From Nitratidesulfovibrio sp. (GTDB lineage Bacteria; Desulfobacterota; Desulfovibrionia; Desulfovibrionales; Desulfovibrionaceae), in the NCBI RefSeq assembly GCF_040373385.1, contig NZ_JBDXXH010000002.1, positions 613,555-677,554 of the forward strand: a DNA stretch of 64,000 bases, written 5' to 3'. Positions 1 through 64,000 of the stretch are shown here, in pieces (position 1 is the stretch's first letter; each line of letters starts with the position of its first letter). A model generated the notes under the pieces. It was given only the letters and a program-made list of their open reading frames with translations, had not been told where the DNA came from and searched no databases. Position numbers and translations under genes: made by a program.

Positions 1-307
1 ACACGATCCATCCGCAGGTCGCCAGCAGCAGCAGCGTTTCCACCAGGGCGGAGAGGTTTTCGATCTTGCCGTGGCCGTAAGGGTGGCGTGCGTCGGGCGG
101 GCGGGATGAAATGTGCACCGCGAACCACGTGACGGCGGCGGCCACCAGGTCCAGCCCGCTGTGCGCCGCCTCCGACAGGATGCCCAGGCTGTTGGTGGAT
201 ACGCCCACCCCCAGCTTGAGCGTGGTCAGCAGCACGGCGGCCAGCACGGAAGACAGCGCGGCGGCGTTCTTTTCGCGCAGGGCGGTTTCGTAATCGTGGG
301 GTTGCAT
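1..307 (-). CDS. Cation diffusion facilitator family transporter, N-terminal part (cut by window edge)
   Basis: This is the first 102 residues of a cation-efflux (CDF/ZnT-type) inner-membrane protein; the rest lies beyond the left edge. CDF proteins export divalent metals such as Zn, Fe or Co by proton antiport. The visible part has a cytoplasmic N-terminus, a first hydrophobic helix at about residues 15-35, the SEAAHSGLD segment (metal-site A in helix 2, here with His and Asp), and the family hallmark HPYGHGKIE before the third helix. The start ATG is at 307 on the minus strand. The metal specificity cannot be told from this fragment. It is transcribed away from the AT-richer stretch to its right. 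Confidence 0.88.
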   Translation of the reverse strand, partial: MQPHDYETALREKNAAALSSVLAAVLLTTLKLGVGVSTNSLGILSEAAHSGLDLVAAAVTWFAVHISSRPPDARHPYGHGKIENLSALVETLLLLATCGWIV

Positions 308-824
308 GACGCCTCCGGGCTGGCCTGTCCTGTGAGGTCTTGTGGGGTGCGGCGCGGATGTGCGTTGCCGTGACAGGCTGCGGTATGCGCGCCTTCGCAA
401 ACGTTGCCGCCGCAGCGGAACGCGGCCCGCCATGGCCATGGCCAGGGTGCAGGCGCACGGCATCCTAGCACGGCCTGTTCAGCGTGACCAGCAAGGAGCG
501 CATCACGCCGTCATTGATGATGAACATCGACTTCAGACGGTAGGTTGCGAGGGGGCAGATAGTGACGGCTGGTTCTGTCCGATAAGAAGCGTGACGGCAC
601 GAAAATCGAATTGGAACCTCAGTATACTGTTTTTATGCAGCATGTTTTATAGATAGTTTTGAGTTATCCGTGTATTATCCGCCTTAACCAGTTTTTGGGT
701 ACGCTAAGAGGTGATTCTCATGGAAGACGCTGCAACCGGATGATGAACAGGCCTTTTTTGTCTTTGGAATTCGACTCCAAAGCAGCGGGCAAACTCCATT
801 TTAATCGATGAAGGAGCAATAAGA
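308..824. other. Intergenic region, GC-rich then AT-rich
   Basis: There is no supportable gene in these 517 bases. The first half keeps the high GC of the chromosome and holds the divergent upstream region of the cation-efflux gene. From about 595 the composition becomes clearly AT-richer and stays so through the SIR2-like gene. This suggests that the left border of an acquired segment lies near 590-600. No convincing -35/-10 pair was found. Confidence 0.6.
762..782 (+). promoter_or_regulatory. Perfect 7-bp hairpin with T-arm-like loop upstream of the SIR2-like gene
   Basis: CTTTGGA (762-768) pairs perfectly with TCCAAAG (776-782) around the 7-base loop ATTCGAC, 42 bases before the start codon. 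A stem with a 7-base loop carrying TTCGA resembles a tRNA T-arm, but the stem is longer than the usual 5 bp and no full tRNA can be folded around it. It could be a leader hairpin, a protein-binding site or a remnant of an attachment site. Confidence 0.4.
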
Positions 825-2141
825 ATGCTGCTAATTACTGGCGCAGGCGTTGACCGTACCGCAGGCATCGATTTCCCGCTGGCCAGCACATTGTTGGCTG
901 ACGTTACGCGTTACCTGGATGGACCGGGCAAGCCGGTGGACGAAGCACTACGTGCCATGCTTCCTGGGCTGCGTTTCAGCTTCAACAACATGATAGCTCG
1001 GGCAGTAGACAAAATTGCAACGCGCGAGCCGCACGAACAAAGGGCTATGGTGCAGCGGGTGCAGGCAGCCATTGCTGACTTGCCAGCAGGGCGGGAAGCC
1101 ATAACGAAGCATGGCGAGTTGATCATCCGCCTTTTTAATAAGCTGGCGAGTATTGCCGAGCAAAGCCAGCTTGATGAAGAAACCGAAAATTTGATCCGTG
1201 ATGTCTTTCCAGCAGATGCCGAAGATTTAATCGACAGTGATTCGATACTTGATATTCACAAGCTGTCTTTGTCCGATACATTCAAAACCGTTCTCAAGCG
1301 CACTCTAAAGATGGGCCTGTCCGGTGAACACCATGAAGTTGCGGCTGCACTTGGTGCGGACATGCTGAACATCGAAACGTTGCTTATTGAAAAGTTTCTC
1401 GGATTCTACAATGACAAGCCATCCGATATCAAAAACTATCTGTATATCGCATGGTCGCTTTGGGCTTACCTAGTTGCCAAGCAGAACGAAGTTCTGGCGG
1501 TTCATAATGCTGATCCCTTGCCATTTTATAGCAATATTCCTGAAGGCGTTCGCGCTATCACTCTCAACTACACAGCGTTCCTGCAACAACGGTTGGGTTT
1601 GGAACGGACATTGTATTTTCATGGTGGCTTGGCAGAATACGTCCGTATGGACACGAGGAATTTGTTGCCGATAGACAGCATCCATACCTGCGATCCGGTG
1701 CGATTTATTCGTGAGTTAGTCATGCCCAATGTGGATGTGACGCAGGATGATCTGCGGCAGCAGAGGCACGTCATCCCGGCTTTGGTACCTCCGTTGAGGC
1801 TTAAACCGATTCTCTCCCATCGTTATATCGAATTATGGGGTCAGGCATCCAGATGGGTGAGGGAGGCAACGCATATTGTTGTAGTTGGTTATTCTTTCAA
1901 TAACGCGGATGAGCATTTTAACGACATCCTTCGCAGTCATCCGAACCCCGTGATTGATATTGTTGCTCCAGAGGCGACCACCCCAGAATTTATTGCACGT
2001 ATGGAAAAGGTATTTTGCATCGCTGCGTCACAATATTCTAGAGTCGAAGTTAACGGGCATAGCGCCATGCAGGCAAGAAGAGTGCGTTTGATCAACGCGA
2101 CAGCTGCCGATGTCGATCTAGCTGCTCTATTTGGAGTATAA
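825..2141 (+). CDS. SIR2-like (SIR2_2-type) protein, orphan
   Basis: This is a 438-residue protein of the bacterial SIR2-like Rossmann family, whose characterised members often hydrolyse NAD+ in antiphage abortive infection. The visible motifs follow the family order: GAG at 6-8 at the extreme N-terminus (GAGVDRTAG, with Asp where Ser is common), LNYT 247-250 (usual form TNYD), FHGG 265-268 with the likely catalytic-region His, a PALVPP...LKP block at 318-328, and GYSFNNADEHF 355-365 near the end. The region between 30 and 240 is helical and not recognised. The start is supported by AAGGAG eight bases upstream of ATG. No partner effector, nuclease or TIR gene is adjacent. Base composition is AT-richer than both neighbours, which suggests horizontal acquisition. 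An NADase defence role is inference; a lone regulatory deacylase cannot be excluded. Confidence 0.82.
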   Translation: MLLITGAGVDRTAGIDFPLASTLLADVTRYLDGPGKPVDEALRAMLPGLRFSFNNMIARAVDKIATREPHEQRAMVQRVQAAIADLPAGREAITKHGELIIRLFNKLASIAEQSQLDEETENLIRDVFPADAEDLIDSDSILDIHKLSLSDTFKTVLKRTLKMGLSGEHHEVAAALGADMLNIETLLIEKFLGFYNDKPSDIKNYLYIAWSLWAYLVAKQNEVLAVHNADPLPFYSNIPEGVRAITLNYTAFLQQRLGLERTLYFHGGLAEYVRMDTRNLLPIDSIHTCDPVRFIRELVMPNVDVTQDDLRQQRHVIPALVPPLRLKPILSHRYIELWGQASRWVREATHIVVVGYSFNNADEHFNDILRSHPNPVIDIVAPEATTPEFIARMEKVFCIAASQYSRVEVNGHSAMQARRVRLINATAADVDLAALFGV

Positions 2142-2197
2142 GTAGATTGTGTATAACAGCTTGGGGGAACTTTGCCGGACTACCTTGGAAGCCATCT

Positions 2198-2220
2198 TGG
2201 TGGCGGCGGAAATCGAACCC
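2198..2220 (-). other. tRNA/tmRNA 3'-end-like fragment (possible attachment-site scar)
   Basis: Read on the minus strand, this 23-base stretch begins GGG-TTCGATT (a T-loop consensus), continues with a CCGCCGCC run like an acceptor strand, and ends ACCA. That is the pattern of a tRNA or tmRNA 3' end. The T-stem pairs only at its inner positions and no upstream cloverleaf is present, so it is not a functional RNA gene. It lies 57 bases past the stop of the AT-rich SIR2-like gene, just where the composition returns to GC-rich. An att remnant is inference; chance resemblance is possible. Confidence 0.35.
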
Positions 2221-2292
2221 TTGTTCGGGAAAGGGGGAACGCGGTGGTGGTACGAATGCACAACGGCCCTCCCCTCGGCTCACCAAACGCCG

Positions 2293-2643
2293 CTAAGCGC
2301 CAAGCTGGCTTGGGCCGTCCTGCCCGGTCAGCAGCTCCAGCACCCCAACGACATGGGCGCGTGCGTCGTCGGGCAGGTCTGCATACGCAACCGGGGTGAA
2401 CCAGCGCACGCGCTGGCCATCGGCATTATCCTTCCAGCCGTGGAATTCGTCGTACGGGCGGGTGAACAGCGCATGGCCGGACGGGTACAGGGTGCGGTAC
2501 ACCACCACCCTGCCCTCGGTGGCCGTGTCCAGCGCCTCGCCCACCACCTGATAGTAGCGCCCCTTGAAGTGGCGGTAGAAGGCCTGGCCGGGCGTGGCGC
2601 GGTCTTGCGGCGTGACGCCTGCGTGCATGTCGTCCCCTGACAT
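2293..2643 (-). CDS. DUF1653 domain protein
   Basis: A 116-residue protein containing the DUF1653 fold over residues about 20-85. The typical run is YRHFKGRYYQVVGEA, then VVYRTLY, then a Tyr-Asp-Glu-Phe-His block (PYDEFHG), followed by RF/WFTPV. The family is small and cytoplasmic, of unknown biochemical role, and usually 60-75 residues long; here there are about 18 extra N-terminal and 25 extra C-terminal residues. The reading frame and high GC3 match the surrounding chromosome, unlike the adjacent SIR2-like gene. It lies downstream of the lut operon on the same strand but is separated from it by 140 bases with a strong hairpin, so it is probably transcribed on its own. Confidence 0.85.
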   Translation of the reverse strand: MSGDDMHAGVTPQDRATPGQAFYRHFKGRYYQVVGEALDTATEGRVVVYRTLYPSGHALFTRPYDEFHGWKDNADGQRVRWFTPVAYADLPDDARAHVVGVLELLTGQDGPSQLGA

Positions 2644-2683
2644 CTTCTTCCCCTTGGGTGCAGTTTGGCCGCACCATGCGCGA

Positions 2684-2718
2684 CGCGCCGGAAAAAGGGA
2701 ATCCCCCTTTCCGGCGCG
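2684..2718 (-). terminator. Hairpin after lutC
   Basis: CGCGCCGGAAA (2684-2694) pairs perfectly with TTTCCGGCGCG (2708-2718), with a further short GGG/CCC pairing inside. It begins about 65 bases after the lutC stop on the minus strand. There is no clear T-run after it, so it may stabilise the lut mRNA 3' end or work with Rho rather than be a classical intrinsic terminator. Confidence 0.5.
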
Positions 2719-2783
2719 CGGTTGTCAGGCATTGTGAGGCGAGTCACCTCGCCAATGCGGATTTTCGTCGGGCGTCGCGACGC

Positions 2784-3440
2784 CTATTCCAACACGAGAA
2801 CGATCAACTCCTTGGGCCCGTGCACCCCGAAGGCCAGTGTCATTTCGATGTCCGCCGTCTTGGACGGGCCGGAGATGAGCAGCGCGTTGGTGGGCATGTT
2901 TTCTGCCCAGCGCATTTCGCGCATGGCCTCGGCAAGGGTGCTGTGGATGGTGTCGGCCTTCAGCAATGCCACGTGCACCGTGGGCACCAGCGAGAGCAGG
3001 CGCGGTTCCTGCGGGGTGGGCCAGACGATGAGCGTGCCGTTTTCGGCAATGCCGCCCAGGGTAGAGGTAATGCCCACGTCGATGCCGAACAGTTCGTCGC
3101 GGAAGGCTTCCACGTTTTCGCCGTAGGGCACCAGCTTGGGCAGTCCCTTGCCCTTGATCTTGGACCGCAGGGTGCCGCCAAACCACGCATCGTGGCCGTA
3201 GGTCAGGGTCTTGGCCTCGCGTGCCTTCAACAGTTCCGCAAGCTTGGCGGGCCATTCCGCCTCTGGCAGCACGTGCACTTCCGAGCGCACGGTTTCCATG
3301 CGCTTTTTCAGCAGTTCGATGCGCTGGGCCTTGTCCAGCATGGGGGCCTGCCAACTGCCGCCCTGGGGCACGTAGGGCGATACGGTGGTGCGCGCCGCGT
3401 GCAGGCGCGCGAAGATGCGGTCGCGGGCGGTGCTACTCAT
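2784..3440 (-). CDS. lutC: LutC/YkgG-type LUD-domain protein
   Basis: A 218-residue LUD-domain protein, the third component of the LutABC L-lactate oxidation complex, which passes electrons from lactate to the respiratory chain in the cytoplasm. The LUD signature is in the C-terminal half: GIDVGITSTLGGIAENGTL-like residues, then LISGPSKTADIEMTLAFGVHGP, close to the family consensus of nucleotide-binding-like residues. The start at 3440 gives an ATG sharing eight bases with the end of lutB (ATGAGTAG), the same arrangement as at the lutA/lutB junction; this coupling favours it over an upstream in-frame start at 3488 inside lutB. The length is normal for the family. In sulfate reducers the likely role is oxidation of lactate, a main carbon and electron source. 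Confidence 0.9.
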   Translation of the reverse strand: MSSTARDRIFARLHAARTTVSPYVPQGGSWQAPMLDKAQRIELLKKRMETVRSEVHVLPEAEWPAKLAELLKAREAKTLTYGHDAWFGGTLRSKIKGKGLPKLVPYGENVEAFRDELFGIDVGITSTLGGIAENGTLIVWPTPQEPRLLSLVPTVHVALLKADTIHSTLAEAMREMRWAENMPTNALLISGPSKTADIEMTLAFGVHGPKELIVLVLE

Positions 3441-4860
3441 GGCGGATCCCCTCTTCCTTGGCGAGTTGGTGCAGGCTCTTGGGCGCAAAGCGTGGCGCGG
3501 TGCGCACGCTGGTCCACGCCTTCAGCGGACCGACGTTGGGCAGCCTTTCGCCGAACTTGCCCAGCATGGACACCACGAACCTGTTCAACGCCGGAATGCG
3601 GTAGGTCAGTTCCCAGCCCTTCCAGACCAGTGTTTCCAGCAGGTTCTTCTTGGCGCCGTGGCCCTTGACCACGCCGTCGCCCTTCTCGTCGTACGCTTCC
3701 GTGCGCATGCGCCGGATGATGCCCGGAATGGGAATGCGCACCGGGCACACCTCTTCGCAGGCGTTGCACAGGCTGGATGCAGTGGCCAGCACCCCCTTGT
3801 CGGCCAGCCCGTCGATCTGCGGGGTGAGGATCTTGCCGATGGGGCCGGGATACACAGAGCCGTAGGCGTGCCCGCCGATGCGGATGTACACCGGGCAGTG
3901 GTTAAGGCAGGTGCCGCAGCGGATGCATTGCAGGGTACGGCGCAACTGCGCGTCGGCCAGCATCCGGGAGCGGCCATTGTCCAGGATGACCAGATGGATT
4001 TCCTTGGGGCCGTCGCGCTCGCCATCCTTGCGGGGGCTGGTGATGCAGTTGACGTAGGTGGTGACCAACTGGCCCGTGGCGGATGCCGTCAGCAAACGCA
4101 GCAGCGGCGGCAGGTCGGTCAGCGATTCCACCACCTTTTCCAGCCCCATGACGGCCACGTGCACCGGGGGCACCGTGGTGCACATCCGGCCATTGCCCTC
4201 GTTTTCCACCAGCACCAGGGTGCCCGTTTCGGCCACGGCAAAGTTCACGCCCGAAAGGCCCACGTGCCCGGTGCGGAACTTTTCACGCAGGGTGCGCCGG
4301 GCAATGGCGTTCAGTTCTTCCACCACGTCGGTGTAGGGAATGCCTTCCAGGTTGTCGGTGAAGATGCGTCCCACCTGCTGGCGGTTCTTGTGGATGGCGG
4401 GCACGATGATGTGCGAGGGCGGCTCGTGGTTCAGCTGGATGATGAACTCGCCAAGGTCCGTTTCCAGCGCCTCGATGCCGTGGGTTTCCAGAAAGTGGTT
4501 CAGGTGCATTTCTTCCGAGACCATGGACTTGCCCTTCACCAGCTTGGTGGCGTCGTGGCTGCGCATGATGCCCAGAATGATCTCGTTGGCCTCTGCCGTG
4601 GTTTCGGCCCAATGCACGATGATGCCGTTTTCGGTACACTTGCGCTCCAGCCGCTCCAGCAGTTCCGGCAGCTTGGCCAGGGCCTTGCGCTTGGCGGCCT
4701 CTGCGTCGTCGCGCATGCGTTCGCGCTCTTCGGCGTCGGGCAGCACGGCCACGCGTTTTTTCATCAGACCGGTAAGGGCCGACTTGAAGTTGGCGCGCAA
4801 CTGGCGGTCGGCAAGGGCCTCGGTGACGTTGGCCGTAAAATCGAGGTGCTGGCTACCCAT
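3433..4860 (-). CDS. lutB: LutB-type iron-sulfur LUD protein
   Basis: A 475-residue protein combining a LUD domain (about 70-300) with a ferredoxin-like module. Cysteines C312, C315, C318 and C322 (CIRCGTCLNHCP) and C365, C368 and C372 (CNACEEVCPV) ligate two iron-sulfur clusters. The glycine-rich GLSGVNFAVAETGTL segment (201-215) is typical of LutB/YkgF. It is the electron-transfer core of LutABC between the Cys-rich LutA and LutC. ATG at 4860 overlaps the lutA stop by eight bases (ATGGGTAG); a nine-residue longer start exists at 4887 but would lie deeper inside lutA. The C-terminal tail after 390 resembles the usual LutB C-terminus. L-lactate is the likely substrate by family, though other 2-hydroxyacids are possible. 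Confidence 0.93.
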   Translation of the reverse strand: MGSQHLDFTANVTEALADRQLRANFKSALTGLMKKRVAVLPDAEERERMRDDAEAAKRKALAKLPELLERLERKCTENGIIVHWAETTAEANEIILGIMRSHDATKLVKGKSMVSEEMHLNHFLETHGIEALETDLGEFIIQLNHEPPSHIIVPAIHKNRQQVGRIFTDNLEGIPYTDVVEELNAIARRTLREKFRTGHVGLSGVNFAVAETGTLVLVENEGNGRMCTTVPPVHVAVMGLEKVVESLTDLPPLLRLLTASATGQLVTTYVNCITSPRKDGERDGPKEIHLVILDNGRSRMLADAQLRRTLQCIRCGTCLNHCPVYIRIGGHAYGSVYPGPIGKILTPQIDGLADKGVLATASSLCNACEEVCPVRIPIPGIIRRMRTEAYDEKGDGVVKGHGAKKNLLETLVWKGWELTYRIPALNRFVVSMLGKFGERLPNVGPLKAWTSVRTAPRFAPKSLHQLAKEEGIRHE

Positions 4861-5614
4861 TGATGCGCTCCCATATGAATTCGGCAAGGTGACGGGGCGC
4901 CACGGGCACGCCCTTGTGCTCCATGGCCCCGCCGATGTTCATCAGACAGCCGCAGTCGCCGGAAAGGATGGCCGAGGCGCCGGTTGCCCGGATGTCCTCG
5001 ATCTTGTCCGCCACCATGGCGGCGGAGATTTCCGGCTGCTTGATGGAGAAGGTGCCGCCGAAGCCGCAGCATTCGTACTCGCGCTCTATCTCCACCAGTT
5101 CCACGTTGGACAGCTGGCCGATGAGGGCCTTGGCCGCGGCGGTCGCCCCCATCTCGCGCATGGCGTGGCACGAGGAATGCCACGTGACCTTCACCGGCTT
5201 GCCCTTGTCCTCGTAGCGCACATGCAGGGCGTTGTGCAGAAAGTCGCCCAGTTCGAAAACCCGTTCGGAGAACTTGCGCACATCAAAGTATTCCGAATCG
5301 TTGGCGAACATTTCCGGGTAGTGGTGGCGCATCATGCCCGCGCACGATCCGGAAGGCACCACGATGGGCCAGTCGGCGTTGGAGAACGCCTTGATCTGCG
5401 CCCTGGCCACGGCCCTGGCCTCTTCAAGGAAGCCGGAATTGTACGCGGGCTGGCCGCAGCACGACTGTTCCTGCGGAAAGACCACCTCCACCCCGGCGCG
5501 GCGCAGCAGGTGCATGCCCGCCATGCCCGCCTGCGGGAACGACATGTCCACGAGGCAGGTGCCGAAGTAGTAGACGGTTTTCACGTCGCGAGGATAGGTG
5601 AACGTATGGGCCAT
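4853..5614 (-). CDS. lutA: LutA-type Cys-rich (CCG domain) oxidoreductase subunit
   Basis: A 253-residue protein with two CCG (cysteine-rich) domains, as in GlpC, HdrB/D and LutA. Key residues are C20, C52-C53 (SCCGQPAYNSG), C91, C149, C182-C183 (ECCGFGG) and C221/C223; such domains bind cubane or noncubane [4Fe-4S] clusters. The start at 5614 is preceded by AGGAAGG; an open upstream extension rich in Pro/His/Arg to 5746 is not credible as protein. It is the first gene of the lutABC operon, so control should act in the 405-base region upstream, shared with a divergent dehydrogenase gene. The length is normal for LutA (about 240). Confidence 0.92.
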   Translation of the reverse strand: MAHTFTYPRDVKTVYYFGTCLVDMSFPQAGMAGMHLLRRAGVEVVFPQEQSCCGQPAYNSGFLEEARAVARAQIKAFSNADWPIVVPSGSCAGMMRHHYPEMFANDSEYFDVRKFSERVFELGDFLHNALHVRYEDKGKPVKVTWHSSCHAMREMGATAAAKALIGQLSNVELVEIEREYECCGFGGTFSIKQPEISAAMVADKIEDIRATGASAILSGDCGCLMNIGGAMEHKGVPVAPRHLAEFIWERING

Positions 5615-6019
5615 GTGTGCCTTCCTGTGTTGCGGTTGGACGTGCGCCACGCGCGGCGCGGGGTGGTCCGGGGCGGCAAGGGAATGGTGTGACTGCTGCC
5701 GCTGCGGGGGCGAATCCGGCAGCATGTCGGCACCGGGACGTCGCACCGGAATGCGACGATGTTTGTGACAAGCCTAGCACGGGGGCGCATTCCATGTCGA
5801 TACGCTGGTGCGGCAGATGTGCCGTGCGCATCGCGGCTGCCCCCTGAGCGTCCACCACCGTTTGTGCAGGCGAACGGCTTGCCTGCCGGACGCGCCGGGG
5901 CTAGTATGCGCCTCCGTGCCGCCGCCCGCCCCCGCATGCGTGCAGGCATGGGCCGTCCCACCCCGCAATCGCCCGGCGCTACGGCCTTCACAGGAACTTT
6001 CAGCTCACAGGACGCCACC
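5615..6019. other. Divergent intergenic region lutA / short-chain dehydrogenase
   Basis: These 405 bases are GC-rich, with no coding potential that I can support on either strand. They must hold the lutABC promoter (minus) and the promoter of the plus-strand dehydrogenase. I saw no clear palindromic operator or good sigma-70 box. Confidence 0.5.
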
Positions 6020-6823
6020 ATGACCGCCACTGCCGTCACCACCCGCACTGCTTCCGCCCATTCCGCTTCCGGCGGGGGCATCGTCTGCATCACCGGGGCC
6101 ACCGCCGGGTTCGGCGCTGCCACAGCCCGCCGCTTTGCCGCCGACGGCTGGCGCATCATCGCCACCGGACGCCGCCAGGACAGGCTGGACGCGCTGGTGG
6201 CGGAACTGGGGGCCGACACGTGCCTGCCGCTGTGCTTCGACGTGCGCGACGGCGACGCGGTGCAGGCCGCGCTTCAGAACCTGCCCGAGGCGTGGCGCGC
6301 CGTGGATGTGCTGGTGAACAATGCCGGTCTTGCCCTGGGCCTGGAACCCGCCCACCGATGCAACATGGACGACTGGACGACCATGGTGGACACCAACATC
6401 AAGGGGCTGCTGCACGTTACCCGTGCCCTGCTGCCCGGCATGGTGGAGCGCGGGCGCGGCCACGTGGTCAACCTGGGATCCATCACCGGCACCTATGCCT
6501 ACCCCGGGGCCAACGTGTATGGTGGCACCAAGGCGTTCGTCATGCAGTTTTCGCGGGGCCTGCGGGCCGATCTGCACGGCACTGGCGTGCGCGTGACCAA
6601 CATCGAACCGGGACTTGCGGAAAGCGAGTTTTCCGTGGTGCGCTTTGGTGGTGATGCCGACCGCGCTGCAAAGCTGTACCAGGGCACCGACCCGCTTCGT
6701 CCGGAAGATATCGCGGACACCATTGCGTGGGCCGTGTCCTGCCCGGCGCACGTCAACGTGAACCGCATCGAGGTCATGCCCACCTGCCAGTCGTTCGGCG
6801 CGCTTCCCGTTCACCGCGCCTAG
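6020..6823 (+). CDS. Short-chain dehydrogenase/reductase, YdfG-like
   Basis: A 267-residue classical SDR. After a 20-residue Thr/Ser-rich lead it shows the NAD(P)-binding ITGATAGFGAA (family form TGxxxGxG), an NNAG at about 106-109, the catalytic Ser in GSITG, and YGGTK with Y167 and K171. The C-terminal PGLAESEFSVVRFGGD closely follows YdfG-type 3-hydroxy acid / L-allo-threonine dehydrogenases, which are NADP-dependent cytoplasmic enzymes; the arginine in the ATGRRQDR segment favours NADP(H). The start at 6020 is chosen because residues before it are not SDR-like and GACGCCACC gives only modest ribosome binding. It is divergent from lutA and may be monocistronic, since a hairpin follows. The exact substrate is not determined. 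Confidence 0.88.
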   Translation: MTATAVTTRTASAHSASGGGIVCITGATAGFGAATARRFAADGWRIIATGRRQDRLDALVAELGADTCLPLCFDVRDGDAVQAALQNLPEAWRAVDVLVNNAGLALGLEPAHRCNMDDWTTMVDTNIKGLLHVTRALLPGMVERGRGHVVNLGSITGTYAYPGANVYGGTKAFVMQFSRGLRADLHGTGVRVTNIEPGLAESEFSVVRFGGDADRAAKLYQGTDPLRPEDIADTIAWAVSCPAHVNVNRIEVMPTCQSFGALPVHRA

Positions 6824-6903
6824 CATCGTCCGCAACTCCGGGCGGTCGCCCGGAGATTCCCCATTCCCGGCAACCACCCGGCGCTGTACAATCCGCCTGC
6901 ACT

Positions 6904-6930
6904 GCCCCGCCATACGCGATATGGCGGGGC
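6904..6930 (+). terminator. 10-bp perfect hairpin between dehydrogenase and marC
   Basis: GCCCCGCCAT (6904-6913) pairs exactly with ATGGCGGGGC (6921-6930) around a 7-base loop, 80 bases after the dehydrogenase stop and 42 before the marC-family start. There is no T-run, so this is either a weak terminator or a leader structure of the next gene. Confidence 0.45.
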
Positions 6931-6972
6931 AACCGGGCATGCACACCCTGCCACCCCACCGGAGCGGCATCC

Positions 6973-7575
6973 ATGAGCGCCATCGCCAACCTGTTCGTGA
7001 CCACCTTCGTCAAGATGTTCTTTCTGCTGACCCCGTTCTTCGTGCTGACCATGTTCCTGACCATGACCAGGGACATGACGCCCCAGGTGCAGCGCAGGCT
7101 TGCCGTGCGGGTGGGCGTGGCCGTGTACATCGTGTGCATGTGCCTGTATTTTTTCGGCGAATACATCTTCGACCTGTTCGGCATCACCCTTGATGCCTTT
7201 CGCATCGGCTCCGGTTCGTTGCTGTTCCTTTCCGCCGTGGCCCTGGTGCGCGACCCCTCGCCCTCGCGCGTGCAGGAAGTGAACGGCGACATCAGCGTGG
7301 TGCCGCTGGCCATTCCCATTACCGTGGGGCCTGCCACCATCGGTGCGCTGATGGTCATGGGCGCCACGGTGCGTGCCCCGCTGGAGCGGGTCATGGCCAG
7401 TCTGGGCCTGCTGGCCGCGGTGGTGTGCGTGGGGGTGATCCTGTACATCGGCCCGGCCATCGAAAAGCTGCTGGGGCGTACCGGTATTTCCATTCTCAGC
7501 AAGATCACCGGGCTGATCCTGGCGGCGTTGTCCGCGCAGATCGTGTTCACCGGGGTGCGCGGGTTCCTGAACTGA
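6973..7575 (+). CDS. MarC family integral membrane protein
   Basis: A 200-residue protein of the MarC/YchE (UPF0056) family with about six hydrophobic helices and no soluble domain. Recognisable segments are FFLLTPFFVLTMFLTMTRDMT near the start (family NP-F/ PFFVLT region), FRIGSGSLLFLSAVALVR in the middle, and PLAIPITVGPATIGALMVMG (108-127), the best-conserved MarC motif (P-L-A-x-P-x-x-x-GP). It is predicted to sit in the cytoplasmic membrane. Despite the name, the family has no proven role in multiple antibiotic resistance and its substrate is unknown. The start at 6973 gives the first hydrophobic helix directly after a short polar lead; earlier in-frame codons run through the preceding gene. 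Confidence 0.9.
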   Translation: MSAIANLFVTTFVKMFFLLTPFFVLTMFLTMTRDMTPQVQRRLAVRVGVAVYIVCMCLYFFGEYIFDLFGITLDAFRIGSGSLLFLSAVALVRDPSPSRVQEVNGDISVVPLAIPITVGPATIGALMVMGATVRAPLERVMASLGLLAAVVCVGVILYIGPAIEKLLGRTGISILSKITGLILAALSAQIVFTGVRGFLN

Positions 7576-7600
7576 TCCCCGCCCGGACTTTGCCAGATTG

Positions 7601-7638
7601 CAGGGGGCCGTCCGTTCCACTGAACGGGCGGCCCCCTG
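7601..7638 (+). terminator. Long hairpin after marC-family gene
   Basis: A 17-bp stem (7601-7617 with 7622-7638, one G-T wobble) with a 4-base loop starts 25 bases after the stop. The stem is CAGGGGGCCG-rich at its base. No strong T-tract follows (TGCGTTTCC), so termination strength is uncertain. Confidence 0.6.
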
Positions 7639-7904
7639 TGCGTTTCCGGCAGATATGTCAGGCATGGCTGGTGGCGGCTGCCGGCTGTCGTTGTCTTGTT
7701 CGCCGCTGCAAGCCAGTCCCCCGGCCCTCTGCACTTTTCGCAGGAATGTTGTCGCGCACGGCTGCCGCTGCCATGGCATGGCCGAGACCGGGCATGGTTC
7801 CACCTGGTCACGCCCGGACTGATCGCACCACGAACACGACGGGGCACTGCACGCCACGATGGGGCATGGCGGGGGCAGGACACCGAACAGCCAGGTCACG
7901 CTAC
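7639..7904. other. Intergenic, no gene seen
   Basis: A spacer between convergent units (marC-family on plus, trxA-trxB-bamD on minus). I find no gene, repeat or RNA here beyond the flanking terminator hairpins. Confidence 0.5.
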
Positions 7905-7944
7905 GGGTAAAAGAAAGGGCGGCCTCCCTCGGGGGGGCCGCCCT
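7905..7944 (-). terminator. Intrinsic terminator of the trxA-trxB-bamD operon
   Basis: On the minus strand AGGGCGGCC pairs with GGCCGCCCT (7936-7944 with 7916-7924) around an 11-base loop, and the stem runs straight into TTTCTTTT (about 7908-7915). It lies 24 bases after the bamD stop, a classical intrinsic terminator position. Confidence 0.85.
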
Positions 7945-7968
7945 GTGCTGCATGTGCTGCCGGAAATC

Positions 7969-8709
7969 CTACAGCCAGTTGAACCAGCGCTTCCACGAGC
8001 CTTCGCGCTGATCCTGCACCTGCTGCGACTGCTGCTGGCGGTACTTGAGGTAGGCAACCTTGCTCTTTGCTTCGGCGTGGTCGCGCAGATCCTCGATTTC
8101 CGGGAAGTTCTCCACCACGTACACGTAGCGGCGCCAGGCGGCACCATAGCGTTCTGCACGCCAGAAGAAGTCGCCGATGTACAGTTCGCGCTCGGCGAGC
8201 AGGCGGCGGCATTCGGCAATGTGCTGCTTGGACTTCTCGGCGTATTCGGTGCCGGGGTAGCTTTCGCGCAGGCGCTGGTAGTACTGGATGGCTTCCGTCA
8301 GGCCCGTGGTGGGCCTGTCGATGGACAGAAAGGCTTTCTGGCGCGACTGCCCCACCTGGTACAGCACGTAGGGAATGGCCTCGTGCCGGGGGTGCAGGGT
8401 TTCGAATTCCTTGTAGGCTTCGCCCGCCAGCAGGTAGTCCTCATCCAGGAAGTGGGCGTCGGCAAGCGAAAGTTCGGCCTCGATGGTGTACGGGCTGAAC
8501 GGGAACTGTTCCTTCAGCTTGCTGAAGGATTCCGCAGCTTCGCCGTAGCGCTTCTCGCGCATGGAGTCGTTGCCGGCCTCGAAGAGTTCCTGCGCGGTTT
8601 CTTCCGGCGGGGGCAGGTAGAAGTAGTCAATGATGCCGCAACCCGAAAGCAGCAGCAACAACAGCATGGGGGGCACGGCGGACAGGATACGGGAAAGGGC
8701 GTTACGCAT
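7969..8709 (-). CDS. bamD: Outer membrane assembly lipoprotein BamD
   Basis: A 246-residue lipoprotein. The signal sequence ends in LLSGC with the lipidated Cys at 24, followed by [13 protein letters not shown], then tetratricopeptide-like repeats with the BamD/ComL pattern: [27 protein letters not shown] and [18 protein letters not shown]. BamD works with BamA in the periplasmic face of the outer membrane to fold beta-barrel proteins. The last gene of a trxA-trxB-bamD minus-strand operon, its ATG overlaps the trxB stop by eight bases (ATGCGTAA). The length matches the family (about 240). The last 25 residues are Gln/Arg-rich ([16 protein letters not shown]) and unusual but not domain-like. 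Confidence 0.92.
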
Positions 8710-9625
8710 CGAGCTGTTCCATGTAGGTGAAGGCTGCGGTTGCGGCAGTGGCTCCGTCGCCGACGGCGGTGGTCACCTGACGGCAGGCCTTCGACCGGAT
8801 ATCCCCGGCGGCGAAGACACCCGGCAGGCTGGTGCGCATTTCGGTATCGGTAATGATGAAGCCCTGCGGGTCCTTGTCGATGCCGTCGGGCAGAAAGTCG
8901 CCCACGGGTTCGAAACCGATGAAAATGAACAGCCCGTCCAGCGGCAGGAAGCGTTCTTCGCCCGTCTTCACGTCGGCCAGGGTGACGCCGGTCAGGCCGT
9001 TGTCGCCATGCAGCTTTCGAACAACTGAGGAAAACTCGATGTCGATGTTGGGCGCGGACTGCACCTTTTCCTGGTAGCACTTGCAGCCGCGGAACTCGTC
9101 GCGGCGGTGGATCAGGCGCAGGTTGGCCACCAGCTTGGCAAGGTACAGCGATTCCTCGAGGGCGGAGTTGCCACCGCCCACCACGCCGACCTTCTGGCCA
9201 CGAAAGAAGTTGCCGTCGCACAGGGCACAATACGAGATGCCCTTGCCGATCAGGCGGTCTTCGTCCGGCAGCCCCAGCTTCTTGTAACGGGCACCGGAGC
9301 AGACCACAACGGTCTTGCCGGTGATCCACTCGTCTCCCACGCGCACGCGGTTGGCGCCGGGCGCGGGTTCGAACGCGGTTACCGCGTCGTTGTACTTGTC
9401 GTGGGGGTAGCGTTCAAGGTGGGCGGCGAACAGGTCCGCCAGCTCCCAGCCCTGGATGCCCTTTGGAAAGCCGGGGTAGTTCTCTATTTCGGCGGTCATG
9501 AGTACCTGGCCGCCGGGAGACAGCTTTTCGACGAAGGCGACGCTCACGCCGGAACGCAAAAGATAGAGGGCGGCCGTCATCCCGGCCGGCCCTCCTCCAA
9601 TGACGATGGCGTCGTATGTCTTCAT
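8702..9625 (-). CDS. trxB: Thioredoxin reductase
   Basis: A 307-residue low-molecular-weight thioredoxin reductase, an FAD/NADPH homodimer that keeps thioredoxin reduced. The FAD-binding [11 protein letters not shown] is at 10-20, the redox-active CALC at 133-136 (family CATC), and the NADPH-domain [12 protein letters not shown] follows at about 147-158. The C-terminal [11 protein letters not shown]...VGDGATAA closes the FAD site. One base separates it from trxA, its likely partner, and it overlaps bamD, so all three are co-transcribed. Some Desulfovibrio TrxB enzymes use NADH-like donors; that cannot be judged here. Confidence 0.95.
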
Positions 9626-9626
9626 G

Positions 9627-9950
9627 TTAGCCGAGGGCCTTCTGCGCGATCATGTCCTTGATGCTGCTCTTGGACACGGCGCCGGTGATCTGCTCGACCA
9701 CTTCGCCGCCCTTGAACAGGATCAGGGTGGGAATGGCGCGGATGCCGTACTTGGAGGGGGTGGCGGGGTTCTCGTCCACGTTCATCTTGGCGATGAGCAC
9801 CTTGCCGTCGTATTCGGCGGCCAGTTCGTCGATGACGGGGCCCATCGCGCGACACGGACCGCACCAGGGAGCCCAGAAGTCGATCAGCACGGGAAGGGAG
9901 GATTTGAGGACGTTGGCTTCGAAGTTGGCGTCGGTGATCTGAACGGCCAT
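9627..9950 (-). CDS. trxA: Thioredoxin
   Basis: A 107-residue canonical thioredoxin with the WCGPC active site (C30, C33), the preceding FWAPW, the cis-proline AIPTLILFKGG and the C-terminal helix. It reduces protein disulfides in the cytoplasm and is recycled by the adjacent TrxB. The start at 9950 is supported by AAAGGAGTGCACC before ATG. It is the first gene of the trxA-trxB-bamD operon; the 230 bases upstream to the tsaD stop should hold the promoter. Confidence 0.96.
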   Translation of the reverse strand: MAVQITDANFEANVLKSSLPVLIDFWAPWCGPCRAMGPVIDELAAEYDGKVLIAKMNVDENPATPSKYGIRAIPTLILFKGGEVVEQITGAVSKSSIKDMIAQKALG

Positions 9951-10181
9951 GGTGCACTCCTTTTGGTCGTATATGCGATGCGGCGACCGCACCCGAGACG
10001 GTCAATGCCCGGTCTCGATACGGACAGGACCTGGAACAGCAAGGGCAGGAGCGGCGTGCGAGGGCTGCGCGGCGGACCGCGCATGGCGATGCCCCGGCAG
10101 GTGCCCCGCCTCCTGCCAACCTATGAAGAAATAGTAGGGCGTTGCTGGCGTGTCAAGCACGACGGCGTGGGCAGCCCGCTT

Positions 10182-11432
10182 CTACACATTGCGGAACATG
10201 GTGAAATCATCGGGAATCGAGCGCCCGCGCGGGATGGCCTCCAGCGCAAGGTCGTGCCCCAGCCCAAGGGACGCCAGCAGCCAGCCCGCGTGGGCCACCA
10301 TGATGCCGTTGTCGGTGCACAGGGTGGGCGACGGCAAAAGCAGCGGCAGGCCCGCGCGCCGGGCAAGATCGGTCAGGGCCTCGCGCACGTACGAGTTGGC
10401 GGCCACGCCACCTGCGGCTACCAGTGCCCTTACGGGGGCGCGGGGAACGTCGGGTTCCGCCCTGCCCTGCCCCGTGCCCGTCACAAGGGTTGCCCCCCCG
10501 TGCGTGGCGGCGGGGCTGGCATCTCGCGCTGCCGTCCCGTTTTTTTTGCGCTTCTTTTTGGCCGGGGTGGCGGGCGTACCGGGCAGCGGTCCGTTTTCGC
10601 GCACCAGCGCCCGTTCGAGCTTGATGCGCAGGGTGTCGGCCACGGCGTGGTTGAACGAGGCGCAGAAGTCGCACAGGGCCTCGTCCGGTGCCTCAGCGGG
10701 CGCATCAGCCGCCGCATCGGTCAAACCGGCCGCCACGGCACGCGCGGCGGCGATCAGAACGGGGTTGGCCTGCACCACCAGCCCGGCGGCGGTCTTCAGG
10801 CCGCTGAAGCTGAAATCGAGGTTGTCGTTATCGACATAGGGCCGGGGAAACATGGCCGGAGTCACCCTGCCCTTGCGCCCCAGTTCGTCGATGGTGCGCC
10901 CGCCGGGATAGGCAAGGCCGAGCTGCTTGGCCACCTTGTCGAAGGCCTCGCCCGCCGCATCGTCCAGGGTGCGCCCCAGCAGTGGCATGTGGCGCGGCGA
11001 TTCCATGCGGTAGATGTGGGTATGCCCGCCGGACACCAGCAGGCCCAGCGCAGGGTACGCCATCTCTGCGGCAATGCCCGCCGCCAGCAGGTGGGCGTGC
11101 AGATGGTTGACTCCCACCAGTCGGGCGCCGGTGGCCAGGGCCAACCCCTTGGCAAAGCCCATGCCCACCAGCAGGCTGCCCAGCAGGCCCGGCCCGCGTG
11201 CCACGGCCACCACGTCGATGTCGGCGGCGGTCACGTCCGCGCGGCGCAGCACCTCGTCGCACAAGGCACCGATGAGCCGGTAATGCTCGCGCGAGGCCAG
11301 TTCCGGCACCACCCCGCCGAACAGGGCGTGCACGTCGGCCTGCGAGGACATGACGTCGGCAATGACCACGCCGTCGCGCACAAGCGCCAGCGCGGTTTCA
11401 TCGCACGAGGTTTCTATGCCGAGACAGAGCAT
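10182..11432 (-). CDS. tsaD: tRNA N6-threonylcarbamoyladenosine synthase catalytic subunit TsaD, with internal insert
   Basis: A 416-residue TsaD (Kae1/Gcp), which with TsaB/E/C makes t6A37 on ANN-decoding tRNAs. It shows [10 protein letters not shown] at 5-14, the metal-binding HLHAH at 110-114, SGGHTHI 134-140 and the C-terminal [11 protein letters not shown] plus [14 protein letters not shown]. The family is about 340 residues; here residues 279-333 form a low-complexity insert (KKKRKKN, Ala/Pro/Gly-rich) between the last large helix and the AGGVAAN strand, with another small Ala/Pro loop at 238-250. The start ATG at 11432 gives the family N-terminus exactly. It is transcribed alone; fbp lies upstream on the same strand past a large inverted repeat. 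Confidence 0.94.
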
Positions 11433-11506
11433 GGAATTGTCCGCCTGATAGTTGCGGAGGGCATTGTTCCGCACAACCCTATGAAAACGTTTGGGGAGGT
11501 GGGAGG

Positions 11507-11605
11507 GGGAGGGAGGAACCCCTTTTGGCGCTCTGCGGTCGCCATCCGTAAGGATCACGCCGCGCGTTCGCCCAACGGCTGCCGCAAAAGGGGTTCCTCC
11601 CTCCC
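11507..11605. repeat. 20-bp perfect inverted repeat with 59-bp spacer between fbp and tsaD
   Basis: The arm at 11507-11526 (GGGAGGGAGGAACC then CCTTTT) is exactly complementary to the arm at 11586-11605. The spacer is GC-rich and non-coding. The element fills the fbp-tsaD intergenic region starting 26 bases after the fbp stop. It could be a large terminator cruciform, a mobile-repeat (REP/MITE-like) unit or a dispersed genomic repeat; the run of Gs and Cs beside a TTTT/AAAA core recalls the AAAACTTTT element at the right edge of the window. Confidence 0.75.
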
Positions 11606-11630
11606 ATAATATTTGCGCCGTTGCCCCACC

Positions 11631-12644
11631 CTACTTCGCGTGGCGGGTGTAGATGTCGGTCACGGCCTGCACGTCGCGGCGCGAGCCGATGAACAGGGGC
11701 ACGCGCTCGTGAAGCGCCTGGGGCTTGATGTCCAGGATGCGCCCGGTACCGTCGGTGGCAAGGCCACCAGCCTGTTCGGCCAGAAAGGCCAGGGGCGAGG
11801 CTTCGCACTGCAGGCGCAGCTTGCCCTGGGGCTTTTGCGGGTCGCGCTGGTCCATGGGGTACATGAAGATGCCGCCGTACAGCAGGGTGCGGTGGAAGTC
11901 GGCAACCAGGGAACCCACGTAGCGCAGGGAATAGGGTTTGCCGCGCTCGTTGCCGGTGCCCTTGAAGTAGCCGACGGCCTCGCGGGTGGCTTCGTCCCAG
12001 TAGTGCCAGTAGGATTCGTTGACGGAGTATATCTTGCCCCGCTCGGGAATGCGGATGTCGGGGTGCGAGAGCAGGAATTCGCCCACGGTGGGGTCCAGGG
12101 TGAAGCCGTGCACGCCCTGGCCGGTGGAATACACCAGCATGGTGGAGGGGCCGTACAGGATGTAGCCTGCGGCCACCTGCTCGGCGCCCGACTGGAGCAC
12201 GTCTTCCATGGTGGCGTCGTCGCCCGAGGGCGACTTGCGCCGCAGGATGGAGAAAATGGTGCCGACGTTGATGTTCACGTCGATGTTGGACGAACCATCC
12301 AGCGGATCGAAGATGAGGATGTAGTCGCCCCGGGTGAGCTTTTCGGAAACGCGGATGATGTCGGCGTTTTCTTCAGAGCCCATGGCGCACAGCGCGCCGG
12401 AGCGCTCCATGCGGTAGATGAGCACGCGGTTGGCGAATTCGTCCAGCTTCTGCACGTTCTCACCCTGCACGTTGACCTCGCCGGTGCCGCCCAGAACATC
12501 CAGCAGGCCCGCCTTGTTCACGCTGCGGGCGATGATCTTGGCGGACAGGATGAGGTCGTTCAGCAGGGTGGTGAACTGGCCGGTGGCCGCAGGCGAACGC
12601 TTCTGGTGTTGCAGCAGGTGCTCGGTGACGGTGACCTCTGGCAT
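11631..12644 (-). CDS. fbp: Fructose-1,6-bisphosphatase, class I
   Basis: A 337-residue class I FBPase, the irreversible step of gluconeogenesis hydrolysing fructose-1,6-bisphosphate to fructose-6-phosphate. The metal/substrate residues are visible: GSEEN at 90-94, DPLDGSSN at 113-120, then the NESYWHYW and [22 protein letters not shown] blocks, with [19 protein letters not shown] near the C-terminus. The length is normal. With the pyc/PEP-synthase-like module at 21-29 kb it supports active gluconeogenesis from C3 acids such as lactate. A clear AGGAG lies just upstream of ATG. It is monocistronic or at the end of the lipoprotein unit 150 bases upstream. Confidence 0.96.
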
Positions 12645-12795
12645 GGAGTGCTCCTGGCGGAACCGCGCCAGTGCGGCGCGGTGTGGAAGTACCGGGCGCG
12701 GCCCGGCGGATGAGGGAAAGGCCAGAAACGGCGCGCGCCGGGGCGCACCGCCCGTCAGATGACGGAAACGGATACGCCCCGGCGCAACGCGAACC

Positions 12796-13761
12796 TTATC
12801 GGATGGCTTCTTCCTTGACCTTCTGATCGTCCGACGCCTGCGGCGCGGGCTTGGTCAGGATGCTGCCCTCGGATTCGTCAAGTTCGGGGTAGGCGGGCTG
12901 GATTTCGGTCACCGGCTCGTTGGGGGTGTTGGCAGAACCCAGGGCGGCGGCCTGCTTGAGGATGGCAAGCTGTTCAGGCTTTTCGGGAAAGCTGCCAGCC
13001 TCGGGCACGGCGAAGACCAGCGGCAGGTTGCCGAGGTAGCGCGACACCCAGTAGAACTCGCCATTGGCGTTGGCGACGGACCCGTAGACGTTCTTGTCGA
13101 CCACGCTGCCCCAATCGGTGGAAGCGATGGGGGTGGCCTGCGCGTCGAAGCGACCGGGCCACATGACCTGGCCGGGTGCGGCGATCATCAGGTCCGCCGG
13201 GCGCGACGAATACGGCAGCAGTGCGCGGATGTCGAAATGGGCGATGACGAGGCCCCGGAAATCGGTCCCGGAGTACACAGGCACGCCCACGTACACCTCG
13301 GGGCCCATGGGGGTTTCCTGCACGTAGCTGCGCAGGGCGCGCATGTTCTGCTTGGCGTCTTCCTTCAGCAGCGGGGCGAAATCCAGCGGCTTCATGGACG
13401 CCTCGGGCTGCTGGGCCATGACGTTGCCTTCGCTGTCCACGGCGGCCAAGCCGCTGATCCACGGAAAACGCTGGAACATCTGCTTGGCCCAGGCGGTGTC
13501 GGGCCTGCGGTCGCTGTTTTCCAGCGCCCGCTCAAGGGCGCGCAACTGGATGTCGATCCCGGCGAACCCTTCGGCCAGGCGGGCTTCCGCGGGTGCCACC
13601 TCGCCCTTGTCCTCAAGGTCGAGCTTGGCGGGCGTATTCAGATATTCCCGGTAGTACCGGCGGGTGTCCTTCCAGTACCCCTTGGCCTCGTGCTTGCACC
13701 CCGTCGCCAGCAGCACGCCCAGCGCGAGCAGCAGACAGGCGGCCTTGTTGACTCGCTGCAC
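12796..13761 (-). CDS. Lipoprotein with PDC/Cache-like sensor domain
   Basis: A 321-residue predicted lipoprotein. A GTG start at 13761 is preferred because AGGAG sits seven bases upstream and the protein then begins with a signal peptide ending LLATGC, lipidated Cys at 22. The middle (about 90-240) reads like a periplasmic PDC/Cache sensor fold: [17 protein letters not shown], then [26 protein letters not shown], then a [14 protein letters not shown] repeat of the fold. The last 60 residues are acidic and low complexity. A free Cache-type lipoprotein may sense or bind small ligands at the membrane; function unknown. It follows the TPR gene by 141 bases on the same strand. Confidence 0.75.
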
Positions 13762-13902
13762 TCTCTTTCTCCTGAATGGATCGTTGCGATCTGCGGCAGT
13801 CCGACTGGCGCGGGGCTTTCCCCGTCCCCCTCCGTCACGAAGGACGCGCACGGCTGCCGCGCGGTATCCCCGCGCGTGGGTTCGATACGAATGTCGTGCC
13901 CG

Positions 13903-14841
13903 CTATCCCTGGGCCCGCGCCTCCAGGCGCTCTGCCAGCGATTCGAGCATATGGATGAGCTTGTGCTTGCCCTGAAGGGGCTGCCCCTCGTCGGCCGTCT
14001 GCTGCCGCTGGCTTCCCTCCCCCGCGGACTTGAGGCGGTTGGTGAGTTCCTGGATCACGTCGGCGATGTCGGCGCGTTCTTCGTCGCTGCCCGATGCGGC
14101 CATCAGTTCCTCGTAGATGTCGAGGGCGCCGCGCAGGTCGCCCTGCTCGGCAAGCACCTGCGCCATGGAGCGGGTGCGCAGCGAAAAATGTTCCTCTTCC
14201 TCGTCCTGGCCATCGATGGCCTCGGGCGCGTCAGCCACATCCGCCGCGTCACCCGTACCGGTCGCCGCAGGTGCGATCCGCGCATCGGGCTTGTCGGCGG
14301 CGTATCCAACTGCGTGATCGGGCTCGTCCTGCATTTCGGGCATGGCCGAGATGGACGGCGCGGCCACATGCAGTGGCGCGGCGGCAGGGGCCGCAGGCAT
14401 GGCAGCGGGTTCCGTGCCGTTGCCGCCCAGCATGGCCCGCAACCCGTGCTCGATGACGGAAGTCCACGACAGCGCACCCTGGGTGCCGGAACGGAACGAG
14501 GCCGCCAGAAAGGCCAGGGCCAGCGCGGTATCGCGGCCCTTGTCCCCTGCGGCCAGGCAGGCGCTCCAGGCATCCCAGAAGCCGGGATAGGCACCCAGCA
14601 GGCGGGCCAGCTTGCCCACTTCGCCGTCGCGCAGGTCGTCCCTGTGGCTTGAGTGCAGAAGTTCGATGAGGAAAAGGCGTGCTTCGATGAATTCGGGATG
14701 GCGGTCAAGCCCCTGGCGCAGGGTGGCTATGGCGTCATTGGGTTGGCCGTTTTCGGCCAGCAGGCGGGCGAGCGGAAAAAAGACCTTAGAACTCGGTTCG
14801 AGTTCAAGTACCTCTTGATACCACTCAATTTTTGCCTTCAT
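13903..14841 (-). CDS. TPR-repeat protein
   Basis: A 312-residue soluble protein. Residues 1-110 hold tetratricopeptide repeats (WYQEVLELEPSSKVFFPLARLLAENGQPNDAIATLRQGLDRHPEF), followed by an Ala/Pro/Asp-rich linker at about 155-225 and a further TPR-like pair (LAEQGDLRGALDIYEELMAAS) near 240-275. No signal peptide is seen. It starts inside the end of ftsB (17-base overlap) and so belongs to the pgsA-small protein-ftsB-TPR run. A scaffold role in division or envelope work is inference from context only. Confidence 0.8.
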   Translation of the reverse strand: MKAKIEWYQEVLELEPSSKVFFPLARLLAENGQPNDAIATLRQGLDRHPEFIEARLFLIELLHSSHRDDLRDGEVGKLARLLGAYPGFWDAWSACLAAGDKGRDTALALAFLAASFRSGTQGALSWTSVIEHGLRAMLGGNGTEPAAMPAAPAAAPLHVAAPSISAMPEMQDEPDHAVGYAADKPDARIAPAATGTGDAADVADAPEAIDGQDEEEEHFSLRTRSMAQVLAEQGDLRGALDIYEELMAASGSDEERADIADVIQELTNRLKSAGEGSQRQQTADEGQPLQGKHKLIHMLESLAERLEARAQG

Positions 14842-15163
14842 CAGATCCGGCTCCCGGTGTGGCCGCTTCCGCCTGCGTCTCGGGGAAGATGTAGAGGATT
14901 TCGTTGTCCTTCACGAAGTTCAGCCGCTTGCGGATCATCTTTTCGACATATTTCCCGTCCGACTGCAAGAGCCGTATTTCGCGGCTCAGGGTCAGGTTGC
15001 GGGTGTCGAGGTCCTTCAGGCGGGCCTCCATGGCGGTGCACTGCTGCTTCAGCGTCTTGTACGCCACCATGCCCTGGTCGCTCCAGACAAGGCGATACAG
15101 CAGGACAACGTTAAGGGCCAGGGAAAGGCCGATGAGCAGGCGCCGCCAGAACATCTCGATCAC
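14825..15163 (-). CDS. ftsB: FtsB/DivIC-type septum formation initiator
   Basis: A 112-residue bitopic protein with a short cytoplasmic N-terminus, one transmembrane helix (about residues 8-25, LLIGLSLALNVVLLYRLVW), then a coiled coil (LKQQCTAMEARLKDLDTRNLTLSREIRLL) and the family-typical EKMIRKRLNFVKDNEILYIFP, equivalent to the E-x-x-AR-x-x-L-G-x-x-x-x-G-E region of FtsB/DivIC. It would join FtsL and FtsQ in the divisome periplasmic subcomplex. It overlaps the upstream small gene by ATGA and the downstream TPR gene by 17 bases, giving tight translational coupling. Confidence 0.85.
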   Translation of the reverse strand: MIEMFWRRLLIGLSLALNVVLLYRLVWSDQGMVAYKTLKQQCTAMEARLKDLDTRNLTLSREIRLLQSDGKYVEKMIRKRLNFVKDNEILYIFPETQAEAATPGAGSDEGKN

Positions 15164-15450
15164 TGCAACAGCCGGCGTAGCTCGCCGCGGCGTCGCATGG
15201 CGGAAACCGGCCCTTTCAGTTCTTCCAGAAAATTCGCGGTGGCGCGCTCTATCCGGCGCACATCGTCCTCGTCCAGCAGCACGGCGTCAAGCCGCTCCAT
15301 GAACGACTTGAGCACGGTGAACTCCTGCATCAGTTCCCCCCCAAGCTCCAGCCGCTCCAGATCGGGCTCAAGCTCAAGGATGGTCTGCAGGCAGTTCTTC
15401 AACCTGCTGTGCAGTCCCTCGTGATCCTGCATGAATGCGTCTCCGGCCAT
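15160..15450 (-). CDS. Small conserved helical protein
   Basis: A 96-residue, strongly charged, predicted all-helical protein with no cysteines, signal or transmembrane segment. It carries leucine heptad-like spacing (LKNCLQTILELEPDLERLELGGELMQEFTVL) suggestive of a coiled coil. I do not recognise a family. Its reality is supported by position: it starts 18 bases after pgsA and overlaps ftsB by the ATGA of 15160-15163, and its codon use matches the operon. A role near division or membrane biogenesis would be inference. Confidence 0.75.
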   Translation of the reverse strand: MAGDAFMQDHEGLHSRLKNCLQTILELEPDLERLELGGELMQEFTVLKSFMERLDAVLLDEDDVRRIERATANFLEELKGPVSAMRRRGELRRLLQ

Positions 15451-15468
15451 GCGCCCCGCCTGTGCGGG

Positions 15469-16056
15469 CTAGGCCCGTCCGGCGCCTTCCTTGAGCCAGT
15501 TTCCGTAAAATGTATACAGGTAGTTGAAGCCTGAAAATACCGTGAGAAACAACGCGATGTAAAGCATAAACTGCCCTGCCGGGTTGGGGTCCAGCCCGAA
15601 CCACGGGTAGTGCAGCATCAGCGGCACCAGCGCGAACATCTGCATGACGGTCTTCATCTTGCCGAACTTGTCGGCGGCGATGACCAGCCCTTCGTCGGCG
15701 GCCACGGCACGCAGGCCGGTGACCATCAGTTCCCGCGCAATGATCACGATGGCGATCCACCCGGCAATCCAGCCCAGTTCCACCAGCATGATCATCACCG
15801 AGCCGATGAGAATCTTGTCGGCCAGCGGATCAAGAAACTTGCCGAAGCTGGTCACCATGTTCGACCGCCGCGCGATGTGCCCGTCGATGATGTCGGTGAC
15901 CGAGGCCAGCGCAAACAGCACCACGGCCGCCAGGCAGGTGATGCGGCCGGGGAACATCAGCAGCCCGACGATGGCGGGCACGATGAAGATGCGCGCCAGC
16001 GTGATGCGGTTGGCAAGGTTGAACATCCGCTGGAAAGGGCTTGGTTGCTGCGTCAT
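15469..16056 (-). CDS. pgsA: CDP-diacylglycerol--glycerol-3-phosphate 3-phosphatidyltransferase
   Basis: A 195-residue integral membrane enzyme making phosphatidylglycerol-phosphate from CDP-DAG and glycerol-3-phosphate. The CDP-alcohol phosphotransferase motif is complete: DIIDGHIARRSNMVTSFGKF then LDPLADK, matching D-G-x2-A-R-x8-G-x3-D-x3-D. Four to five hydrophobic helices surround it. The start at 16056 is chosen because upstream frame is Cys/Arg/His-rich noise and AGGAACTCCCTC precedes this ATG. First gene of the pgsA-small protein-ftsB-TPR set. Confidence 0.94.
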   Translation of the reverse strand: MTQQPSPFQRMFNLANRITLARIFIVPAIVGLLMFPGRITCLAAVVLFALASVTDIIDGHIARRSNMVTSFGKFLDPLADKILIGSVMIMLVELGWIAGWIAIVIIARELMVTGLRAVAADEGLVIAADKFGKMKTVMQMFALVPLMLHYPWFGLDPNPAGQFMLYIALFLTVFSGFNYLYTFYGNWLKEGAGRA

Positions 16057-16239
16057 GAGGGAGTTCCTAGCACACTTCGCCGCGCTGGCAAAGGGCGGAT
16101 GGCTGTCGTGCCGTGCCTGGAATGTCGTGGCCCTGCGGGCGCGATGGCTGGCGCGGCAACTGGCGTGACAACTGGCGTGACAAGGGGTGCATTGGGGCCG
16201 GGGCGCGCGACTTCGCACGCACCGGCCCGGTCGCAATCA

Positions 16240-17136
16240 TCAGGCGTGGGTGCTGGCCACGGCCTCCAGGCTGTTTTCGGAAGCGGCCGCGATGTTGTCG
16301 GCCAGTTCAAGAAAGCCCTGCTTGGCGCGCGAATCCTCTTCCAGCATCACCACGGGCACGCCCCGGTCGGCGGCCACCACGGTGGCCGGGTCCAGCGGCA
16401 CGGCGCCAAGGAAGGTCAGCCCGTACTTTTCGGCCAGTTCGCGACCCCCGCCCTTCTTGAACAGCGAAATTTCGCCGCCGCAATGCGGACAGTACAGGCC
16501 GCTCATGTTCTCTACCACGCCGAGCACGTTGGCCTGGGCATACTGCAGGAAGTTGATGGCCTTGCGCACGTCGGCCAGCGAGATTTCCTGCGGGGTGGTC
16601 ACCACCACGCACAGGGCGTCGGGGATGGTCTTGAGCACGGTCATGTGCTCATCGCCGGTGCCGGGCGGGGAATCGATGAGCAGAAAGTCCAGGTCGCCCC
16701 AGTTCACGTCGGAAACGAACTGGCGAATGGCCGCCGTTTTCTTGGGGCCGCGCCACAACACCGCCGTGTCGCGGTCCTTGAGCAGCGAATCCATGGAGAT
16801 GACGAACAGGTTGTCGTTGTACTTCGCGGGATTCAGCAGGCCGCCGCGCTCGTCTGCCTCTATGCCTGCGCGCAGGCCCAGCAGGTTGGGCACGCTGGGA
16901 CCGTGGATGTCCACGTCCAGGATGCCCACCTTGTAGCCGCGTGCGGCCAGGGCCGCCGCCGTGTTCACGGTGACGGAGCTTTTGCCCACCCCGCCCTTGC
17001 CGCTCATGATGAAGAGCTTGTATCTGATCCGCCCCAGCGTGGAGGAGATGATCTCGTCCTGAATGGCCATGCCGGCGCTGGGCTTGCCCGTTTCGGCCTT
17101 GTTCTTGGCCGAGGGGCAGGTGCTGCACGAGGACAT
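16240..17136 (-). CDS. mrp: Mrp/NBP35-type P-loop iron-sulfur carrier ATPase
   Basis: A 298-residue ApbC/Mrp/NBP35 protein, a cytoplasmic scaffold or carrier for [4Fe-4S] clusters. The deviant Walker A GKGGVGKS is at 46-53, the switch DVDIHGPSVPNLLGL at 74-88, DSPPGTGDEH at 155-164 and the cluster-bridging CPHC at 216-219. An extra N-terminal cysteine pair C4/C7 (SSCSTCPSAK) resembles the N-terminal motif of many anaerobe Mrp proteins. The start at 17136 has AAGGAG upstream. The many Fe-S enzymes in this genome (lut, polyferredoxin, molybdoenzyme) need such a factor. Confidence 0.93.
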   Translation of the reverse strand: MSSCSTCPSAKNKAETGKPSAGMAIQDEIISSTLGRIRYKLFIMSGKGGVGKSSVTVNTAAALAARGYKVGILDVDIHGPSVPNLLGLRAGIEADERGGLLNPAKYNDNLFVISMDSLLKDRDTAVLWRGPKKTAAIRQFVSDVNWGDLDFLLIDSPPGTGDEHMTVLKTIPDALCVVVTTPQEISLADVRKAINFLQYAQANVLGVVENMSGLYCPHCGGEISLFKKGGGRELAEKYGLTFLGAVPLDPATVVAADRGVPVVMLEEDSRAKQGFLELADNIAAASENSLEAVASTHA

Positions 17137-17368
17137 ATGATGCTCCTTGTCTGTGGCCGCCTGGCCGGTGGCGCGGCGGGCCATGGAATTGCGATGCGGC
17201 GGGGCTTGCCCGCCCCGGTAAGGTAATGAATCGCGCCGCCCCGTCAAGTAAAAGCGCTGGGGCAACAGGCCAAGACCACAGGCGGCGAGAGCAAAAGCAC
17301 GCGGGCAGAACGCGCCGGGGCAGGACGCAATGCGCACGGGGCATTGATCCTGGGCCATCGCGGGGCTG

Positions 17369-17956
17369 TCAGTTCAGGAATTTGAGCGCCAAGAAGCCCA
17401 GCACGCCAAGTACCAGCGTGACAAGCAGCACGAGGTCGAACCGGCGTTCCAGAAAGTAGCGCACCCGTTCGCCGAACAGGTAGATGAGCCCGGCGATGAC
17501 GAAAAAGCGTAGTCCCCTGCTGGCCACGGACGCCAGCAGGAAGGTGACGAAATCGACGCGGAAGGCCCCGGCGGTGAGCGTGCACAGCTTGTATGGCACG
17601 GGTGTAAGCCCGGCCACGGCCACCGCCCAGGCGCTGTAGGTGTCGTACCATTCCTTCACCGCGTGGTACTGCTCCTGCAACCCGTAAAAGCGCACGATGG
17701 GCATGCCCGCCACGTCCATGAAGAACATGCCCACGAAATACCCCGCAACACCGCCCGCCACGGATGCGGCAAGGCAGATGGCTGCCAGGCGCAAGGCTCG
17801 TTCGCGCGCGGCCAGGGCCATGGGAATCAGCAGCAGGTCCGGCGGCAGCGGAAAGAAGACCGATTCGGTGAACGAGACCAGCACCAGCATGCGCACGGCA
17901 CCGCGCGATGCAGCAGCGGCCCACAGCCGGTCGAGAAGGCGGGAAAAAAGGCGCAT
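17369..17956 (-). CDS. YqaA-type SNARE-associated/DedA-like membrane protein
   Basis: A 195-residue inner-membrane protein of the VTT/DedA superfamily, YqaA branch. The typical re-entrant loop segments are FTESVFFPLPPDLLLIPMAL (about 29-48) and GLTPVPYKLCTLTAGAF (about 115-131), with three further hydrophobic helices. DedA-superfamily proteins include lipid scramblases/flippases for undecaprenyl phosphate or phospholipid; the YqaA branch is uncharacterised. The gene stands apart, 232 bases from mrp and 214 from pcm, all on the minus strand. Start ATG at 17956. Confidence 0.87.
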   Translation of the reverse strand: MRLFSRLLDRLWAAAASRGAVRMLVLVSFTESVFFPLPPDLLLIPMALAARERALRLAAICLAASVAGGVAGYFVGMFFMDVAGMPIVRFYGLQEQYHAVKEWYDTYSAWAVAVAGLTPVPYKLCTLTAGAFRVDFVTFLLASVASRGLRFFVIAGLIYLFGERVRYFLERRFDLVLLVTLVLGVLGFLALKFLN

Positions 17957-18170
17957 GGCGGCGGGTGTTCCTTGCGGCGTCCGGACGGCACCGGGCAGGC
18001 GGTGTTCGGGCTATTTCGAACGGTACAGGGAGAGATTCATGTGCCTTTCGGGCGGTATCAGATCGTGCCAGAACTGCACGGGCGTGTGGCAGTGAGACCG
18101 CAGGCAGGGGTTGCCGCAGACGCGGCGTTTCCGGGCCTGTCCCCTGCCCTGCCCGGCTTGCAGTGTCCCC

Positions 18171-18818
18171 TCAGCCGCGCCAGCCGTGGGTGCCCACCAG
18201 GTCCACGAAGGCCACGCCGCCCTTGCTTTCGCGCACCACGCGCCCGCCCTGCTTGCGCACCACCACCAGTTCCTGCATGCGCTTGCTGGTCCCCACGGGG
18301 ATGACCAGTATGCCGGGGTCGGCCAGTTGCTCGATGAGCGGCAGCGGCACTTCCGGCCCGCCCGCCGTGACCAGGATGCGGTCGTAGGGGGCGGCCTCGG
18401 GCCAGCCCAGGGTGCCGTCGTCCAGCTTCAGCCGTACCTTGCGGTACTTCAGCGTGCGCAACAGGTCGCGCGCGGCGGCGTGCAGTTCGCGGATGCGTTC
18501 CACCGTATACACGTCCAGCCCCATCTCTGCCAGCACCGCAGCCTGGTAGCCGGACCCCGTGCCTATTTCCAGCACCCGCAGGCCCGGTTGCGGCTCGATG
18601 ATCTGCGACATGAGCGCCACGATGAACGGCTGCGAAATGGTCTGGCCGTGCCCGATGGGCAGGGGGTGGTCCTCATAGGCCTGGGCGCGCAGGGCTTCCT
18701 GCACGAACAGGTGGCGCGGCACGGAACGCATGGCCACGAGTACGGCAGGATCGGTGATGCCGCGCGTCTCGAGTTGCTGTTTCACCATGCGCTCACGGTT
18801 GCGCTTCATGTCGAGCAT
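18171..18818 (-). CDS. pcm: Protein-L-isoaspartate O-methyltransferase
   Basis: A 215-residue PCMT, which uses SAM to methylate L-isoaspartyl residues in damaged proteins. The N-terminal [11 protein letters not shown], the active-site region [19 protein letters not shown], the SAM motif [19 protein letters not shown] and [21 protein letters not shown] all match the family, as does the length. The start at 18818 has GAGG upstream; an in-frame ATG three codons later is an alternative. The long upstream open frame is Arg/Pro noise. Confidence 0.95.
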
Positions 18819-19252
18819 GCGCGGTCCTCTCTGGAGATGGGTGCCCTGCCGGGGCGTTGTCCCTGCGCGGTCGTGGCGGGCCATGCGCGACCGTGCCTCT
18901 TGGGCACATGGGGCACATCGGGCGCGCCGCTCCGGGCACCGGCCCCGACCGGCCTTTCGGCGGGGGGCGCCGAGGCAGGGGCCACGGCTGGCAAGTGCGT
19001 GTGCGGGCGAACGGCGAAGGGTGTACGAACGGACGGGACGGGCGTTGCGAGTCGCCTCGTCCATACGGTCCCGGCATGGTTTGGAAAACAGATTTTGCCC
19101 CCGGCGTCAATCATGGCGCGCGCGCCGCCCTTCCCGGTTACGGGCATTCGCCACTGCGCACGGCCTGCGGGGTGTCGCCTGCGCCGCCCAGGCTTGCTTG
19201 ACTTATGCGCCGAGTGTGCGACACTTGGCGAAACACGCTTGCGGGGGAACCC
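18819..19252. other. Divergent intergenic region pcm / CBS protein
   Basis: These 434 GC-rich bases hold both upstream regions. I see no gene, strong hairpin or recognisable operator; the C-run-rich middle could form weak structures only. Confidence 0.5.
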
Positions 19253-19681
19253 ATGCTCTACGTCGGCGACCTTATGTCCACCGGGCTCTTCACCCTGAAG
19301 AAAACCGATTCGCTCCGGGCGGCCCGCTCGCTGATGCAGCTGGCCCGCATCCGGCACATTCCCATCGTGGACGCCAAGGGCGACTTCCAGGGCCTGTTGA
19401 CCCACCGCGATATCCTGTCCGCCACCATCTCGCGCTTCGCCGATGTGGACGAGGCGGTGCAGAACGAGATCGACTCTGGCATTCCGGTGGGAGAAATCAT
19501 GCGCACCGACGTGGTACGCGTGCACCCCGACACCCTGCTGCGCGACGCCGCCGAACTGCTGCTGCACCACAAGTACGGGTGCCTGCCGGTAACCGAGGGC
19601 GACAGGCTGGTGGGCATCGTGACCGAGGCGGACTTCCTGAAGCTGACCATCAGCCTGCTGGACGCCGTGGAACACCCCTAG
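19253..19681 (+). CDS. Tandem CBS-domain protein
   Basis: A 142-residue protein made of one CBS pair. Each repeat is plain: LMSTGLFTLKKTDSLRAARSLMQLARIRHIPIVDAKGDFQGLLTHRDIL and IMRTDVVRVHPDTLLRDAAELLLHHKYGCLPVTEGDRLVGIVTEADFL (shown here in two parts of the sequence, 9-57 and 80-130). CBS pairs bind adenine nucleotides (AMP, ATP, SAM) and regulate partner proteins; stand-alone ones in anaerobes are mostly uncharacterised. ATG at 19253 follows GCGGGGGAACCC. An intrinsic terminator 28 bases after the stop makes the gene monocistronic. Confidence 0.9.
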   Translation: MLYVGDLMSTGLFTLKKTDSLRAARSLMQLARIRHIPIVDAKGDFQGLLTHRDILSATISRFADVDEAVQNEIDSGIPVGEIMRTDVVRVHPDTLLRDAAELLLHHKYGCLPVTEGDRLVGIVTEADFLKLTISLLDAVEHP

Positions 19682-19709
19682 CAACAGGCCGCGCAACTGT
19701 TTGGACACG

Positions 19710-19736
19710 AGCCGCCCGGCTTTCAGGGCGGCTTTT
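19710..19736 (+). terminator. Intrinsic terminator of the CBS gene
   Basis: AGCCGCCC (19710-19717) pairs with GGGCGGCT (19726-19733) around an 8-base loop and is followed by TTT. It lies 28 bases past the stop and just before the ribosome site of the next gene. Confidence 0.85.
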
Positions 19737-19757
19737 CACTTGAAAGGATCAGGAGAC

Positions 19758-21068
19758 ATGACAGCAGCTAAGAATCTTTCCATCGTGATCGTCTTCGCGG
19801 CCCTGCTGGGGCTGCTCGGCATCGGCGGCTTCATGCTTTTCCAGGACATGGAAGGGCCGGAAGTCATCCTTACCCCGGACACGGGGCGCGCCTCGCCGCA
19901 TCAGGACCTGACCCTGACCCTGCGCGACAAGAAGTCGGGCATCCGGTCCGTCACCGTCACGGTGAAAAAGAATTCGCATTCGCTGGTCGTGCTCGACAGC
20001 GCCTTCACCGATGGCCGCCGCGAACAGCGCGTGACCTTCAACCTGAAGGATGCGGGCCTGAAGGACGGCGCCTTCGACCTTGAAGTACGCTCGGCAGACA
20101 CCTCGCTGGCCGGGTTCGGCAAGGGCAACACCACCACCAGGGTCTACCCCATGCGCCTGGACACCCAACCCCCGCGCGTTTCGGTGAAGAGCATGCCCCC
20201 TTACGTGCGACGTGGCGGCACCGGCTCCATCCTCTATTCGGTCAACGAAGACGTGGAACGCACCGGCGTGAAGGTGGGCGATCTGTACTTTCCGGGGTTC
20301 AAGCAGCCCAGCGGCGACTACCTGTGCTTCTTCGCCTTTCCGCACTTTCTCACCGTTGGCCAGTACGCCCCGGAAATCACCGCCGTGGACCTTTCCAGCA
20401 ACGCCATGGCCAGCCGACTGGTCATTCGCCCGCTGGACAGAGTGTTCCGGCATGACAACATCAACATTTCCGAAAGCTTCCTGGCCAGCAAGATGCCAGA
20501 ATTCGAACAGGACGTGCCCGGCGAGCTGAGCCCGCTTGAGCGCTTCCTGAAGGTGAACAACGAATTGCGCGCCTCCAACGAACAGAAACTGCTTGAAATC
20601 GGCAAGGACACCGCGCCTGCCATGCTCTGGCACGGGGCCTTCCTGCAACTGCCCAACTCGGCCACCCGTGCCGGATTTGCCGACAACCGCAGCTACCTGC
20701 ACAACGGACAGAAGGTGGACAACCAGACCCACCTCGGCCTTGACTTCGCCTCGCTGGCCATGGCCGAAGTACCCGCTTCCAACAGCGGGCGCGTGGTCTT
20801 TGCCGGGCACCTTGGCATCTACGGCAACCTTGTGGTCATCGACCATGGCCTTGGCCTGCAAACCCTGTATTCGCACCTCAGCGAGATTTCGGCCAACGTG
20901 GGCCAGCAGGTGAAGAAGGGTGACATCATCGGCAAGACCGGCACCACCGGCATGGCGGGCGGCGACCACCTGCACTTCGGGGTGACCATCGGCGGGGTGC
21001 AGGTGCAACCGCTGGAATGGCTGGACCCGCACTGGATCGAGGACAACGTGACGGCACGCCTGAAATAG
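19758..21068 (+). CDS. M23-family peptidoglycan endopeptidase, membrane-anchored
   Basis: A 436-residue protein with an N-terminal membrane anchor (about residues 6-27, LSIVIVFAALLGLLGIGGFML), a long periplasmic beta-rich region (30-290) and a C-terminal LytM/M23 domain. The zinc site is complete: H325 and D329 (HLGLD), and H404/H406 in DHLHFG. The enzyme would cut peptide cross-links in the cell wall. The middle region has Ig-like repeats (VTVTVKKNSHSLVVLDSAF; APEITAVDLSSNAMASRL), unlike typical NlpD/EnvC coiled coils. AAAGGATCAGGAG precedes ATG at 19758. A strong terminator follows. Confidence 0.9.
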   Translation: MTAAKNLSIVIVFAALLGLLGIGGFMLFQDMEGPEVILTPDTGRASPHQDLTLTLRDKKSGIRSVTVTVKKNSHSLVVLDSAFTDGRREQRVTFNLKDAGLKDGAFDLEVRSADTSLAGFGKGNTTTRVYPMRLDTQPPRVSVKSMPPYVRRGGTGSILYSVNEDVERTGVKVGDLYFPGFKQPSGDYLCFFAFPHFLTVGQYAPEITAVDLSSNAMASRLVIRPLDRVFRHDNINISESFLASKMPEFEQDVPGELSPLERFLKVNNELRASNEQKLLEIGKDTAPAMLWHGAFLQLPNSATRAGFADNRSYLHNGQKVDNQTHLGLDFASLAMAEVPASNSGRVVFAGHLGIYGNLVVIDHGLGLQTLYSHLSEISANVGQQVKKGDIIGKTGTTGMAGGDHLHFGVTIGGVQVQPLEWLDPHWIEDNVTARLK

Positions 21069-21122
21069 CGTCCGCCCTGCCCGGCCACGCAGCCTGGCGG
21101 ATGGATGTACATTGCATGAAGG

Positions 21123-21155
21123 ACGGGGAGCCCCATGGGCTCCCCGTTTTTCTTT
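21123..21155 (+). terminator. Intrinsic terminator of the M23 gene
   Basis: An 11-bp perfect stem (21123-21133 with 21137-21147), 3-base loop, then TTTTCTTTG. It starts 55 bases after the stop. Confidence 0.9.
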
Positions 21156-21471
21156 GTGTTCCAGGCTGTTGGAATGGGTTCCCAGCCGAGCATGCTCTCT
21201 GGGGCGCGGCGAGAGAGGGCAAGCTTCATCCGTTACTTTAAGGCGGTGCTTCACCGTGCCCCCTTTTCCAGATGCTCCGGTCCCCCACCCTGCCCCCGTC
21301 CCGAGACTCGCCGCGACGTGATACACGGCAGCCCCAGCGTCGAGCCCCTGTCAGCCATACTGGCCACAACGTGGCAGGATGTTGGTCGAAGGCGCGCCCA
21401 TCTCCGCCGCGTCGACCCCGTCACCCCTGTCGCGCTTGCTCACCAGCCGCGCCGTCTCTACCCGCCACGCA
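21156..21471. other. Intergenic, no gene seen
   Basis: A GC-rich spacer between two convergent transcription units. No coding potential, repeat or stable RNA signature is evident apart from the terminators on each side. Confidence 0.5.
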
Positions 21472-21502
21472 ATGAAAAACGGGCGGCCCGAAGACCGCCC
21501 GT
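21472..21502 (-). terminator. Intrinsic terminator downstream of the PEP-synthase-like gene
   Basis: On the minus strand ACGGGCGG pairs with CCGCCCGT (21495-21502 with 21479-21486) and runs into TTTTTCATT. It is 144 bases after the stop, leaving a long 3' untranslated stretch with no recognised content. Confidence 0.8.
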
Positions 21503-21645
21503 CTGTACATGCTTCAGCATACGTCCGGCATGCGTGCCGCATATGCTTCCATCAAAGGCATTCCGGCGTTGCCGCCCCCTCCATCATCCGGCGGCAGGGG
21601 CCGCAGGACACGCGGAGTTGGGCGCCGCATCGCATCGCCTTGCGT

Positions 21646-24600
21646 CTACCACTTCTTGGAGCGCTGTACCTCAAGGGCCTTGGCCTGTTCCTCGAAGCTG
21701 GCGAAACCGGCCTGGTGCAGCGCGTCGGAGACGGTGCTGGCCCAGTCCCAGGTGGCATAGATGACCGGCTTGTGGAAGGTGGCCCGGAACTGTTCCAACT
21801 CGGAGCGGTAGAACTTTTCCTTGGGGGTTTCCAGGCTTTCGCGCAGCAGTTCGTGCAGGCGGCGCAGTTCACCTTCGTACCAGTCCATCAGGTCTTCGGC
21901 CTGGGTGTACTTCTTGAGGATGTGGCCGTAGCCCTTTTCCTCCAGCAGTGCGCGCAGGTTGGCCAGGTGCTGGTTGCGCAGCCAGATGCCCAGTTCCGAG
22001 GTGGGGATGTTTTCGGCCTCCACCTCGGCCATGTCCAGCTTGGTCTGATAGTAGGTGTCGGGCACCACCGAGGCGGACACGATGCCCGCGATGGTCACCA
22101 GACCGCGCAGTATCTTGCTGTTGGACACGCCCTGACCGCAGAAGCCCACCTTGCGGGCGCACTTCTGGCCGGTGAAGATGGTGACCAGGATGGCCCAGAC
22201 CACGGCGGGGTCTTCCTCGTCATAGATGTGGCCGAGGCGCGCGTTGTCGCGGTCGGTGGCCAGCACCATCTGGGTCATGTCGTTGGAGCCGATGGAGAAA
22301 CCGTCGAACTCCTCAATGAACTGCTTGGCCAGCACGGCGTTGGACGGAATTTCCGACATCTGGATCATCTTCAGCCCGTCAACGCCGCTCTTAACCTTGT
22401 GTACCTGTTCGAGGTAACGGCGCATGGAGCGCGCTTCTTCCAGGGTGCGCACGAAGGGCAGCATGAGTTGCAGGTTGCACCCGCCGTACACGCCGCGCGC
22501 CAGCTTGAAGGCCTCTATTTCCCAGTCGTGCAGGTTGCGCGACACCCCGCGGAAGCCCAGCATGGGGTTGTCTTCGATCTGCTCGAACAGGTTGCCGCCC
22601 AGCAGGTTGCGGTACTCGTTCGACTTGAAGTCGGTGGTGCGGTAGACGATGTCCTTGCCGTAGAAGGCCATGGCGAACAGGGCCAGGCCCTGCGACAGGG
22701 TCTGGACGTAGTGCTCCTTGCCGGTGCGGAACCCGCGCGAACGGATCAGGGCGCGGATCTTGTCCGGCACGGCGCGGATGTCGTCCATTTCCTTTTGCAG
22801 GCCGCTGCGCAGCCCCACCTCGTGGCGCAGGCGGGCAATCTTGGCCAGCGCGTCCTGCACGGCGGGAATGTCTTCCACGCGTTCAACCTGGGCGCGGATG
22901 TTGGCTTCGATTTCGGCGCGGCGCTTCACCGTGTCGGGGTCGATGCCGTTCAGCATGGCCAACTGGTCGTCGTAGCCCATGACCACGCGCACGTGGTCCT
23001 CGAGGTCGATGGACGTCTTCAGGATGTCGATGCGGCGGGTGGCCAGCTCCACATGCTCGTCCAGCTTGTGGTCAAGCTCGCGCATCTTGCGGTGCATCAC
23101 CAGCACCTGCTCGGTGCCGCGCAGGTTCTCGCGCGAGGCCAGGGCCTCGATTTCCGCCGACAGGCCGGTGATGTGGCCCACGTACTCGCGCAGCTTCATG
23201 TCGATGGCGATGAGCCCGGCGGCCAGCTGCTCGCGCAGGATCTTGGACAGGCGGGAATCCAGTTCACGCAGCTTGGCGTGCACCGCGTGGTCCAGTTCGC
23301 CGCTGTCGAAGGCTTCCAGCGCCTGCGGATGCACGCCGATGTTGCCCAGCATGAATTCCGCGCGCAGCAGGCCCACCTCGAAGTCTTCCACCTCGCGCAG
23401 GCGCGAGAGGAACATGGCCTGGCCCACGTCGGCCAGGATCAGGCCGACCTTGGTCTTGGTGGGGGGCAGCTTGGACAGGTCCATCTCGCCGCCCACTTCG
23501 CGCAGGGGCAGCATGCCCCGGTACACCCGGCCCCGGGTGCCGTCCACGGTCACTTCCTGGCCGTCCAGGGCGCGCAGGATTTCCAGGCGCTGGATGCCGA
23601 TGACGGCGGGGATGCCGAGTTCGCGCGAGGTGATGGCGGCGTGGCTGGTGTCGCCGCCCACGTCGGCAAGGATGGCGGCGGCCACGCGCATGCCGGGCAC
23701 CATGTCGGGGTCGGTGCGGTCGGCGGCGAGAATGTCGCCCTTGTTGATCTTGTTCAGTTCCAGCGCCGAACGCAGGAACTTCACCCTGCCCTGCCCGGCC
23801 CCGCGCGACGCGCCGTTGCCTTCCAGCAGCACCTCGGCCTGGGTGGCCGCCTTCGGGTCCACCTCGCGGCGGCGCATGAAGATGGTGTGCGGGTGCTTTT
23901 CCAGCTCTTCGTTCCAGCGGGTTTCGGGGCGGGCCTGCACGAACCACAGCCGGTCGGCCGAGTCGATGCAGAATTCGGTGTCCATGATCATGTCGCCATA
24001 GGCGCGGCTGATGGCGCGCACGCCCTTGGCCACCTGTTCGGCCTGGGCCAGCGAAAGCGACCAGCGATACGCCTCGATCTCGGGCACGGAAACCTTCTTG
24101 GTGCCGCCCTTCTCGTCGTAGACGATCTTCTTGTCCTTGCAGCCCATCTGGCGGATGACCACCTCGGGCCCGTCGTCACGCTGGAAGACGTAGAACTTGT
24201 CGGGGGTGACCATGCCGCCCACCACGGCCTCGCCAAGGCCGTAGCTGGCGTCCATGCCCACCAAGTCCTTGCGCACGGTGCCCCGGCAGCCGGTGGCGGT
24301 GTCCGCGCTGAAGGCGGTGCCCGAAATGACCGGGTTGATCATGCGCATGATGCACACCGAGAGCGAGGTGTTCTCGATGGCCCATTCCTGCTTGGCCTTG
24401 ATGGCGATGGATTCGTCGCCGGTGGCCTCGGCGCGGGCCTGGGCGTCCAGGATCGCCTCGCGGCGGTAGGTCATGGAGCGCAGGTTGTAGGCCGACGCGC
24501 AGTCCCAGTGATAGGCGGCGGACACGCGGCTTTCGCCCACGATGTTCAGGTAGGTGTCCTGCAACCCGGCAAAGGCCTTCTTGCGCGAGTCTTCACCGGC

Positions 24601-25224
24601 GGCGGAGGATCGCACGGCCACGGGCACGTCTTCGGCGCCCGCTTCCTTGCAGATGGAGCGGTAGGCGTCGCGAACGCATTCGTCAACGGTCTTGGGCAGT
24701 TCCACGCACAAAATGCCCGCCTGCACCAGCACCGAGCGCTTGCGCAACTGGTCGATGCCTTCCGGCGAAGTGGCAAAGCCTTCCACCACGTTGTTGACGA
24801 AGGTGCGCAGCTTGATCTGGGTTTCATCCGGCTTGGCGGAAGCCTGGGCACGGATTTCCTTGGCCAGGTTGCGAACGAACTTCTGCAGGAACTCCGAGTC
24901 CTTGTTGATCTCGGGGTCGTTCCAGTCGATGCGGTTGTATTCCTTGTCCACGGTGGCGCGGACGAGCGATGCGTTGACCCTGGTTTCGTCGAGCAGCATG
25001 TGGAATGCCTGCGACGAGATGGCGCGGAACTCGGGTGCGCGGATTCCTTCCACCTGGCTGATGATGGCGGTGTTGTAGTTCTTGCCGCCTACCAGCAGTT
25101 CGGCATCGTCGCCGATGCGCACGATGTCGGCGCCGGTCAGCACCAGCTTCTTGGTGAGTTCGGAAATATCGGCGCCAGCCTTGGCGGCCTTGGCCGCAGG
25201 CTTTTCAACCGGAGTTTTGCCCAT
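21646..25224 (-). CDS. Enlarged PEP synthase / PPDK-like phosphotransferase
   Basis: A 1192-residue relative of phosphoenolpyruvate synthase (usual length about 790). The ATP-grasp part shows VAVRSSAAGEDSRKKAFAG (202-220) and the FVQARPET end (428-435); the swivelling domain has the phospho-His H528 in GGDTSHAAITSRELGIPA; the PEP/pyruvate barrel has FMLGNIGVHP, then TTDFKSNEYRNLLGG (863-877), GSNDMTQMVLATDRD (979-993) and the catalytic Cys in GFCGQG (C1029). About 195 residues (640-835), rich in charged heptad-like helix, are inserted inside the barrel, and about 130 follow it. AGGAGG precedes ATG at 25224. It follows pyc and birA on the same strand. Conversion of pyruvate to PEP is the family reaction; the extra regions make a modified or regulatory role possible. 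Confidence 0.85.
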   Translation of the reverse strand: MGKTPVEKPAAKAAKAGADISELTKKLVLTGADIVRIGDDAELLVGGKNYNTAIISQVEGIRAPEFRAISSQAFHMLLDETRVNASLVRATVDKEYNRIDWNDPEINKDSEFLQKFVRNLAKEIRAQASAKPDETQIKLRTFVNNVVEGFATSPEGIDQLRKRSVLVQAGILCVELPKTVDECVRDAYRSICKEAGAEDVPVAVRSSAAGEDSRKKAFAGLQDTYLNIVGESRVSAAYHWDCASAYNLRSMTYRREAILDAQARAEATGDESIAIKAKQEWAIENTSLSVCIMRMINPVISGTAFSADTATGCRGTVRKDLVGMDASYGLGEAVVGGMVTPDKFYVFQRDDGPEVVIRQMGCKDKKIVYDEKGGTKKVSVPEIEAYRWSLSLAQAEQVAKGVRAISRAYGDMIMDTEFCIDSADRLWFVQARPETRWNEELEKHPHTIFMRRREVDPKAATQAEVLLEGNGASRGAGQGRVKFLRSALELNKINKGDILAADRTDPDMVPGMRVAAAILADVGGDTSHAAITSRELGIPAVIGIQRLEILRALDGQEVTVDGTRGRVYRGMLPLREVGGEMDLSKLPPTKTKVGLILADVGQAMFLSRLREVEDFEVGLLRAEFMLGNIGVHPQALEAFDSGELDHAVHAKLRELDSRLSKILREQLAAGLIAIDMKLREYVGHITGLSAEIEALASRENLRGTEQVLVMHRKMRELDHKLDEHVELATRRIDILKTSIDLEDHVRVVMGYDDQLAMLNGIDPDTVKRRAEIEANIRAQVERVEDIPAVQDALAKIARLRHEVGLRSGLQKEMDDIRAVPDKIRALIRSRGFRTGKEHYVQTLSQGLALFAMAFYGKDIVYRTTDFKSNEYRNLLGGNLFEQIEDNPMLGFRGVSRNLHDWEIEAFKLARGVYGGCNLQLMLPFVRTLEEARSMRRYLEQVHKVKSGVDGLKMIQMSEIPSNAVLAKQFIEEFDGFSIGSNDMTQMVLATDRDNARLGHIYDEEDPAVVWAILVTIFTGQKCARKVGFCGQGVSNSKILRGLVTIAGIVSASVVPDTYYQTKLDMAEVEAENIPTSELGIWLRNQHLANLRALLEEKGYGHILKKYTQAEDLMDWYEGELRRLHELLRESLETPKEKFYRSELEQFRATFHKPVIYATWDWASTVSDALHQAGFASFEEQAKALEVQRSKKW

Positions 25225-25444
25225 TCGTGAATCCTCCTGTGGGGGATAGAAACGCTTGCCTGAAGGTCCGATACCCGAAAACGACGGTCTTGTCCCACGC
25301 GCGCGGGGCGTGGCGTGGTCAACCGGTGGGTATCATGCAGGGGGCTGGCATGGGGTGCCGGTCTCCTTATGGGGGGTTCTCGCATCGTCGCCCGCAGCCC
25401 GTGCAAGCCGGGCCGGGCGGTGCCTGGTACAGCCGAAAGATGTT

Positions 25445-25484
25445 TCCGCGCGCGGCCCGCAGGGGTGCCGGGGCCGCGCGCGGA
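25445..25484 (-). terminator. 14-bp hairpin directly after pyc
   Basis: Positions 25445-25458 pair perfectly with 25471-25484 around a 12-base loop, nine bases past the pyc stop. No T-run follows, so it may slow decay or partly terminate, letting some transcripts continue into the PEP-synthase-like gene 268 bases on. Confidence 0.6.
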
Positions 25485-25492
25485 GTGTCTGA

Positions 25493-28400
25493 TTACGGAT
25501 TGAGCGGTTCGCCGCAGTACGGGCAGAAGTCGATGCCTTCCATGGTGATGGGCCGCGAGCACCCCGCGTTGGGGCAGGTGCGCGGGATGGGCCCAAGCTC
25601 CACGATCAGCTCGCCCTCGCGGACGGGCATCATCTGCTTGCTTTCGCGGTAGTCGGCGGTCTTCAGCACGCGCTTGACCATGCCGGCAACCGGGGCCAGC
25701 ACAGCCTTTTCCTGCTTCATGATGGAGATGTTGAACAGCTCCTCGCCCTGCTTCACCACGTCGCCGGGGTGCACGTACATCACCCACAGGTCGCCGTTGC
25801 TGGGCGCGGCCACGTGCATGGGGTTGGACGGATCGGCCTTTTCCGAGCCCTTGCCGTCGGCAATGGCAGCCTTGGCCACCTGCACCTCGCAGCTCATGAA
25901 CTCGGAATCGAGCACGTAGCGCACCACGCTCATGCCCGCCTCGTTGGGGCGAGAGATGCTGAGCAGCGAGAGATGGTGCGGCTTGCCGTTGGAATCGACG
26001 AAGTTCAGGTCCTCGCCGGGGGCCACGCCCTCGAACCACACATCCAGCGGCAGGTTGTTGGGGTTGCCGAAGCGGGCCCGCAACTGGATGGTCTTGATGG
26101 CATCGCCGGGGTGGTTCAGGTACAGGACGAACTCTTCTTCCGTGGGCTTGCGGCGCATGATGTCGACGTAGCCGCGCTCTTCCGCCGCCATGTCCACGTC
26201 GGTCAGCGAATCAAGGGGCGATGCCTCGGTGCGCGAGGCGATGGCCTTCTTCCATTCGTTGCCGAAGGCGCTTTCGTACACCCAGTCCGCCGGAAAGCCG
26301 AGGGGCAGCTTGCCGAAGCGGCCCAGCAGCAGGTTGCGGAAGGCGTCGTTGCAATCCTGGTAGATGGACAGGCGGGCCTTGCGCATTTCTGCGGTCAGGT
26401 CGGCCTCGTTGTGCCGGGCCACGTGGTCCAGCACTTCCAGCAGGTAGCGCACTTCTTCTTCGCCACCGCGCTTGTAGGCGTTGGTCACGGCCAGGAAGGC
26501 GGTGTTCCAGGTCACCTGCGAGCCGGGCGTCACGTCGTGGTAGCGCACGATCTTGCGGGTACCCGCCAGGAACTTGAGCATGTACGGCAGAAGGTGGATG
26601 TACCCCTGCTTCATGGCCCCTTCCTGCGACGACGAGGTGGCCCCGCCGGGCATGGCGTGCTCGACCACGTCGTGGTCGATGCCCTGGAAGTACGGCGCGC
26701 AGTAACGGTCGTAGTACGGCATGATCTGCTTGAGCACGAAGTTGCAGTCGCGGATCATGTTCTTGTTCAGATTGGTCGCGAGGCCAAGCTCGTCCTCGAT
26801 GTAGGCGGCCGTGGCCAGCACGTCGCCCTGCCCGTACGAGCGCACGGAGGCGCCAAGGGCCACGTCCACGATATGCGCGCCCGCCTTGGCGGCGGCACCC
26901 ACCGAAGGCACGAACAGGCCGTCGGTGTAATGGCGGTGGTAGTGCAGCACCAGCGAGGGCCAGCGCTTGCGCAGGGCAGAGACCAGGGCGGTCATGAACC
27001 GGGGCGGGCACATGCCCGCCATGTCCTTGAGGCCGAGGATGATCATCTTCGCGGCCTGGTCGGGACCGACCCCGGCCACGCTGCCCACCATGCGCATCAC
27101 TTCCTCGGTGACGCCAAGGTAGTGGTCCACGTCGAAGCCCTTGGCCCACGAAAGCGACAGTGCCGGTTCGAAGACCACGTCGGTGCGGTTCAGCGCAACT
27201 TCGGCGAAGGGCCGCATGTTCTCGATGTGGTTCAGGAAGTCGAAGCAGCGGATGATGTGGTGGGTATCGCACACCATCTCGCCGGTCATGCGCATGAGGT
27301 TCTTCGGCTGCGGCTTGTACCCCAGCACGTTGGTGGAGCGGATCAGGATCTGCTTCAGCGTCTTGGGCGCGAAGCGGTTCCATTCCTTCGCTTCCGAGAA
27401 GGGGTAGGTCATGTTGGCCATGAGCGCCACGTGGAAGTGGGCGCCGCCGCCGTTCTCGATGGAGAAGAACCCGCAGTTGTCGAGGTACGGTCCGATCAGC
27501 GCGTCTTCCGCCAGGCGGAAGCGGTTGCCGCTGTTCGACTGGGTCATGTCGCGGGGGGTGGTGTCGGTGAAGTGCACGTGGCCCGCATCGCGCAGGTAGT
27601 CGAGCAGCGCGGTGCGGTCGCCGGTGGGATACGGCGAGGGCGCGCGGCGCACGGCACCGGGGATGGGCGGCAGCACCGGCTCGAAGCGGGGCATGCGCGG
27701 GGTTTCGCGGGTGCGGTATTCACCCAGCTGCACGTAGGGGTTGTAGCCCTTGGCCGAAACCTCGGCCACCAGCCGGGCCAGGCGTTCCGCCTCGGGGGCG
27801 AGGTCGGAGTAGCACATCAGTTCCGGCGTGTTGGCGATGAAGTTGGTGTCCAGGTCGCCCGCGCGGAACTTGGGGTGCTTCAGCACCTGCTTGTAGAACG
27901 GGATGGTGGTCTTGATGCCGCCGATGACGTACTCGCCAAGGCAGCGCTCCATGATCCCGAGCACCTTTTCCCAGCCCTGCCCGTAGGCGATGAGCAGGGA
28001 ACCCGCCGAGTCGTAGTTGGACGGAAACTCGTAGCCCGCGCACATGTTCGAGTCCAGGCGCACGCCGGGGCCGCCGGGCGACACGTAGCGGCTGACCAGG
28101 CCCGAGTTGGGGGCGAAATGGTTCTGCGGGTCTTCGCAGTTGATGCGCACCTGCATGGCCACGTGCTGCGGCGTGGTGTTTTCCTGGGTGAAACGCAGCT
28201 TGGCGCCGAAGGCCACGGCGATCTGCTCTTCCACCAGGTCGATGCCGTACCGGCATTCGGTGATGCCGTGCTCCACCTGGAGGCGGGTGTTCACCTCGAT
28301 CAGGTACGGCGTGCCGTCGGCGGTGACCAGGAATTCCACGGTGCACAGCGAATGGTAGCCCACCTCGCGCACCAGCATGCGCGAGTATTCCTTCAGCCGT

Positions 28401-29197
28401 TCGCGCAGTTCCGGGGTGATGCCCGACCACGGCGACGGCGTGATCTCGATGAGCTTCTGGTGGTTGCGCTGCACGGTACAGTCGCGTTCGTCAAAGGCGA
28501 ACACGTTGCCGTACATGTCGGCGATGACCTGTATTTCGATGTGGCGCACCGAGGGCAGGTACTTTTCCACGTACAGGCGCGGGTTGCCGAACGAGGCCTG
28601 GGCCATGGTGGACGCCTTCATGAAGGCGTCGGAAAGTTCTTCCGCGCGGTGGATGGCGAAGATGCCCCGGCCCCCGCCCCCGCCTTCAGCCTTCAGCATG
28701 ACCGGCAGGCCGATCTCGTCGATGATGGTGCGCGCGGTGGGAATGTCCACGGCTCCTTCGGAACCGGGAACAACGGGGATGTCGAGCTTCTTCGCCAGCT
28801 TGCGGACCTGCACCTTGTTGCCCAGCAGGTTCATGGCCTCTGCGGTGGACCCGATGAAGGTCAGCCCGGCGGCCTTGCATTTGGCGGGGAAGCGTTCGTC
28901 TTCGGAAGCGAAGCCCCATCCGGGATGGATGGCGACCATGTCGCGCTGTTTGGCCAGCGCGATGATGTGGTCGATGTCCAGATACGCTCTGGGGTCGGAA
29001 CCCAGCAGCAGGAGCTCCTGCGCTGCGGAGGCGGCCGGAGAGGTCTTGTCGATGTCGGTGGCGGTCATCACGGCCACGGCATCGAAGCGTTCACGGATGG
29101 AACGGCAGATACGGCGGGCCGGGATGCCCCGGTTGGCCACCAGAATCGCCTTGCCCCTCACCTCTTCCAACACCTGCTCGAAGGTCTTGATGCCCAT
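25493..29197 (-). CDS. pyc: Pyruvate carboxylase with C-terminal zinc-ribbon tail
   Basis: A 1234-residue single-chain pyruvate carboxylase (pyruvate + bicarbonate + ATP to oxaloacetate). The biotin carboxylase domain opens with AILVANRGIPARRI and has the ATP-grasp loop EGGGGGRGIF (171-180); the carboxyltransferase begins near DTTPRDMTQSNSGNRFR, a variant of the usual DTTFRDAHQS; the biotinyl domain has ISIMKQEK with the probable biotin Lys at 1161. Unlike known PYCs, the chain then continues into a zinc-ribbon-like tail with C1208, C1213, C1225 and C1228 (CPNAGC and FCPYCGEPL). GAGG precedes ATG. birA lies immediately upstream and a PEP-synthase-like gene downstream, so the set forms an anaplerotic/gluconeogenic module. 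Confidence 0.93.
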   Translation of the reverse strand: MGIKTFEQVLEEVRGKAILVANRGIPARRICRSIRERFDAVAVMTATDIDKTSPAASAAQELLLLGSDPRAYLDIDHIIALAKQRDMVAIHPGWGFASEDERFPAKCKAAGLTFIGSTAEAMNLLGNKVQVRKLAKKLDIPVVPGSEGAVDIPTARTIIDEIGLPVMLKAEGGGGGRGIFAIHRAEELSDAFMKASTMAQASFGNPRLYVEKYLPSVRHIEIQVIADMYGNVFAFDERDCTVQRNHQKLIEITPSPWSGITPELRERLKEYSRMLVREVGYHSLCTVEFLVTADGTPYLIEVNTRLQVEHGITECRYGIDLVEEQIAVAFGAKLRFTQENTTPQHVAMQVRINCEDPQNHFAPNSGLVSRYVSPGGPGVRLDSNMCAGYEFPSNYDSAGSLLIAYGQGWEKVLGIMERCLGEYVIGGIKTTIPFYKQVLKHPKFRAGDLDTNFIANTPELMCYSDLAPEAERLARLVAEVSAKGYNPYVQLGEYRTRETPRMPRFEPVLPPIPGAVRRAPSPYPTGDRTALLDYLRDAGHVHFTDTTPRDMTQSNSGNRFRLAEDALIGPYLDNCGFFSIENGGGAHFHVALMANMTYPFSEAKEWNRFAPKTLKQILIRSTNVLGYKPQPKNLMRMTGEMVCDTHHIIRCFDFLNHIENMRPFAEVALNRTDVVFEPALSLSWAKGFDVDHYLGVTEEVMRMVGSVAGVGPDQAAKMIILGLKDMAGMCPPRFMTALVSALRKRWPSLVLHYHRHYTDGLFVPSVGAAAKAGAHIVDVALGASVRSYGQGDVLATAAYIEDELGLATNLNKNMIRDCNFVLKQIMPYYDRYCAPYFQGIDHDVVEHAMPGGATSSSQEGAMKQGYIHLLPYMLKFLAGTRKIVRYHDVTPGSQVTWNTAFLAVTNAYKRGGEEEVRYLLEVLDHVARHNEADLTAEMRKARLSIYQDCNDAFRNLLLGRFGKLPLGFPADWVYESAFGNEWKKAIASRTEASPLDSLTDVDMAAEERGYVDIMRRKPTEEEFVLYLNHPGDAIKTIQLRARFGNPNNLPLDVWFEGVAPGEDLNFVDSNGKPHHLSLLSISRPNEAGMSVVRYVLDSEFMSCEVQVAKAAIADGKGSEKADPSNPMHVAAPSNGDLWVMYVHPGDVVKQGEELFNISIMKQEKAVLAPVAGMVKRVLKTADYRESKQMMPVREGELIVELGPIPRTCPNAGCSRPITMEGIDFCPYCGEPLNP

Positions 29198-29282
29198 CTA
29201 ATCCTCGGTATCCTGGCTGTCCGGCCCGCAACGGGCGACCGGAATTGACGTGCGCGCATGCGCGGGGCGCATGGAATACGGA

Positions 29283-30395
29283 TCACGAAGGTATGGGCGT
29301 GATGCTGCCGGAGCGGAGTATGTGTTCCCTGCCCGAAATGACAATCCGCAGGCCCCCCTGCGGTTCGAGTCCAAGAATCCTGCCCGGACAGTCACCCACT
29401 TCGCCACCGTGAACCACAACCCCACGGCCTACCCAGGCAAGATGCTTTTCCGCGCACGATACGAAATCGGCCCCACCGGCGCGTAGAACTTGCGCTTCAT
29501 AGCAGAAACGTGAATCTTCCACAAGATGGCGCCACAGCGTCAGCGGCGTGGCGGAAATGTCGCAACCGGCAAGACTGGCGGCAGGCACCGCCCAGCCCTG
29601 GCGCAGGGCCTGGGGCGGCGGCGCCGACACCACGTTGATGCCGATGCCCGCCAGCACCACCCCGCGTTTTTCCTCCAGCAGCATGCCGCCCACCTTGGCA
29701 TCGCCCAGCAACAGGTCGTTGGGCCACTTGAGCCGTACGGGCACGCCCAGTGCGTTGAAGGCTTCCGCGAACAGGCAGCCCAGGGCGATGGACGCCGTCT
29801 CGGTTGCGAACACCCCGGCGGCGGGCAGGCGCAGGGCCGCGTAGATGTTGCCGGGCGGCGATTCCCACGGGCGGCGCAACTGGCCACGCCCGGCCCGTTG
29901 CGATACGGCCAGCACGGTCCCCCATTCCGGCAGGGCCCCGGCGGCGGCCAGGGCATGGGCCACGTCCAGACTGGAGGTGCACGGCCCGCACACTATGACC
30001 GGCGGGGAGACGGCCCCGGCGGGAGAAGGCACTGGTGCGGCACCGGGCTGCCGGGGGGCGTCGTGGTCCGCGACAGCGCGGGGTTCCGGCGATGCGGAGG
30101 ATTCGGTTGCTGCCAGTGCGCCGGGCCGCGCCGCCAGCATGGACACGCCGCCCATGGTCACCGGGTCAAAATGGTTGCAGGCGGCCAGGTCTTCGCCCCA
30201 GCCGGGCAGGCCAGGCAGGGTTTCGGGCGGCAACGGGTCGGCCATCCATTGCGGCTCGGCATCCGATGTGTTGGCCGATGCCCAGCCGGACGACGGCACG
30301 GCCAGTCCCTCGTGCAACAAATGCGCAACGGGCGCGCCCTCCCCCATCGTGCAGGCGGAAATTTCGCAAACGTTGCTGCCGTTGCAGGGAACCAT
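29283..30395 (-). CDS. birA: Biotin--protein ligase with N-terminal extension
   Basis: A 370-residue protein whose C-terminal 240 residues are a biotin-[acetyl-CoA-carboxylase] ligase: QRAGRGQLRRPWESPPGNIY (166-185; biotin/AMP loop GRGxxxR), RLKWPNDLLL (221-230) and KVGGMLLE (234-241). The first 130 residues are not the usual DNA-binding winged helix; they contain several Cys and Trp residues and an Ala/Pro linker and match nothing I know, so repressor function is unlikely. The start at 30395 is set by AGGAGGCGCC five bases before ATG; longer frames overlap the divergent cca gene. It sits just upstream of pyc, whose biotinyl lysine is its probable substrate. Confidence 0.9.
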   Translation of the reverse strand: MVPCNGSNVCEISACTMGEGAPVAHLLHEGLAVPSSGWASANTSDAEPQWMADPLPPETLPGLPGWGEDLAACNHFDPVTMGGVSMLAARPGALAATESSASPEPRAVADHDAPRQPGAAPVPSPAGAVSPPVIVCGPCTSSLDVAHALAAAGALPEWGTVLAVSQRAGRGQLRRPWESPPGNIYAALRLPAAGVFATETASIALGCLFAEAFNALGVPVRLKWPNDLLLGDAKVGGMLLEEKRGVVLAGIGINVVSAPPPQALRQGWAVPAASLAGCDISATPLTLWRHLVEDSRFCYEAQVLRAGGADFVSCAEKHLAWVGRGVVVHGGEVGDCPGRILGLEPQGGLRIVISGREHILRSGSITPIPS

Positions 30396-30512
30396 GGCGC
30401 CTCCTGGGCACATCAGGCGAAGGGTGGAGTGCGGGTCCGGGGGTGTCGCGGGCTTGCCATTTGCAGCCCTGGACGCATTTTCGCCGGAAAGGAAATGGGG
30501 TAGGCTGCCCCC

Positions 30513-31937
30513 ATGAAGACGTATCTCGTGGGCGGAGCCGTGCGCGACCTGCTGCTGGGCAGAACGATACACGACCACGACGTGGCCTTCGAAGGCGACG
30601 CGGTGTGTTTTGTACGGCAGAACCCCGGTGCCCGCAAGGTTGGCCGCGACGTGGACGTGTACCTTCTGGACGGCGTGGAACACATGCCCCTGCGCGGCAC
30701 GCTGGACGAAGACCTGGCCGCCCGCGATTTCACCTTCAATGCCCTGGCGCTGACCGAATCAGGCATGGTGCACGCCCACCCCCAGGCGCTGGGCGACCTT
30801 GCGGACCGCGTGCTGCGCCCGGCATCGCCCACGTCGCTGGCCGACAGCCCGGTGCGGGCCTTTCGCGCCGCGCGTTTCGCCGCGCAATTTCCAGACTTTA
30901 CGGTGCATGCGGACACACTGGCCCAGATGCGCGCCGTGGCCGCCAGCGGCATGCTGGCCGCCCTGCCCGCCGAGCAGGTATGCCGCGAAACCCTGAAGGC
31001 GCTGGCCGCGCCCTGCCCCGGTCGCTACCTGAAGGTGCTGCACGCGGGCGGCTGCCTGTCGCCGTGGTTCGCCGAACTGGCCGGGGCCAATGCGGTTCCG
31101 GCCGGGCCCCCGCGCTACCACGCCGGATCGGTGCTGGACCACGTGGCGCGGGTCATGGACATGGCCGCCGTGCTGACCGGGCATGCATCCCGGACCGGGA
31201 ATGACGCGCCATTGCCATCCCCGGCGGATTCCTCCACGGGGAACGGCACGGGCACGCATTCCCGCCCCACGGTGCCGCAACCGGAACTGGTGACATGGAT
31301 GGCCCTGTGCCATGACCTCGGCAAGGCGACAACGGCGGCGGACGTGTTGCCGCACCATTACGGCCACGAGGATCGCGGCGCGCCACTGGCGCGGGCGCTG
31401 GGCACCCGCCTGGCCATGCCCACCCGGTACATCGAGGCGGGCGACGCGGCTGCCCGGCTGCACATGCGCCTGGCCCGGCATGCGGAACTGCGCCCCGGCA
31501 CGCGCGTGGATCTGCTGCTGGAGTTGCACACGCGCGCATTGCTGCCCGCCATGCGGCTGCTGGTGCTGGCCGACGGCACCGGCAAGGGCATGGGCACCGG
31601 CCCCGACTGCGCGCTGCGGCAGCCGGAGAATGCATCCCCGGCTGCACGCGGGCGCGCGGCTGCCGTTTCCGCGTCGGAATCACCGTCCGCCCCGGGCGCT
31701 GATGATCCCCTCGCCCCGTACGAGCCGCCCCGCATTCCGGAGGTCTGCCTGAACCGACTGGAGATGCTGCGCCAGCGCACCGAGGCCGAACTTGCCGTGC
31801 TGCTGGCCGTGAAGCTGCCGCCGGAACTGCGCAACAAGGGTGCCGCCTCTGGCGCGCGCCTGCGTGAACTGCGCAGCATGGCCCTTGCCCGGTTTGATGA
31901 GCGAACCGGCAGCGTGGCCGACGAACCGGCGCCTTGA
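30513..31937 (+). CDS. cca: CCA tRNA nucleotidyltransferase/poly(A) polymerase family, with HD domain
   Basis: A 474-residue class II nucleotidyltransferase. The head has LVGGAVRDLLLGR, the metal carboxylates D21/D23 (HDHDVAF) and RDFTFNALAL (71-80), then the RAFRAARFAAQF neck. The C-terminal part holds an HD phosphohydrolase domain: H210 (LDHVARVMD) and H267-D268 (CHDLGKATT), as in E. coli CCA. A Ser/Thr/Gly-rich loop (226-256) interrupts the HD domain and another low-complexity stretch is at about 365-400. It adds or repairs the 3' CCA of tRNAs; the HD domain may give 2',3'-cyclic phosphodiesterase activity. Divergent from birA with 117 bases between. Confidence 0.93.
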   Translation: MKTYLVGGAVRDLLLGRTIHDHDVAFEGDAVCFVRQNPGARKVGRDVDVYLLDGVEHMPLRGTLDEDLAARDFTFNALALTESGMVHAHPQALGDLADRVLRPASPTSLADSPVRAFRAARFAAQFPDFTVHADTLAQMRAVAASGMLAALPAEQVCRETLKALAAPCPGRYLKVLHAGGCLSPWFAELAGANAVPAGPPRYHAGSVLDHVARVMDMAAVLTGHASRTGNDAPLPSPADSSTGNGTGTHSRPTVPQPELVTWMALCHDLGKATTAADVLPHHYGHEDRGAPLARALGTRLAMPTRYIEAGDAAARLHMRLARHAELRPGTRVDLLLELHTRALLPAMRLLVLADGTGKGMGTGPDCALRQPENASPAARGRAAAVSASESPSAPGADDPLAPYEPPRIPEVCLNRLEMLRQRTEAELAVLLAVKLPPELRNKGAASGARLRELRSMALARFDERTGSVADEPAP

Positions 31938-32120
31938 CCAGCGAACAAGACTGATTGCCTGCCCCGGCGGCGGGTGCCCTTCCCTGTCGCACAGGACGCT
32001 GCCGCATCCGCCCGCAATGGCCCGGAAGCACCCCGCCTGCCCGTCATTCCTGTATGTGGCCTGCATGTCGGGCCTGCATGGCAGGCAAGGATCGGGACTA
32101 TCGCCCCTCTCCCACCCCGC

Positions 32121-32156
32121 AAACGCAAAAGGCCCGGCGACATATGCCGCCGGGCC
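32121..32156 (-). terminator. Intrinsic terminator of ppaC
   Basis: GGCCCGGCG (32131-32139 on plus) pairs with CGCCGGGCC (32148-32156); on the minus strand the stem is followed by TTTTGCGTTT. It lies 31 bases after the ppaC stop. Confidence 0.88.
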
Positions 32157-32187
32157 CCAATATGCGTCGGTTGGACGAGCGCTTCGA

Positions 32188-33108
32188 TTAGCCCTTGAAG
32201 GCCTTTTCGAAGTTGGGCACGACCTGCTTCTTGCGGCTCATCACGCCGTCAAGCCACACCGACTTGCCTTCGGGCTTCACGCCGAAGGCCTTTTCGACCA
32301 TGGAGGCGTCGTCCGAAACGATCAGCATTTCGGAACCTTCCTTCATGATGTCGGTCAGCAGCAGGAACACCGAGTGACGGCCTTCGCCCTTCACCTTGGT
32401 GATTTCTTCGTACAGACCGGCCTTCACGGGCTCGAGGATGGACAGGTCCACCACTTCCAGCTGGCCGATGCCGACCTTCTTGCCGCCCATGTCGAAGTCC
32501 TTGTAGTCGCGGAAGACCAGGTCCTTCATGGACGCGCCTTCAACGGCAGACTTCACCTTGAACATTTCCATGCCCAGGGCCATCACGTCGGCCACGCCCG
32601 CGATCTTGGCAAGGGCTTCGACGGCCTTCTTGTCTTCGGGGGTGCAGGTGACGGACTTGAACATGACGGTGTCGGACAGGATGGCGCACAGCAGGCCGCC
32701 GGCGATGGCCTTGGGCACCTCGATGCCGTAGTAGTCGTACATCGCCTTGATGACGGTACAGGAACAGCCCACCGGCCACACCCACATTTCCAGCGGGTTG
32801 GAGGTGGTCACGTCGCCCAGCTTGTGGTGGTCGACCACGCCGAGCAGTTCGGCGTCGGACAGGTCGGCGGGCAGCTGCGCACGCTCGGTGGTGTCGACCA
32901 GGATGACCTTCTGGCCAGCCACGGAGGTCACCACTTCGGGGGCCTTCAGGCCGAACTTGCCGAGGACGAAGTCGGTTTCAGGGGTGCAGGCGCCCTGCGC
33001 GACGGGCTTGGCTTCGATGCCGCGCTTGGTCATCAGGTCGGCAACGCCGATGGCGGCGATGATGGAGTCGGTATCGGGGTTCATGTGACCAAGGACAAGA
33101 GCTGCCAT
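32188..33108 (-). CDS. ppaC: Manganese-dependent inorganic pyrophosphatase (DHH family II)
   Basis: A 306-residue family II pyrophosphatase hydrolysing PPi to two phosphates. The metal ligands are H8, D12 and D14 in GHMNPDTDS, the DHH triad in VVDHHKLGD, and the C-terminal SRKKQVVP that binds substrate. No CBS or DRTGG insert is present, as in the constitutive short form. GGAGG precedes ATG at 33108. In sulfate reducers PPi from sulfate activation by ATP sulfurylase must be removed, which fits this enzyme; that link is established physiology rather than seen here. Its own terminator follows. Confidence 0.96.
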   Translation of the reverse strand: MAALVLGHMNPDTDSIIAAIGVADLMTKRGIEAKPVAQGACTPETDFVLGKFGLKAPEVVTSVAGQKVILVDTTERAQLPADLSDAELLGVVDHHKLGDVTTSNPLEMWVWPVGCSCTVIKAMYDYYGIEVPKAIAGGLLCAILSDTVMFKSVTCTPEDKKAVEALAKIAGVADVMALGMEMFKVKSAVEGASMKDLVFRDYKDFDMGGKKVGIGQLEVVDLSILEPVKAGLYEEITKVKGEGRHSVFLLLTDIMKEGSEMLIVSDDASMVEKAFGVKPEGKSVWLDGVMSRKKQVVPNFEKAFKG

Positions 33109-33261
33109 GTCGGTTTTCCTCCGTTGCATGTGGCATTGGGGTTTGGTGCTGCGAGTAGCTCGCATGCTGCTGCGAAATTGTTTGTGCCAAATAGCACAAA
33201 CATTCCCGGCTGCCAAGTACCCCCGGCACCCGCACGGTCAATTTCCGGTGACGAATGCGAA

Positions 33262-33965
33262 TCAGATGAACGAAGCTGCCGACGCGGCCAGCAAGGCCAG
33301 CGCGAAGGCCACATAGGCCCGGCGCAGGCGCAGCGCCAGCATGCCGCCCATGGCGCCCACGAACCACACATGGCCCCAGGCTATGCCGGGAACAGCCGGA
33401 AGGTGCCCGATATAGTTGGACATGAGTTCGATAGTTCCCACAAGCACAAGCAGGCACACGCAAAACAGGCCAAGGTTCAGCGCGAACAGCTCGCCCAGCG
33501 AACGCACCATGATGCGCCACAGGGGCGAATCGCCCTTGCCGGGGTGCTCGGCCACCCTGCCCCAGTGCAGAAGGTCGGTGTACTGCTGGTTGCGCCAGCG
33601 GCGGTGCAGGTATTCCACGTGCGCACCGGCAAGGGCGGCGGGCAGCGCGAGCAGCATGGGAATGGCAAGCTGACCGGCGGATTCAAGGCCGAAGTGCCCG
33701 GCCACGCTCAGGGCCAGCAGCAGCGAAATGATGGAGTTGGGGGGGATGTAGGTACCGGCGGGAAACAGGTCGAGCCAGAACAGCTCGAGAAAGATGGCGA
33801 TGTGCATGGAAAGCCCCCACTCGCCGGTCATGACGGCCCACAAGAAGCCGATGGCGAGCGGGCGTTCCAGAAAGCCCAGATTCAGCGCGAAACGCAGCAG
33901 CGAAAAAACGGCAAAAAAAAAGCGATGGGCAGCGCCAGGGTGAGCACGGGCAGGAATTCCGTCAT
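33262..33965 (-). CDS. PTS mannose-family IIC component, reading frame broken at a T9 run
   Basis: A sorbose/mannose-type EIIC, about 234 residues and 6-7 hydrophobic helices once a one-base frame change is allowed. Translation from ATG 33965 gives MTEFLPVLTLALPIAFF, then meets nine Ts (minus strand, 33913-33921) and stops at a TGA at 33882. The other frame from the same run continues as FSLLRFALNLGFLERPLAIG, then WAVMTGEWG and the typical IIC middle WLDLFPAGTYIPPN. A -1 shift, or one extra T, restores the gene. It could be a sequencing error, a disabled allele, or slippage-dependent expression. The ATG overlaps the IIB stop as ATGA. Downstream gene is ppaC, so no IID component is adjacent. 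Confidence 0.78.
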
Positions 33966-34426
33966 GACCACCCCTTTATCTGCACCGGGTCGTTGGGTAC
34001 GCAGCGAAAATCCAGGGACACGGAGTGGCGGCTGAAGAAACGCAGGCAGGCCTCGTCGTCGTCGGAAACGGAAACATGGGCGCACAGCTGCTTTTTGCCG
34101 GGGGTGTAGTGCAGGTTGCCGACGTTCAGGGTGCCCATGCCCACTCCGGTATCGAAGGCGCGGCGGGCGTCTGCGCACGTGGCGAAGAGCACGAGCGTGT
34201 CGTGCCCGTCGTCGGTGCGCCCGGTACAGTACTGGGCCAGGGCGTCCACCCGGACGAAGTGCACCTCTACCCGACCGGGGATGGCCAGTGAAACGATCTG
34301 CTGTTGCAGGTCGTCGGCGGCCAGCGCGTCGTTGGCCACCAGAAGGCGTCGTGCCCCGGTGTAGGGCAGCCACGCCTCGATGATCTGGCCGTGCACCAGG
34401 CGGTTGTCGATGCGGAACCAGAGCAT
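33962..34426 (-). CDS. PTS mannose-family IIB component
   Basis: A 154-residue EIIB of the mannose/sorbose group. The phosphorylated histidine is H12 in FRIDNRLVHGQIIEAW, followed by the family-typical LLVANDALAADDLQQQ and the NVGNLHYTPGKK region. It transfers phosphate from IIA to the sugar bound by IIC/IID in the cytoplasm. The start is five bases after the IIA stop, and its end overlaps the IIC start by four bases, so the three are one operon. Since IIC is frame-disrupted and no IID is present, IIA and IIB may act mainly in regulation. Confidence 0.88.
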   Translation of the reverse strand: MLWFRIDNRLVHGQIIEAWLPYTGARRLLVANDALAADDLQQQIVSLAIPGRVEVHFVRVDALAQYCTGRTDDGHDTLVLFATCADARRAFDTGVGMGTLNVGNLHYTPGKKQLCAHVSVSDDDEACLRFFSRHSVSLDFRCVPNDPVQIKGWS

Positions 34427-34430
34427 GGCC

Positions 34431-34949
34431 CTACCCGTTCTTGACCCGGCTGCGCAGCAGTTCGCCTGCCGCCACGATACCCTTGGTGCCGGCGTCACGC
34501 GCATCGCGCGAGAGAGCGGCCAGGTCGCCATCCCGCCCGGCGAACACCTTGAGCAGCATGGGCAGGTTGACGCCGGTCAGCACTTCCACGTTGCCCTTGC
34601 CCAGCAGGGCCAGGCTGAGGTTGGTGGGGGTGCCGCCGAACATGTCGGTAAGGATCATCACCCCGCGCCCGGTATCCAGACGCTTCACCGCCTCGTTCAG
34701 GCGTTTCACCGTCTCATCCACTTCCAGCGAGACGTCCACGCTGATGGAGGCGCAATCCTGCACCGGGCCAAGGATGAATTCGGCGGCGCGCAGCAGCGCC
34801 GCGCCGTAGTCGGCGTGGGTCACCAGAATCACGCCGATGCGCGGTTCTGCGGCGGCCTGCCCGTCTCCGGGTTGGCCGACCTTGCTCGGGCCGCCCTGGC
34901 CTTGGCCCTTGCGGGGCTGCCCTGCTTGATGCTGTTCGGTGGTGGACAT
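34431..34949 (-). CDS. PTS mannose-family IIA component
   Basis: A 172-residue EIIA-Man-type domain with an extra 35-residue Gln/Gly/Lys-rich N-terminus. The phosphorylated histidine is H45 in GVILVTHADYGAALL, and DMFGGTPTNLSLALL (about 105-119) is the second family signature. ATG at 34949 is chosen over a TTG at 34988; no strong ribosome site is seen, so a still later start near RIGVILVTH cannot be excluded. First gene of the IIA-IIB-IIC unit, downstream of rapZ and ptsN. Sequence shows a full-length domain. Confidence 0.87.
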   Translation of the reverse strand: MSTTEQHQAGQPRKGQGQGGPSKVGQPGDGQAAAEPRIGVILVTHADYGAALLRAAEFILGPVQDCASISVDVSLEVDETVKRLNEAVKRLDTGRGVMILTDMFGGTPTNLSLALLGKGNVEVLTGVNLPMLLKVFAGRDGDLAALSRDARDAGTKGIVAAGELLRSRVKNG

Positions 34950-35291
34950 GCTGTTGCGTTCAGGCCGTGCCTGATGTGGTTGGGGCAAGGTGAGGACGGC
35001 ATGCCGTCCGGCGAAGCCCGTGGCAGCGCCCTGTCAACATGACGCGGGCCGGATACGGGCGGATATGGCTCCCACGGGCGACCATAGGCCATCACGGGCA
35101 GCCACGGCAGAACCGTCAGAATCGTCAGAATCGGGCGAACCCGCCACGAAAAACCGGTGGCGGTGCCACTTCGATGACCACACCGGCACCGGATACCAGG
35201 CAGACTGACCTTATGCGAACCGATGCGACCCTACTCGACCCGATGAGCCCCGCTGAGCCTGAACGCGGCTGATGCCCTCCGGTCCGGTCGG
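34950..35291. other. Intergenic between rapZ and the PTS genes
   Basis: No gene seen in 342 bases. A short direct repeat (CGTCAGAAT twice, about 35115-35135 region) and a GACCCTACTCGACCCGATG stretch are the only patterns; neither forms a convincing operator or terminator. Confidence 0.45.
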
Positions 35292-36296
35292 TCAGCCCAG
35301 TTCCATGTGGCGGTGCTCCATGGATACGGCATAATCAGATTTTTTCAAGGCACGAAGCAGGGCCTCTGCCACCGAGACAGAGCGGTGCCGCCCCCCGGTG
35401 CACCCGATGGCGATGGTCAGGCGGTATCGCCCTTCCGCCTCGTACTGGGGCAGCAGAAAGTGCAAAAAGTCCAGAAGTTTCGCCAGAAAGACATCGCCGT
35501 GGCCCGCTTCCAGCACGTATTTGGCCACCGGCTCGTCCAGGCCGGACAAGGGGCGCAAATCGGGCACGAAATAGGGGTTGGGCAGAAAGCGCAGGTCGAA
35601 CACCAGGTCCGCGTCGGCGGGCACGCCGTACTTGAACCCGAAGGTGACGACGTTGATGCGCAGCGAGCGGATGCGTCCCTGGATGGAACTCCACTTCTTC
35701 TGGATGACCCGGCGCAGGTCGTGGATGGAATAGCTGGAGGTGTCCACCACGAAGTCGGCGGTTTCGCGCACCGGGGCAAGGCGCAGCCGCTCCTGATCAA
35801 GGGCCTGTTCCAGCCCCATGCCTTCGCTTTCCAGCGGGTGCGGGCGGCGGGTGGTGGCATAGCGCCGGTTTAGTACTGCGGGGTTGGCCTCTATGAACAC
35901 CACGGCCGGGCGCACGCCCATGCCCTGCAAGCGTTCCAGGGTTTTTTCCAGATTGCGGACGAAGTTGCTTTCGCGCAGGTCCATGCCCAGCACCAACCCC
36001 TGATAGTGGGCCAGCGCCTCCCGGTTCAGGATGGTGACCATCTGCGGGGCAAGGGATGCGGGCAGGCCGTCCACCGTGAAGTAGCGCAGGTCTTCCAGCA
36101 CGTTGAGTACCGTGCTCTTGCCCGCGCCGGACAACCCGGTGACGATGATGACGGGAAAGTTGGCGGTGACCACGGGGCTTCCCGCATCCGCAGCCTTGAC
36201 GGGGGTGCCGGACGCGGCGCCGGAGGCTGTACCAGGTACGGCGACAGACGCCGCCGGAGCGGGGGGCGTATCGGACGGCGTGGCCTTTGTGGGCAT
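35292..36296 (-). CDS. rapZ: RNase adapter protein RapZ (YvcJ family)
   Basis: A 334-residue P-loop protein. After a 45-residue Ala/Pro-rich N-terminal extension, the Walker A GLSGAGKS is at 54-61, then [11 protein letters not shown], the RRPHPL region of the family, and the C-terminal [10 protein letters not shown] (about 297-306) that binds the amino sugar in RapZ. In E. coli RapZ directs RNase E processing of GlmZ and senses GlcN6P; in other bacteria its role is less clear. GAGGAG lies before ATG at 36296. It neighbours ptsN, hpf and rpoN, the conserved order in many proteobacteria. Confidence 0.94.
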
Positions 36297-36453
36297 GGCG
36301 GACTCCTCGGACGGCCCGTGCCGGGTGCCGTTTCAGGGGCGCGATGGGTGCGCGACAACTGCGAGTGGGAGGTGCGCGGTACGGTCAGGCAGTGGGGCGG
36401 TGGCCCCGCCCTGCTCCGTCGCTCCGGACCTGCCGCGCGTCAGGTGGTGCGCG

Positions 36454-36903
36454 TCACGTCGTACGCATGAGGGCCGTGAAGGCCTCGCCGTCCTGCGCGT
36501 CGATCATGGCGCGGCGGAACTGCGGATCCTTCAGCAGGCGGGAGATGTGGGCCAGGATGCGCAAATGCATGCCCGCCACCTGTTCCGGTGCCAGTACCAG
36601 GAAAAAGAGGTGACAGGGTTTCATGTCCAGCGCGTCGAAGTCGATGCCCGGCACGCTGCGCCCCACGGCCACCACGATGTCGTTGATGTTCACCAGCTTG
36701 CCGTGGGGTATGGCCACCCCGTCGCCGATGCCGGTGGTGCCCAGCGACTCGCGGTCCTGCAACACGCCCAGCGCAACGGCGGCATCCACTTCGGGATGCC
36801 GCCGCACCACGGCCTGCACGAGTTCCGCCAGCACCTCTTTCTTGGTGCTGGCGGAGAGCTCGGACAGGATCAGATCATCTTGAAGATACTCCGAAAGCCT
36901 CAT
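36454..36903 (-). CDS. ptsN: PTS IIA-like nitrogen-regulatory protein PtsN
   Basis: A 149-residue EIIA-Fru/Ntr domain. The phosphorylatable His is H67 in GDGVAIPHGKL, followed by VVAVGRSVPGIDFDALD and the CHLFFLVLAPE strand. Ntr-type proteins do not move sugars; they regulate K+ transport, sigma-54-linked and stress functions according to their phosphorylation. It lies nine bases after hpf and upstream of rapZ in the rpoN-hpf-ptsN-rapZ cluster. Confidence 0.93.
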   Translation of the reverse strand: MRLSEYLQDDLILSELSASTKKEVLAELVQAVVRRHPEVDAAVALGVLQDRESLGTTGIGDGVAIPHGKLVNINDIVVAVGRSVPGIDFDALDMKPCHLFFLVLAPEQVAGMHLRILAHISRLLKDPQFRRAMIDAQDGEAFTALMRTT

Positions 36904-36912
36904 GTATGGTGC

Positions 36913-37467
36913 CTAGACGACCGGATCGATAAGGCCGAAATCGCCGTTGCGACGCCGGTAGATGATGTTGACGCGTTCCACTTCGGCGTTCAGGAACACC
37001 AGGAACTCGTTGTCGCCCTGGTCAAGCTGCATGGCTGCCTCGTCCACGTGCATGGGCTTGGGGGCGAAGTGGTCGGTACCGGTGATGGTTCGCTCCTCGC
37101 CTTCGCCCACGGTGCCGAAGGTGAACACGTCAATGCCCTTGCCCAGCTTGCCCAACTTGTCGGACTGGACGGAACGGCGGCGGTCCTTCAGCTTTTCCAT
37201 CTGCTTGCGCAGCTGGGATTCCAGCTTTTCCAGCACCAGGTCGATGGTGGCGTACATGTCTTCGGACTGTTCGACGGCGGAGAAGGTAAAGCCGTCGCCA
37301 GCCATCTGCACTTCCGCCTTGTGACGGAACTTGTCGACGGAAAGGTTCACCTGCATTTCCAGGGCGGATTTGCCGACGAACCGGCCAAGCTTTTCAAGAC
37401 GACGGCGGGCGTACTTCTTCAGGTGGTCGGAGGGTTCGAAATTCTTGAAGGTGAAGGCGATGTTCAT
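36913..37467 (-). CDS. hpf: Long-form ribosome hibernation promoting factor
   Basis: A 184-residue HPF of the long type. The N-terminal domain (1-105) is the usual ribosome-binding fold starting MNIAFTFKNFEPSDHLKKYA; the C-terminal domain has the dimerising segment KPMHVDEAAMQLDQGDNEFLVFLNAE followed by VNIIYRRRNGDFGLIDP. It dimerises 70S ribosomes into inactive 100S particles in slow growth. GGAGGAG sits a few bases before ATG at 37467. It is 121 bases downstream of rpoN and leads directly into ptsN. Confidence 0.94.
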   Translation of the reverse strand: MNIAFTFKNFEPSDHLKKYARRRLEKLGRFVGKSALEMQVNLSVDKFRHKAEVQMAGDGFTFSAVEQSEDMYATIDLVLEKLESQLRKQMEKLKDRRRSVQSDKLGKLGKGIDVFTFGTVGEGEERTITGTDHFAPKPMHVDEAAMQLDQGDNEFLVFLNAEVERVNIIYRRRNGDFGLIDPVV

Positions 37468-37588
37468 ACGCTCCTCCTGTGGTGAGAGGGGGAAAGCGGC
37501 GCGCGGCACGCACGCTGGGTGCGGTTGCCGGGTGCGCCGCAGAAGACGGATGCCGCCACGCGCATGGTCTGGCGCGGGCCTCGGACCG

Positions 37589-39022
37589 TCAGAACAGCTC
37601 CTTCCGCTTGGAAGAGGAGGGAATGTCCATGGCAGTACGATACTTCGCAACGGTCCGGCGGGCAATATTGACTTTGAGCTGTTCCTTCAAAATTTCGCCG
37701 ATGCGCTCGTCGCTCAGGGGGTCGTGCGGGTCTTCGCCGCTGATCAGCTTCTTGATCAGGGCCTTGACGCTTTCGGAACCCACCTGGCTGCCGTCGTCCA
37801 GATCCAGCGCGCTGTTGAAGAAAAACTTCAACTCCATGATGCCGTGCGGTGTGGCCACGTACTTGCTGGTGGTGATGCGGCTGACGGTGGATTCGTGCAT
37901 GCCGATGTCGTCGGCGATATCCTTGAGGATGAGCGGTTTCAGGCGCGAAACCCCGTCCTCGAAAAAGCCGCGCTGATACTTCACGATGGATTCCACAACC
38001 TTGTACAGCGTGCGTTGGCGCTGGTACAGGCTCTTGATGAGCCACGAGGCAGAGCGCATCTTTTCCTGGAAATATTCGCGTTCGCCCGCGGATGCGGCCG
38101 CTGCGGCGGACCGCTCGTACATGGTGCTCAGTTGCAGGTGCGGCAGGCCGTCCTCGTTGAGCATGATGATGAAATCGTCGTCGTACTTGTAGACGTACAC
38201 GTCGGGGCTGACGAACTGGGGGTCGCCGCCGCCGTAGCTGGCGCCGGGCATGGGGTCCAGGGTCTGGATGAGGTCCAGGTACTCCTTCAGGTCCTCCATG
38301 GTCAGGCGGAACTTGCGCAAGAGCGGCTTGTAGCGGCGCTTTTCCAGATCTTCCAGGTGGTCGCGCACCAGTTCCACAAGCACCCTGTCGCGCGTGTAGC
38401 CCAGCATCTCGATCTGCACCAGCAGGCATTCCTGCGCCGTGCGCGCGGACACTCCCACGGGGTCGAAGCGCTGCACGGCATGCAGCACGGGCTCCACCTC
38501 GGCTGGGGCCACGCCCGCCATTTCGGCGATGTCGTCCACCGTGGCATGCAGGTAGCCCGAGGAAGCGATGTTGCCGATGATCACCTCGCCGATGTCCTTC
38601 TGGCGCTCGGTAAGCGAGGACAGGCGCAACTGCCACATCAGGTGCCCTTCAAGCGAGGGCTTGGCGGCGTAGCGGGCCTCGAACGAGGTCATCTCCTCGG
38701 GCATTTCCGATTCGCGCACCGTGGACTGGCGGCTGGTGCTGGCAAAGTCGCCCAGGTAATCTTCCCAGTCGGCATCGCGTGCGATTTCGCGGTCGTAGGC
38801 AACGTCGGCAGCTGCGGTGGCGGCTTCGCGCGGGTCGGGCACCTCGACCTGGGGCGCCTCGTCCTGGGCTTCCTCCAGAAACGGGTTTTCCAGCATCTCC
38901 TGCTGCACCGTCTCGACAAGCTCCAGTCGCGAAAGCTGCAACAGCCGGATGGCCTGTTGCAGTTGCGGCGTCATCACCAGCTGCTGGGTGAGCTTGAGCT
39001 GTTGCCTGAGTTCCAATGCCAT
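37589..39022 (-). CDS. rpoN: RNA polymerase sigma-54 factor
   Basis: A 477-residue sigma-54. Region I is the Gln/Leu-rich N-terminus (LELRQQLKLTQQLVMTPQLQQ, in the first 30 residues), then an acidic stretch, the core-binding region (about 120-330), and the RpoN box ARRTVAKYR at 454-462 with the preceding helix-turn-helix ESTVSRITTSKYV. It recognises -24/-12 promoters and needs AAA+ activators. ATG at 39022 gives the canonical N-terminus; the ribosome site is poor. Three imperfect 21-base repeats lie just upstream. Confidence 0.96.
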   Translation of the reverse strand: MALELRQQLKLTQQLVMTPQLQQAIRLLQLSRLELVETVQQEMLENPFLEEAQDEAPQVEVPDPREAATAAADVAYDREIARDADWEDYLGDFASTSRQSTVRESEMPEEMTSFEARYAAKPSLEGHLMWQLRLSSLTERQKDIGEVIIGNIASSGYLHATVDDIAEMAGVAPAEVEPVLHAVQRFDPVGVSARTAQECLLVQIEMLGYTRDRVLVELVRDHLEDLEKRRYKPLLRKFRLTMEDLKEYLDLIQTLDPMPGASYGGGDPQFVSPDVYVYKYDDDFIIMLNEDGLPHLQLSTMYERSAAAAASAGEREYFQEKMRSASWLIKSLYQRQRTLYKVVESIVKYQRGFFEDGVSRLKPLILKDIADDIGMHESTVSRITTSKYVATPHGIMELKFFFNSALDLDDGSQVGSESVKALIKKLISGEDPHDPLSDERIGEILKEQLKVNIARRTVAKYRTAMDIPSSSKRKELF

Positions 39023-39037
39023 GCGTGGGCAACCCCT

Positions 39038-39100
39038 ATGACCCTGCGTCGAGACCGTATGGCCCTGCGCCGGGATCCTGTAACCTTGCGTTGAGGCCGA
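39038..39100. repeat. Three imperfect 21-bp tandem repeats before rpoN
   Basis: Units 39038-39058, 39059-39079 and 39080-39100 share the frame ATGRCCCTGCG-C-GRGA-C. The first two differ at four positions; the third is more diverged. The array begins 16 bases before the rpoN ATG. The period of 21 equals two helix turns and seven codons; one frame is open through two copies (TLRRDRMALRRDP) but is not part of the protein. Confidence 0.7.
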
Positions 39101-39304
39101 ACGAGATGACGACGCGACGAGGTGCGCGACGGCAAGCAAGAAACGGCCCACTGTGGAAATGTGTTCCCTTCCCCAAGAGGTTAGGGAAACCATGCCATAG
39201 AAGCAAGAAGTATGCAACCGCTGTCGCCAACACGTCGCAAACCATCGGCGGCCCCTTGCGCCCCCTGTCCGCAATCGCCTGTCGAAGGCGCTGCCTCCAA
39301 CGGA

Positions 39305-39337
39305 CACGGCGCCCCCGCAAATGCGGAAGGCGCCGTG
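39305..39337 (-). terminator. Hairpin between lptB and rpoN
   Basis: CACGGCGCC (39305-39313) pairs with GGCGCCGTG (39329-39337), and inside it CCGCA pairs with TGCGG. It is 59 bases after the lptB stop and has no T-run; partial termination or an RNA-processing site are both possible. Confidence 0.5.
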
Positions 39338-39395
39338 AACATGGAAGGGGTGGCCCCTTGCGCATTTGCCTGGCAGGACGTGAAACCGGCAGTCG

Positions 39396-40121
39396 TTACA
39401 GCGAAAAGCCTTCGCCCAGATACACATCCCGCGCGCGCGGATTGTCCACGATATGAGCTGGGGTGCCTTCCAGTATCACCTCGCCCTGGTGCACCAGATA
39501 GGCCCTGTCGCAAATGTGCAGGGTTTCCCGCACGTTGTGGTCGGAAATGAGCACCCCGATGCCCCGGTTGCGCAGGCCGGTGATGAGCTGCTGGATGTCG
39601 TCCACGGCCAGCGGGTCGATGCCCGCGAACGGTTCGTCCAGCAGGATGAACTTGGGCTCGCGGATCATGGACCGGGCGATCTCCAGCCGTCGTCGTTCGC
39701 CGCCGGAAAGATGCAGGGCCACGGAATCGGCCAGGTGGGTGATGCCGAAGTCCTCCAGCAGCATGTCGCTGCGTTCCTTCTGCTGCGCCCTGGAAAGCCC
39801 GGTGTGTTCGAGAATCATCTGAAGGTTCTGGCGCACGGTGAGCCGACGGAAGATGGAGCTTTCCTGCGGCAGGTAGCTCAGTCCCACCCGTGCCCGTTCG
39901 TGCAGGGGCCAGTCGGCGATGTCGCGGCCATCAAGCTCGACCCGTCCCGATGTCGGCTTGATGATGCCGATGAGCATGTAGAACGTGGTGGTCTTGCCCG
40001 CGCCGTTGGGGCCAAGCAGCCCCACGGTCTCGCCCTGGGTCACCGTCAGCGATACGCCGCGCACCACCTCGCGCTGGCCGAACTGTTTGTGCAGGTCCTC
40101 GCCGCGCAGCATCGAGCTCAC
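39396..40121 (-). CDS. lptB: LPS export ABC transporter ATPase LptB
   Basis: A 241-residue ABC ATPase. Walker A GPNGAGKT is at 37-44, the Q-loop in YLPQESSIFRRL, the signature LSGGERRRLEIAR, and Walker B FILLDEPFAGIDP. It powers LPS extraction with LptFG and passes LPS to LptC and LptA. A GTG at 40121 is preferred because it overlaps the lptA stop as GTGA; an ATG three codons on is the alternative. Length and motifs are normal. It ends the kdsA-kdsC-lptC-lptA-lptB run. Confidence 0.95.
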   Translation of the reverse strand: MSSMLRGEDLHKQFGQREVVRGVSLTVTQGETVGLLGPNGAGKTTTFYMLIGIIKPTSGRVELDGRDIADWPLHERARVGLSYLPQESSIFRRLTVRQNLQMILEHTGLSRAQQKERSDMLLEDFGITHLADSVALHLSGGERRRLEIARSMIREPKFILLDEPFAGIDPLAVDDIQQLITGLRNRGIGVLISDHNVRETLHICDRAYLVHQGEVILEGTPAHIVDNPRARDVYLGEGFSL

Positions 40122-40855
40122 TGGGCAGCCCCCTTGGAGGTGGCATCGCCCGTGGAGGCGTCCCTGGTGTCGTTGACGTCCTTGGGGTCCTTGGAAGCGG
40201 GCTTGGCGTCCTTGCCGTTATCCCTGGATTCGCCAAGGGGGTTCACGTCGCCGGACGAGGTGAACACCGCCTGCACCCGCTTGGTGGAGGTGCCGCGCAC
40301 TTCGCTGCGGTTCTCGCGGGTGTAGAAGGTGATGATGTCGCCCTTGATGCTGTTCTCGCCCTCGTGCAGCACGGGGTTGCCTTCCATGACCAGCACGGCG
40401 TTGTCCACGGTGTAGGTGGCCTTCTCGCATTCGCCGGTACGGGTATCGCGCTTCATGCGCACGTTGCGCTCGGCCACCATGCGGTCGATCTCGCCCGCGT
40501 CCATCCCACCTGGGCCACCCGCCCCCGTCCCGCCAGAAGCGCCCGAAGTGCCCGAAGTGCCAGACGCTTCCGCACCCTGCCCTGCCCCTGCCTTGCCGGA
40601 CTTGGCCGCCTTCTTGCGAAGGTGCAGGGTAATCTTTTCGGCCCACATCTCGAAGTCGGGCCGCTGGACGTACACATCACCCTCGAAGACCACTACCTGG
40701 CCCTTGGCGTCGTACTGCATGCGGTCGGACTTGACGGCGGTGGGCACGTCACGACGCACCTCGGTGGCCGATTTGGCGTCAGCCGCCACGGCGGGGGCCG
40801 AAAAGGTCAACAGCAGCGCCACGCACAGCGCGGAGCGGATGCCGGTATGTCTCAT
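40118..40855 (-). CDS. lptA: Periplasmic LPS transport protein LptA, with Gly/Ser insert
   Basis: A 245-residue OstA/LptA-type protein with a signal peptide (cleavage near AVAAD, residue 25). The beta-jellyroll repeats are seen in SDRMQYDAKGQVVVFEGDVYVQR and in ATYTVDNAVLVMEGNPVLHEG. A low-complexity Gly/Ser/Thr/Ala insert occupies about residues 81-118 between two strands, unusual for LptA, and the last 40 residues are an Asp/Lys-rich tail. ATG overlaps the lptC stop by ATGA. It would form the periplasmic bridge of the LPS export path. Confidence 0.88.
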   Translation of the reverse strand: MRHTGIRSALCVALLLTFSAPAVAADAKSATEVRRDVPTAVKSDRMQYDAKGQVVVFEGDVYVQRPDFEMWAEKITLHLRKKAAKSGKAGAGQGAEASGTSGTSGASGGTGAGGPGGMDAGEIDRMVAERNVRMKRDTRTGECEKATYTVDNAVLVMEGNPVLHEGENSIKGDIITFYTRENRSEVRGTSTKRVQAVFTSSGDVNPLGESRDNGKDAKPASKDPKDVNDTRDASTGDATSKGAAQ

Positions 40856-41718
40856 TGCCTGTTCTCCTGCTTGGTTGGCTTGGATGCGCCCGCGTCCCGC
40901 CGCGCGGCCTTGGGGGCCGCTGACTTCTTGTCCGGTGACGTTTGGTCGGATGACTTCTTGTCCGGCGACTTCTTGCCCGACGACTTCTTGTCCGGCACCT
41001 TCTGCGCGGTCTTCTTTTGCGCGGCGGCCTTTTTCTGCGGGGGAGTGGGGGCGGCTGCCTTGCGGGCGTCCTGCGCCTGTCCGGTCCTGACCGAAGTCGC
41101 CCTGGTGGTCGCGGCCTTGTCCGTAGCGGGCTCGCCGTTCACGCCGCCCGAACGAGGAACAAGCAGCATGGACACGCCGTCGCTGCCGCGCAGCACGTCG
41201 CTGGCCATGTCCCATTCCAGCCTAGTGGCGTTGCCCGAAAGGCTCTGCCCCTCTATGCGGGCGCCTTCGGGAAAATACATGGTCCGGCTGGTGCCGTTGT
41301 ACACCATAAGCCTGGCAAACAGTTCATGGCGGTCGTGGGTGGCATGCACATCGTCCCACATGCGCATCATCTGTATCTGCTGCTGCACTTCGCCCTTCCT
41401 GGCCACGATGCGCAGCTGCCTGCCGCCGTCCATCTGGTAGACAAGGTCGGGCCTGTCCACGTCGATGGCGTTGTTGCTCTGGCGCAACTGGGCCCAAGTG
41501 GCCTTCAGCCGCCACAGTTCAATGCCCTTTTCGCCCTGCACCAGCTCGATACCCTTCATGGCCACACCCACCGCCTCTTCCAGCGTGGTGGCATCGGTAA
41601 CGCCGCCGGAAATGGCCGATTCCAGCGCCTGGCGCATTCCGCCCTGCCAGCGCCACGCGGCGGCCCCGCCGACAAGCAGTGCCACCAGCAGCAGGATCAA
41701 CAGCGTACGGCGTCTCAT
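40852..41718 (-). CDS. lptC: LPS export protein LptC with lysine-rich C-terminal tail
   Basis: A 288-residue LptC. It has an N-terminal anchor ([20 protein letters not shown], 1-20), then an LptC jellyroll with GIELVQGEKGIELWRLKATWAQL and MYFPEGARIEG (148-158). The usual family length is about 190; here residues 190-288 are an added basic, low-complexity tail containing four PDKKS/GKKS-type units (about 241-266), 20% or more lysine by eye. The tail would lie in the periplasm. The ATG overlaps the kdsC stop, and its own stop overlaps lptA, so translation is coupled through the operon. Confidence 0.86.
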   Translation of the reverse strand: MRRRTLLILLLVALLVGGAAAWRWQGGMRQALESAISGGVTDATTLEEAVGVAMKGIELVQGEKGIELWRLKATWAQLRQSNNAIDVDRPDLVYQMDGGRQLRIVARKGEVQQQIQMMRMWDDVHATHDRHELFARLMVYNGTSRTMYFPEGARIEGQSLSGNATRLEWDMASDVLRGSDGVSMLLVPRSGGVNGEPATDKAATTRATSVRTGQAQDARKAAAPTPPQKKAAAQKKTAQKVPDKKSSGKKSPDKKSSDQTSPDKKSAAPKAARRDAGASKPTKQENRQ

Positions 41719-42242
41719 GCCTGCTCCGGCCAGCTTTCCAGCATGCGGTCCAGCACCCCCTGCTCCACCAGCAGAAAGCGGATGGCTTCGCGCACGGCAC
41801 CGTGACCGCCGTTGGTGGTGGTCACGTAGCGGGCCAGGGCCTTGACCTCTGGCTGGGCGTTGGCCACGGCCATGGGCAGGCCCACCAGCTTCAGCGGACC
41901 GAAGTCCACCCAGTCGTCGCCAAGGTAGGCCACCTGCGACCATTCAAGGTCATACTTGCGGCGAATGGAGTCGATGCATTCCGACTTGTGCAGGAAGCCC
42001 GCGTGGTAGTCCTCTATGCCAAGGCTGCGGATGCGCGCCTCGACCGCGCCGGAGGCAAGCCCGGTAATCACCGCAACGGTGATGCCAGCGGCCTGCGCCA
42101 GCTTGATGCCCAGCCCGTCCTGCACGTTGAAGCGCTTGGTCACCCGGCCTTCGTCGTCATAGTACAGGCCGCCGTCGGTCATCACGCCGTCCACGTCCAG
42201 CACCAGCAGCGAGATGGACCGGGCCAGGTCTTCAGCTCGCAT
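41715..42242 (-). CDS. kdsC: 3-deoxy-D-manno-octulosonate 8-phosphate phosphatase KdsC
   Basis: A 175-residue HAD-family phosphatase. The catalytic DVDGVMTDG is at 16-24 (nucleophile D16, acid D18), followed by [14 protein letters not shown] and the YLGDDWVD motif with the later aspartates. It releases phosphate from KDO-8-P to give KDO for LPS. ATG at 42242 lies inside the end of kdsA (11-base overlap), which makes the precursor. A minimal single-domain form typical of the family. Confidence 0.95.
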
Positions 42243-43113
42243 GGGGCAGACTCCAGAGGGCGGCAAAATCGCGCAGCAGCGGGGCCAACCTGTCCAGCGG
42301 CCAGCTATTGGGGCCGTCGCACAGGGCGTGGTCGGGGTCGGGGTGGGTTTCCAGGAACACCCCGTCGACCCCGGCGGCCACGGCTGCCCGGGACAGCATG
42401 GGCACGAAGCGGCGGTCGCCGTCGGACGAGGTGCCCTTGCCGCCGGGCAACTGCACCGAGTGGGTGGCGTCGAACACCACCGGCACGCCGAAGCCCTGCA
42501 TGATGGGCAACGAACGGAAGTCAACCACCAGATTGTTGTACCCGAAGCTGGCCCCGCGTTCCGTCAGAAGGATGCGGTTGTTGCCGGTGGAGCGCAGCTT
42601 GTCGAGCGCCGGGGCCATGTCCCACGGGGCCACGAACTGCCCCTTCTTGACGTTGACCACCCGGCCCGTCTGGGCGGCGGCCAGCAACAGGGTGGTCTGG
42701 CGGCACAGGAAGGCGGGAATCTGGAGCACGTCGGCCACTTCGGCCACGGGCCGGGCCTGTTCCGGCTCGTGGATGTCGGTGACCACGGGCAGGCCGGTTT
42801 CCTGCTTGATGCGGGCCAGCCATTCCATGCCGCGCGCAAGTCCGGGGCCGCGAAAGCCGTCCAGCGACGTGCGGTTGGCCTTGTCCCACGAGCTTTTGAA
42901 CACGACGAACAGCCCGGCGGCCTCGGCCGCCTCGCGCACGGCATGGGCGGTGTCCAGGGCCAGTTCCAGGCTTTCCAGGGCGCATGGCCCGGCGAAAATG
43001 AACCGGCGCGCCTTCAGGCGCTCGTACAGGGCGTCCGGCGTCATGCCGCCGGATGTGGCCGGGGCGACCGGTGATTCGGGGGCCGGGGTGGTGCTGGGTG
43101 ATTCGGGATGCAT
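42232..43113 (-). CDS. kdsA: KDO-8-phosphate synthase
   Basis: A 293-residue aldolase condensing PEP and arabinose-5-phosphate to KDO-8-P. Motifs: [33 protein letters not shown] and [12 protein letters not shown], all standard. About 22 Pro/Ser/Thr-rich residues precede the conserved region; the start at 43113 has GGAG nearby, with [10 protein letters not shown] at residue 24 as an alternative. PEP demand links it to the PEP-making module of this region. First gene of kdsA-kdsC-lptC-lptA-lptB. Confidence 0.95.
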
Positions 43114-43525
43114 GGTTCTCCGTGGCGGATGAGGGCGCGGTGCCCCGGCCGCATGCGGCACGTGTGGTCGCATATGGCGCGCGCGGGCGGTGCGCTTCGA
43201 AAATATGCAGTGTGGCTGCGGGCGGTGCGGGACGAAAAGGGCGCGTCCCCCCCCCTGCCCCGCCGGACGCTTTTACCATCAGTCGGCGGCTTTCGCCACA
43301 TCGGTTTGCCGATGGTCCGGCGAAAGGCGGACGCTTTCAGGGAAAGACCGGCGATGACCACGCAAGAGGCAAACGCTTGCCACGCAGACACGTAACATTG
43401 CGACGCAATGCCGCCTCGTCAAGGGATACCGGAAAAAAGGGATACGGAAAAAACAGGCGCACGGGGCACGACACCGCGTGCGTCCCGCCCTATCCACGCC
43501 GTCCCCCGCCGACGCCCCACGGACG
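43114..43525. other. pyrG-kdsA intergenic region with a 15-bp palindrome
   Basis: About 410 bases without a gene. A perfect palindrome CATTGCG-A-CGCAATG at 43396-43410 stands out as a possible operator, 283 bases upstream of kdsA on the minus strand. It lies between the pyrG hairpin and the kdsA start, so it could mark an independent kdsA promoter; no regulator is known to me for this site. Confidence 0.45.
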
Positions 43526-43557
43526 GCAACGCGCCTTCCGCGGGGAAGGCGCGTTGC
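43526..43557 (-). terminator. 14-bp hairpin after pyrG
   Basis: 43526-43539 pair perfectly with 43544-43557 around a 4-base loop, 33 bases after the pyrG stop. There is no U-run on the minus strand, but the stem is strong, and separation of pyrG from the kdsA operon is likely. Confidence 0.65.
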
Positions 43558-43589
43558 GTCATATCCGTGATGTGCGTGCCAGCGGCGGG

Positions 43590-45242
43590 CTACTTGCCCT
43601 TCTTGCCGCCCTGGGCTTCCTTCTTGGCCGCCTTGATGAACTCGCGGAACAAGGGGTGCGGGCGCATGGGGTTGGACTTGAACTCGGGGTGGAACTGGCA
43701 GCCCAGGAACCACGGATGGTCGGGCAGTTCCACGATTTCCACCAGTTCGCCGTCGGGCGAAAGGCCGCTGAACACCAGGCCCTTTTCGGCCATGGCCTCG
43801 AAGTAGGCCTTGTTGAATTCGAAGCGGTGACGGTGGCGTTCGTCCACGCGTTCGGCGCCGTAGGCGTCCCACGCCTTGGTGCCGGGCACCACCACGCAGG
43901 GGTACGCGCCAAGGCGCAGGGTGCCGCCCTTGTCGCTGGAGGCGTCGCGGCGCTCCACCGCGCCCTTGCGGAAGTCGTACCACTCGGTCATCAGGTAGAT
44001 GACCTTATTGTCGGTAAGCTCGTTGAATTCTTCGGAGTTGGCGTCAGCCAGCCCCAGCACGTTGCGGGCGTATTCGATGACCGCGCACTGCATGCCAAGG
44101 CAGATGCCGAAGAAGGGAATCTTGTGCTCGCGCGCGTGGCGGATGGAGCGGATCTTGCCTTCCACGCCACGATGCCCGAAGCCGCCCGGCACCAGAATGC
44201 CGTCGCACCCGGCCAGCTTTTCGGCCACGTTGGCCTCGGTGATCTCTTCCGAGTTCACGTAGCGCAGGTTCACCTTTACCTTGTTGGCCACGCCGCCGTG
44301 GATCAGCGCCTCGTGCAGGCTCTTGTACGCTTCCTTGAGGTCCACGTACTTGCCCACGATGCCGATGGTCACCTGCCCTTCCGGGTGCGAGCAGGTGTGG
44401 ATCAGCGTCTCCCACGACTCGAGGTTGGCGTTCTTGGCGGGCAGGCGCAGCATGATGGCGATCTTCTGGTCGAAGCCTTCTTCGTAGAAGCGCAGCGGCA
44501 CCTCGTAAATGTTGTCCACGTCCACCGACGAGAACACGGCGTCCTGGTCCACGTCGCAGAACAGGGCGATCTTGCGCTTGAGGTCGACGCTGATGGCCTT
44601 TTCGCAACGGCACAGGATGATGTCCGGCTGGATGCCGATGGAGCGCAGTTCCTTGACGCTGTGCTGGGTGGGCTTGGTCTTGTGCTCGCCCGCGGCCTTC
44701 AGGTAGGGCACCAGCGTCAGGTGGACGTACAGGCAGTGGTCCTTGCCGAGGTCGCCGCGCAACTGGCGGATGGCTTCGAGGAAGGGCAGTCCCTCGATGT
44801 CGCCCACGGTGCCGCCGATTTCGATCAGCGCCACGTCGGGTTCGTCCTCGGCCAGGCCGAGGATGGCGTTCTTGATCTCGTCGGTCACGTGCGGGATGAC
44901 CTGCACGGTGCCGCCCAGGTAGTCGCCCCGGCGTTCCTTGGTGATGACGCGGTTGTAGATGGACCCCGAGGTGTAGTTGTTCTTCTGCGTCAGTGACTCG
45001 CCAAGGTAGCGCTCGTAGTGTCCGAGGTCGAGGTCGGTTTCCGCGCCGTCATCGGTGACGTACACTTCGCCGTGCTGGAACGGGTTCATCGTGCCGGGGT
45101 CGACGTTGATGTAGGGGTCGAGCTTCTGGATGGTTACCTTGAGCCCACGGGCCTTCAACAGCGCTCCGATGGACGCGGCGGCCAGCCCCTTGCCGAGCGA
45201 GGACAGCACGCCCCCGGTGATGAATATGAACTTGGTCTTCAT
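43590..45242 (-). CDS. pyrG: CTP synthase
   Basis: A 550-residue CTP synthase. The synthetase domain starts [22 protein letters not shown] with the P-loop-like SLGKG; the GATase domain has the nucleophile in [12 protein letters not shown] and the His/Glu pair near the C-terminus ([11 protein letters not shown]). It makes CTP from UTP with glutamine nitrogen, needed for nucleic acids, phospholipids and CMP-KDO. AGGCAGGAG precedes ATG. Complete, normal length. Located directly upstream of the KDO/LPS operon. Confidence 0.97.
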
Positions 45243-45741
45243 GAAACTCCTGCCTGAGTGACTGGTTGCTCTCGCTCGCGGCGCGCGGATCGTGCCGCAC
45301 GCGCGTTACAGCGCTCGCCCTTCGGTTGACGCGATACGCAAAAAAACGCCATCAGGACCTTATGCCACATTTTCGGCATGAAGGTCAGCCGTTGACGTGA
45401 TGTACCACTGGAACGTAATATCGACGGTCCCGGCTATCCCCAGCGTACGGCAGCATTGCCATGGCGTCTGAAACAGCGGGCGCAGGACAGCGGAAACGGT
45501 TCGGGCACGGCCCCCGTTTCCGCCGCGTCGTTCAGGCCCCCGAAAACTTTTCCGGAAACTTTCGCGGAAACGTCCTTGACGGGCAGGCCCCATCCGGGCA
45601 TGCGTCCCCACAGGCCTGCGGACATGCCTGGGGGCATGTCCGGGTACAGCCGAACGGCGCAGCGCTGACGAGTAGCTAGTCGAGGCACATCCCCCTGTCA
45701 AGACAGTCAGGACAGACAAGAAACCCATCGAGGAGCAGCGC
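45243..45741. other. Divergent region pyrG / purQ-like with a hairpin
   Basis: 499 bases with no gene I can support. The pyrG promoter (minus) and the purQ-like promoter (plus) must lie here. A 10-bp perfect hairpin (45619-45628 with 45633-45642, 4-base loop) stands 100 bases before the purQ-like start; it could be a leader element or a rho-type site. No purine-riboswitch-like core was seen. Confidence 0.45.
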
Positions 45742-46551
45742 ATGGCGCAGGTGAACACGCTGGTCATCACCGGCTACGGCACGAACTCGCACGAGGAATC
45801 GGCCCACGCGGCCCGCCTTGCCGGCGCCGACCGGGCGGATGTGGCGCATTTCGCCGACATCGTGGCCCGCAGGATCAGGATCGAGGACTACAACTTCATT
45901 GTCTTTCCCGGCGGCTTCCTGGACGGGGACGACCTTGGCGCGGCCCATGCCGCAGCCCAGCGCTGGCTGCACCTTTCCGATGCCGACGGGCAGGCCCTGC
46001 TGGACCGCCTGAAGGAATTCGTGGCCCGGGGCGGCTTGGCCATCGGCATCTGCAACGGCTTTCAGCTGCTGGTGAAGCTGGGTCTTTTGCCCGCGCTGGA
46101 CGGCAAGTACTTCGAGCGGCAGGTGTCGCTGGGCCACAACGATTCGGCCCGCTACGAAGACCGCTGGGTGACCCTGAAGGTGAACCCCCAGAGCCCCTGC
46201 GTGTTCACCAAGGGCATCGAAACCCTGTACGTGCCCGTGCGCCACGGCGAGGGCAAATTGGTGCCGCTGGACGACGAGGTGATGCGCCGCCTGGTGGCCG
46301 AAAACCTGGTCACCCTGCAATACGCCCACCCGGAAACCGGCGCGGTGACCATGGAATACCCGTGGAACCCCAACGGCTCTCCGCTTGGCATCGCCGGGCT
46401 GACCGACCCGTCCGGGCGCATCCTGGGCCTGATGCCCCACCCCGAAGCCTTCAACCACCCCACCAACCATCCGGGCTGGACGCGCGGGGAACCTGCGACG
46501 TTGGGCACCGTGCTGTTCGAAAACGCGGTACGCCACCTGCGCGGCCAATAG
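45742..46551 (+). CDS. PurQ-like glutamine amidotransferase (FGAM synthase family)
   Basis: A 269-residue class I amidotransferase of the phosphoribosylformylglycinamidine synthase group. Catalytic residues: C104 in IGICNGFQLLVKLGLLP, H233 and E235 in LMPHPEAFNHP. FPGGFLDGDDLGAAHA marks the oxyanion strand. It would supply ammonia from glutamine to a PurL partner that is not in this window. GAGGAG lies six bases before ATG. The final codons (RGEPATLGTVLFENAVRHLRGQ in the protein, 247-269 region) are repeated twice more downstream. This 269-residue form is longer than the usual 225-residue PurQ, as in some anaerobes. Confidence 0.92.
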   Translation: MAQVNTLVITGYGTNSHEESAHAARLAGADRADVAHFADIVARRIRIEDYNFIVFPGGFLDGDDLGAAHAAAQRWLHLSDADGQALLDRLKEFVARGGLAIGICNGFQLLVKLGLLPALDGKYFERQVSLGHNDSARYEDRWVTLKVNPQSPCVFTKGIETLYVPVRHGEGKLVPLDDEVMRRLVAENLVTLQYAHPETGAVTMEYPWNPNGSPLGIAGLTDPSGRILGLMPHPEAFNHPTNHPGWTRGEPATLGTVLFENAVRHLRGQ

Positions 46552-46726
46552 TCCGAAGCAGTCGCGCGGGGAACCTGCAACGTTGGGCACCGTGCTGTTC
46601 GAAAACGCGGTACGCCACCTGCGCGGCCAGTAGTCCGAAGCCGTCGCGCGGGGAACCTGCGACCCTCGGTACGGTGCTGTTCGAGAACGCGGTACGCCAT
46701 CTGCGCGGCCAGTAGGCCGCAGCTGC
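46481..46726 (+). repeat. Three 82-bp tandem copies of the purQ-like 3' end
   Basis: Copies start at 46481, 46563 and 46645. Copy 1 is the real gene end with its TAG stop at 46549-46551. Copies 2 and 3 repeat about 22 codons, the stop and part of the 3' flank. Copy 2 differs from copy 1 by a few bases; copy 3 differs at many, and within the codons all the differences I can see are synonymous (ACG/ACC, TTG/CTC, GGC/GGT, ACC/ACG, GAA/GAG, CAC/CAT, CAA/CAG). Since 82 is not a multiple of 3, the copies are in different frames and not translated with the gene. Confidence 0.95.
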
Positions 46727-46766
46727 CCGGCCCCCGCACCGGTACCGTCACATATCCGCACGCAAC

Positions 46767-46798
46767 GCGGGAAGGGAATGCACGCATCCCCTTCCCGC
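46767..46798 (+). terminator. Hairpin after the purQ-like repeats
   Basis: A 14-base stem with one mismatch (46767-46780 with 46785-46798) and a 4-base loop, about 50 bases past the last repeat's stop codon, followed by GCTTCGTTG. Probably the transcript end of the purQ-like unit. Confidence 0.6.
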
Positions 46799-46949
46799 GC
46801 TTCGTTGTGCGGTGCCAGCACCTTTTCAAGCCGGGGCCGGGGCGGTATAGGCGGGTGAAGCGGGGCAAGGGTGTCCCCGGTGCAATCCGGCCCGGCGCGT
46901 ACCGAACTGGCCCGGCATTTCCCCCATCCCATTCAGGAGGACGCACGCC

Positions 46950-47348
46950 ATGATTCGCTGCCATGCCTGCGGCGCGGATGCCTCCACCGGCTGGGTGCTC
47001 GGCTTCGTGCCCTCGCCCGACAACCTGAAGATGGGCCTGTGCCGCGCGCACGACACCCCGGACAACCGCAAGCTGGTCAAGACGGCATGGCGCGCCCTGA
47101 TGGAACGCGAAATCCGCGCCATGAACGAGCTTTCCGGCCACAAGGCAGGCGCGGTGCAGCGCTGGCGGCTGGATATCGCGTTCATCGACGGGGGCACGGT
47201 GACCCAGGACTGCCTGGAATGCACCACCACTCCGCAGGGTACCCTGCAAGTGCTGCTGCCAGACGGCACCCTGCGCTTCTACCCCCTGCCCCAGATTCGC
47301 CGCTACGACCTGCGCCCCGTGCCCGCCCCGACGGTGGACAAGGCGTAG
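46950..47348 (+). CDS. Uncharacterised protein with N-terminal CxxC/CxxH motif
   Basis: A 132-residue soluble protein that I do not recognise. The N-terminus carries C4-x2-C7 and C31-x2-H34 (CHACG and CRAH), a likely zinc site, followed by a helix and then a beta-rich C-terminal half (WRLDIAFIDGGTVTQDCLEC, then GTLQVLLPDGTLRFYPLPQIRRYDL). AGGAGG lies close before ATG at 46950. It stands between two transcription units on the plus strand and shares codon use with them. No function can be assigned. Confidence 0.8.
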   Translation: MIRCHACGADASTGWVLGFVPSPDNLKMGLCRAHDTPDNRKLVKTAWRALMEREIRAMNELSGHKAGAVQRWRLDIAFIDGGTVTQDCLECTTTPQGTLQVLLPDGTLRFYPLPQIRRYDLRPVPAPTVDKA

Positions 47349-47576
47349 ACGCCGGGCGCGGGCATCCGGTCCATCCTCGCCTTCCGTATCGATTCACCCC
47401 TCCGGGCCGCTTCCCCCGCCCATACCGCCCTTTCCACGGTAGTTCCGGTGGCTCTTTCCTGCCCCCCCTGCCAGTCCCCTGCCCGAGTTGACAGCCATGG
47501 CCGGTGGATGCATATGCAAGCGCTTGCAAACGCCTGGCCCGCGCGGCCACCGCAACCGACAACCACGGAGACGCCC

Positions 47577-48014
47577 ATGTACGCCGACGCCGCCACCGAA
47601 GCCGCCGTGAATGCCTTCATTGCCCAATGGACCGCCGGGGAAGACGGCGCGGGCGTGCTGCCCGTATTCACTGCCCTGTGCGACCACCTGCACACCCACG
47701 ATGGCGCGGTGGCGGAATTCGTCAGCCGCCCCGGCGTCAGCCATTCGCTGCGCGGCACCTTTCCCGGTTGGGCCGCGCGCCCGCTGGCCGTGCTGGTGGA
47801 CGTGATTGACGACGACCCTGCCGCGCGCTGGCTGTCGGTGTGCTTTCACGACGATTCCCTGACCGACCCGGAAGAGCGCGGCGACTGGATTCCCACCGGC
47901 CTCAACGGCAACGACGCCCGCTGCTTCAATCTGGAAGACGGCGACGAAGAGTTCATGCTCTACGTGAAGGATCGCATTTCCGAAGCCTTCGCCCACTGCC
48001 GCGCCAACGCGTAA
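47577..48014 (+). CDS. Uncharacterised acidic protein
   Basis: A 145-residue, acidic, soluble protein with no recognised domain. It is rich in Asp/Glu toward the end (NLEDGDEEFMLYVKDRIS) and has several conserved-looking Trp/His/Cys residues (ALCDHLHTH, CFHDDSL). GGAG precedes ATG at 47577. It is 228 bases downstream of the CxxC protein and may be cotranscribed with it. Codon use and GC agree with a genuine native gene. Confidence 0.75.
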   Translation: MYADAATEAAVNAFIAQWTAGEDGAGVLPVFTALCDHLHTHDGAVAEFVSRPGVSHSLRGTFPGWAARPLAVLVDVIDDDPAARWLSVCFHDDSLTDPEERGDWIPTGLNGNDARCFNLEDGDEEFMLYVKDRISEAFAHCRANA

Positions 48015-48064
48015 CCATCAATTATCCCAAATTCTCCTGTGGATCCATCGCACAGGAAACATTT

Positions 48065-48094
48065 CCGGGGCATGTTCGCCAGAACATGCCCCGG
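48065..48094 (+). terminator. 13-bp perfect hairpin after the acidic-protein gene
   Basis: 48065-48077 pair with 48082-48094 around loop GCCA, 51 bases after the stop. No T-run. A second small palindrome, ACGGAC-A-GTCCGT, at 48231-48243 lies 30 bases before the MgtA-type start and is a possible operator. Confidence 0.6.
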
Positions 48095-48273
48095 TCCCGT
48101 ACGTACCCCGCACGCTGTAACGATCCGTCGGCGCAGCCGGTTCCTCCCCCACCCATGTCCTGCATCCGCGTTCATGCCCCGCGACGGATGCAACATGCCT
48201 GTCGACCAGCCCCACCATATACGGTACATGACGGACAGTCCGTACAGTCCTGCAACTCCCTCCCGGAGTGTAC

Positions 48274-50916
48274 ATGCGAAGGGGCCATGCTTCCGTCATC
48301 CCGCGTGACATGGCGCGTCTGCGCACCTCTGCCACGGGCATTCAGGTGCCGTCGGAACTGGTTGCCGCCTCCGGTTCCGAAATCCCCGCGCTTCTGGCCC
48401 GGCTGAAGACGACTCCGCATGGCCTTGCGCAGGGGCAGGCCGAACGTCGCCTGCGCCTGCACGGCGCCAACGCCGTCGTCACCGAGCGGAGTCACCCCCG
48501 CCTGCGCATGCTGGGCAAGGCACTACTCAATCCGCTCGTTATCCTGCTGCTGGTGCTGGCGGCGTTGTCGGCGCTCACGGGTGACATGCGGGCCTCCACC
48601 GTCATGGGCCTCATGGTCGTGCTGGGCGTGGGCCTTCGCTTCGTGCAGGAGGCAAGGGCCGATACCGCCGCAGCCCGGTTGCGCACCATGATTTCGGTAA
48701 CGGCGACCGTGGAGCGCGAAGGCACCCCCCGCGAAATCCCCCTTTCGCACGTGGTGCCCGGTGACATCGTGCACCTGGCCGCAGGCGACATGATTCCTGC
48801 CGACGTGCGCCTGATATCGTGCAAGGACCTCTACGTCATCCAGGCGAGCCTGACCGGTGAATCGCTGCCCGCCGAAAAATCTGATCACGTGGAGGACGGC
48901 GCTGGCCGCAGCCCGCTTGAACTGCGCAACATCTGCTTTCTGGGAACCAGCGTCGGCAGCGGCACGGCCACGGCGGTGGTGGTGTCCACCGGGGGCGCCA
49001 CATATCTCGGCAACATGGCCAGCGCCATCACGGACGCCCCACCGCCCACCAGCTTCGACAAGGGCGTGACCCGATTCACTTGGTTGATGATCCGCTTCAT
49101 CGCGATCATGGTGCCCTTGGTGTTCGTCATCAACGGGCTGACCAAGCACGACTGGCATCAGGCCTTCTTTTTCGCCATGGCCGTGGCCGTGGGGCTTACC
49201 CCGGAAATGCTGCCCATGATCGCGACGGTGTGTCTTTCAAAGGGCGCGCTGGCCATGTCGCGCAAGCGCGTCATCGTCAAACGTCTCAACGCCATCCAGA
49301 ACCTTGGCGCCATGGACATCCTGTGCACCGACAAGACGGGCACCCTGACCATGGACCAGGTGGTGCTGAAGCTGCACCTTGATGTGCGCCTGGACGAAGA
49401 CGAAGCGGTGCTGGCACTGGCCTACACCAACAGCCACTTCCAGACCGGCCTGAAGAACGGCCTTGACCGGGCCGTGCTGTCGCATCATGAGCTGCATCAG
49501 GAACAGGGCATTCCGAAGTTTCGCAAGCTCGATGAGATTCCGTTCGATTTCCAGCGCAAGATCATGTCCGTGGTGGTGGAAACGCCCGACCACGTGGTGC
49601 GCCTGATCGCCAAGGGCGCATGCGAGGAAATCTTCCAGCGCTGCACCCTCTGTGAATTCGGGGGAACCACGGTGCAGTTGGACCAGGCGCTGCGGGCAAC
49701 CGTGCACGCTGCTTACGAAAAATTGAGCGCCGACGGCTTTCGGGTGCTGGCGCTGGCCTATCGCGATATCACCGTTGAGGCCCCTGGGTCGGGGCCCGCG
49801 TTTTCGAAAAAGGACGAGGCGGACCTGACACTGCGCGGGTTCATCGCCTTTCTGGACCCACCCAAGGAAACCACGGCGCCAGCCATCCGGGCCATCGAAG
49901 CGTTGGGGGTATCCCTCAAGGTGCTCACCGGCGACAACGACATGGTCAGCCGCAAGATATGCCGTGACGTGGGCGTGCCCACGGAACACGTGCTGACGGG
50001 GGCGGAGATCGAGGCCATGGACGATGCCGCGCTGGCGTCCCAGGTGGAGCAGGTGACGCTGTTCGCCCGCCTTTCGCCTGCGCACAAGCAGCGCATCATC
50101 AGCGCGTTGCGGGGGCGCGGCCACGTGGTGGGCTTCATGGGGGACGGCATCAACGATGCCCCGGCGCTGCGCGCGGCGGACGTGGGCGTTTCCGTGGACA
50201 CCGCCGTGGACATCGCCAAAGAGGCCGCCGACGTCGTGCTGCTGGAAAAGAGCCTGATGGTGCTGGAGCAGGGCATCATCGAGGGGCGCAAGGTTTTCGC
50301 CAATATCCTCAAATACGTGCGCATGAGCGCCAGTTCCAATTTCGGCAACATGTTCAGCGTGCTCGGGGCCAGCGCCTTCCTGCCCTACGTGCCCATGCTA
50401 CCCATTCAGGTGCTGCTGAACAACCTGCTCTACGACGTTTCGCAGGTGCCCATTCCCACGGACGAGGTGGATGCGGAACAACTGGCTGCCCCGCGTCCGT
50501 GGGCGCTGGACCGCATCACCCGGTTCATCCTGTTCTTCGGGCCGTGCAGTTCCCTGTTCGACTACGCGACCTTCGGCGTCATGCTGCATGTCTTCGACTG
50601 TTGGGCACCGGACAAGGCCGCGCTGTTCCAGACGGGCTGGTTCGTCGAATCCATCCTCACGCAGGCGCTGATCATCCATGTCATCCGTACCAGCCGTATC
50701 CCCTTCGTGCAGAGCCGGGCCAGTTGGCCGCTGATCCTGACCACAACGGGCATCATGGCCTTCGGCATGTGGCTGCCCTATTCGCCCATGGCCGACGCAT
50801 TGGGCATGGTGGCGCTGCCGCCGCTCTACTGGCCTCTTCTGGCGGGCATGTCGCTGGGCTACGTGCTGCTTACGCAGGGCGTGAAAATGCTGCTCCAGCG
50901 CAAACGCTGGATTTGA
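48274..50916 (+). CDS. mgtA: Mg2+-importing P-type ATPase (MgtA/MgtB type)
   Basis: An 880-residue P-type ATPase of the P3B group. Phosphorylation site D353 in DILCTDKTGTLTMDQ, actuator TGES at about 194-197, the hinge GDGINDAPALR, and the family-specific NLGAMDILCTDKTG and LLNNLLYDVSQVPIPTDEVD. About ten transmembrane helices, with PxxP-like residues in M4 (VGLTPEMLPMI). It imports Mg2+ using ATP. GGAG sits five bases before ATG 48274; a GTG two codons earlier is possible. Single-gene unit; a small palindrome upstream may mediate Mg2+ or stress regulation, but no mgtL leader was seen. Confidence 0.93.
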   Translation: MRRGHASVIPRDMARLRTSATGIQVPSELVAASGSEIPALLARLKTTPHGLAQGQAERRLRLHGANAVVTERSHPRLRMLGKALLNPLVILLLVLAALSALTGDMRASTVMGLMVVLGVGLRFVQEARADTAAARLRTMISVTATVEREGTPREIPLSHVVPGDIVHLAAGDMIPADVRLISCKDLYVIQASLTGESLPAEKSDHVEDGAGRSPLELRNICFLGTSVGSGTATAVVVSTGGATYLGNMASAITDAPPPTSFDKGVTRFTWLMIRFIAIMVPLVFVINGLTKHDWHQAFFFAMAVAVGLTPEMLPMIATVCLSKGALAMSRKRVIVKRLNAIQNLGAMDILCTDKTGTLTMDQVVLKLHLDVRLDEDEAVLALAYTNSHFQTGLKNGLDRAVLSHHELHQEQGIPKFRKLDEIPFDFQRKIMSVVVETPDHVVRLIAKGACEEIFQRCTLCEFGGTTVQLDQALRATVHAAYEKLSADGFRVLALAYRDITVEAPGSGPAFSKKDEADLTLRGFIAFLDPPKETTAPAIRAIEALGVSLKVLTGDNDMVSRKICRDVGVPTEHVLTGAEIEAMDDAALASQVEQVTLFARLSPAHKQRIISALRGRGHVVGFMGDGINDAPALRAADVGVSVDTAVDIAKEAADVVLLEKSLMVLEQGIIEGRKVFANILKYVRMSASSNFGNMFSVLGASAFLPYVPMLPIQVLLNNLLYDVSQVPIPTDEVDAEQLAAPRPWALDRITRFILFFGPCSSLFDYATFGVMLHVFDCWAPDKAALFQTGWFVESILTQALIIHVIRTSRIPFVQSRASWPLILTTTGIMAFGMWLPYSPMADALGMVALPPLYWPLLAGMSLGYVLLTQGVKMLLQRKRWI

Positions 50917-50983
50917 CGCGGTCATGCTGTCGCATTGCCGGGCATGCGGTCATATTCCGACGAAAGTCCTTCGGTCATGACAA

Positions 50984-51030
50984 CGCCCGGCATGGGCATG
51001 GCGTCTTGAGCGCCATGCCCATGCCGGGCG
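50984..51030. terminator. 20-bp perfect hairpin, bidirectional position
   Basis: 50984-51003 pair exactly with 51011-51030 around a 7-base loop (TCTTGAG). It lies between the convergent mgtA and zinc-ribbon genes, 68 bases after the former and 50 after the latter, so it can serve both. There is no T-run on either side; strength comes from the very long stem. Confidence 0.75.
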
Positions 51031-51080
51031 ATTGCAAACGGGAGGGGCGGAAGGACGTGCAGGTCCACCCGCGGTACGTG

Positions 51081-51359
51081 CTAGGCGAAGTCGGGGTCGA
51101 TGGCGGCGCGGCCGTTGTCCAGCATCACCTTCAGGAAGCGCACGGTGCGCTCGTCCACCGGCACGATGGGAAAGTGCTGCATGCACGAATCGCACTGGGC
51201 CATGGAGGGCTGGGTGGGGCTGATCAGCGGCACCTGGCGGCGGCAGTGCGGGCAGGGGTAGAAGAAGATCACTTCCAGCCCGTCGGGGCGTACGGGGTTC
51301 AGGGGCTTGCGGCTCTTGCCGTCCTGCCCGTTGTTCCCGTTTCTGTTGTCACCGGCCAT
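51081..51359 (-). CDS. Small zinc-ribbon protein
   Basis: A 92-residue protein with a four-cysteine zinc ribbon: C36-x2-C39 (CPHCRRQVPL) and C56-x2-C59 (CDSCMQHFPI), followed by a short helix (RTVRFLKVMLDNG). The first 20 residues are Asn/Gly/Lys-rich and flexible. Its start is directly adjacent to the gpmI stop (one junction, no spacer), so it is the last gene of rsfS-gpmI-zinc ribbon. Nucleic-acid or protein binding is plausible; not assigned. Confidence 0.8.
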   Translation of the reverse strand: MAGDNRNGNNGQDGKSRKPLNPVRPDGLEVIFFYPCPHCRRQVPLISPTQPSMAQCDSCMQHFPIVPVDERTVRFLKVMLDNGRAAIDPDFA

Positions 51360-53021
51360 CTATGCCGCCTCCGTGTCGCCGTCTTCACGCATTTCAGGGT
51401 CAGGCACAATCAGGGATGTGCCGGTCATCAGGTCCGGCTTGTCCACGCCCCACAGTTCGAGAATGGTGGGGGCGATGTCCCCCAGCCTGCCGTCGCCGCG
51501 CAGGCGCAGCATGCGCATGCCGTCGGGGTTCGCTGCCTCGCGCTCGGCCACCACGCAGTGCACCCGGTTGGTGGTGTGCGCGGTCTGCGGGTTGCCTGCA
51601 CCGTCCAGCAGTTCTTCCGCGTTGCCGTGGTCGGCGGTGACGATGAGCCGCCCGCCCGCGCCCAGCACCGCCTCTGCGATGCGGCCCACGCAGGCATCCA
51701 CCGTTTCCACGGCGGCAATGGCCGCCGGAATGATGCCGGTGTGGCCCACCATGTCGCAATTGGCCAGGTTGCAGACCACAAGGTGGTAGCCGCCCTGCCG
51801 CCATTCTTCCAGCAGCAGGTCGGTGACCTCCACCGCGCTCATGGCGGGCTTCAGGTCGTAGGTGGCCACGTCGCGCGGGGATGCCACCATGCGGCGTTCC
51901 TCGCCGGGGAAGGGTTCCTCGCGGCCGCAGTTCAGGAAGTAGGTGACGTGGGCGTACTTTTCCGTCTCTGCGATGCGCAGTTGGCGCAGCCCCATGGACG
52001 AGACCACCTCGCCGATGGTCATGGCCAGGTTGTCCTTGCCGAAAGCCACGGGCACGTCGAAGCTGGCGTCGTAGCCGGTCATGGTCACGAAGCCGGACAG
52101 CACGGGCCGCCTGCCGCCGTCGGCATCGCGGTCGAAGCCGTCGAAGCCGGGGTCGATGAAGGCGCGGGTCAGCTGGCGGGCGCGGTCCGCCCGAAAATTG
52201 AAGAAGAACACGCCGTCGCCATCGGACACCCGGCCCACGGGCACGCCGTCTTGCGCGACCACGCGGGGGGTGATGAACTCGTCGGTCTCGCCCGCCGCAT
52301 AGGCCGCGCGTACGGCCTCGGCCAGCGAGCCTGCGCCAGCCTCCACCAGGGTGCCCTTGCCGCCGGTCACACCAGTAAGGGCCGTCCACGCCAGCGCGTT
52401 GCGCTCGTAGCGCTTGTCGCGGTCCATGGCGTAGTAGCGCCCGGTCAGGGTGGCGATGCGCCCCCAGCCCGCGTCACGCAAAATGGCTTCCAGGTCGGCC
52501 ACGTAGCCCGCGCCGCTGGTGGGCGAGGTGTCGCGCCCGTCCAGAAAGGCATGTATCAGTACGGGAATGTTGCGGGCCCTGGCCGCTTCGACCAGGGGGC
52601 GCAGGTGGCGGATATGGCTGTGCACCCCGCCATCGGAGAGCAGGCCCATCAGGTGCAGCCGCCCGCCCTTTGCGGCTATGGATTGCAGCAGGCCGCACAG
52701 GGCGGGGTTGCCCGCCAGTTCGCCGTTTTCTGCGGCGATGTCGATGCGGGTCAGGTCCTGATAGACCACCCGCCCCGCGCCGATGTTCATGTGGCCAACT
52801 TCGGAGTTGCCCATGAACCCGTCGGGCAGGCCCACGTCACGCCCGGAGCAGGCCAGCGTGGTGCGCGAGGGCAGCGCCGTGAGCCGATCAAGGTTGGGGG
52901 TGCGCGCCAGCGACACCGCGTTGCCCGGCCCGGCCGGGGCAATGCCCCAGCCGTCCAGGATCAGCAGTACCGTGGGGGTCGGACCCTGCCCCTGCCCCGG
53001 TCCGGCACCCGGCGTGCTCAC
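51360..53021 (-). CDS. gpmI: 2,3-bisphosphoglycerate-independent phosphoglycerate mutase
   Basis: A 553-residue iPGM, interconverting 3- and 2-phosphoglycerate with two Mn2+. LLILDGWGIAP (19-29) and the catalytic Ser S73 in GNSEVGHMNIGAGR are present, then the phosphatase-like TADHGNAEEL and the HTTNRVHCVVAE end. Its GTG start overlaps the rsfS stop as GTGA (53018-53021), so translation is coupled. It serves glycolysis and gluconeogenesis together with fbp and the PEP module in this window. A short Gly/Gln/Pro lead (2-15) is unusual but harmless. Confidence 0.96.
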   Translation of the reverse strand: MSTPGAGPGQGQGPTPTVLLILDGWGIAPAGPGNAVSLARTPNLDRLTALPSRTTLACSGRDVGLPDGFMGNSEVGHMNIGAGRVVYQDLTRIDIAAENGELAGNPALCGLLQSIAAKGGRLHLMGLLSDGGVHSHIRHLRPLVEAARARNIPVLIHAFLDGRDTSPTSGAGYVADLEAILRDAGWGRIATLTGRYYAMDRDKRYERNALAWTALTGVTGGKGTLVEAGAGSLAEAVRAAYAAGETDEFITPRVVAQDGVPVGRVSDGDGVFFFNFRADRARQLTRAFIDPGFDGFDRDADGGRRPVLSGFVTMTGYDASFDVPVAFGKDNLAMTIGEVVSSMGLRQLRIAETEKYAHVTYFLNCGREEPFPGEERRMVASPRDVATYDLKPAMSAVEVTDLLLEEWRQGGYHLVVCNLANCDMVGHTGIIPAAIAAVETVDACVGRIAEAVLGAGGRLIVTADHGNAEELLDGAGNPQTAHTTNRVHCVVAEREAANPDGMRMLRLRGDGRLGDIAPTILELWGVDKPDLMTGTSLIVPDPEMREDGDTEAA

Positions 53022-53602
53022 TGGGCTTCTCCGTCGCCCTTGGGCGCGGCGGGTTTGCGGCTGCGCGCGCGGGGCTTGGGGTCCTCCGCGTCCGCATCGG
53101 CGGACGAGGTGGCCGCGCGCTTGGTGGTCACGGCGGCGGCGCGAGCGCCAGCCACCTTGCCCGCCATGCGGCGCACGCCGCTGTGGGTGCCCGCCGAGGT
53201 GGTGGCGGCCTCCACCGGCGGGGCCAGTTCACGCCCGTCATGCAGCACCGGCGCGTCCGACCACAGGCTTTCCAGCCGGAACATTTCGCGTACCGGAGGC
53301 TGGAAGACGTTGATGATCACGTCGTTGCAGTCGAGCAGAATCCACTGTCCGGCCTGGTAGCCTTCCATGCGCAGGAATTCGATCTTTTCGTCGTCGCACA
53401 TGCCCAGCACGTGGTCGGCCAGGCCCTGCGCGTGACGCACGGAACCGGCGGTGACGATGATGATGGACTCGGCAAAGGCGTTCATGCCCGCAAGGTCCAG
53501 GGCCAGCACGTCGCGGCCCTTCTTTTCTTCCAGCCAGCCGACGAAGGTGGCCACCTTCTCGGCGGTGGGGATGTCCTTGAACTTCTTTTCAATGGGTTTC
53601 AT
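53018..53602 (-). CDS. rsfS: Ribosomal silencing factor RsfS, with C-terminal extension
   Basis: A 194-residue RsfS (Iojap/YbeB). The conserved part (1-110) includes VATFVGWLEEKKGRDVLALDL, IIIVTAGSVRHAQGLADHV and the DCNDVIINVFQPPVREMFRLESLW end that contacts ribosomal protein uL14 to block subunit joining. About 80 residues of Ala/Lys/Arg-rich low complexity follow (after 112), more than in typical RsfS of 105-120. GTGA coupling with gpmI downstream. The start at 53602 begins MKPIEKKFKDIP, the normal N-terminus. Confidence 0.93.
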   Translation of the reverse strand: MKPIEKKFKDIPTAEKVATFVGWLEEKKGRDVLALDLAGMNAFAESIIIVTAGSVRHAQGLADHVLGMCDDEKIEFLRMEGYQAGQWILLDCNDVIINVFQPPVREMFRLESLWSDAPVLHDGRELAPPVEAATTSAGTHSGVRRMAGKVAGARAAAVTTKRAATSSADADAEDPKPRARSRKPAAPKGDGEAQ

Positions 53603-53769
53603 GCGGTGTCCTGTGGTCCGGCCCGCGCGTGGCGCGGCCCGTATGTTCATATGCATGCGGCGGAAGGTCCGCCGATGGCGTCATGTGAATGCGGCGTGCG
53701 GTTGCATGGGCCGCTCGGCTTGCCCCGCCCCGCATGGTCCGGGGGCTGGGGGGCGCATGGCCGCCGCTG

Positions 53770-54423
53770 CTACTTCCTGTCCTGTGCGTTGCCGCCGTGG
53801 CTCAGCAGCAGCACGGATTCCAATGGCCGCTTGGGCACGTGGTGGGTGCCGTCCGCGTCGCGATGGTAGCGGATGTCGCCATCCGCGCCCACGGTGTCCA
53901 GCACGCGGCTTTCTGCGGGCACGCCCAGCGCCAGCACCAGCACAAGGTCCAGTTCGGCATGGGGGGCCGCATCCAGCCCCAGAGCCGCTCGCACGCCGTC
54001 ACGGTCGAACGCGCCGATCATGCAGCAGCCAAGGCCCATCGCCTGCGCGCCCAACTGAATGGTCTGGGCCGCGATGCCAAGGTCGATTTCCGGCGTGGGC
54101 GCCCCCTTCCTGTCGCAGAGCACGGCAATGTATGCCGCCGGGCGCTCGCCAGGAACCGGTCCGTCCCAATCCTTGAGATAGGCGGCCCAGCGCAGGTGCG
54201 GAAACAGTGCACCATTGCGCGCGGCGTCGGCGCTCACGGCGTAGCGCAACGGCTGGCGGTTGGCCCCGCTGGGGCACACCCGCGCCGTATCCACCAGCGC
54301 GTGTAGCGCGGACAGGGGCACGGCGGCGTCTTCCCTGAAGCGGCGGCAGGTGCGCGCATCGCGCACGCATTTGGTGAATGCGGCGAAATCCGGTGATTGC
54401 ACGACAGAATGCGGCACGGTCAT
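53770..54423 (-). CDS. Nitroreductase family protein
   Basis: A 217-residue FMN-binding nitroreductase-like protein. The N-terminal TCRRFREDAAVPLSALHALVDTARVCPSGANRQPLRY gives the FMN-binding RxxR and the SGxNxQP motif; AAQTIQLGAQAMGLGCCMIGAFDRD and LALGVPAES complete the fold. Such enzymes reduce quinones, nitroaromatics or flavin-linked substrates, or act in cobalamin-type flavin cleavage; substrate unknown. ATG at 54423 is used. Single gene after rsfS-gpmI on the minus strand. Confidence 0.9.
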   Translation of the reverse strand: MTVPHSVVQSPDFAAFTKCVRDARTCRRFREDAAVPLSALHALVDTARVCPSGANRQPLRYAVSADAARNGALFPHLRWAAYLKDWDGPVPGERPAAYIAVLCDRKGAPTPEIDLGIAAQTIQLGAQAMGLGCCMIGAFDRDGVRAALGLDAAPHAELDLVLVLALGVPAESRVLDTVGADGDIRYHRDADGTHHVPKRPLESVLLLSHGGNAQDRK

Positions 54424-54884
54424 GGTGCGGGTTTCCTGCGGAATAGCGTGGCTGGCGGCATAACGGCTATGGGCCGGACGGCCTGCCGGTTCACTGTCCA
54501 AACATTTCATATACCGCATTCCCCACCGCTCCGCAAATGCCTGTGTGCTGGGCTTTTCGGTGAATCGGGCCGGCAGGGCTCAGGCCAGCAATGACGGGAA
54601 AACCGGACCGACAAACGCAAGCGAACAGCCCGGCCTTGCAACGGTTCGCGCGGCTCCCCCGGGTGCCCCGTCCGCCCGGTCATTCCCCCCCCTGCATTTG
54701 CCATCTTGCGCACGCATTCCCGCTGCCCTCGGCCCGCATCGCGCAGGCCCCGTACCGGCCCGGCATCCTTGACCACATGCCGCAGTTGGGGCACAAGTTG
54801 GCCTTGCCCGACATGTGTCGCACGGGCCGCCCGCGCCAGCGCGCCGCGCGGCACCGCCTGCGGTGAACCAGAGAGGAGAGCCCC
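54424..54884. other. Divergent intergenic region nitroreductase / paaK
   Basis: 461 bases without a supportable gene. A minus-strand stretch (54680-54814) could encode a 44-residue peptide with a CPNC motif but has no ribosome site and was not accepted. The AGAGGAGAGCCCC before paaK is its ribosome site. Confidence 0.5.
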
Positions 54885-56189
54885 ATGATTTTCGACGTCG
54901 ACCGCGAGACGCTCCCGCGCGAGGAGCTGGAAGCGCTGCAACTGCGCAGGTTGAAGAACCTCTGCGAGCGCGTCTACGCCAACGTGCCCCACTACCGCCG
55001 CCGGTTCGAAGAGGCGGGGGTGACCCCGGCGGACATCAAGCGGCTATCCGACGTCACCCTGCTGCCCTTCACCGAAAAGCAGGACCTGCGCAACAACTAT
55101 CCCTTCGGGCTGTTCGCCGTGCCCAAGGACACCATCGTGCGGCTGCATGCCTCCAGCGGCACCACCGGCAAGGCCACCGTGGTGGGCTACACCAAGCGCG
55201 ACCTGGACAACTGGGCCGAACTGATGGCCCGCAGCCTGGCCGCCGCCGGGGTTACCCGCCGCGATCTCATCCACAACGCCTACGGGTACGGCCTGTTCAC
55301 CGGCGGCCTTGGCGCGCACTACGGCGCGGAACGCCTGGGCGCCACGGTCATTCCCGTGTCCGGCGGGGCCACCAAGCGCCAGGTGCTGCTGCTGCGCGAC
55401 TTTGGCGCCACGGTCATCTGCTGTACCCCCTCGTACAGCCTGTACCTGCACGAGGCGGCAGAAGAAGCGGGCATCGATCTGCGCGAACTGCCCCTGCGCA
55501 TCGGCGTGTTCGGCGCGGAGCCGTGGACCGAGGAAATGCGCGCGGAAATCGAGACCAAGCTCGGCATCGACGCCCTGAACATCTACGGCCTGTCCGAAAT
55601 CATGGGCCCCGGCGTTTCCATGGAATGCGTGGAAGCCAAGTGCGGCATGCACATCTACGAAGACCACTTCCTGCCGGAAATCATCGACCCGGTCAGCGGC
55701 GAGGCCCTGCCCCCCGGCGCCACCGGCGAGCTGGTCATCACCACGCTGACCAAGGAAGGCATTCCGCTGGTGCGCTACCGCACCCGCGACATCACCTCGC
55801 TGGACTACACCCCCTGCGCCTGCGGGCGCACCCACGTGCGCATGCGCCGCGTGACGGGCCGCAGCGACGACATGCTGATCATCCGCGGGGTGAACGTGTT
55901 CCCCTCGCAGATCGAATCCATCCTGATGGAAACCGAGGGGCTGGCCCCGCACTACCAGTTGCTGGTCACCCGCGAGGGGAACCTCGACAACATCGAGGTG
56001 CAGGTGGAAGTTTCCGAGGAATTCTTCTCGGACGAGATCAAGAACCTGCAACGCCGAGAAGCCCGGTTGCAAAAGACCATCAAGGAATTCCTGGGCGTTA
56101 CCGCCAAGGTGCGCCTGGTGGAGCCGCGCTCCATCCAGCGTTCCGAGGGCAAGGCCAAGCGCGTCATCGATCTGCGCGAGAAGTCGTAG
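54885..56189 (+). CDS. paaK: Phenylacetate--CoA ligase family
   Basis: A 434-residue acyl/aryl-CoA ligase. The phosphate loop [14 protein letters not shown] (90-103), the AMP-binding [12 protein letters not shown], the YRTRDIT and [16 protein letters not shown] motifs are all canonical. In anaerobes this enzyme activates phenylacetate or other arylacetates, often next to indolepyruvate ferredoxin oxidoreductase and an ACT protein in aromatic amino-acid breakdown; a double-ACT gene lies 2.7 kb away here but no ior genes are in the window. AGAGGAG precedes ATG. A terminator follows. Confidence 0.93.
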
Positions 56190-56217
56190 ACGCGGCACGC
56201 AGGATTACGAATGCGAA

Positions 56218-56243
56218 AAGGGGGCTTCGGCCCCCTTCTTTTT
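56218..56243 (+). terminator. Intrinsic terminator of paaK
   Basis: AAGGGGGC pairs with GCCCCCTT (56218-56225 with 56230-56237) around TTCG and is followed by CTTTTTT. Starts 29 bases after the stop. Confidence 0.92.
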
Positions 56244-56348
56244 TGCGCGTCAATTGCTGCGCCCGGCATGTACTGCCCGGACTCGTGCTTCCAACAGGTG
56301 TATTTCTGTGGACAGGCGCGTGTTGCCTTTCCCCGGACTCCCCCCCTG

Positions 56349-56717
56349 TCAGCGTGGCCGCGTGCTTTTCAGGTATCGCCGGGTTTCCCAGAACATCCCC
56401 CCGAGAACGCCAATCCCCATCACGGGGGCCAACACCTTCGCCGCAATGTCGTTGATCTGAAACATCAGAACGGCCAGACAGACCAGTGCAATCCCCATCA
56501 GCATGGTGGAGATGAAATACTGACGGCGCACTTCCGAAGGAATGTACAGATCGTAGGCGAATGCAGCGACGTAGGCCTTCTGGTTGACGCTATCCTTGAA
56601 GTCCTGAGGCAGGAAATCCAGAATTTTCAGTTCGGCGGGTCCGTTGAGGTACCCACCGACGAGGAAGCAGGGGATCCCGACGACCAGCGCCACCAGCGTC
56701 ATCCACTTGAACAACAT
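56349..56717 (-). CDS. Small membrane protein, unknown
   Basis: A 122-residue protein with three predicted membrane helices: about 5-26 (WMTLVALVVGIPCFLVGGYL), 66-88 (YFISTMLMGIALVCLAVLMFQI) and 92-110. The segment between the first two (DFLPQDFKDSVNQKAYVAAFAYDLYIPSEVRRQ) is polar and presumably periplasmic or cytoplasmic. GGAGG is close to ATG at 56717. I do not recognise the family. It stands between a plus-strand terminator and the polyferredoxin gene. Confidence 0.75.
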   Translation of the reverse strand: MLFKWMTLVALVVGIPCFLVGGYLNGPAELKILDFLPQDFKDSVNQKAYVAAFAYDLYIPSEVRRQYFISTMLMGIALVCLAVLMFQINDIAAKVLAPVMGIGVLGGMFWETRRYLKSTRPR

Positions 56718-56872
56718 GCGCCAACCTCCGCTTGCATCCTGTCCCGTCGAACTGTCGCCTGCAATACCTGCGGGCTACGCCCAACGCCACCGCGCCCACC
56801 ACATCACCCGTATGGCAAAAGCCTCATGTCAACGCTCTGCTGGATATAGAAGGACAACGCAAGCAAAAACGG

Positions 56873-56913
56873 CAACGGCGGGGCAACCTTGCTTCAAGGT
56901 CGCCCCGCCGTTG
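56873..56913 (-). terminator. Strong hairpin terminator after the polyferredoxin gene
   Basis: CAACGGCGGGGC pairs with GCCCCGCCGTTG (56873-56884 with 56902-56913); inside, ACCTT pairs with AAGGT. On the minus strand it is followed after two bases by GTTTTTGC. It lies 25 bases past the ferredoxin stop. Confidence 0.88.
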
Positions 56914-56937
56914 GATTTTCGCGTTTTTTCGTGCCAG

Positions 56938-57444
56938 CTACTTCTTGGGCCGGATGTGCGCTAGCACACGGTCGCGGGCCTGCCGCGAGGCTTCCGTTTC
57001 CAGTTCGTCCAGTTCGTCGCGGTCGGCAAAGCGGATGGCTCCGCAGGGGCACATTTCCGCGCAGGCGGGGCCAAGGCCCACGGCGCGCCGCCCCACGCAC
57101 AGGTCGCACTTGCGCACGGCCACGCCCCGGTCGGTGGCGAAAAAGGCCGCATAGGGGCAGGCGATGACGCAGTTGCGCGTCTCGCAGCCCCGGCAGAGCA
57201 TGGGTTGCAGCACCACTGCCCCGTCACGGTCGCGTAGCAGCGCACCCCGGTTGCACACCTTCATGCAGTGGGCGTGTTCGCAGTGCTGACAGTAGATGGG
57301 AATCATCTGGCCGTCATTGGTACGGGCCATGGCGATGCGCGGCGTGTCGTACAGAAAGCCGCACACGGCCTCGCACGTTTCGCAGCCGATGCATTTGCTG
57401 TAGTCGATATGCAGGGTCTTGCCCCTGCCGTGGCATTCCGACAT
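56938..57444 (-). CDS. Four-cluster 4Fe-4S ferredoxin-type electron-transfer subunit (HycB/HydN-like)
   Basis: A 168-residue polyferredoxin with four cysteine groups: CIGCETCEAVC, CQHCEHAHCMKVC, CRGCETRNCVIAC and CDLCVGRRAVGLGPACAEMC. This is the pattern of the iron-sulfur subunits of formate dehydrogenases, hydrogenases and DMSO-type enzymes, carrying up to four [4Fe-4S] clusters. No signal peptide, so cytoplasmic. It begins six bases after the flavoprotein stop and shares its transcript; the two would move electrons between NAD(P)H and a partner such as the molybdoenzyme at 59.7 kb. Confidence 0.92.
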   Translation of the reverse strand: MSECHGRGKTLHIDYSKCIGCETCEAVCGFLYDTPRIAMARTNDGQMIPIYCQHCEHAHCMKVCNRGALLRDRDGAVVLQPMLCRGCETRNCVIACPYAAFFATDRGVAVRKCDLCVGRRAVGLGPACAEMCPCGAIRFADRDELDELETEASRQARDRVLAHIRPKK

Positions 57445-57450
57445 GGCGCG

Positions 57451-58542
57451 CTACCTCTGCTCGCTGGGGGCGCCGGGGCGCGTTATGACGTCGGCGTCGT
57501 AATTGTATTCGTTTTCGCGGTGCTGGGCCTTCAGGTCCAGCCAGTTGGTCAGCGAGCGCGCGGCACGCAGCCCGCTGTACACCGCCTTGCCGATCTTGCT
57601 GGGGCCGGTCAGCACGTCGCCCGCCACGAAGACGTTCTCTATGCTGGTCATGTGCAGCCAGCGCACCTCGCCCTTGCGCACGTTTTCCAGCCCCAGTTCC
57701 TTCTGGAACGGCGGGGTGGGAATTTCGCCGATGGAGGTGACGATGACGTCGGCGGGCAGCACTTCGGTCTCGCCGGTGTTGGCATCGGCCATTTCGATGG
57801 CGGCCACGTGCTGGCCGGTTTCATCGGCCACGATGCGCAGCGGGGTGCGCCGTTCCAGCCATTCGCAGCCCGCGTCGATGAGCCGGTCCACCTCGTAGCT
57901 GCCCGCCGGGGCTTCCTTCTTGGTGCGCCGGTACACCATGACCACGCGTGACGCCCCCAGGGCTTTCGCGCTGTGGGCCACGTCCATGGCCGAATGTCCG
58001 GCCCCGATGACCACCACGGTGCGCCCTTCCACCGGCGGTACGGAAACATTGCTTGTGGCGTACTTCACCGCGCGGATGGGGAACAGGAATTCCAGGCCGG
58101 AATAGACGCCCTTCAACTGCTCGCCGGGTATGCCCAGCTTGCGCGACTTCCACGCGCCGCTGCAGATGATCACGGCGTCATGCTCTTCCACCAGTTCGCC
58201 AAGGCCCCGGATGTCGCAGGAGAAATGGTCGCCCTCTTCCTCGTGCAGGGGGGCGCTGCAACAGATCTTGGTCTTGTTGTGGAAGTTGACCCCGAACTTG
58301 CGCGACAGGGTGAATACCCCGCGCTGAATGCGGTCCGCCGGGATGCGGTGGCCCGGAATGCCGAACAGCATCAGGCCGCCGGGCTTGGGCAGCTTGTCGT
58401 AGACCTCTACCTGATAGCCCAGGCACCCCAGGTACCCGGCGGCGGCAAGGCCCGAAGGCCCGGCGCCGATGATGGCGACACGCCGCCCGTTGGGCGGTGC
58501 GGGTTCTTCCCGCATGAAGGCGAAATTCATGGCGTTGGACAT
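57451..58542 (-). CDS. GltD-like NAD(P)/FAD oxidoreductase
   Basis: A 363-residue flavoprotein related to the small subunit of glutamate synthase and similar NAD(P)H-electron transfer partners. The FAD Rossmann GAGPSGLAAAGYLG is near residues 25-38, followed by GGLMLFGIPGHRIP; the NAD(P) motif VVIGAGHSAMDVAHSAKALGA is in the middle; the C-terminal VFVAGDVLTGPSKIGKAVYSGL is typical. No N-terminal ferredoxin domain is fused; the separate polyferredoxin gene supplies the clusters. ATG at 58542 has GGAG in front. It is divergent from the ACT gene with a tandem repeat array between. Confidence 0.9.
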   Translation of the reverse strand: MSNAMNFAFMREEPAPPNGRRVAIIGAGPSGLAAAGYLGCLGYQVEVYDKLPKPGGLMLFGIPGHRIPADRIQRGVFTLSRKFGVNFHNKTKICCSAPLHEEEGDHFSCDIRGLGELVEEHDAVIICSGAWKSRKLGIPGEQLKGVYSGLEFLFPIRAVKYATSNVSVPPVEGRTVVVIGAGHSAMDVAHSAKALGASRVVMVYRRTKKEAPAGSYEVDRLIDAGCEWLERRTPLRIVADETGQHVAAIEMADANTGETEVLPADVIVTSIGEIPTPPFQKELGLENVRKGEVRWLHMTSIENVFVAGDVLTGPSKIGKAVYSGLRAARSLTNWLDLKAQHRENEYNYDADVITRPGAPSEQR

Positions 58543-58930
58543 CGATGCTCCACGGTGCTTGCCGTGCGCCGGGCCGCGAAGTGCGGCGCGCGCAACGTGC
58601 GTGTTCAATATAGCCACGGGGCCTGCTTCCGCAAGCCTCGCGATGGGGCTGCCGCATCTGGGTGACACATCAAGATGACACATCTGGGTGACACATCCGG
58701 GTGACACATCTGGGGGGGGCACATTCGCGACGAACCGGTCTTGGGCGTGCTCGGCAACGACGAGCAAAGCAGAACCGAGTACGCCGGGCCGAGCACAATG
58801 GGCGATGACGCATCCGGCACCGGTCAGGCTGCCCCGGCTTGTCAACAGCCCGCCGGGGATGGTATCCACCTTCAATGACTGCAACGGCAGGGCGAACCGG
58901 CCTGCTTCACCCCGCAAAAGGATTGTCGCC
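58543..58930. other. Divergent region flavoprotein / ACT protein
   Basis: 388 bases without a gene; contains the 13-bp tandem repeat array listed next and the promoter regions of two divergent genes. Nothing else recognisable. Confidence 0.5.
58658..58724. repeat. Five-unit 13-bp tandem repeat
   Basis: Units of the form CTGGGTGACACAT begin at 58658, 58671, 58684, 58697 and 58710; units 1 and 3 are identical, unit 4 differs at one base, unit 2 at three, unit 5 is stretched by a G-run to 15 bases. The array lies 115 bases upstream of the flavoprotein start. Each unit holds TGACA; repeated operator or a slippage-prone satellite are both possible. Confidence 0.85.
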
Positions 58931-59362
58931 ATGAAAGTGGAACAGATTTCCGTATTTCTCGAGAACAAGGCCGGACGCCTGGCCGAGGTAACCCACACCC
59001 TGGCCGAGGCGGGCATCAACATCCGCGCCCTGTCGCTGGCCGACACCTCGGACTTCGGCATCCTGCGCCTGATCGTGCACGACCACGAAAAGGCCAAGGC
59101 CGCCCTGAAGGACAAGGGCTTCACCGTGGGCCGCACCTCGGTGGTGGCCGTGGAAGTGCCCGACCATCCCGGCGGTCTGGACAGCATTCTGCAACTGCTG
59201 AGCACGCGCGGCGTCAACGTGGAATACATGTACGCCTTCGTGCAGCAGAACGGCACCAACGCGGTGCTCATCTTCCGCTTCGACCGCACCGACCAGGCCA
59301 TCGAAGTGCTGAACGAGGCGGGCATCCCCGTCATTTCCGGCGACAAGCTGTACCAGAACTAG
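58931..59362 (+). CDS. Double ACT-domain protein
   Basis: A 143-residue protein made of two ACT domains: residues 1-70 ([32 protein letters not shown]) and 75-143 ([33 protein letters not shown]). ACT domains bind amino acids and regulate metabolic enzymes; stand-alone tandem ACT proteins often accompany phenylacetate-CoA ligase and indolepyruvate oxidoreductase genes in anaerobes. Start ATG 58931 is preceded by AAAAGGATTGTCGCC. A terminator follows. Ligand is probably an aromatic or branched amino acid by analogy. Confidence 0.92.
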
Positions 59363-59396
59363 GGGCTGCCAGCAGCGCCCTTTCCCTGACCGGATG

Positions 59397-59433
59397 GGGC
59401 CGGGTCCGGTTGCTGCCGGATCCGGCCCTTTTT
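59397..59433 (+). terminator. Intrinsic terminator of the ACT gene
   Basis: A 13-base stem with one wobble (59397-59409 with 59416-59428) followed by TTTTT, 35 bases after the stop. Confidence 0.92.
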
Positions 59434-59491
59434 CCATGGTAACGGGGGCCACTCGGGCGCTGCTCAGTCAATGACACGCCCCGCGCCGCGC

Positions 59492-59513
59492 TTCCGTGAC
59501 CGGGGTCACGGAA
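59492..59513 (+). promoter_or_regulatory. CRP/FNR-type palindrome upstream of the molybdoenzyme
   Basis: A perfect 10-bp inverted repeat with 2-base centre. It contains GTGA-N6-TCAC, the half-site spacing of CRP/FNR-family regulators, extended by TTCC...GGAA. It lies 172 bases before the start of the molybdopterin oxidoreductase. Sulfate reducers carry CRP/FNR members such as HcpR with TTGTGA-type sites; which regulator binds here is unknown. Confidence 0.55.
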
Positions 59514-59685
59514 CCCACTGACCATGCGGTGCACGGTGGCCGTGCGGGGGGGCGCGATGCCCGTCAAGCCCAGACCGCGCCACAGCAGGGCCATGACCGG
59601 GCGGCGCTCCGTCACACCGATGGTGGGCAGCCACTGCCGCAGATCGCCCTTTCCTTTCGTCAACCCGCTCCCCACGGAGTTTCGC

Positions 59686-61671
59686 ATGCAACGCCTTTCC
59701 GCCTGTTCCCTCGACTGTCACGGAGCCTGTTCGCTGGTGGTGCACCTGCCGGACGAAGAAATGTCCGTGCATGACGACCCCACCGGGGGCGTGCGCGTTT
59801 CCGGCAACCCGGACCACCCGTTCACGCGCGGGGTGGTCTGCGTCAAGGGGCGCGGGCTGGCCGCCCGCCGCCTGAGCCCCGACCGCATCACCACGCCGCT
59901 GGTGCGCGGCGCGGACGGCGCGCTGCACCCGGCCACCTGGGACGAGGCCCTGGCCCTGTGCGCGTCGAAGCTGGACGTCCTGCGTGATACGCCGCAGTCC
60001 ATCCTGCACTTGCGCGGGTTCGGGTATCGGGGGGCACTGGCGGAGGCCAGCAACTATCTCTTCAACAGCCTGGGCGCGGCCAGCAAGCGCGGCTCGCTGT
60101 GCGACGGCGCCGGTGATGCCGCCTGCGAGGCCGACTTCGGCGCGCCGGACCACAACGACAGCGACGACCTGGCCAACGCCGCCGCCATCGTCAACTGGGG
60201 CAAGGATCTGGCCCGGTCATCGCTGCATCTGGGGCTGATGGTGCGCGATGCCCGCAAGCGCGGCGTGCCGGTGCTGACCATCTCACCCGGCGGTGACGAC
60301 AACGACGCCTTCACCGATGCGCGCATCCGCATCCGCCCCGGCAGCGACCGTTTTCTGGCCGCCGCCGCCATTCGCCGCCTGCTGGTCGATGATGCCGTGC
60401 CCCCGGCCATCAGCGGGCACACGCGCGGCTTTGCGCACTTCCGGGACATGCTGCTGGCACACAGCGAATCCGATCTGCTGTCCGCCTGCGACGCCACCCC
60501 GGCGGACCTGGATACCCTGTGCCGGTGGATGCGCGGTCAGGCGGGCACTGGCGGCCCCACGGCCAGCCTGCTGGGCTGGGGGCTGCAACGCTACTTGCGC
60601 GGCGGCGAGAGCGTGCGTTGCATCAACGCGCTGGTCATGCTGTCCGGCAACATGGGCGTTTCCGGCGGGGGGGCGTACTACGGCATTTCCTCCGGCCGCA
60701 GCCTGGACCTTTCGTGGGGCAAGAAGGCGGGCACGCCCGCCCGCACCTTCCTGCTGTCGCACCTTGCGCAGGAGCTGGCGCAGGCAGCCCCGCCAGTGCG
60801 CTTCCTGTGGGTGGACGCCTTCAACCCGGTAAACCAGTCGCCCGACGCCCCGGCCCTGGCCCGCGCCGTGGAGGGCATCGACTTCACTGTGGTGGTGGAG
60901 GCCTTTCTCACCGACACCGCCAGCCGGGCCGATGTGGTGCTGCCCTGCGCGCTGGTGCTGGAACGCGAGGAAATCTTCGGTTCCGCCTACCACAACTACA
61001 TCGCCTATGCCGCGCCCGCCTGTCCCATGCCCGGCGAGGTACGCCACGACTTCGACATCGCGCGCGGCGTGGCCGAGCGGCTGGCCCGGCCCACTCCCTT
61101 CCCGAACCGGGAGGACGTGCTGCGGCAGGCCCTGCGTTCGCCCCAACTTAAAGTATCACTTGAAGAACTGAAAGCCACGGGCTGGACCAAAGCCAAGCGT
61201 CCCGCCGTGGCCTGGGAAGGCCTGCGTTTCGCGCATCCGGACGGGCGGTACCACCTGCCCGAGGCCCTGCACCTGAACGGTGCCGCCCCGCCCACGCCGA
61301 ACGGCGCTGCACAGGACGACTACCCCCTGCACCTGCTGACCCTGCTGGCCCCGGACCATCTCAACTCGCAGGTGGGCCTACCCGAACGCCAGCCGACCGA
61401 TGATGCGGCCCCGCTCACCGTACAGGTGGCGCCGGAATGCCCGGCCCTGGCCGCGCTGGACATGGCCCGCCCCGTGTTCATCGCCTCGCCGCATGGCCGC
61501 ATGCCCGTGCAGGTGCAAACCCTGCCCGGCATCCACCCCCGCACGGTCATCATGCCGCGCGGCGGCTGGCTGGCCCATGGCCGTTCGCCCAATGCCATTA
61601 TCGCCCCGCTGGCCACCGACATGGGCGACAGCACCGCCTATTATGATCAGCGGGTGCGATTGGAGAATTGA
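59686..61671 (+). CDS. Molybdopterin oxidoreductase of unknown substrate (DMSO reductase superfamily)
   Basis: A 661-residue single-subunit-size molybdo/tungstoenzyme. Iron-sulfur ligands C7, C11, C15 and C52 (CSLDCHGAC and VVCVKG) give one [4Fe-4S] cluster; the Mo-ligand region KRGSLCDGAGDAACE has C139 as likely ligand, matching the CPLDCPD-AC family of uncharacterised COG0243 proteins. NWGKDLARSS, LLGWGLQRYLRGGE and DAFNPVNQSPD follow the family order, with a C-terminal MopB domain (after 545). No Tat signal is present, so it is cytoplasmic. No in-frame TGA codon for selenocysteine was seen. A CRP-type palindrome lies upstream; the polyferredoxin/flavoprotein pair is a possible electron partner. 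Confidence 0.88.
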   Translation: MQRLSACSLDCHGACSLVVHLPDEEMSVHDDPTGGVRVSGNPDHPFTRGVVCVKGRGLAARRLSPDRITTPLVRGADGALHPATWDEALALCASKLDVLRDTPQSILHLRGFGYRGALAEASNYLFNSLGAASKRGSLCDGAGDAACEADFGAPDHNDSDDLANAAAIVNWGKDLARSSLHLGLMVRDARKRGVPVLTISPGGDDNDAFTDARIRIRPGSDRFLAAAAIRRLLVDDAVPPAISGHTRGFAHFRDMLLAHSESDLLSACDATPADLDTLCRWMRGQAGTGGPTASLLGWGLQRYLRGGESVRCINALVMLSGNMGVSGGGAYYGISSGRSLDLSWGKKAGTPARTFLLSHLAQELAQAAPPVRFLWVDAFNPVNQSPDAPALARAVEGIDFTVVVEAFLTDTASRADVVLPCALVLEREEIFGSAYHNYIAYAAPACPMPGEVRHDFDIARGVAERLARPTPFPNREDVLRQALRSPQLKVSLEELKATGWTKAKRPAVAWEGLRFAHPDGRYHLPEALHLNGAAPPTPNGAAQDDYPLHLLTLLAPDHLNSQVGLPERQPTDDAAPLTVQVAPECPALAALDMARPVFIASPHGRMPVQVQTLPGIHPRTVIMPRGGWLAHGRSPNAIIAPLATDMGDSTAYYDQRVRLEN

Positions 61672-61840
61672 AAAAGAAAACGTTATGTTGCTTGTGGAAT
61701 CCGGGCTCGTAGCACGCTGGAGATTCATGTGTTTATATAGCTATCCATATGGCAGTCATTGACATGCGCATCTTTCGCGGCGTAGCACGAAATAAATATC
61801 AGGACGACCACATAAACACACAAAAACTGGATGTCGCGCA
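61672..61840. promoter_or_regulatory. AT-rich upstream region of the orphan lipoprotein
   Basis: Composition drops sharply in GC right after the molybdoenzyme stop. A TTGACA (61759-61764) could be a -35 box, but the sequence 17 bases on (GTAGCA) is a poor -10. No repeat or operator seen. Confidence 0.35.
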
Positions 61841-62236
61841 ATGAAGGCAATCGTCTATTTATTGTTTACAGTGATGCTTTCTGGTTGCATGGCTGTACGC
61901 TACTCCAACCGTTCTGCGGACGAGCTGCGAACAGAGAAATATTTTGTTGAAACATGGCGCGAAGAAAAAAACTTAATAGACATTGCTCACAACATATACA
62001 TGTTTAGCGCAAAATGCGGAAACATTGTAGCTGTAACACTAGATTCAAAAAACAAAAAATATGGTAACGCCAAAATTGAAGTCCCTGGATGGTCGGCAGG
62101 AAACGTTATATTAATAATAGAATTCAACGAAACATCAGCGAATAGCACATCAATCACAGCTTGGGATGAAAACAAAAGTTCGTTTTGGGTCTCGAAATAT
62201 AAAAAAGCTATAGCTGACCCTACACGCTGCGAATAA
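61841..62236 (+). CDS. Orphan AT-rich lipoprotein
   Basis: A 131-residue protein with a signal peptide ending LSGC (lipobox, Cys 16; MKAIVYLLFTVMLSGCMAV). The mature part is small, polar, with only one more Cys pair (C59 and C130) and no recognised domain. Its base composition is far lower in GC than all neighbours and its codons are AT-ending, so it is probably foreign. No good ribosome site precedes ATG. It sits alone between the molybdoenzyme and nadE, like a moron gene; function unknown. Confidence 0.7.
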   Translation: MKAIVYLLFTVMLSGCMAVRYSNRSADELRTEKYFVETWREEKNLIDIAHNIYMFSAKCGNIVAVTLDSKNKKYGNAKIEVPGWSAGNVILIIEFNETSANSTSITAWDENKSSFWVSKYKKAIADPTRCE

Positions 62237-62258
62237 ACCTGTTTTATTCAACCACCTG

Positions 62259-63929
62259 TCACTCCAACACCAACCGGCTTGCCACGGGCATGCGCCAGCC
62301 GGTACCGAAGGCGCGGTCGGTCACCTTCAGGCCGGGCGCGGCCTGCCGCCGCTTGAATTCGGAAATGCGCACCAGCCGCAGCACGTTGTCCACCACGGCG
62401 GGGTCGAAGCCTTCGGCCACCACGGCGTTGCGGTCCATGTGGTGCACCACGCTACGCTCCAGGATGGCGTCCAGCACCTCGTACGGGGGCAGGCTGTCGG
62501 TATCCTTCTGGTCGGGCCGCAACTCCGCCGAGGGGGCCTTGTCCAGAATGGCCGCGGGGATCAGGTCGTACCCGGCCTGCGCATTGCGCCAGCGGCACAC
62601 CCGGTACACCAGCGTCTTGGGCACGTCGGCGATGACCGCAAGTCCCCCGGCCATGTCGCCGTAGATGGTGCAGTAGCCCACGGCCAGCTCCGACTTGTTG
62701 CCAGTGGTCAGCAGCACCGCGCCCGACTTGTTGGAAACGGCCATCAGCAGGTTGCCCCGGATGCGCGACTGGATGTTTTCCTCGGTCACGTTGCGCTCGG
62801 TGCGGCCCAGCGCGCCGAACACCGGCGCCAGCGCCGCGTCGAAGCCCGCCATCAGCGGGCCGATGGGCACCGTATGTACCGTGTCAGCAGGCAGGCCCAG
62901 ATTACGGGCCACGGCCAGCGCATCGGTCACGCTGCCTTCGCTGGAATGGGGCGAGGGCATCAGCAACGCCCGCACGTTCTCCGGCCCCAGCGCCTCTGCC
63001 CCGACAGCCGCCACCAGTGCCGAATCCACCCCGCCGGAAAGGCCCAGCACCGCGCCGGTGAACCCGCACTTGCGGGCATAGTCGCGGGTGCCCATGACCA
63101 ACGCATGCCACACCTGCGCCTCCGGCTCCGCCGGGTCCGGGCAGATGGTGCCCGTGCCCGCCGCAACGTCCACCAGCACCGTGTCTTCCTCGAACGGGCG
63201 CCCGCGTGCAATAAGGTGTCCCACCGCGTCGAACGCCACGCTCTTGCCCGCGAACAGCAGGTCATCGTTGCCGCCCACCTGGTTGGCGTACAGCACCGGC
63301 ACCCGGTAGCGCGAGGCCACGCGCGACAACATGCGCTCGCGCACCGCCTGCTTGCCCAGCGTGAACGGCGAGGCCGAGAGGTTGATGATGACGTCGACTC
63401 CCGCCAATCCGAGGTCCGCCACCGGGTCGGTCTCGTACTGGCGGTGTTCCTGCCAGAACGTCTTGTCGTTCCAGATGTCCTCGCACACCGTGACGCCCAG
63501 CCGCCAGCCCGCCACCGTCACCGCGCCGCAGTTCACCCCCGGCTCGAAGTACCTGCGCTCGTCGAACACGTCGTACGTGGGCAACAGCACCTTGCGCGTG
63601 GCCACCGTTACCGTGCCCTCGTGCAGCAGCACCGCCGCGTTGTGCAGCCGGTTGCCCACCGGCGTGGGGTTGGGCACCGGCGCGCCCACCAGCACCGGCG
63701 GCGCATCCTTCAGCCGCAGGGCCAGCGCCTCCAGCGCCTTGCGGCAGCCAGGCACAAAGTCGCGCCGCAGCAGCAGGTCGCGCGGGGGGTACCCGCAGAT
63801 GGCCAGCTCCGGCGTGACGCACAGCCCCGCACCCCGCGCGGCCGCTTCGTGCGCCGCCGCCTCGATGCGCGCCGCATTGCCCGCCACGTCGCCCACCACC
63901 ATGTTCAACTGCAACAACGCGATGTTCAT
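62259..63929 (-). CDS. nadE: Glutamine-dependent NAD+ synthetase
   Basis: A 556-residue two-domain enzyme. The nitrilase-type glutaminase has E41 (CVTPELAICGYPPRD), K113 region and C149 (GVTVCEDIWND); the NAD synthetase has the P-loop GLSGGVDSAL (297-305) and KSELAVGYCTIYGDMAGG. It amidates nicotinic acid adenine dinucleotide. GGAG lies before ATG at 63929. Complete. NAD supply is of interest beside the NAD-related SIR2-like gene, but the two are 60 kb apart and not linked. Confidence 0.96.
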   Translation of the reverse strand: MNIALLQLNMVVGDVAGNAARIEAAAHEAAARGAGLCVTPELAICGYPPRDLLLRRDFVPGCRKALEALALRLKDAPPVLVGAPVPNPTPVGNRLHNAAVLLHEGTVTVATRKVLLPTYDVFDERRYFEPGVNCGAVTVAGWRLGVTVCEDIWNDKTFWQEHRQYETDPVADLGLAGVDVIINLSASPFTLGKQAVRERMLSRVASRYRVPVLYANQVGGNDDLLFAGKSVAFDAVGHLIARGRPFEEDTVLVDVAAGTGTICPDPAEPEAQVWHALVMGTRDYARKCGFTGAVLGLSGGVDSALVAAVGAEALGPENVRALLMPSPHSSEGSVTDALAVARNLGLPADTVHTVPIGPLMAGFDAALAPVFGALGRTERNVTEENIQSRIRGNLLMAVSNKSGAVLLTTGNKSELAVGYCTIYGDMAGGLAVIADVPKTLVYRVCRWRNAQAGYDLIPAAILDKAPSAELRPDQKDTDSLPPYEVLDAILERSVVHHMDRNAVVAEGFDPAVVDNVLRLVRISEFKRRQAAPGLKVTDRAFGTGWRMPVASRLVLE

Positions 63930-63965
63930 TGATGTTCTCCGGAATGACAGAGGCTGGGATGGACC

Positions 63966-64000
63966 TCGGGGAGAGGGGAGAAAACTTTTGGAAAAGTTTT
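63966..64000. repeat. Part of an intergenic repeat at the right edge
   Basis: GGGGAGAGGGGAG is followed by AAAACTTTT-GG-AAAAGTTTT (63981-64000), a perfect 9-bp inverted repeat cut by the window end. A-T core flanked by G-rich arm resembles the 11507-11605 element and the many hairpin repeats of Desulfovibrio-type genomes. It may be a terminator of the next gene. Confidence 0.6.

Follow-up and report, generated by a model that had tools for sequence, protein, structure and literature searches.

Silent differences among tandem copies of a purQ-like gene end point to an old gene-end minisatellite in Nitratidesulfovibrio

The 3' end of a purQ-like gene is repeated in tandem in the window, that is, the whole stretch of 64,000 nucleotides of Nitratidesulfovibrio DNA analyzed here. 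This array is probably an old gene-end minisatellite, in which units have been gained by duplication, lost by deletion, altered by conversion and moved in turn through the coding position. The array and its junction are shared with other species of the genus, its units differ from one another only by silent changes, and units which are non-coding in one species resemble the coding gene end of another.

Tandem Repeats Finder and a second repeat finder agreed in placing three 82-bp head-to-tail units at positions 46481-46726, with a constant period and a repeat finder score (402) which was the highest of the 14 rows obtained for the window. The host gene (45742..46551, plus strand) encodes a glutamine amidotransferase-like protein of 269 amino acids that matched the Pfam model GATase_5 (PF13507) with 286.9 bits (cut-off 27). 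Since the NCBIfam PurQ models matched it below their cut-offs (best match, 190 bits against a cut-off of 298), we refer to the gene as purQ-like. It was matched in 56 of the 59 genomes searched. The gene terminates inside the first copy, and each unit encodes RGEPATLGTVLFENAVRHLRGQ followed by a stop, i.e., the last 22 codons plus TAG, which confirmed the three tandem copies described in an earlier note on this DNA. Unit 1 (46481..46562, plus strand) carries the coding gene end with the TAG and an 11-nt linker. Unit 2 (46563..46644, plus strand) and unit 3 (46645..46726, plus strand) are non-coding copies with 96 and 85% identity to the first, respectively; the linker is repeated in unit 2, and the tail of unit 3 merges into a downstream flank that is common to G001, one of the species compared below. 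With 82 being 1 modulo 3, the frame of the purQ-like gene is not kept in the extra copies, again as the earlier note had stated. Within the coding unit, codons 248-256 (RGEPATLGT; 46483..46509, plus strand) form a silent hypervariable stretch at the 5' edge, and codons 257-269 with the stop (46510..46551, plus strand) form a nearly invariant half. Matches to the array unit in the window's own genome were limited to the three array units.

The surroundings of the array showed some further features. A terminator-like inverted repeat, I3 (46760..46805, plus strand), with 22-nt arms that are 86% complementary, lies 3' of the array; a similar sequence is present at the purQ ends of all eight species compared, and it is nearly identical in all of them despite diverged surroundings. 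The alignment with the seven other species ends at about position 48017, just past the ORF 47448-48014, and beyond this point the window's genome has a different arrangement, which includes an ORF (48268-50916) that we take to be cation-ATPase-like. Elsewhere in the window, positions 58655-58714 hold 2.3 copies of a 26-bp tandem repeat, CATCTGGGTGACACATCAAGATGACA.

Alignment of the three copies codon by codon over the 66 coding-like bases gave two base differences between copy 2 and copy 1 (in A and Q codons), both silent, and eight base differences in seven codons between copy 3 and copy 1 (T, L twice, G, T, E, H, and Q), all of them silent as well, in agreement with the seven or more synonymous codons noticed earlier. 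About 70% of random point changes in the 66-bp stretch would alter the protein, and simple arithmetic from this figure gives a chance of p ~7e-5 that eight out of eight changes are silent if they are independent. The same held for the genus: the 14 units of the eight species, six of them non-coding, all encode the same 22 residues and stop, and the six extra units, each compared with the coding end of its own genome, showed 20 differences without a single amino-acid change, 18 of them in the third codon position and the other two in the first position of Leu codons. The corresponding chance is p ~4e-11, although both p values assume an independence that is incomplete, as tracts can move together. 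Since the extra units differ only silently, they must have diverged while coding, before they reached their present position behind the stop. The earlier claim that copy 3 evolved under protein-level selection before it became redundant was thus borne out, by eight of eight silent differences in the window and by 20 of 20 over the extra units of the genus. By the four-fold clock, six extra units that had remained non-coding for the whole age of the clade should have accumulated about 10 differences that change the protein, against the 0 observed. The absence of changes bounds the mean non-coding time at about 29% of the clade depth with this clock (gene body and pyrG) and at about 12% with the flank clock (0.177 pairwise).

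It is very unlikely that the extra units are instead functional as DNA or RNA, as a structure, a regulator site or a set of stops in three frames, and are kept by selection. Owing to the period of 1 modulo 3, three copies do place a stop in each frame, a long shifted ORF ends at the stop of copy 3, and codons 257-269 are unusually constant. However, the differences keep the protein and not the DNA, the copy number ranges from 1 to 3, and an RNAalifold analysis of 13 of the 14 units (all but that of G006) gave no covariation, with none of the 18 predicted pairs changed on both sides.

The distribution of the array was determined in a comparison set of eight Nitratidesulfovibrio species, with one genome per species and G000 being that of the window. 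The array was present in four of the eight, with three units in G000 and G003 and two in G004 and G007; G001, G002, G005, and G006 had a single unit, although arrays in these draft assemblies may have been collapsed or given a wrong size. Unit number therefore varied between genomes (3, 3, 2, 2, 1, 1, 1, 1), and period and junction were identical in all four carriers. The linker resembles the flank behind the last unit in G003, G004, and G006, as predicted by plain tandem duplication; in the window, the last unit lacks such a linker-like tail. In a tree of the pyrG-purQ body, G000, G007, G004, and G003 together with the single-copy G001 and G006 formed one group with full support, G002 and G005 were outside this six-species group, and the inner forks had values of 91-93 (not starred). 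Since G001 and G006 fall inside the fully supported group of carriers, a single origin of the array followed by two losses fits these data and would be the simplest history. The trees flanking the array conflicted, the upstream (body) tree joining G003 with G006 (93/94, not starred) and the downstream tree joining G003 with G004 (100/99), which hints at recombination near the array. The tree of the units themselves was too short for resolution (0 of 9 forks starred).

Comparison of individual units revealed that they change role between species. The second, non-coding unit of G007 has its closest counterpart in the coding unit of G000, with three differences, compared to eight from the coding unit of G007 itself, and the non-coding middle unit of G003 is identical over its first 27 nt to the coding unit of G006. 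Within genomes, the units had no differences in G004 and 0-2 in G003, yet one of the latter is a single difference away from that of G006; within-genome divergence reached eight differences in G007 and for copy 3 of G000. Between copy 3 and any of the 13 other units there were at least eight differences.

The earlier note had explained the array by a single homologous recombination, with copies 1 and 2 as the incoming allele and copy 3 as the end of the resident gene. It is true that copies 1-2 represent an allele clearly different from copy 3, with silent differences only, and the flank-tree conflict among G003, G004, and G006 makes recombination near the array likely in the genus. A single event is nevertheless very unlikely: the array and its junction are identical in three other species, and G001, the downstream flank of which is 99% identical to that of the window (150-bp interval at 46696), has a copy-1/2-like gene end, with four differences from each of these copies and nine from copy 3. 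None of the seven relatives carries copy 3 as its native end, the match that the note had proposed to look for, and no abrupt change of identity was visible in 150-bp intervals of the gene body, where it had advised a search for breakpoints. What stood of the proposal is the exchange of diverged units, which the G003/G006 and G007/G000 likenesses and the tree conflict support. The signal that had been noticed is real and its main meaning was right, and the single event is replaced here by the continuing turnover of an old array.

According to this turnover, the last 66 bp of purQ, with the stop codon and 11 bp of flank, would have been duplicated in tandem in the ancestor of the six species. 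Such a duplication would be harmless, as the first copy still completes the gene. Units would later have arisen and disappeared, been exchanged and undergone partial conversion, and we infer that recombination between the direct repeats was the process involved, with exchange with DNA of related strains probably contributing as well. The unit now behind the stop would be a recent coding end, hence its silent-only differences, and copies 1, 2, and 3 would be successive or alternative ends of one gene, copy 3 being the most diverged.

Insertion by an integrase at a gene end also leaves repeated gene ends with silent-only differences, and the purQ array resembles such an attachment-site duplication in that a gene end is directly repeated with silent differences. 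Silent-only differences are thus what one would find if the repeats were scars of a lost integrative element that targeted the purQ 3' end and brought a silently recoded gene end. This origin is, however, highly improbable. The units are directly adjacent, with flank-like linkers and with neither an element nor a remnant between them; the next two ORFs after purQ are conserved in other species and can be aligned to about position 48016; a 26-base unit pattern had no exact match in IMG/VR, and the array had no blastn match in phages or plasmids. In addition, the variable arm would be expected 3' of the conserved core, but here it is 5'. A scan for a displaced purQ end in 102 loci (L012-L113), among which some genomes appear twice and five loci come from Nitratidesulfovibrio species other than G004 and G007, gave one convincing match, the N. 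oxamicus array itself; the other matches were short, poorly conserved or on the opposite strand, and were taken as chance.

We also analyzed the silent variability of the gene end in the six species. The mean pairwise silent codon difference of codons 248-256 was 0.64, a value reached by none of 20000 shuffles; the next separate nine-codon segment of the purQ-like gene had 0.28 and the best in pyrG 0.30. Four-fold divergence in codons 248-256 was 0.63 (70/111) vs. 0.075 in the gene body plus pyrG, and none of the 115 four-fold comparisons in codons 257-269 differed (coding units, six species). This hypervariability was present in single-copy species too. In a three-genome survey, where 1494 ORFs were reduced to 156 genes with ungapped hits in both other genomes at a coverage of at least 80%, and where at least six differences with a third-position share above 60% and removal of overlaps were required, codons 248-256 were among the four most variable protein-conserving places, and their ratio to the gene mean (5.8) was the highest among the survey rows listed. 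The silent variability of this stretch is therefore extreme but not unique. The agreement of the variable stretch with the body tree was poor: it needed 28 steps where 16 is the minimum, and the remainder of the gene needed 125 where 99 is the minimum. This is what an exchange of units would be expected to give, and part of the hypervariability may stem from old unit lineages having been shuffled with short conversion tracts.

Other sources of this variability were considered. It is not a general property of purQ ends, as in eight pairs from other genera the corresponding segment (codons 249-257, one codon later) had 0.25 vs. 0.178 in the body, a ratio of 1.4. A donor from the other genera sampled is unlikely, as RGEPATLGT was encoded in none of the 16 loci, out of 22 listed, that were read in the right frame. 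A degenerate pattern, with up to two mismatches, retrieved from the eight genomes the 14 units and one two-mismatch place elsewhere in G003, and a CRISPR spacer or off-locus copy was consequently rejected. We further weighed whether the 27-bp stretch is under a diversifying pressure at the DNA level, for example from a sequence-specific nuclease or a mobile element, with the array as a by-product. The four-fold contrast given above, next to a total flank divergence of 0.177, and the ratio of just 1.4 in the other genera speak for such a pressure. We still hold it to be quite unlikely, given the outcome of the pattern search and that three other places in the 156 genes were equally variable. 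Rotation of units in an old gene-end minisatellite does not account on its own for everything seen here either: it leaves unaccounted the concentration of silent change in the first 27 bp, with the last 39 bp nearly frozen, and the single-copy species with the same hypervariability.

Further arrays were sought in 409 kb of each of three genomes, a survey that was then widened to 2.427 Mb. Local direct repeats with a score of at least 30 occurred at 36.7/Mb (89 in 2.427 Mb) vs. 3.9/Mb in other genera (3 in 0.776 Mb, 75 loci). Repeats spanning the stop of a long ORF occurred at 9.1/Mb (22) vs. 0/Mb (0) in the 75 purQ-region loci of other genera, a comparison in which the 22 rows lie over mechanical ORFs of at least 200 codons, many of which are perhaps not genes, the same array counts once per genome (one citramalate synthase array twice), and the control loci all surround purQ, differ in G+C and are neither a random nor a matched sample. 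Five further loci of the genus had two repeats in 50 kb, one of them being the N. oxamicus array.

The end of a citramalate synthase gene (TIGR00977, 679 bits, cut-off 450) carries a 40-bp tandem array at G000 C2:431665-431805 (L146:16665-16805; L198-L205 in other species), with 1-3 counted extra units in seven of the eight species and a partial unit in G005. In a parallel to the purQ array, the 13 counted extra units had, compared to their own gene ends, 23 silent and 7 changing codons, where the expected changing fraction is 0.74 (p ~8e-9); units were counted up to the first with more than 9/36 differences, so that decayed units, visible in G003, G005, and G006, are dropped and silent change is favored. 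In G001, all four counted units have Ser where most species have Gly, which looks like homogenization. A 107-bp tandem array was found at the end of a 248-aa gene, which a polysaccharide biosynthesis model matched weakly (21 bits, cut-off 500). It has three units in G004 (L192:9364-9643) and two in G007 (C1 near 440200), the second of the latter with changed residues and without the stop; the period is equal in both species, though the linkers share little sequence. Finally, an array of about 28 bp, read by eye, lies at the end of a MacB/FtsX-type permease gene with MacB_PCD and FtsX domains (L227 near 9037 in G007; L279-L283) and was present in six of the seven genomes where the permease was found. 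Hypervariability was not a property of every gene-end array, the citramalate synthase end having 0.161 vs. 0.094, the 248-aa gene end 0.252 vs. 0.122 and the permease end 0.080 vs. 0.123 (5 genomes); a strong effect was confined to purQ, two other arrays had about a twofold one and the remaining array had none.

Two more stop-containing repeats were observed in the genus. One terminates a response regulator-GGDEF-EAL gene (L258 near 7891, G000 C1); this array has a period of 93 bp and at least four units, and it enters a run of N. The other is a 104-bp repeat common to two species (G000 C2:357303-357574 and G004 C1 near 1481850), which presumably covers the end of a sensor kinase gene and the start of a response regulator gene.

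The arrays of purQ, citramalate synthase, the 248-aa gene and the permease are alike at their junctions, the unit edge (marked by a slash) being RGA/CG in the gene and RRT/CG in most downstream copies, usually followed by MG. The purQ junction reads GGACGCG in the gene and AGTCGCG in the copies, that of citramalate synthase GGACGAG and AGTCGAG, that of the 248-aa gene of G004 also GGACGAG and AGTCGAG, and that of the permease AGACGCG and AATCGCG, or GGACGCG and AGTCGCG in G005. There were exceptions: the second linker of the window's purQ array has CGT/CG, the permease copies have AAT/TG in G004 and, in one case, AGT/AG in G007, and the citramalate synthase unit continues with CGAA and not CGMG in several species. 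A GA/CG edge together with an AT/CG or GT/CG junction occurred at 8 of the 264 boundaries of 132 repeats, at four distinct loci which are these four gene ends, and the motif was absent from the 93-bp GGDEF-EAL array and the 104-bp repeat, two other stop-containing arrays in real genes. As the motif was noticed by eye and tested afterwards, the nominal p of 1e-14 (five further arrays as the sample) overstates the case. The background frequency of the longer form was estimated at about 1e-5 per array. Rotation alone leaves the junction likeness of four unrelated gene-end arrays unaccounted. A process with a sequence preference might repeatedly duplicate gene 3' ends in Nitratidesulfovibrio, the units then serving in turn as gene end and thereby speeding silent change at the unit edge; we put this forward as a tentative and rather doubtful idea.

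Bacterial minisatellites, or VNTRs, which are used as MLVA markers, have units of tens of bases, the number of which varies as a result of slippage or recombination. The purQ array is like them in its tandem units of tens of bases and in a number that varies between genomes, and unlike them in that the unit holds the last codons and the stop of a gene and that the non-coding units differ silently only. The MIRU repeats of mycobacteria are tandem, of similar length, located at gene ends and contain stop codons, but they are one family dispersed over many loci; in contrast, the purQ array is derived from the gene at the end of which it stands, and a search of the window's genome gave no further copy. 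Nor is it the same as an integrase attachment-site duplication, as no element lies between the purQ repeats and the linker is flank-like. Concerted evolution of multicopy sequences in prokaryotes is known for rRNA operons and has been reported for 26 genes (PMC6053082). The purQ copies may resemble such sequences in being homogenized or exchanged within one genome, and are unlike them in being partial gene ends of which one is under protein selection at a time. No published account of a purQ-end array was found among the titles and beginnings of abstracts covered by a literature search, which is not proof of novelty.

As an object, this small tandem array is ordinary; what is unusual is the record it holds, in that its units were each once a working gene end. 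If the reading as an old gene-end minisatellite is right, the silent differences record units that were formerly translated, and the array would be a fossil series of the end of its own gene. It would also provide a natural measure of the turnover of a short tandem array relative to point mutation. If the junction likeness holds in more arrays, small tandem duplications of gene ends would not be random in this genus.
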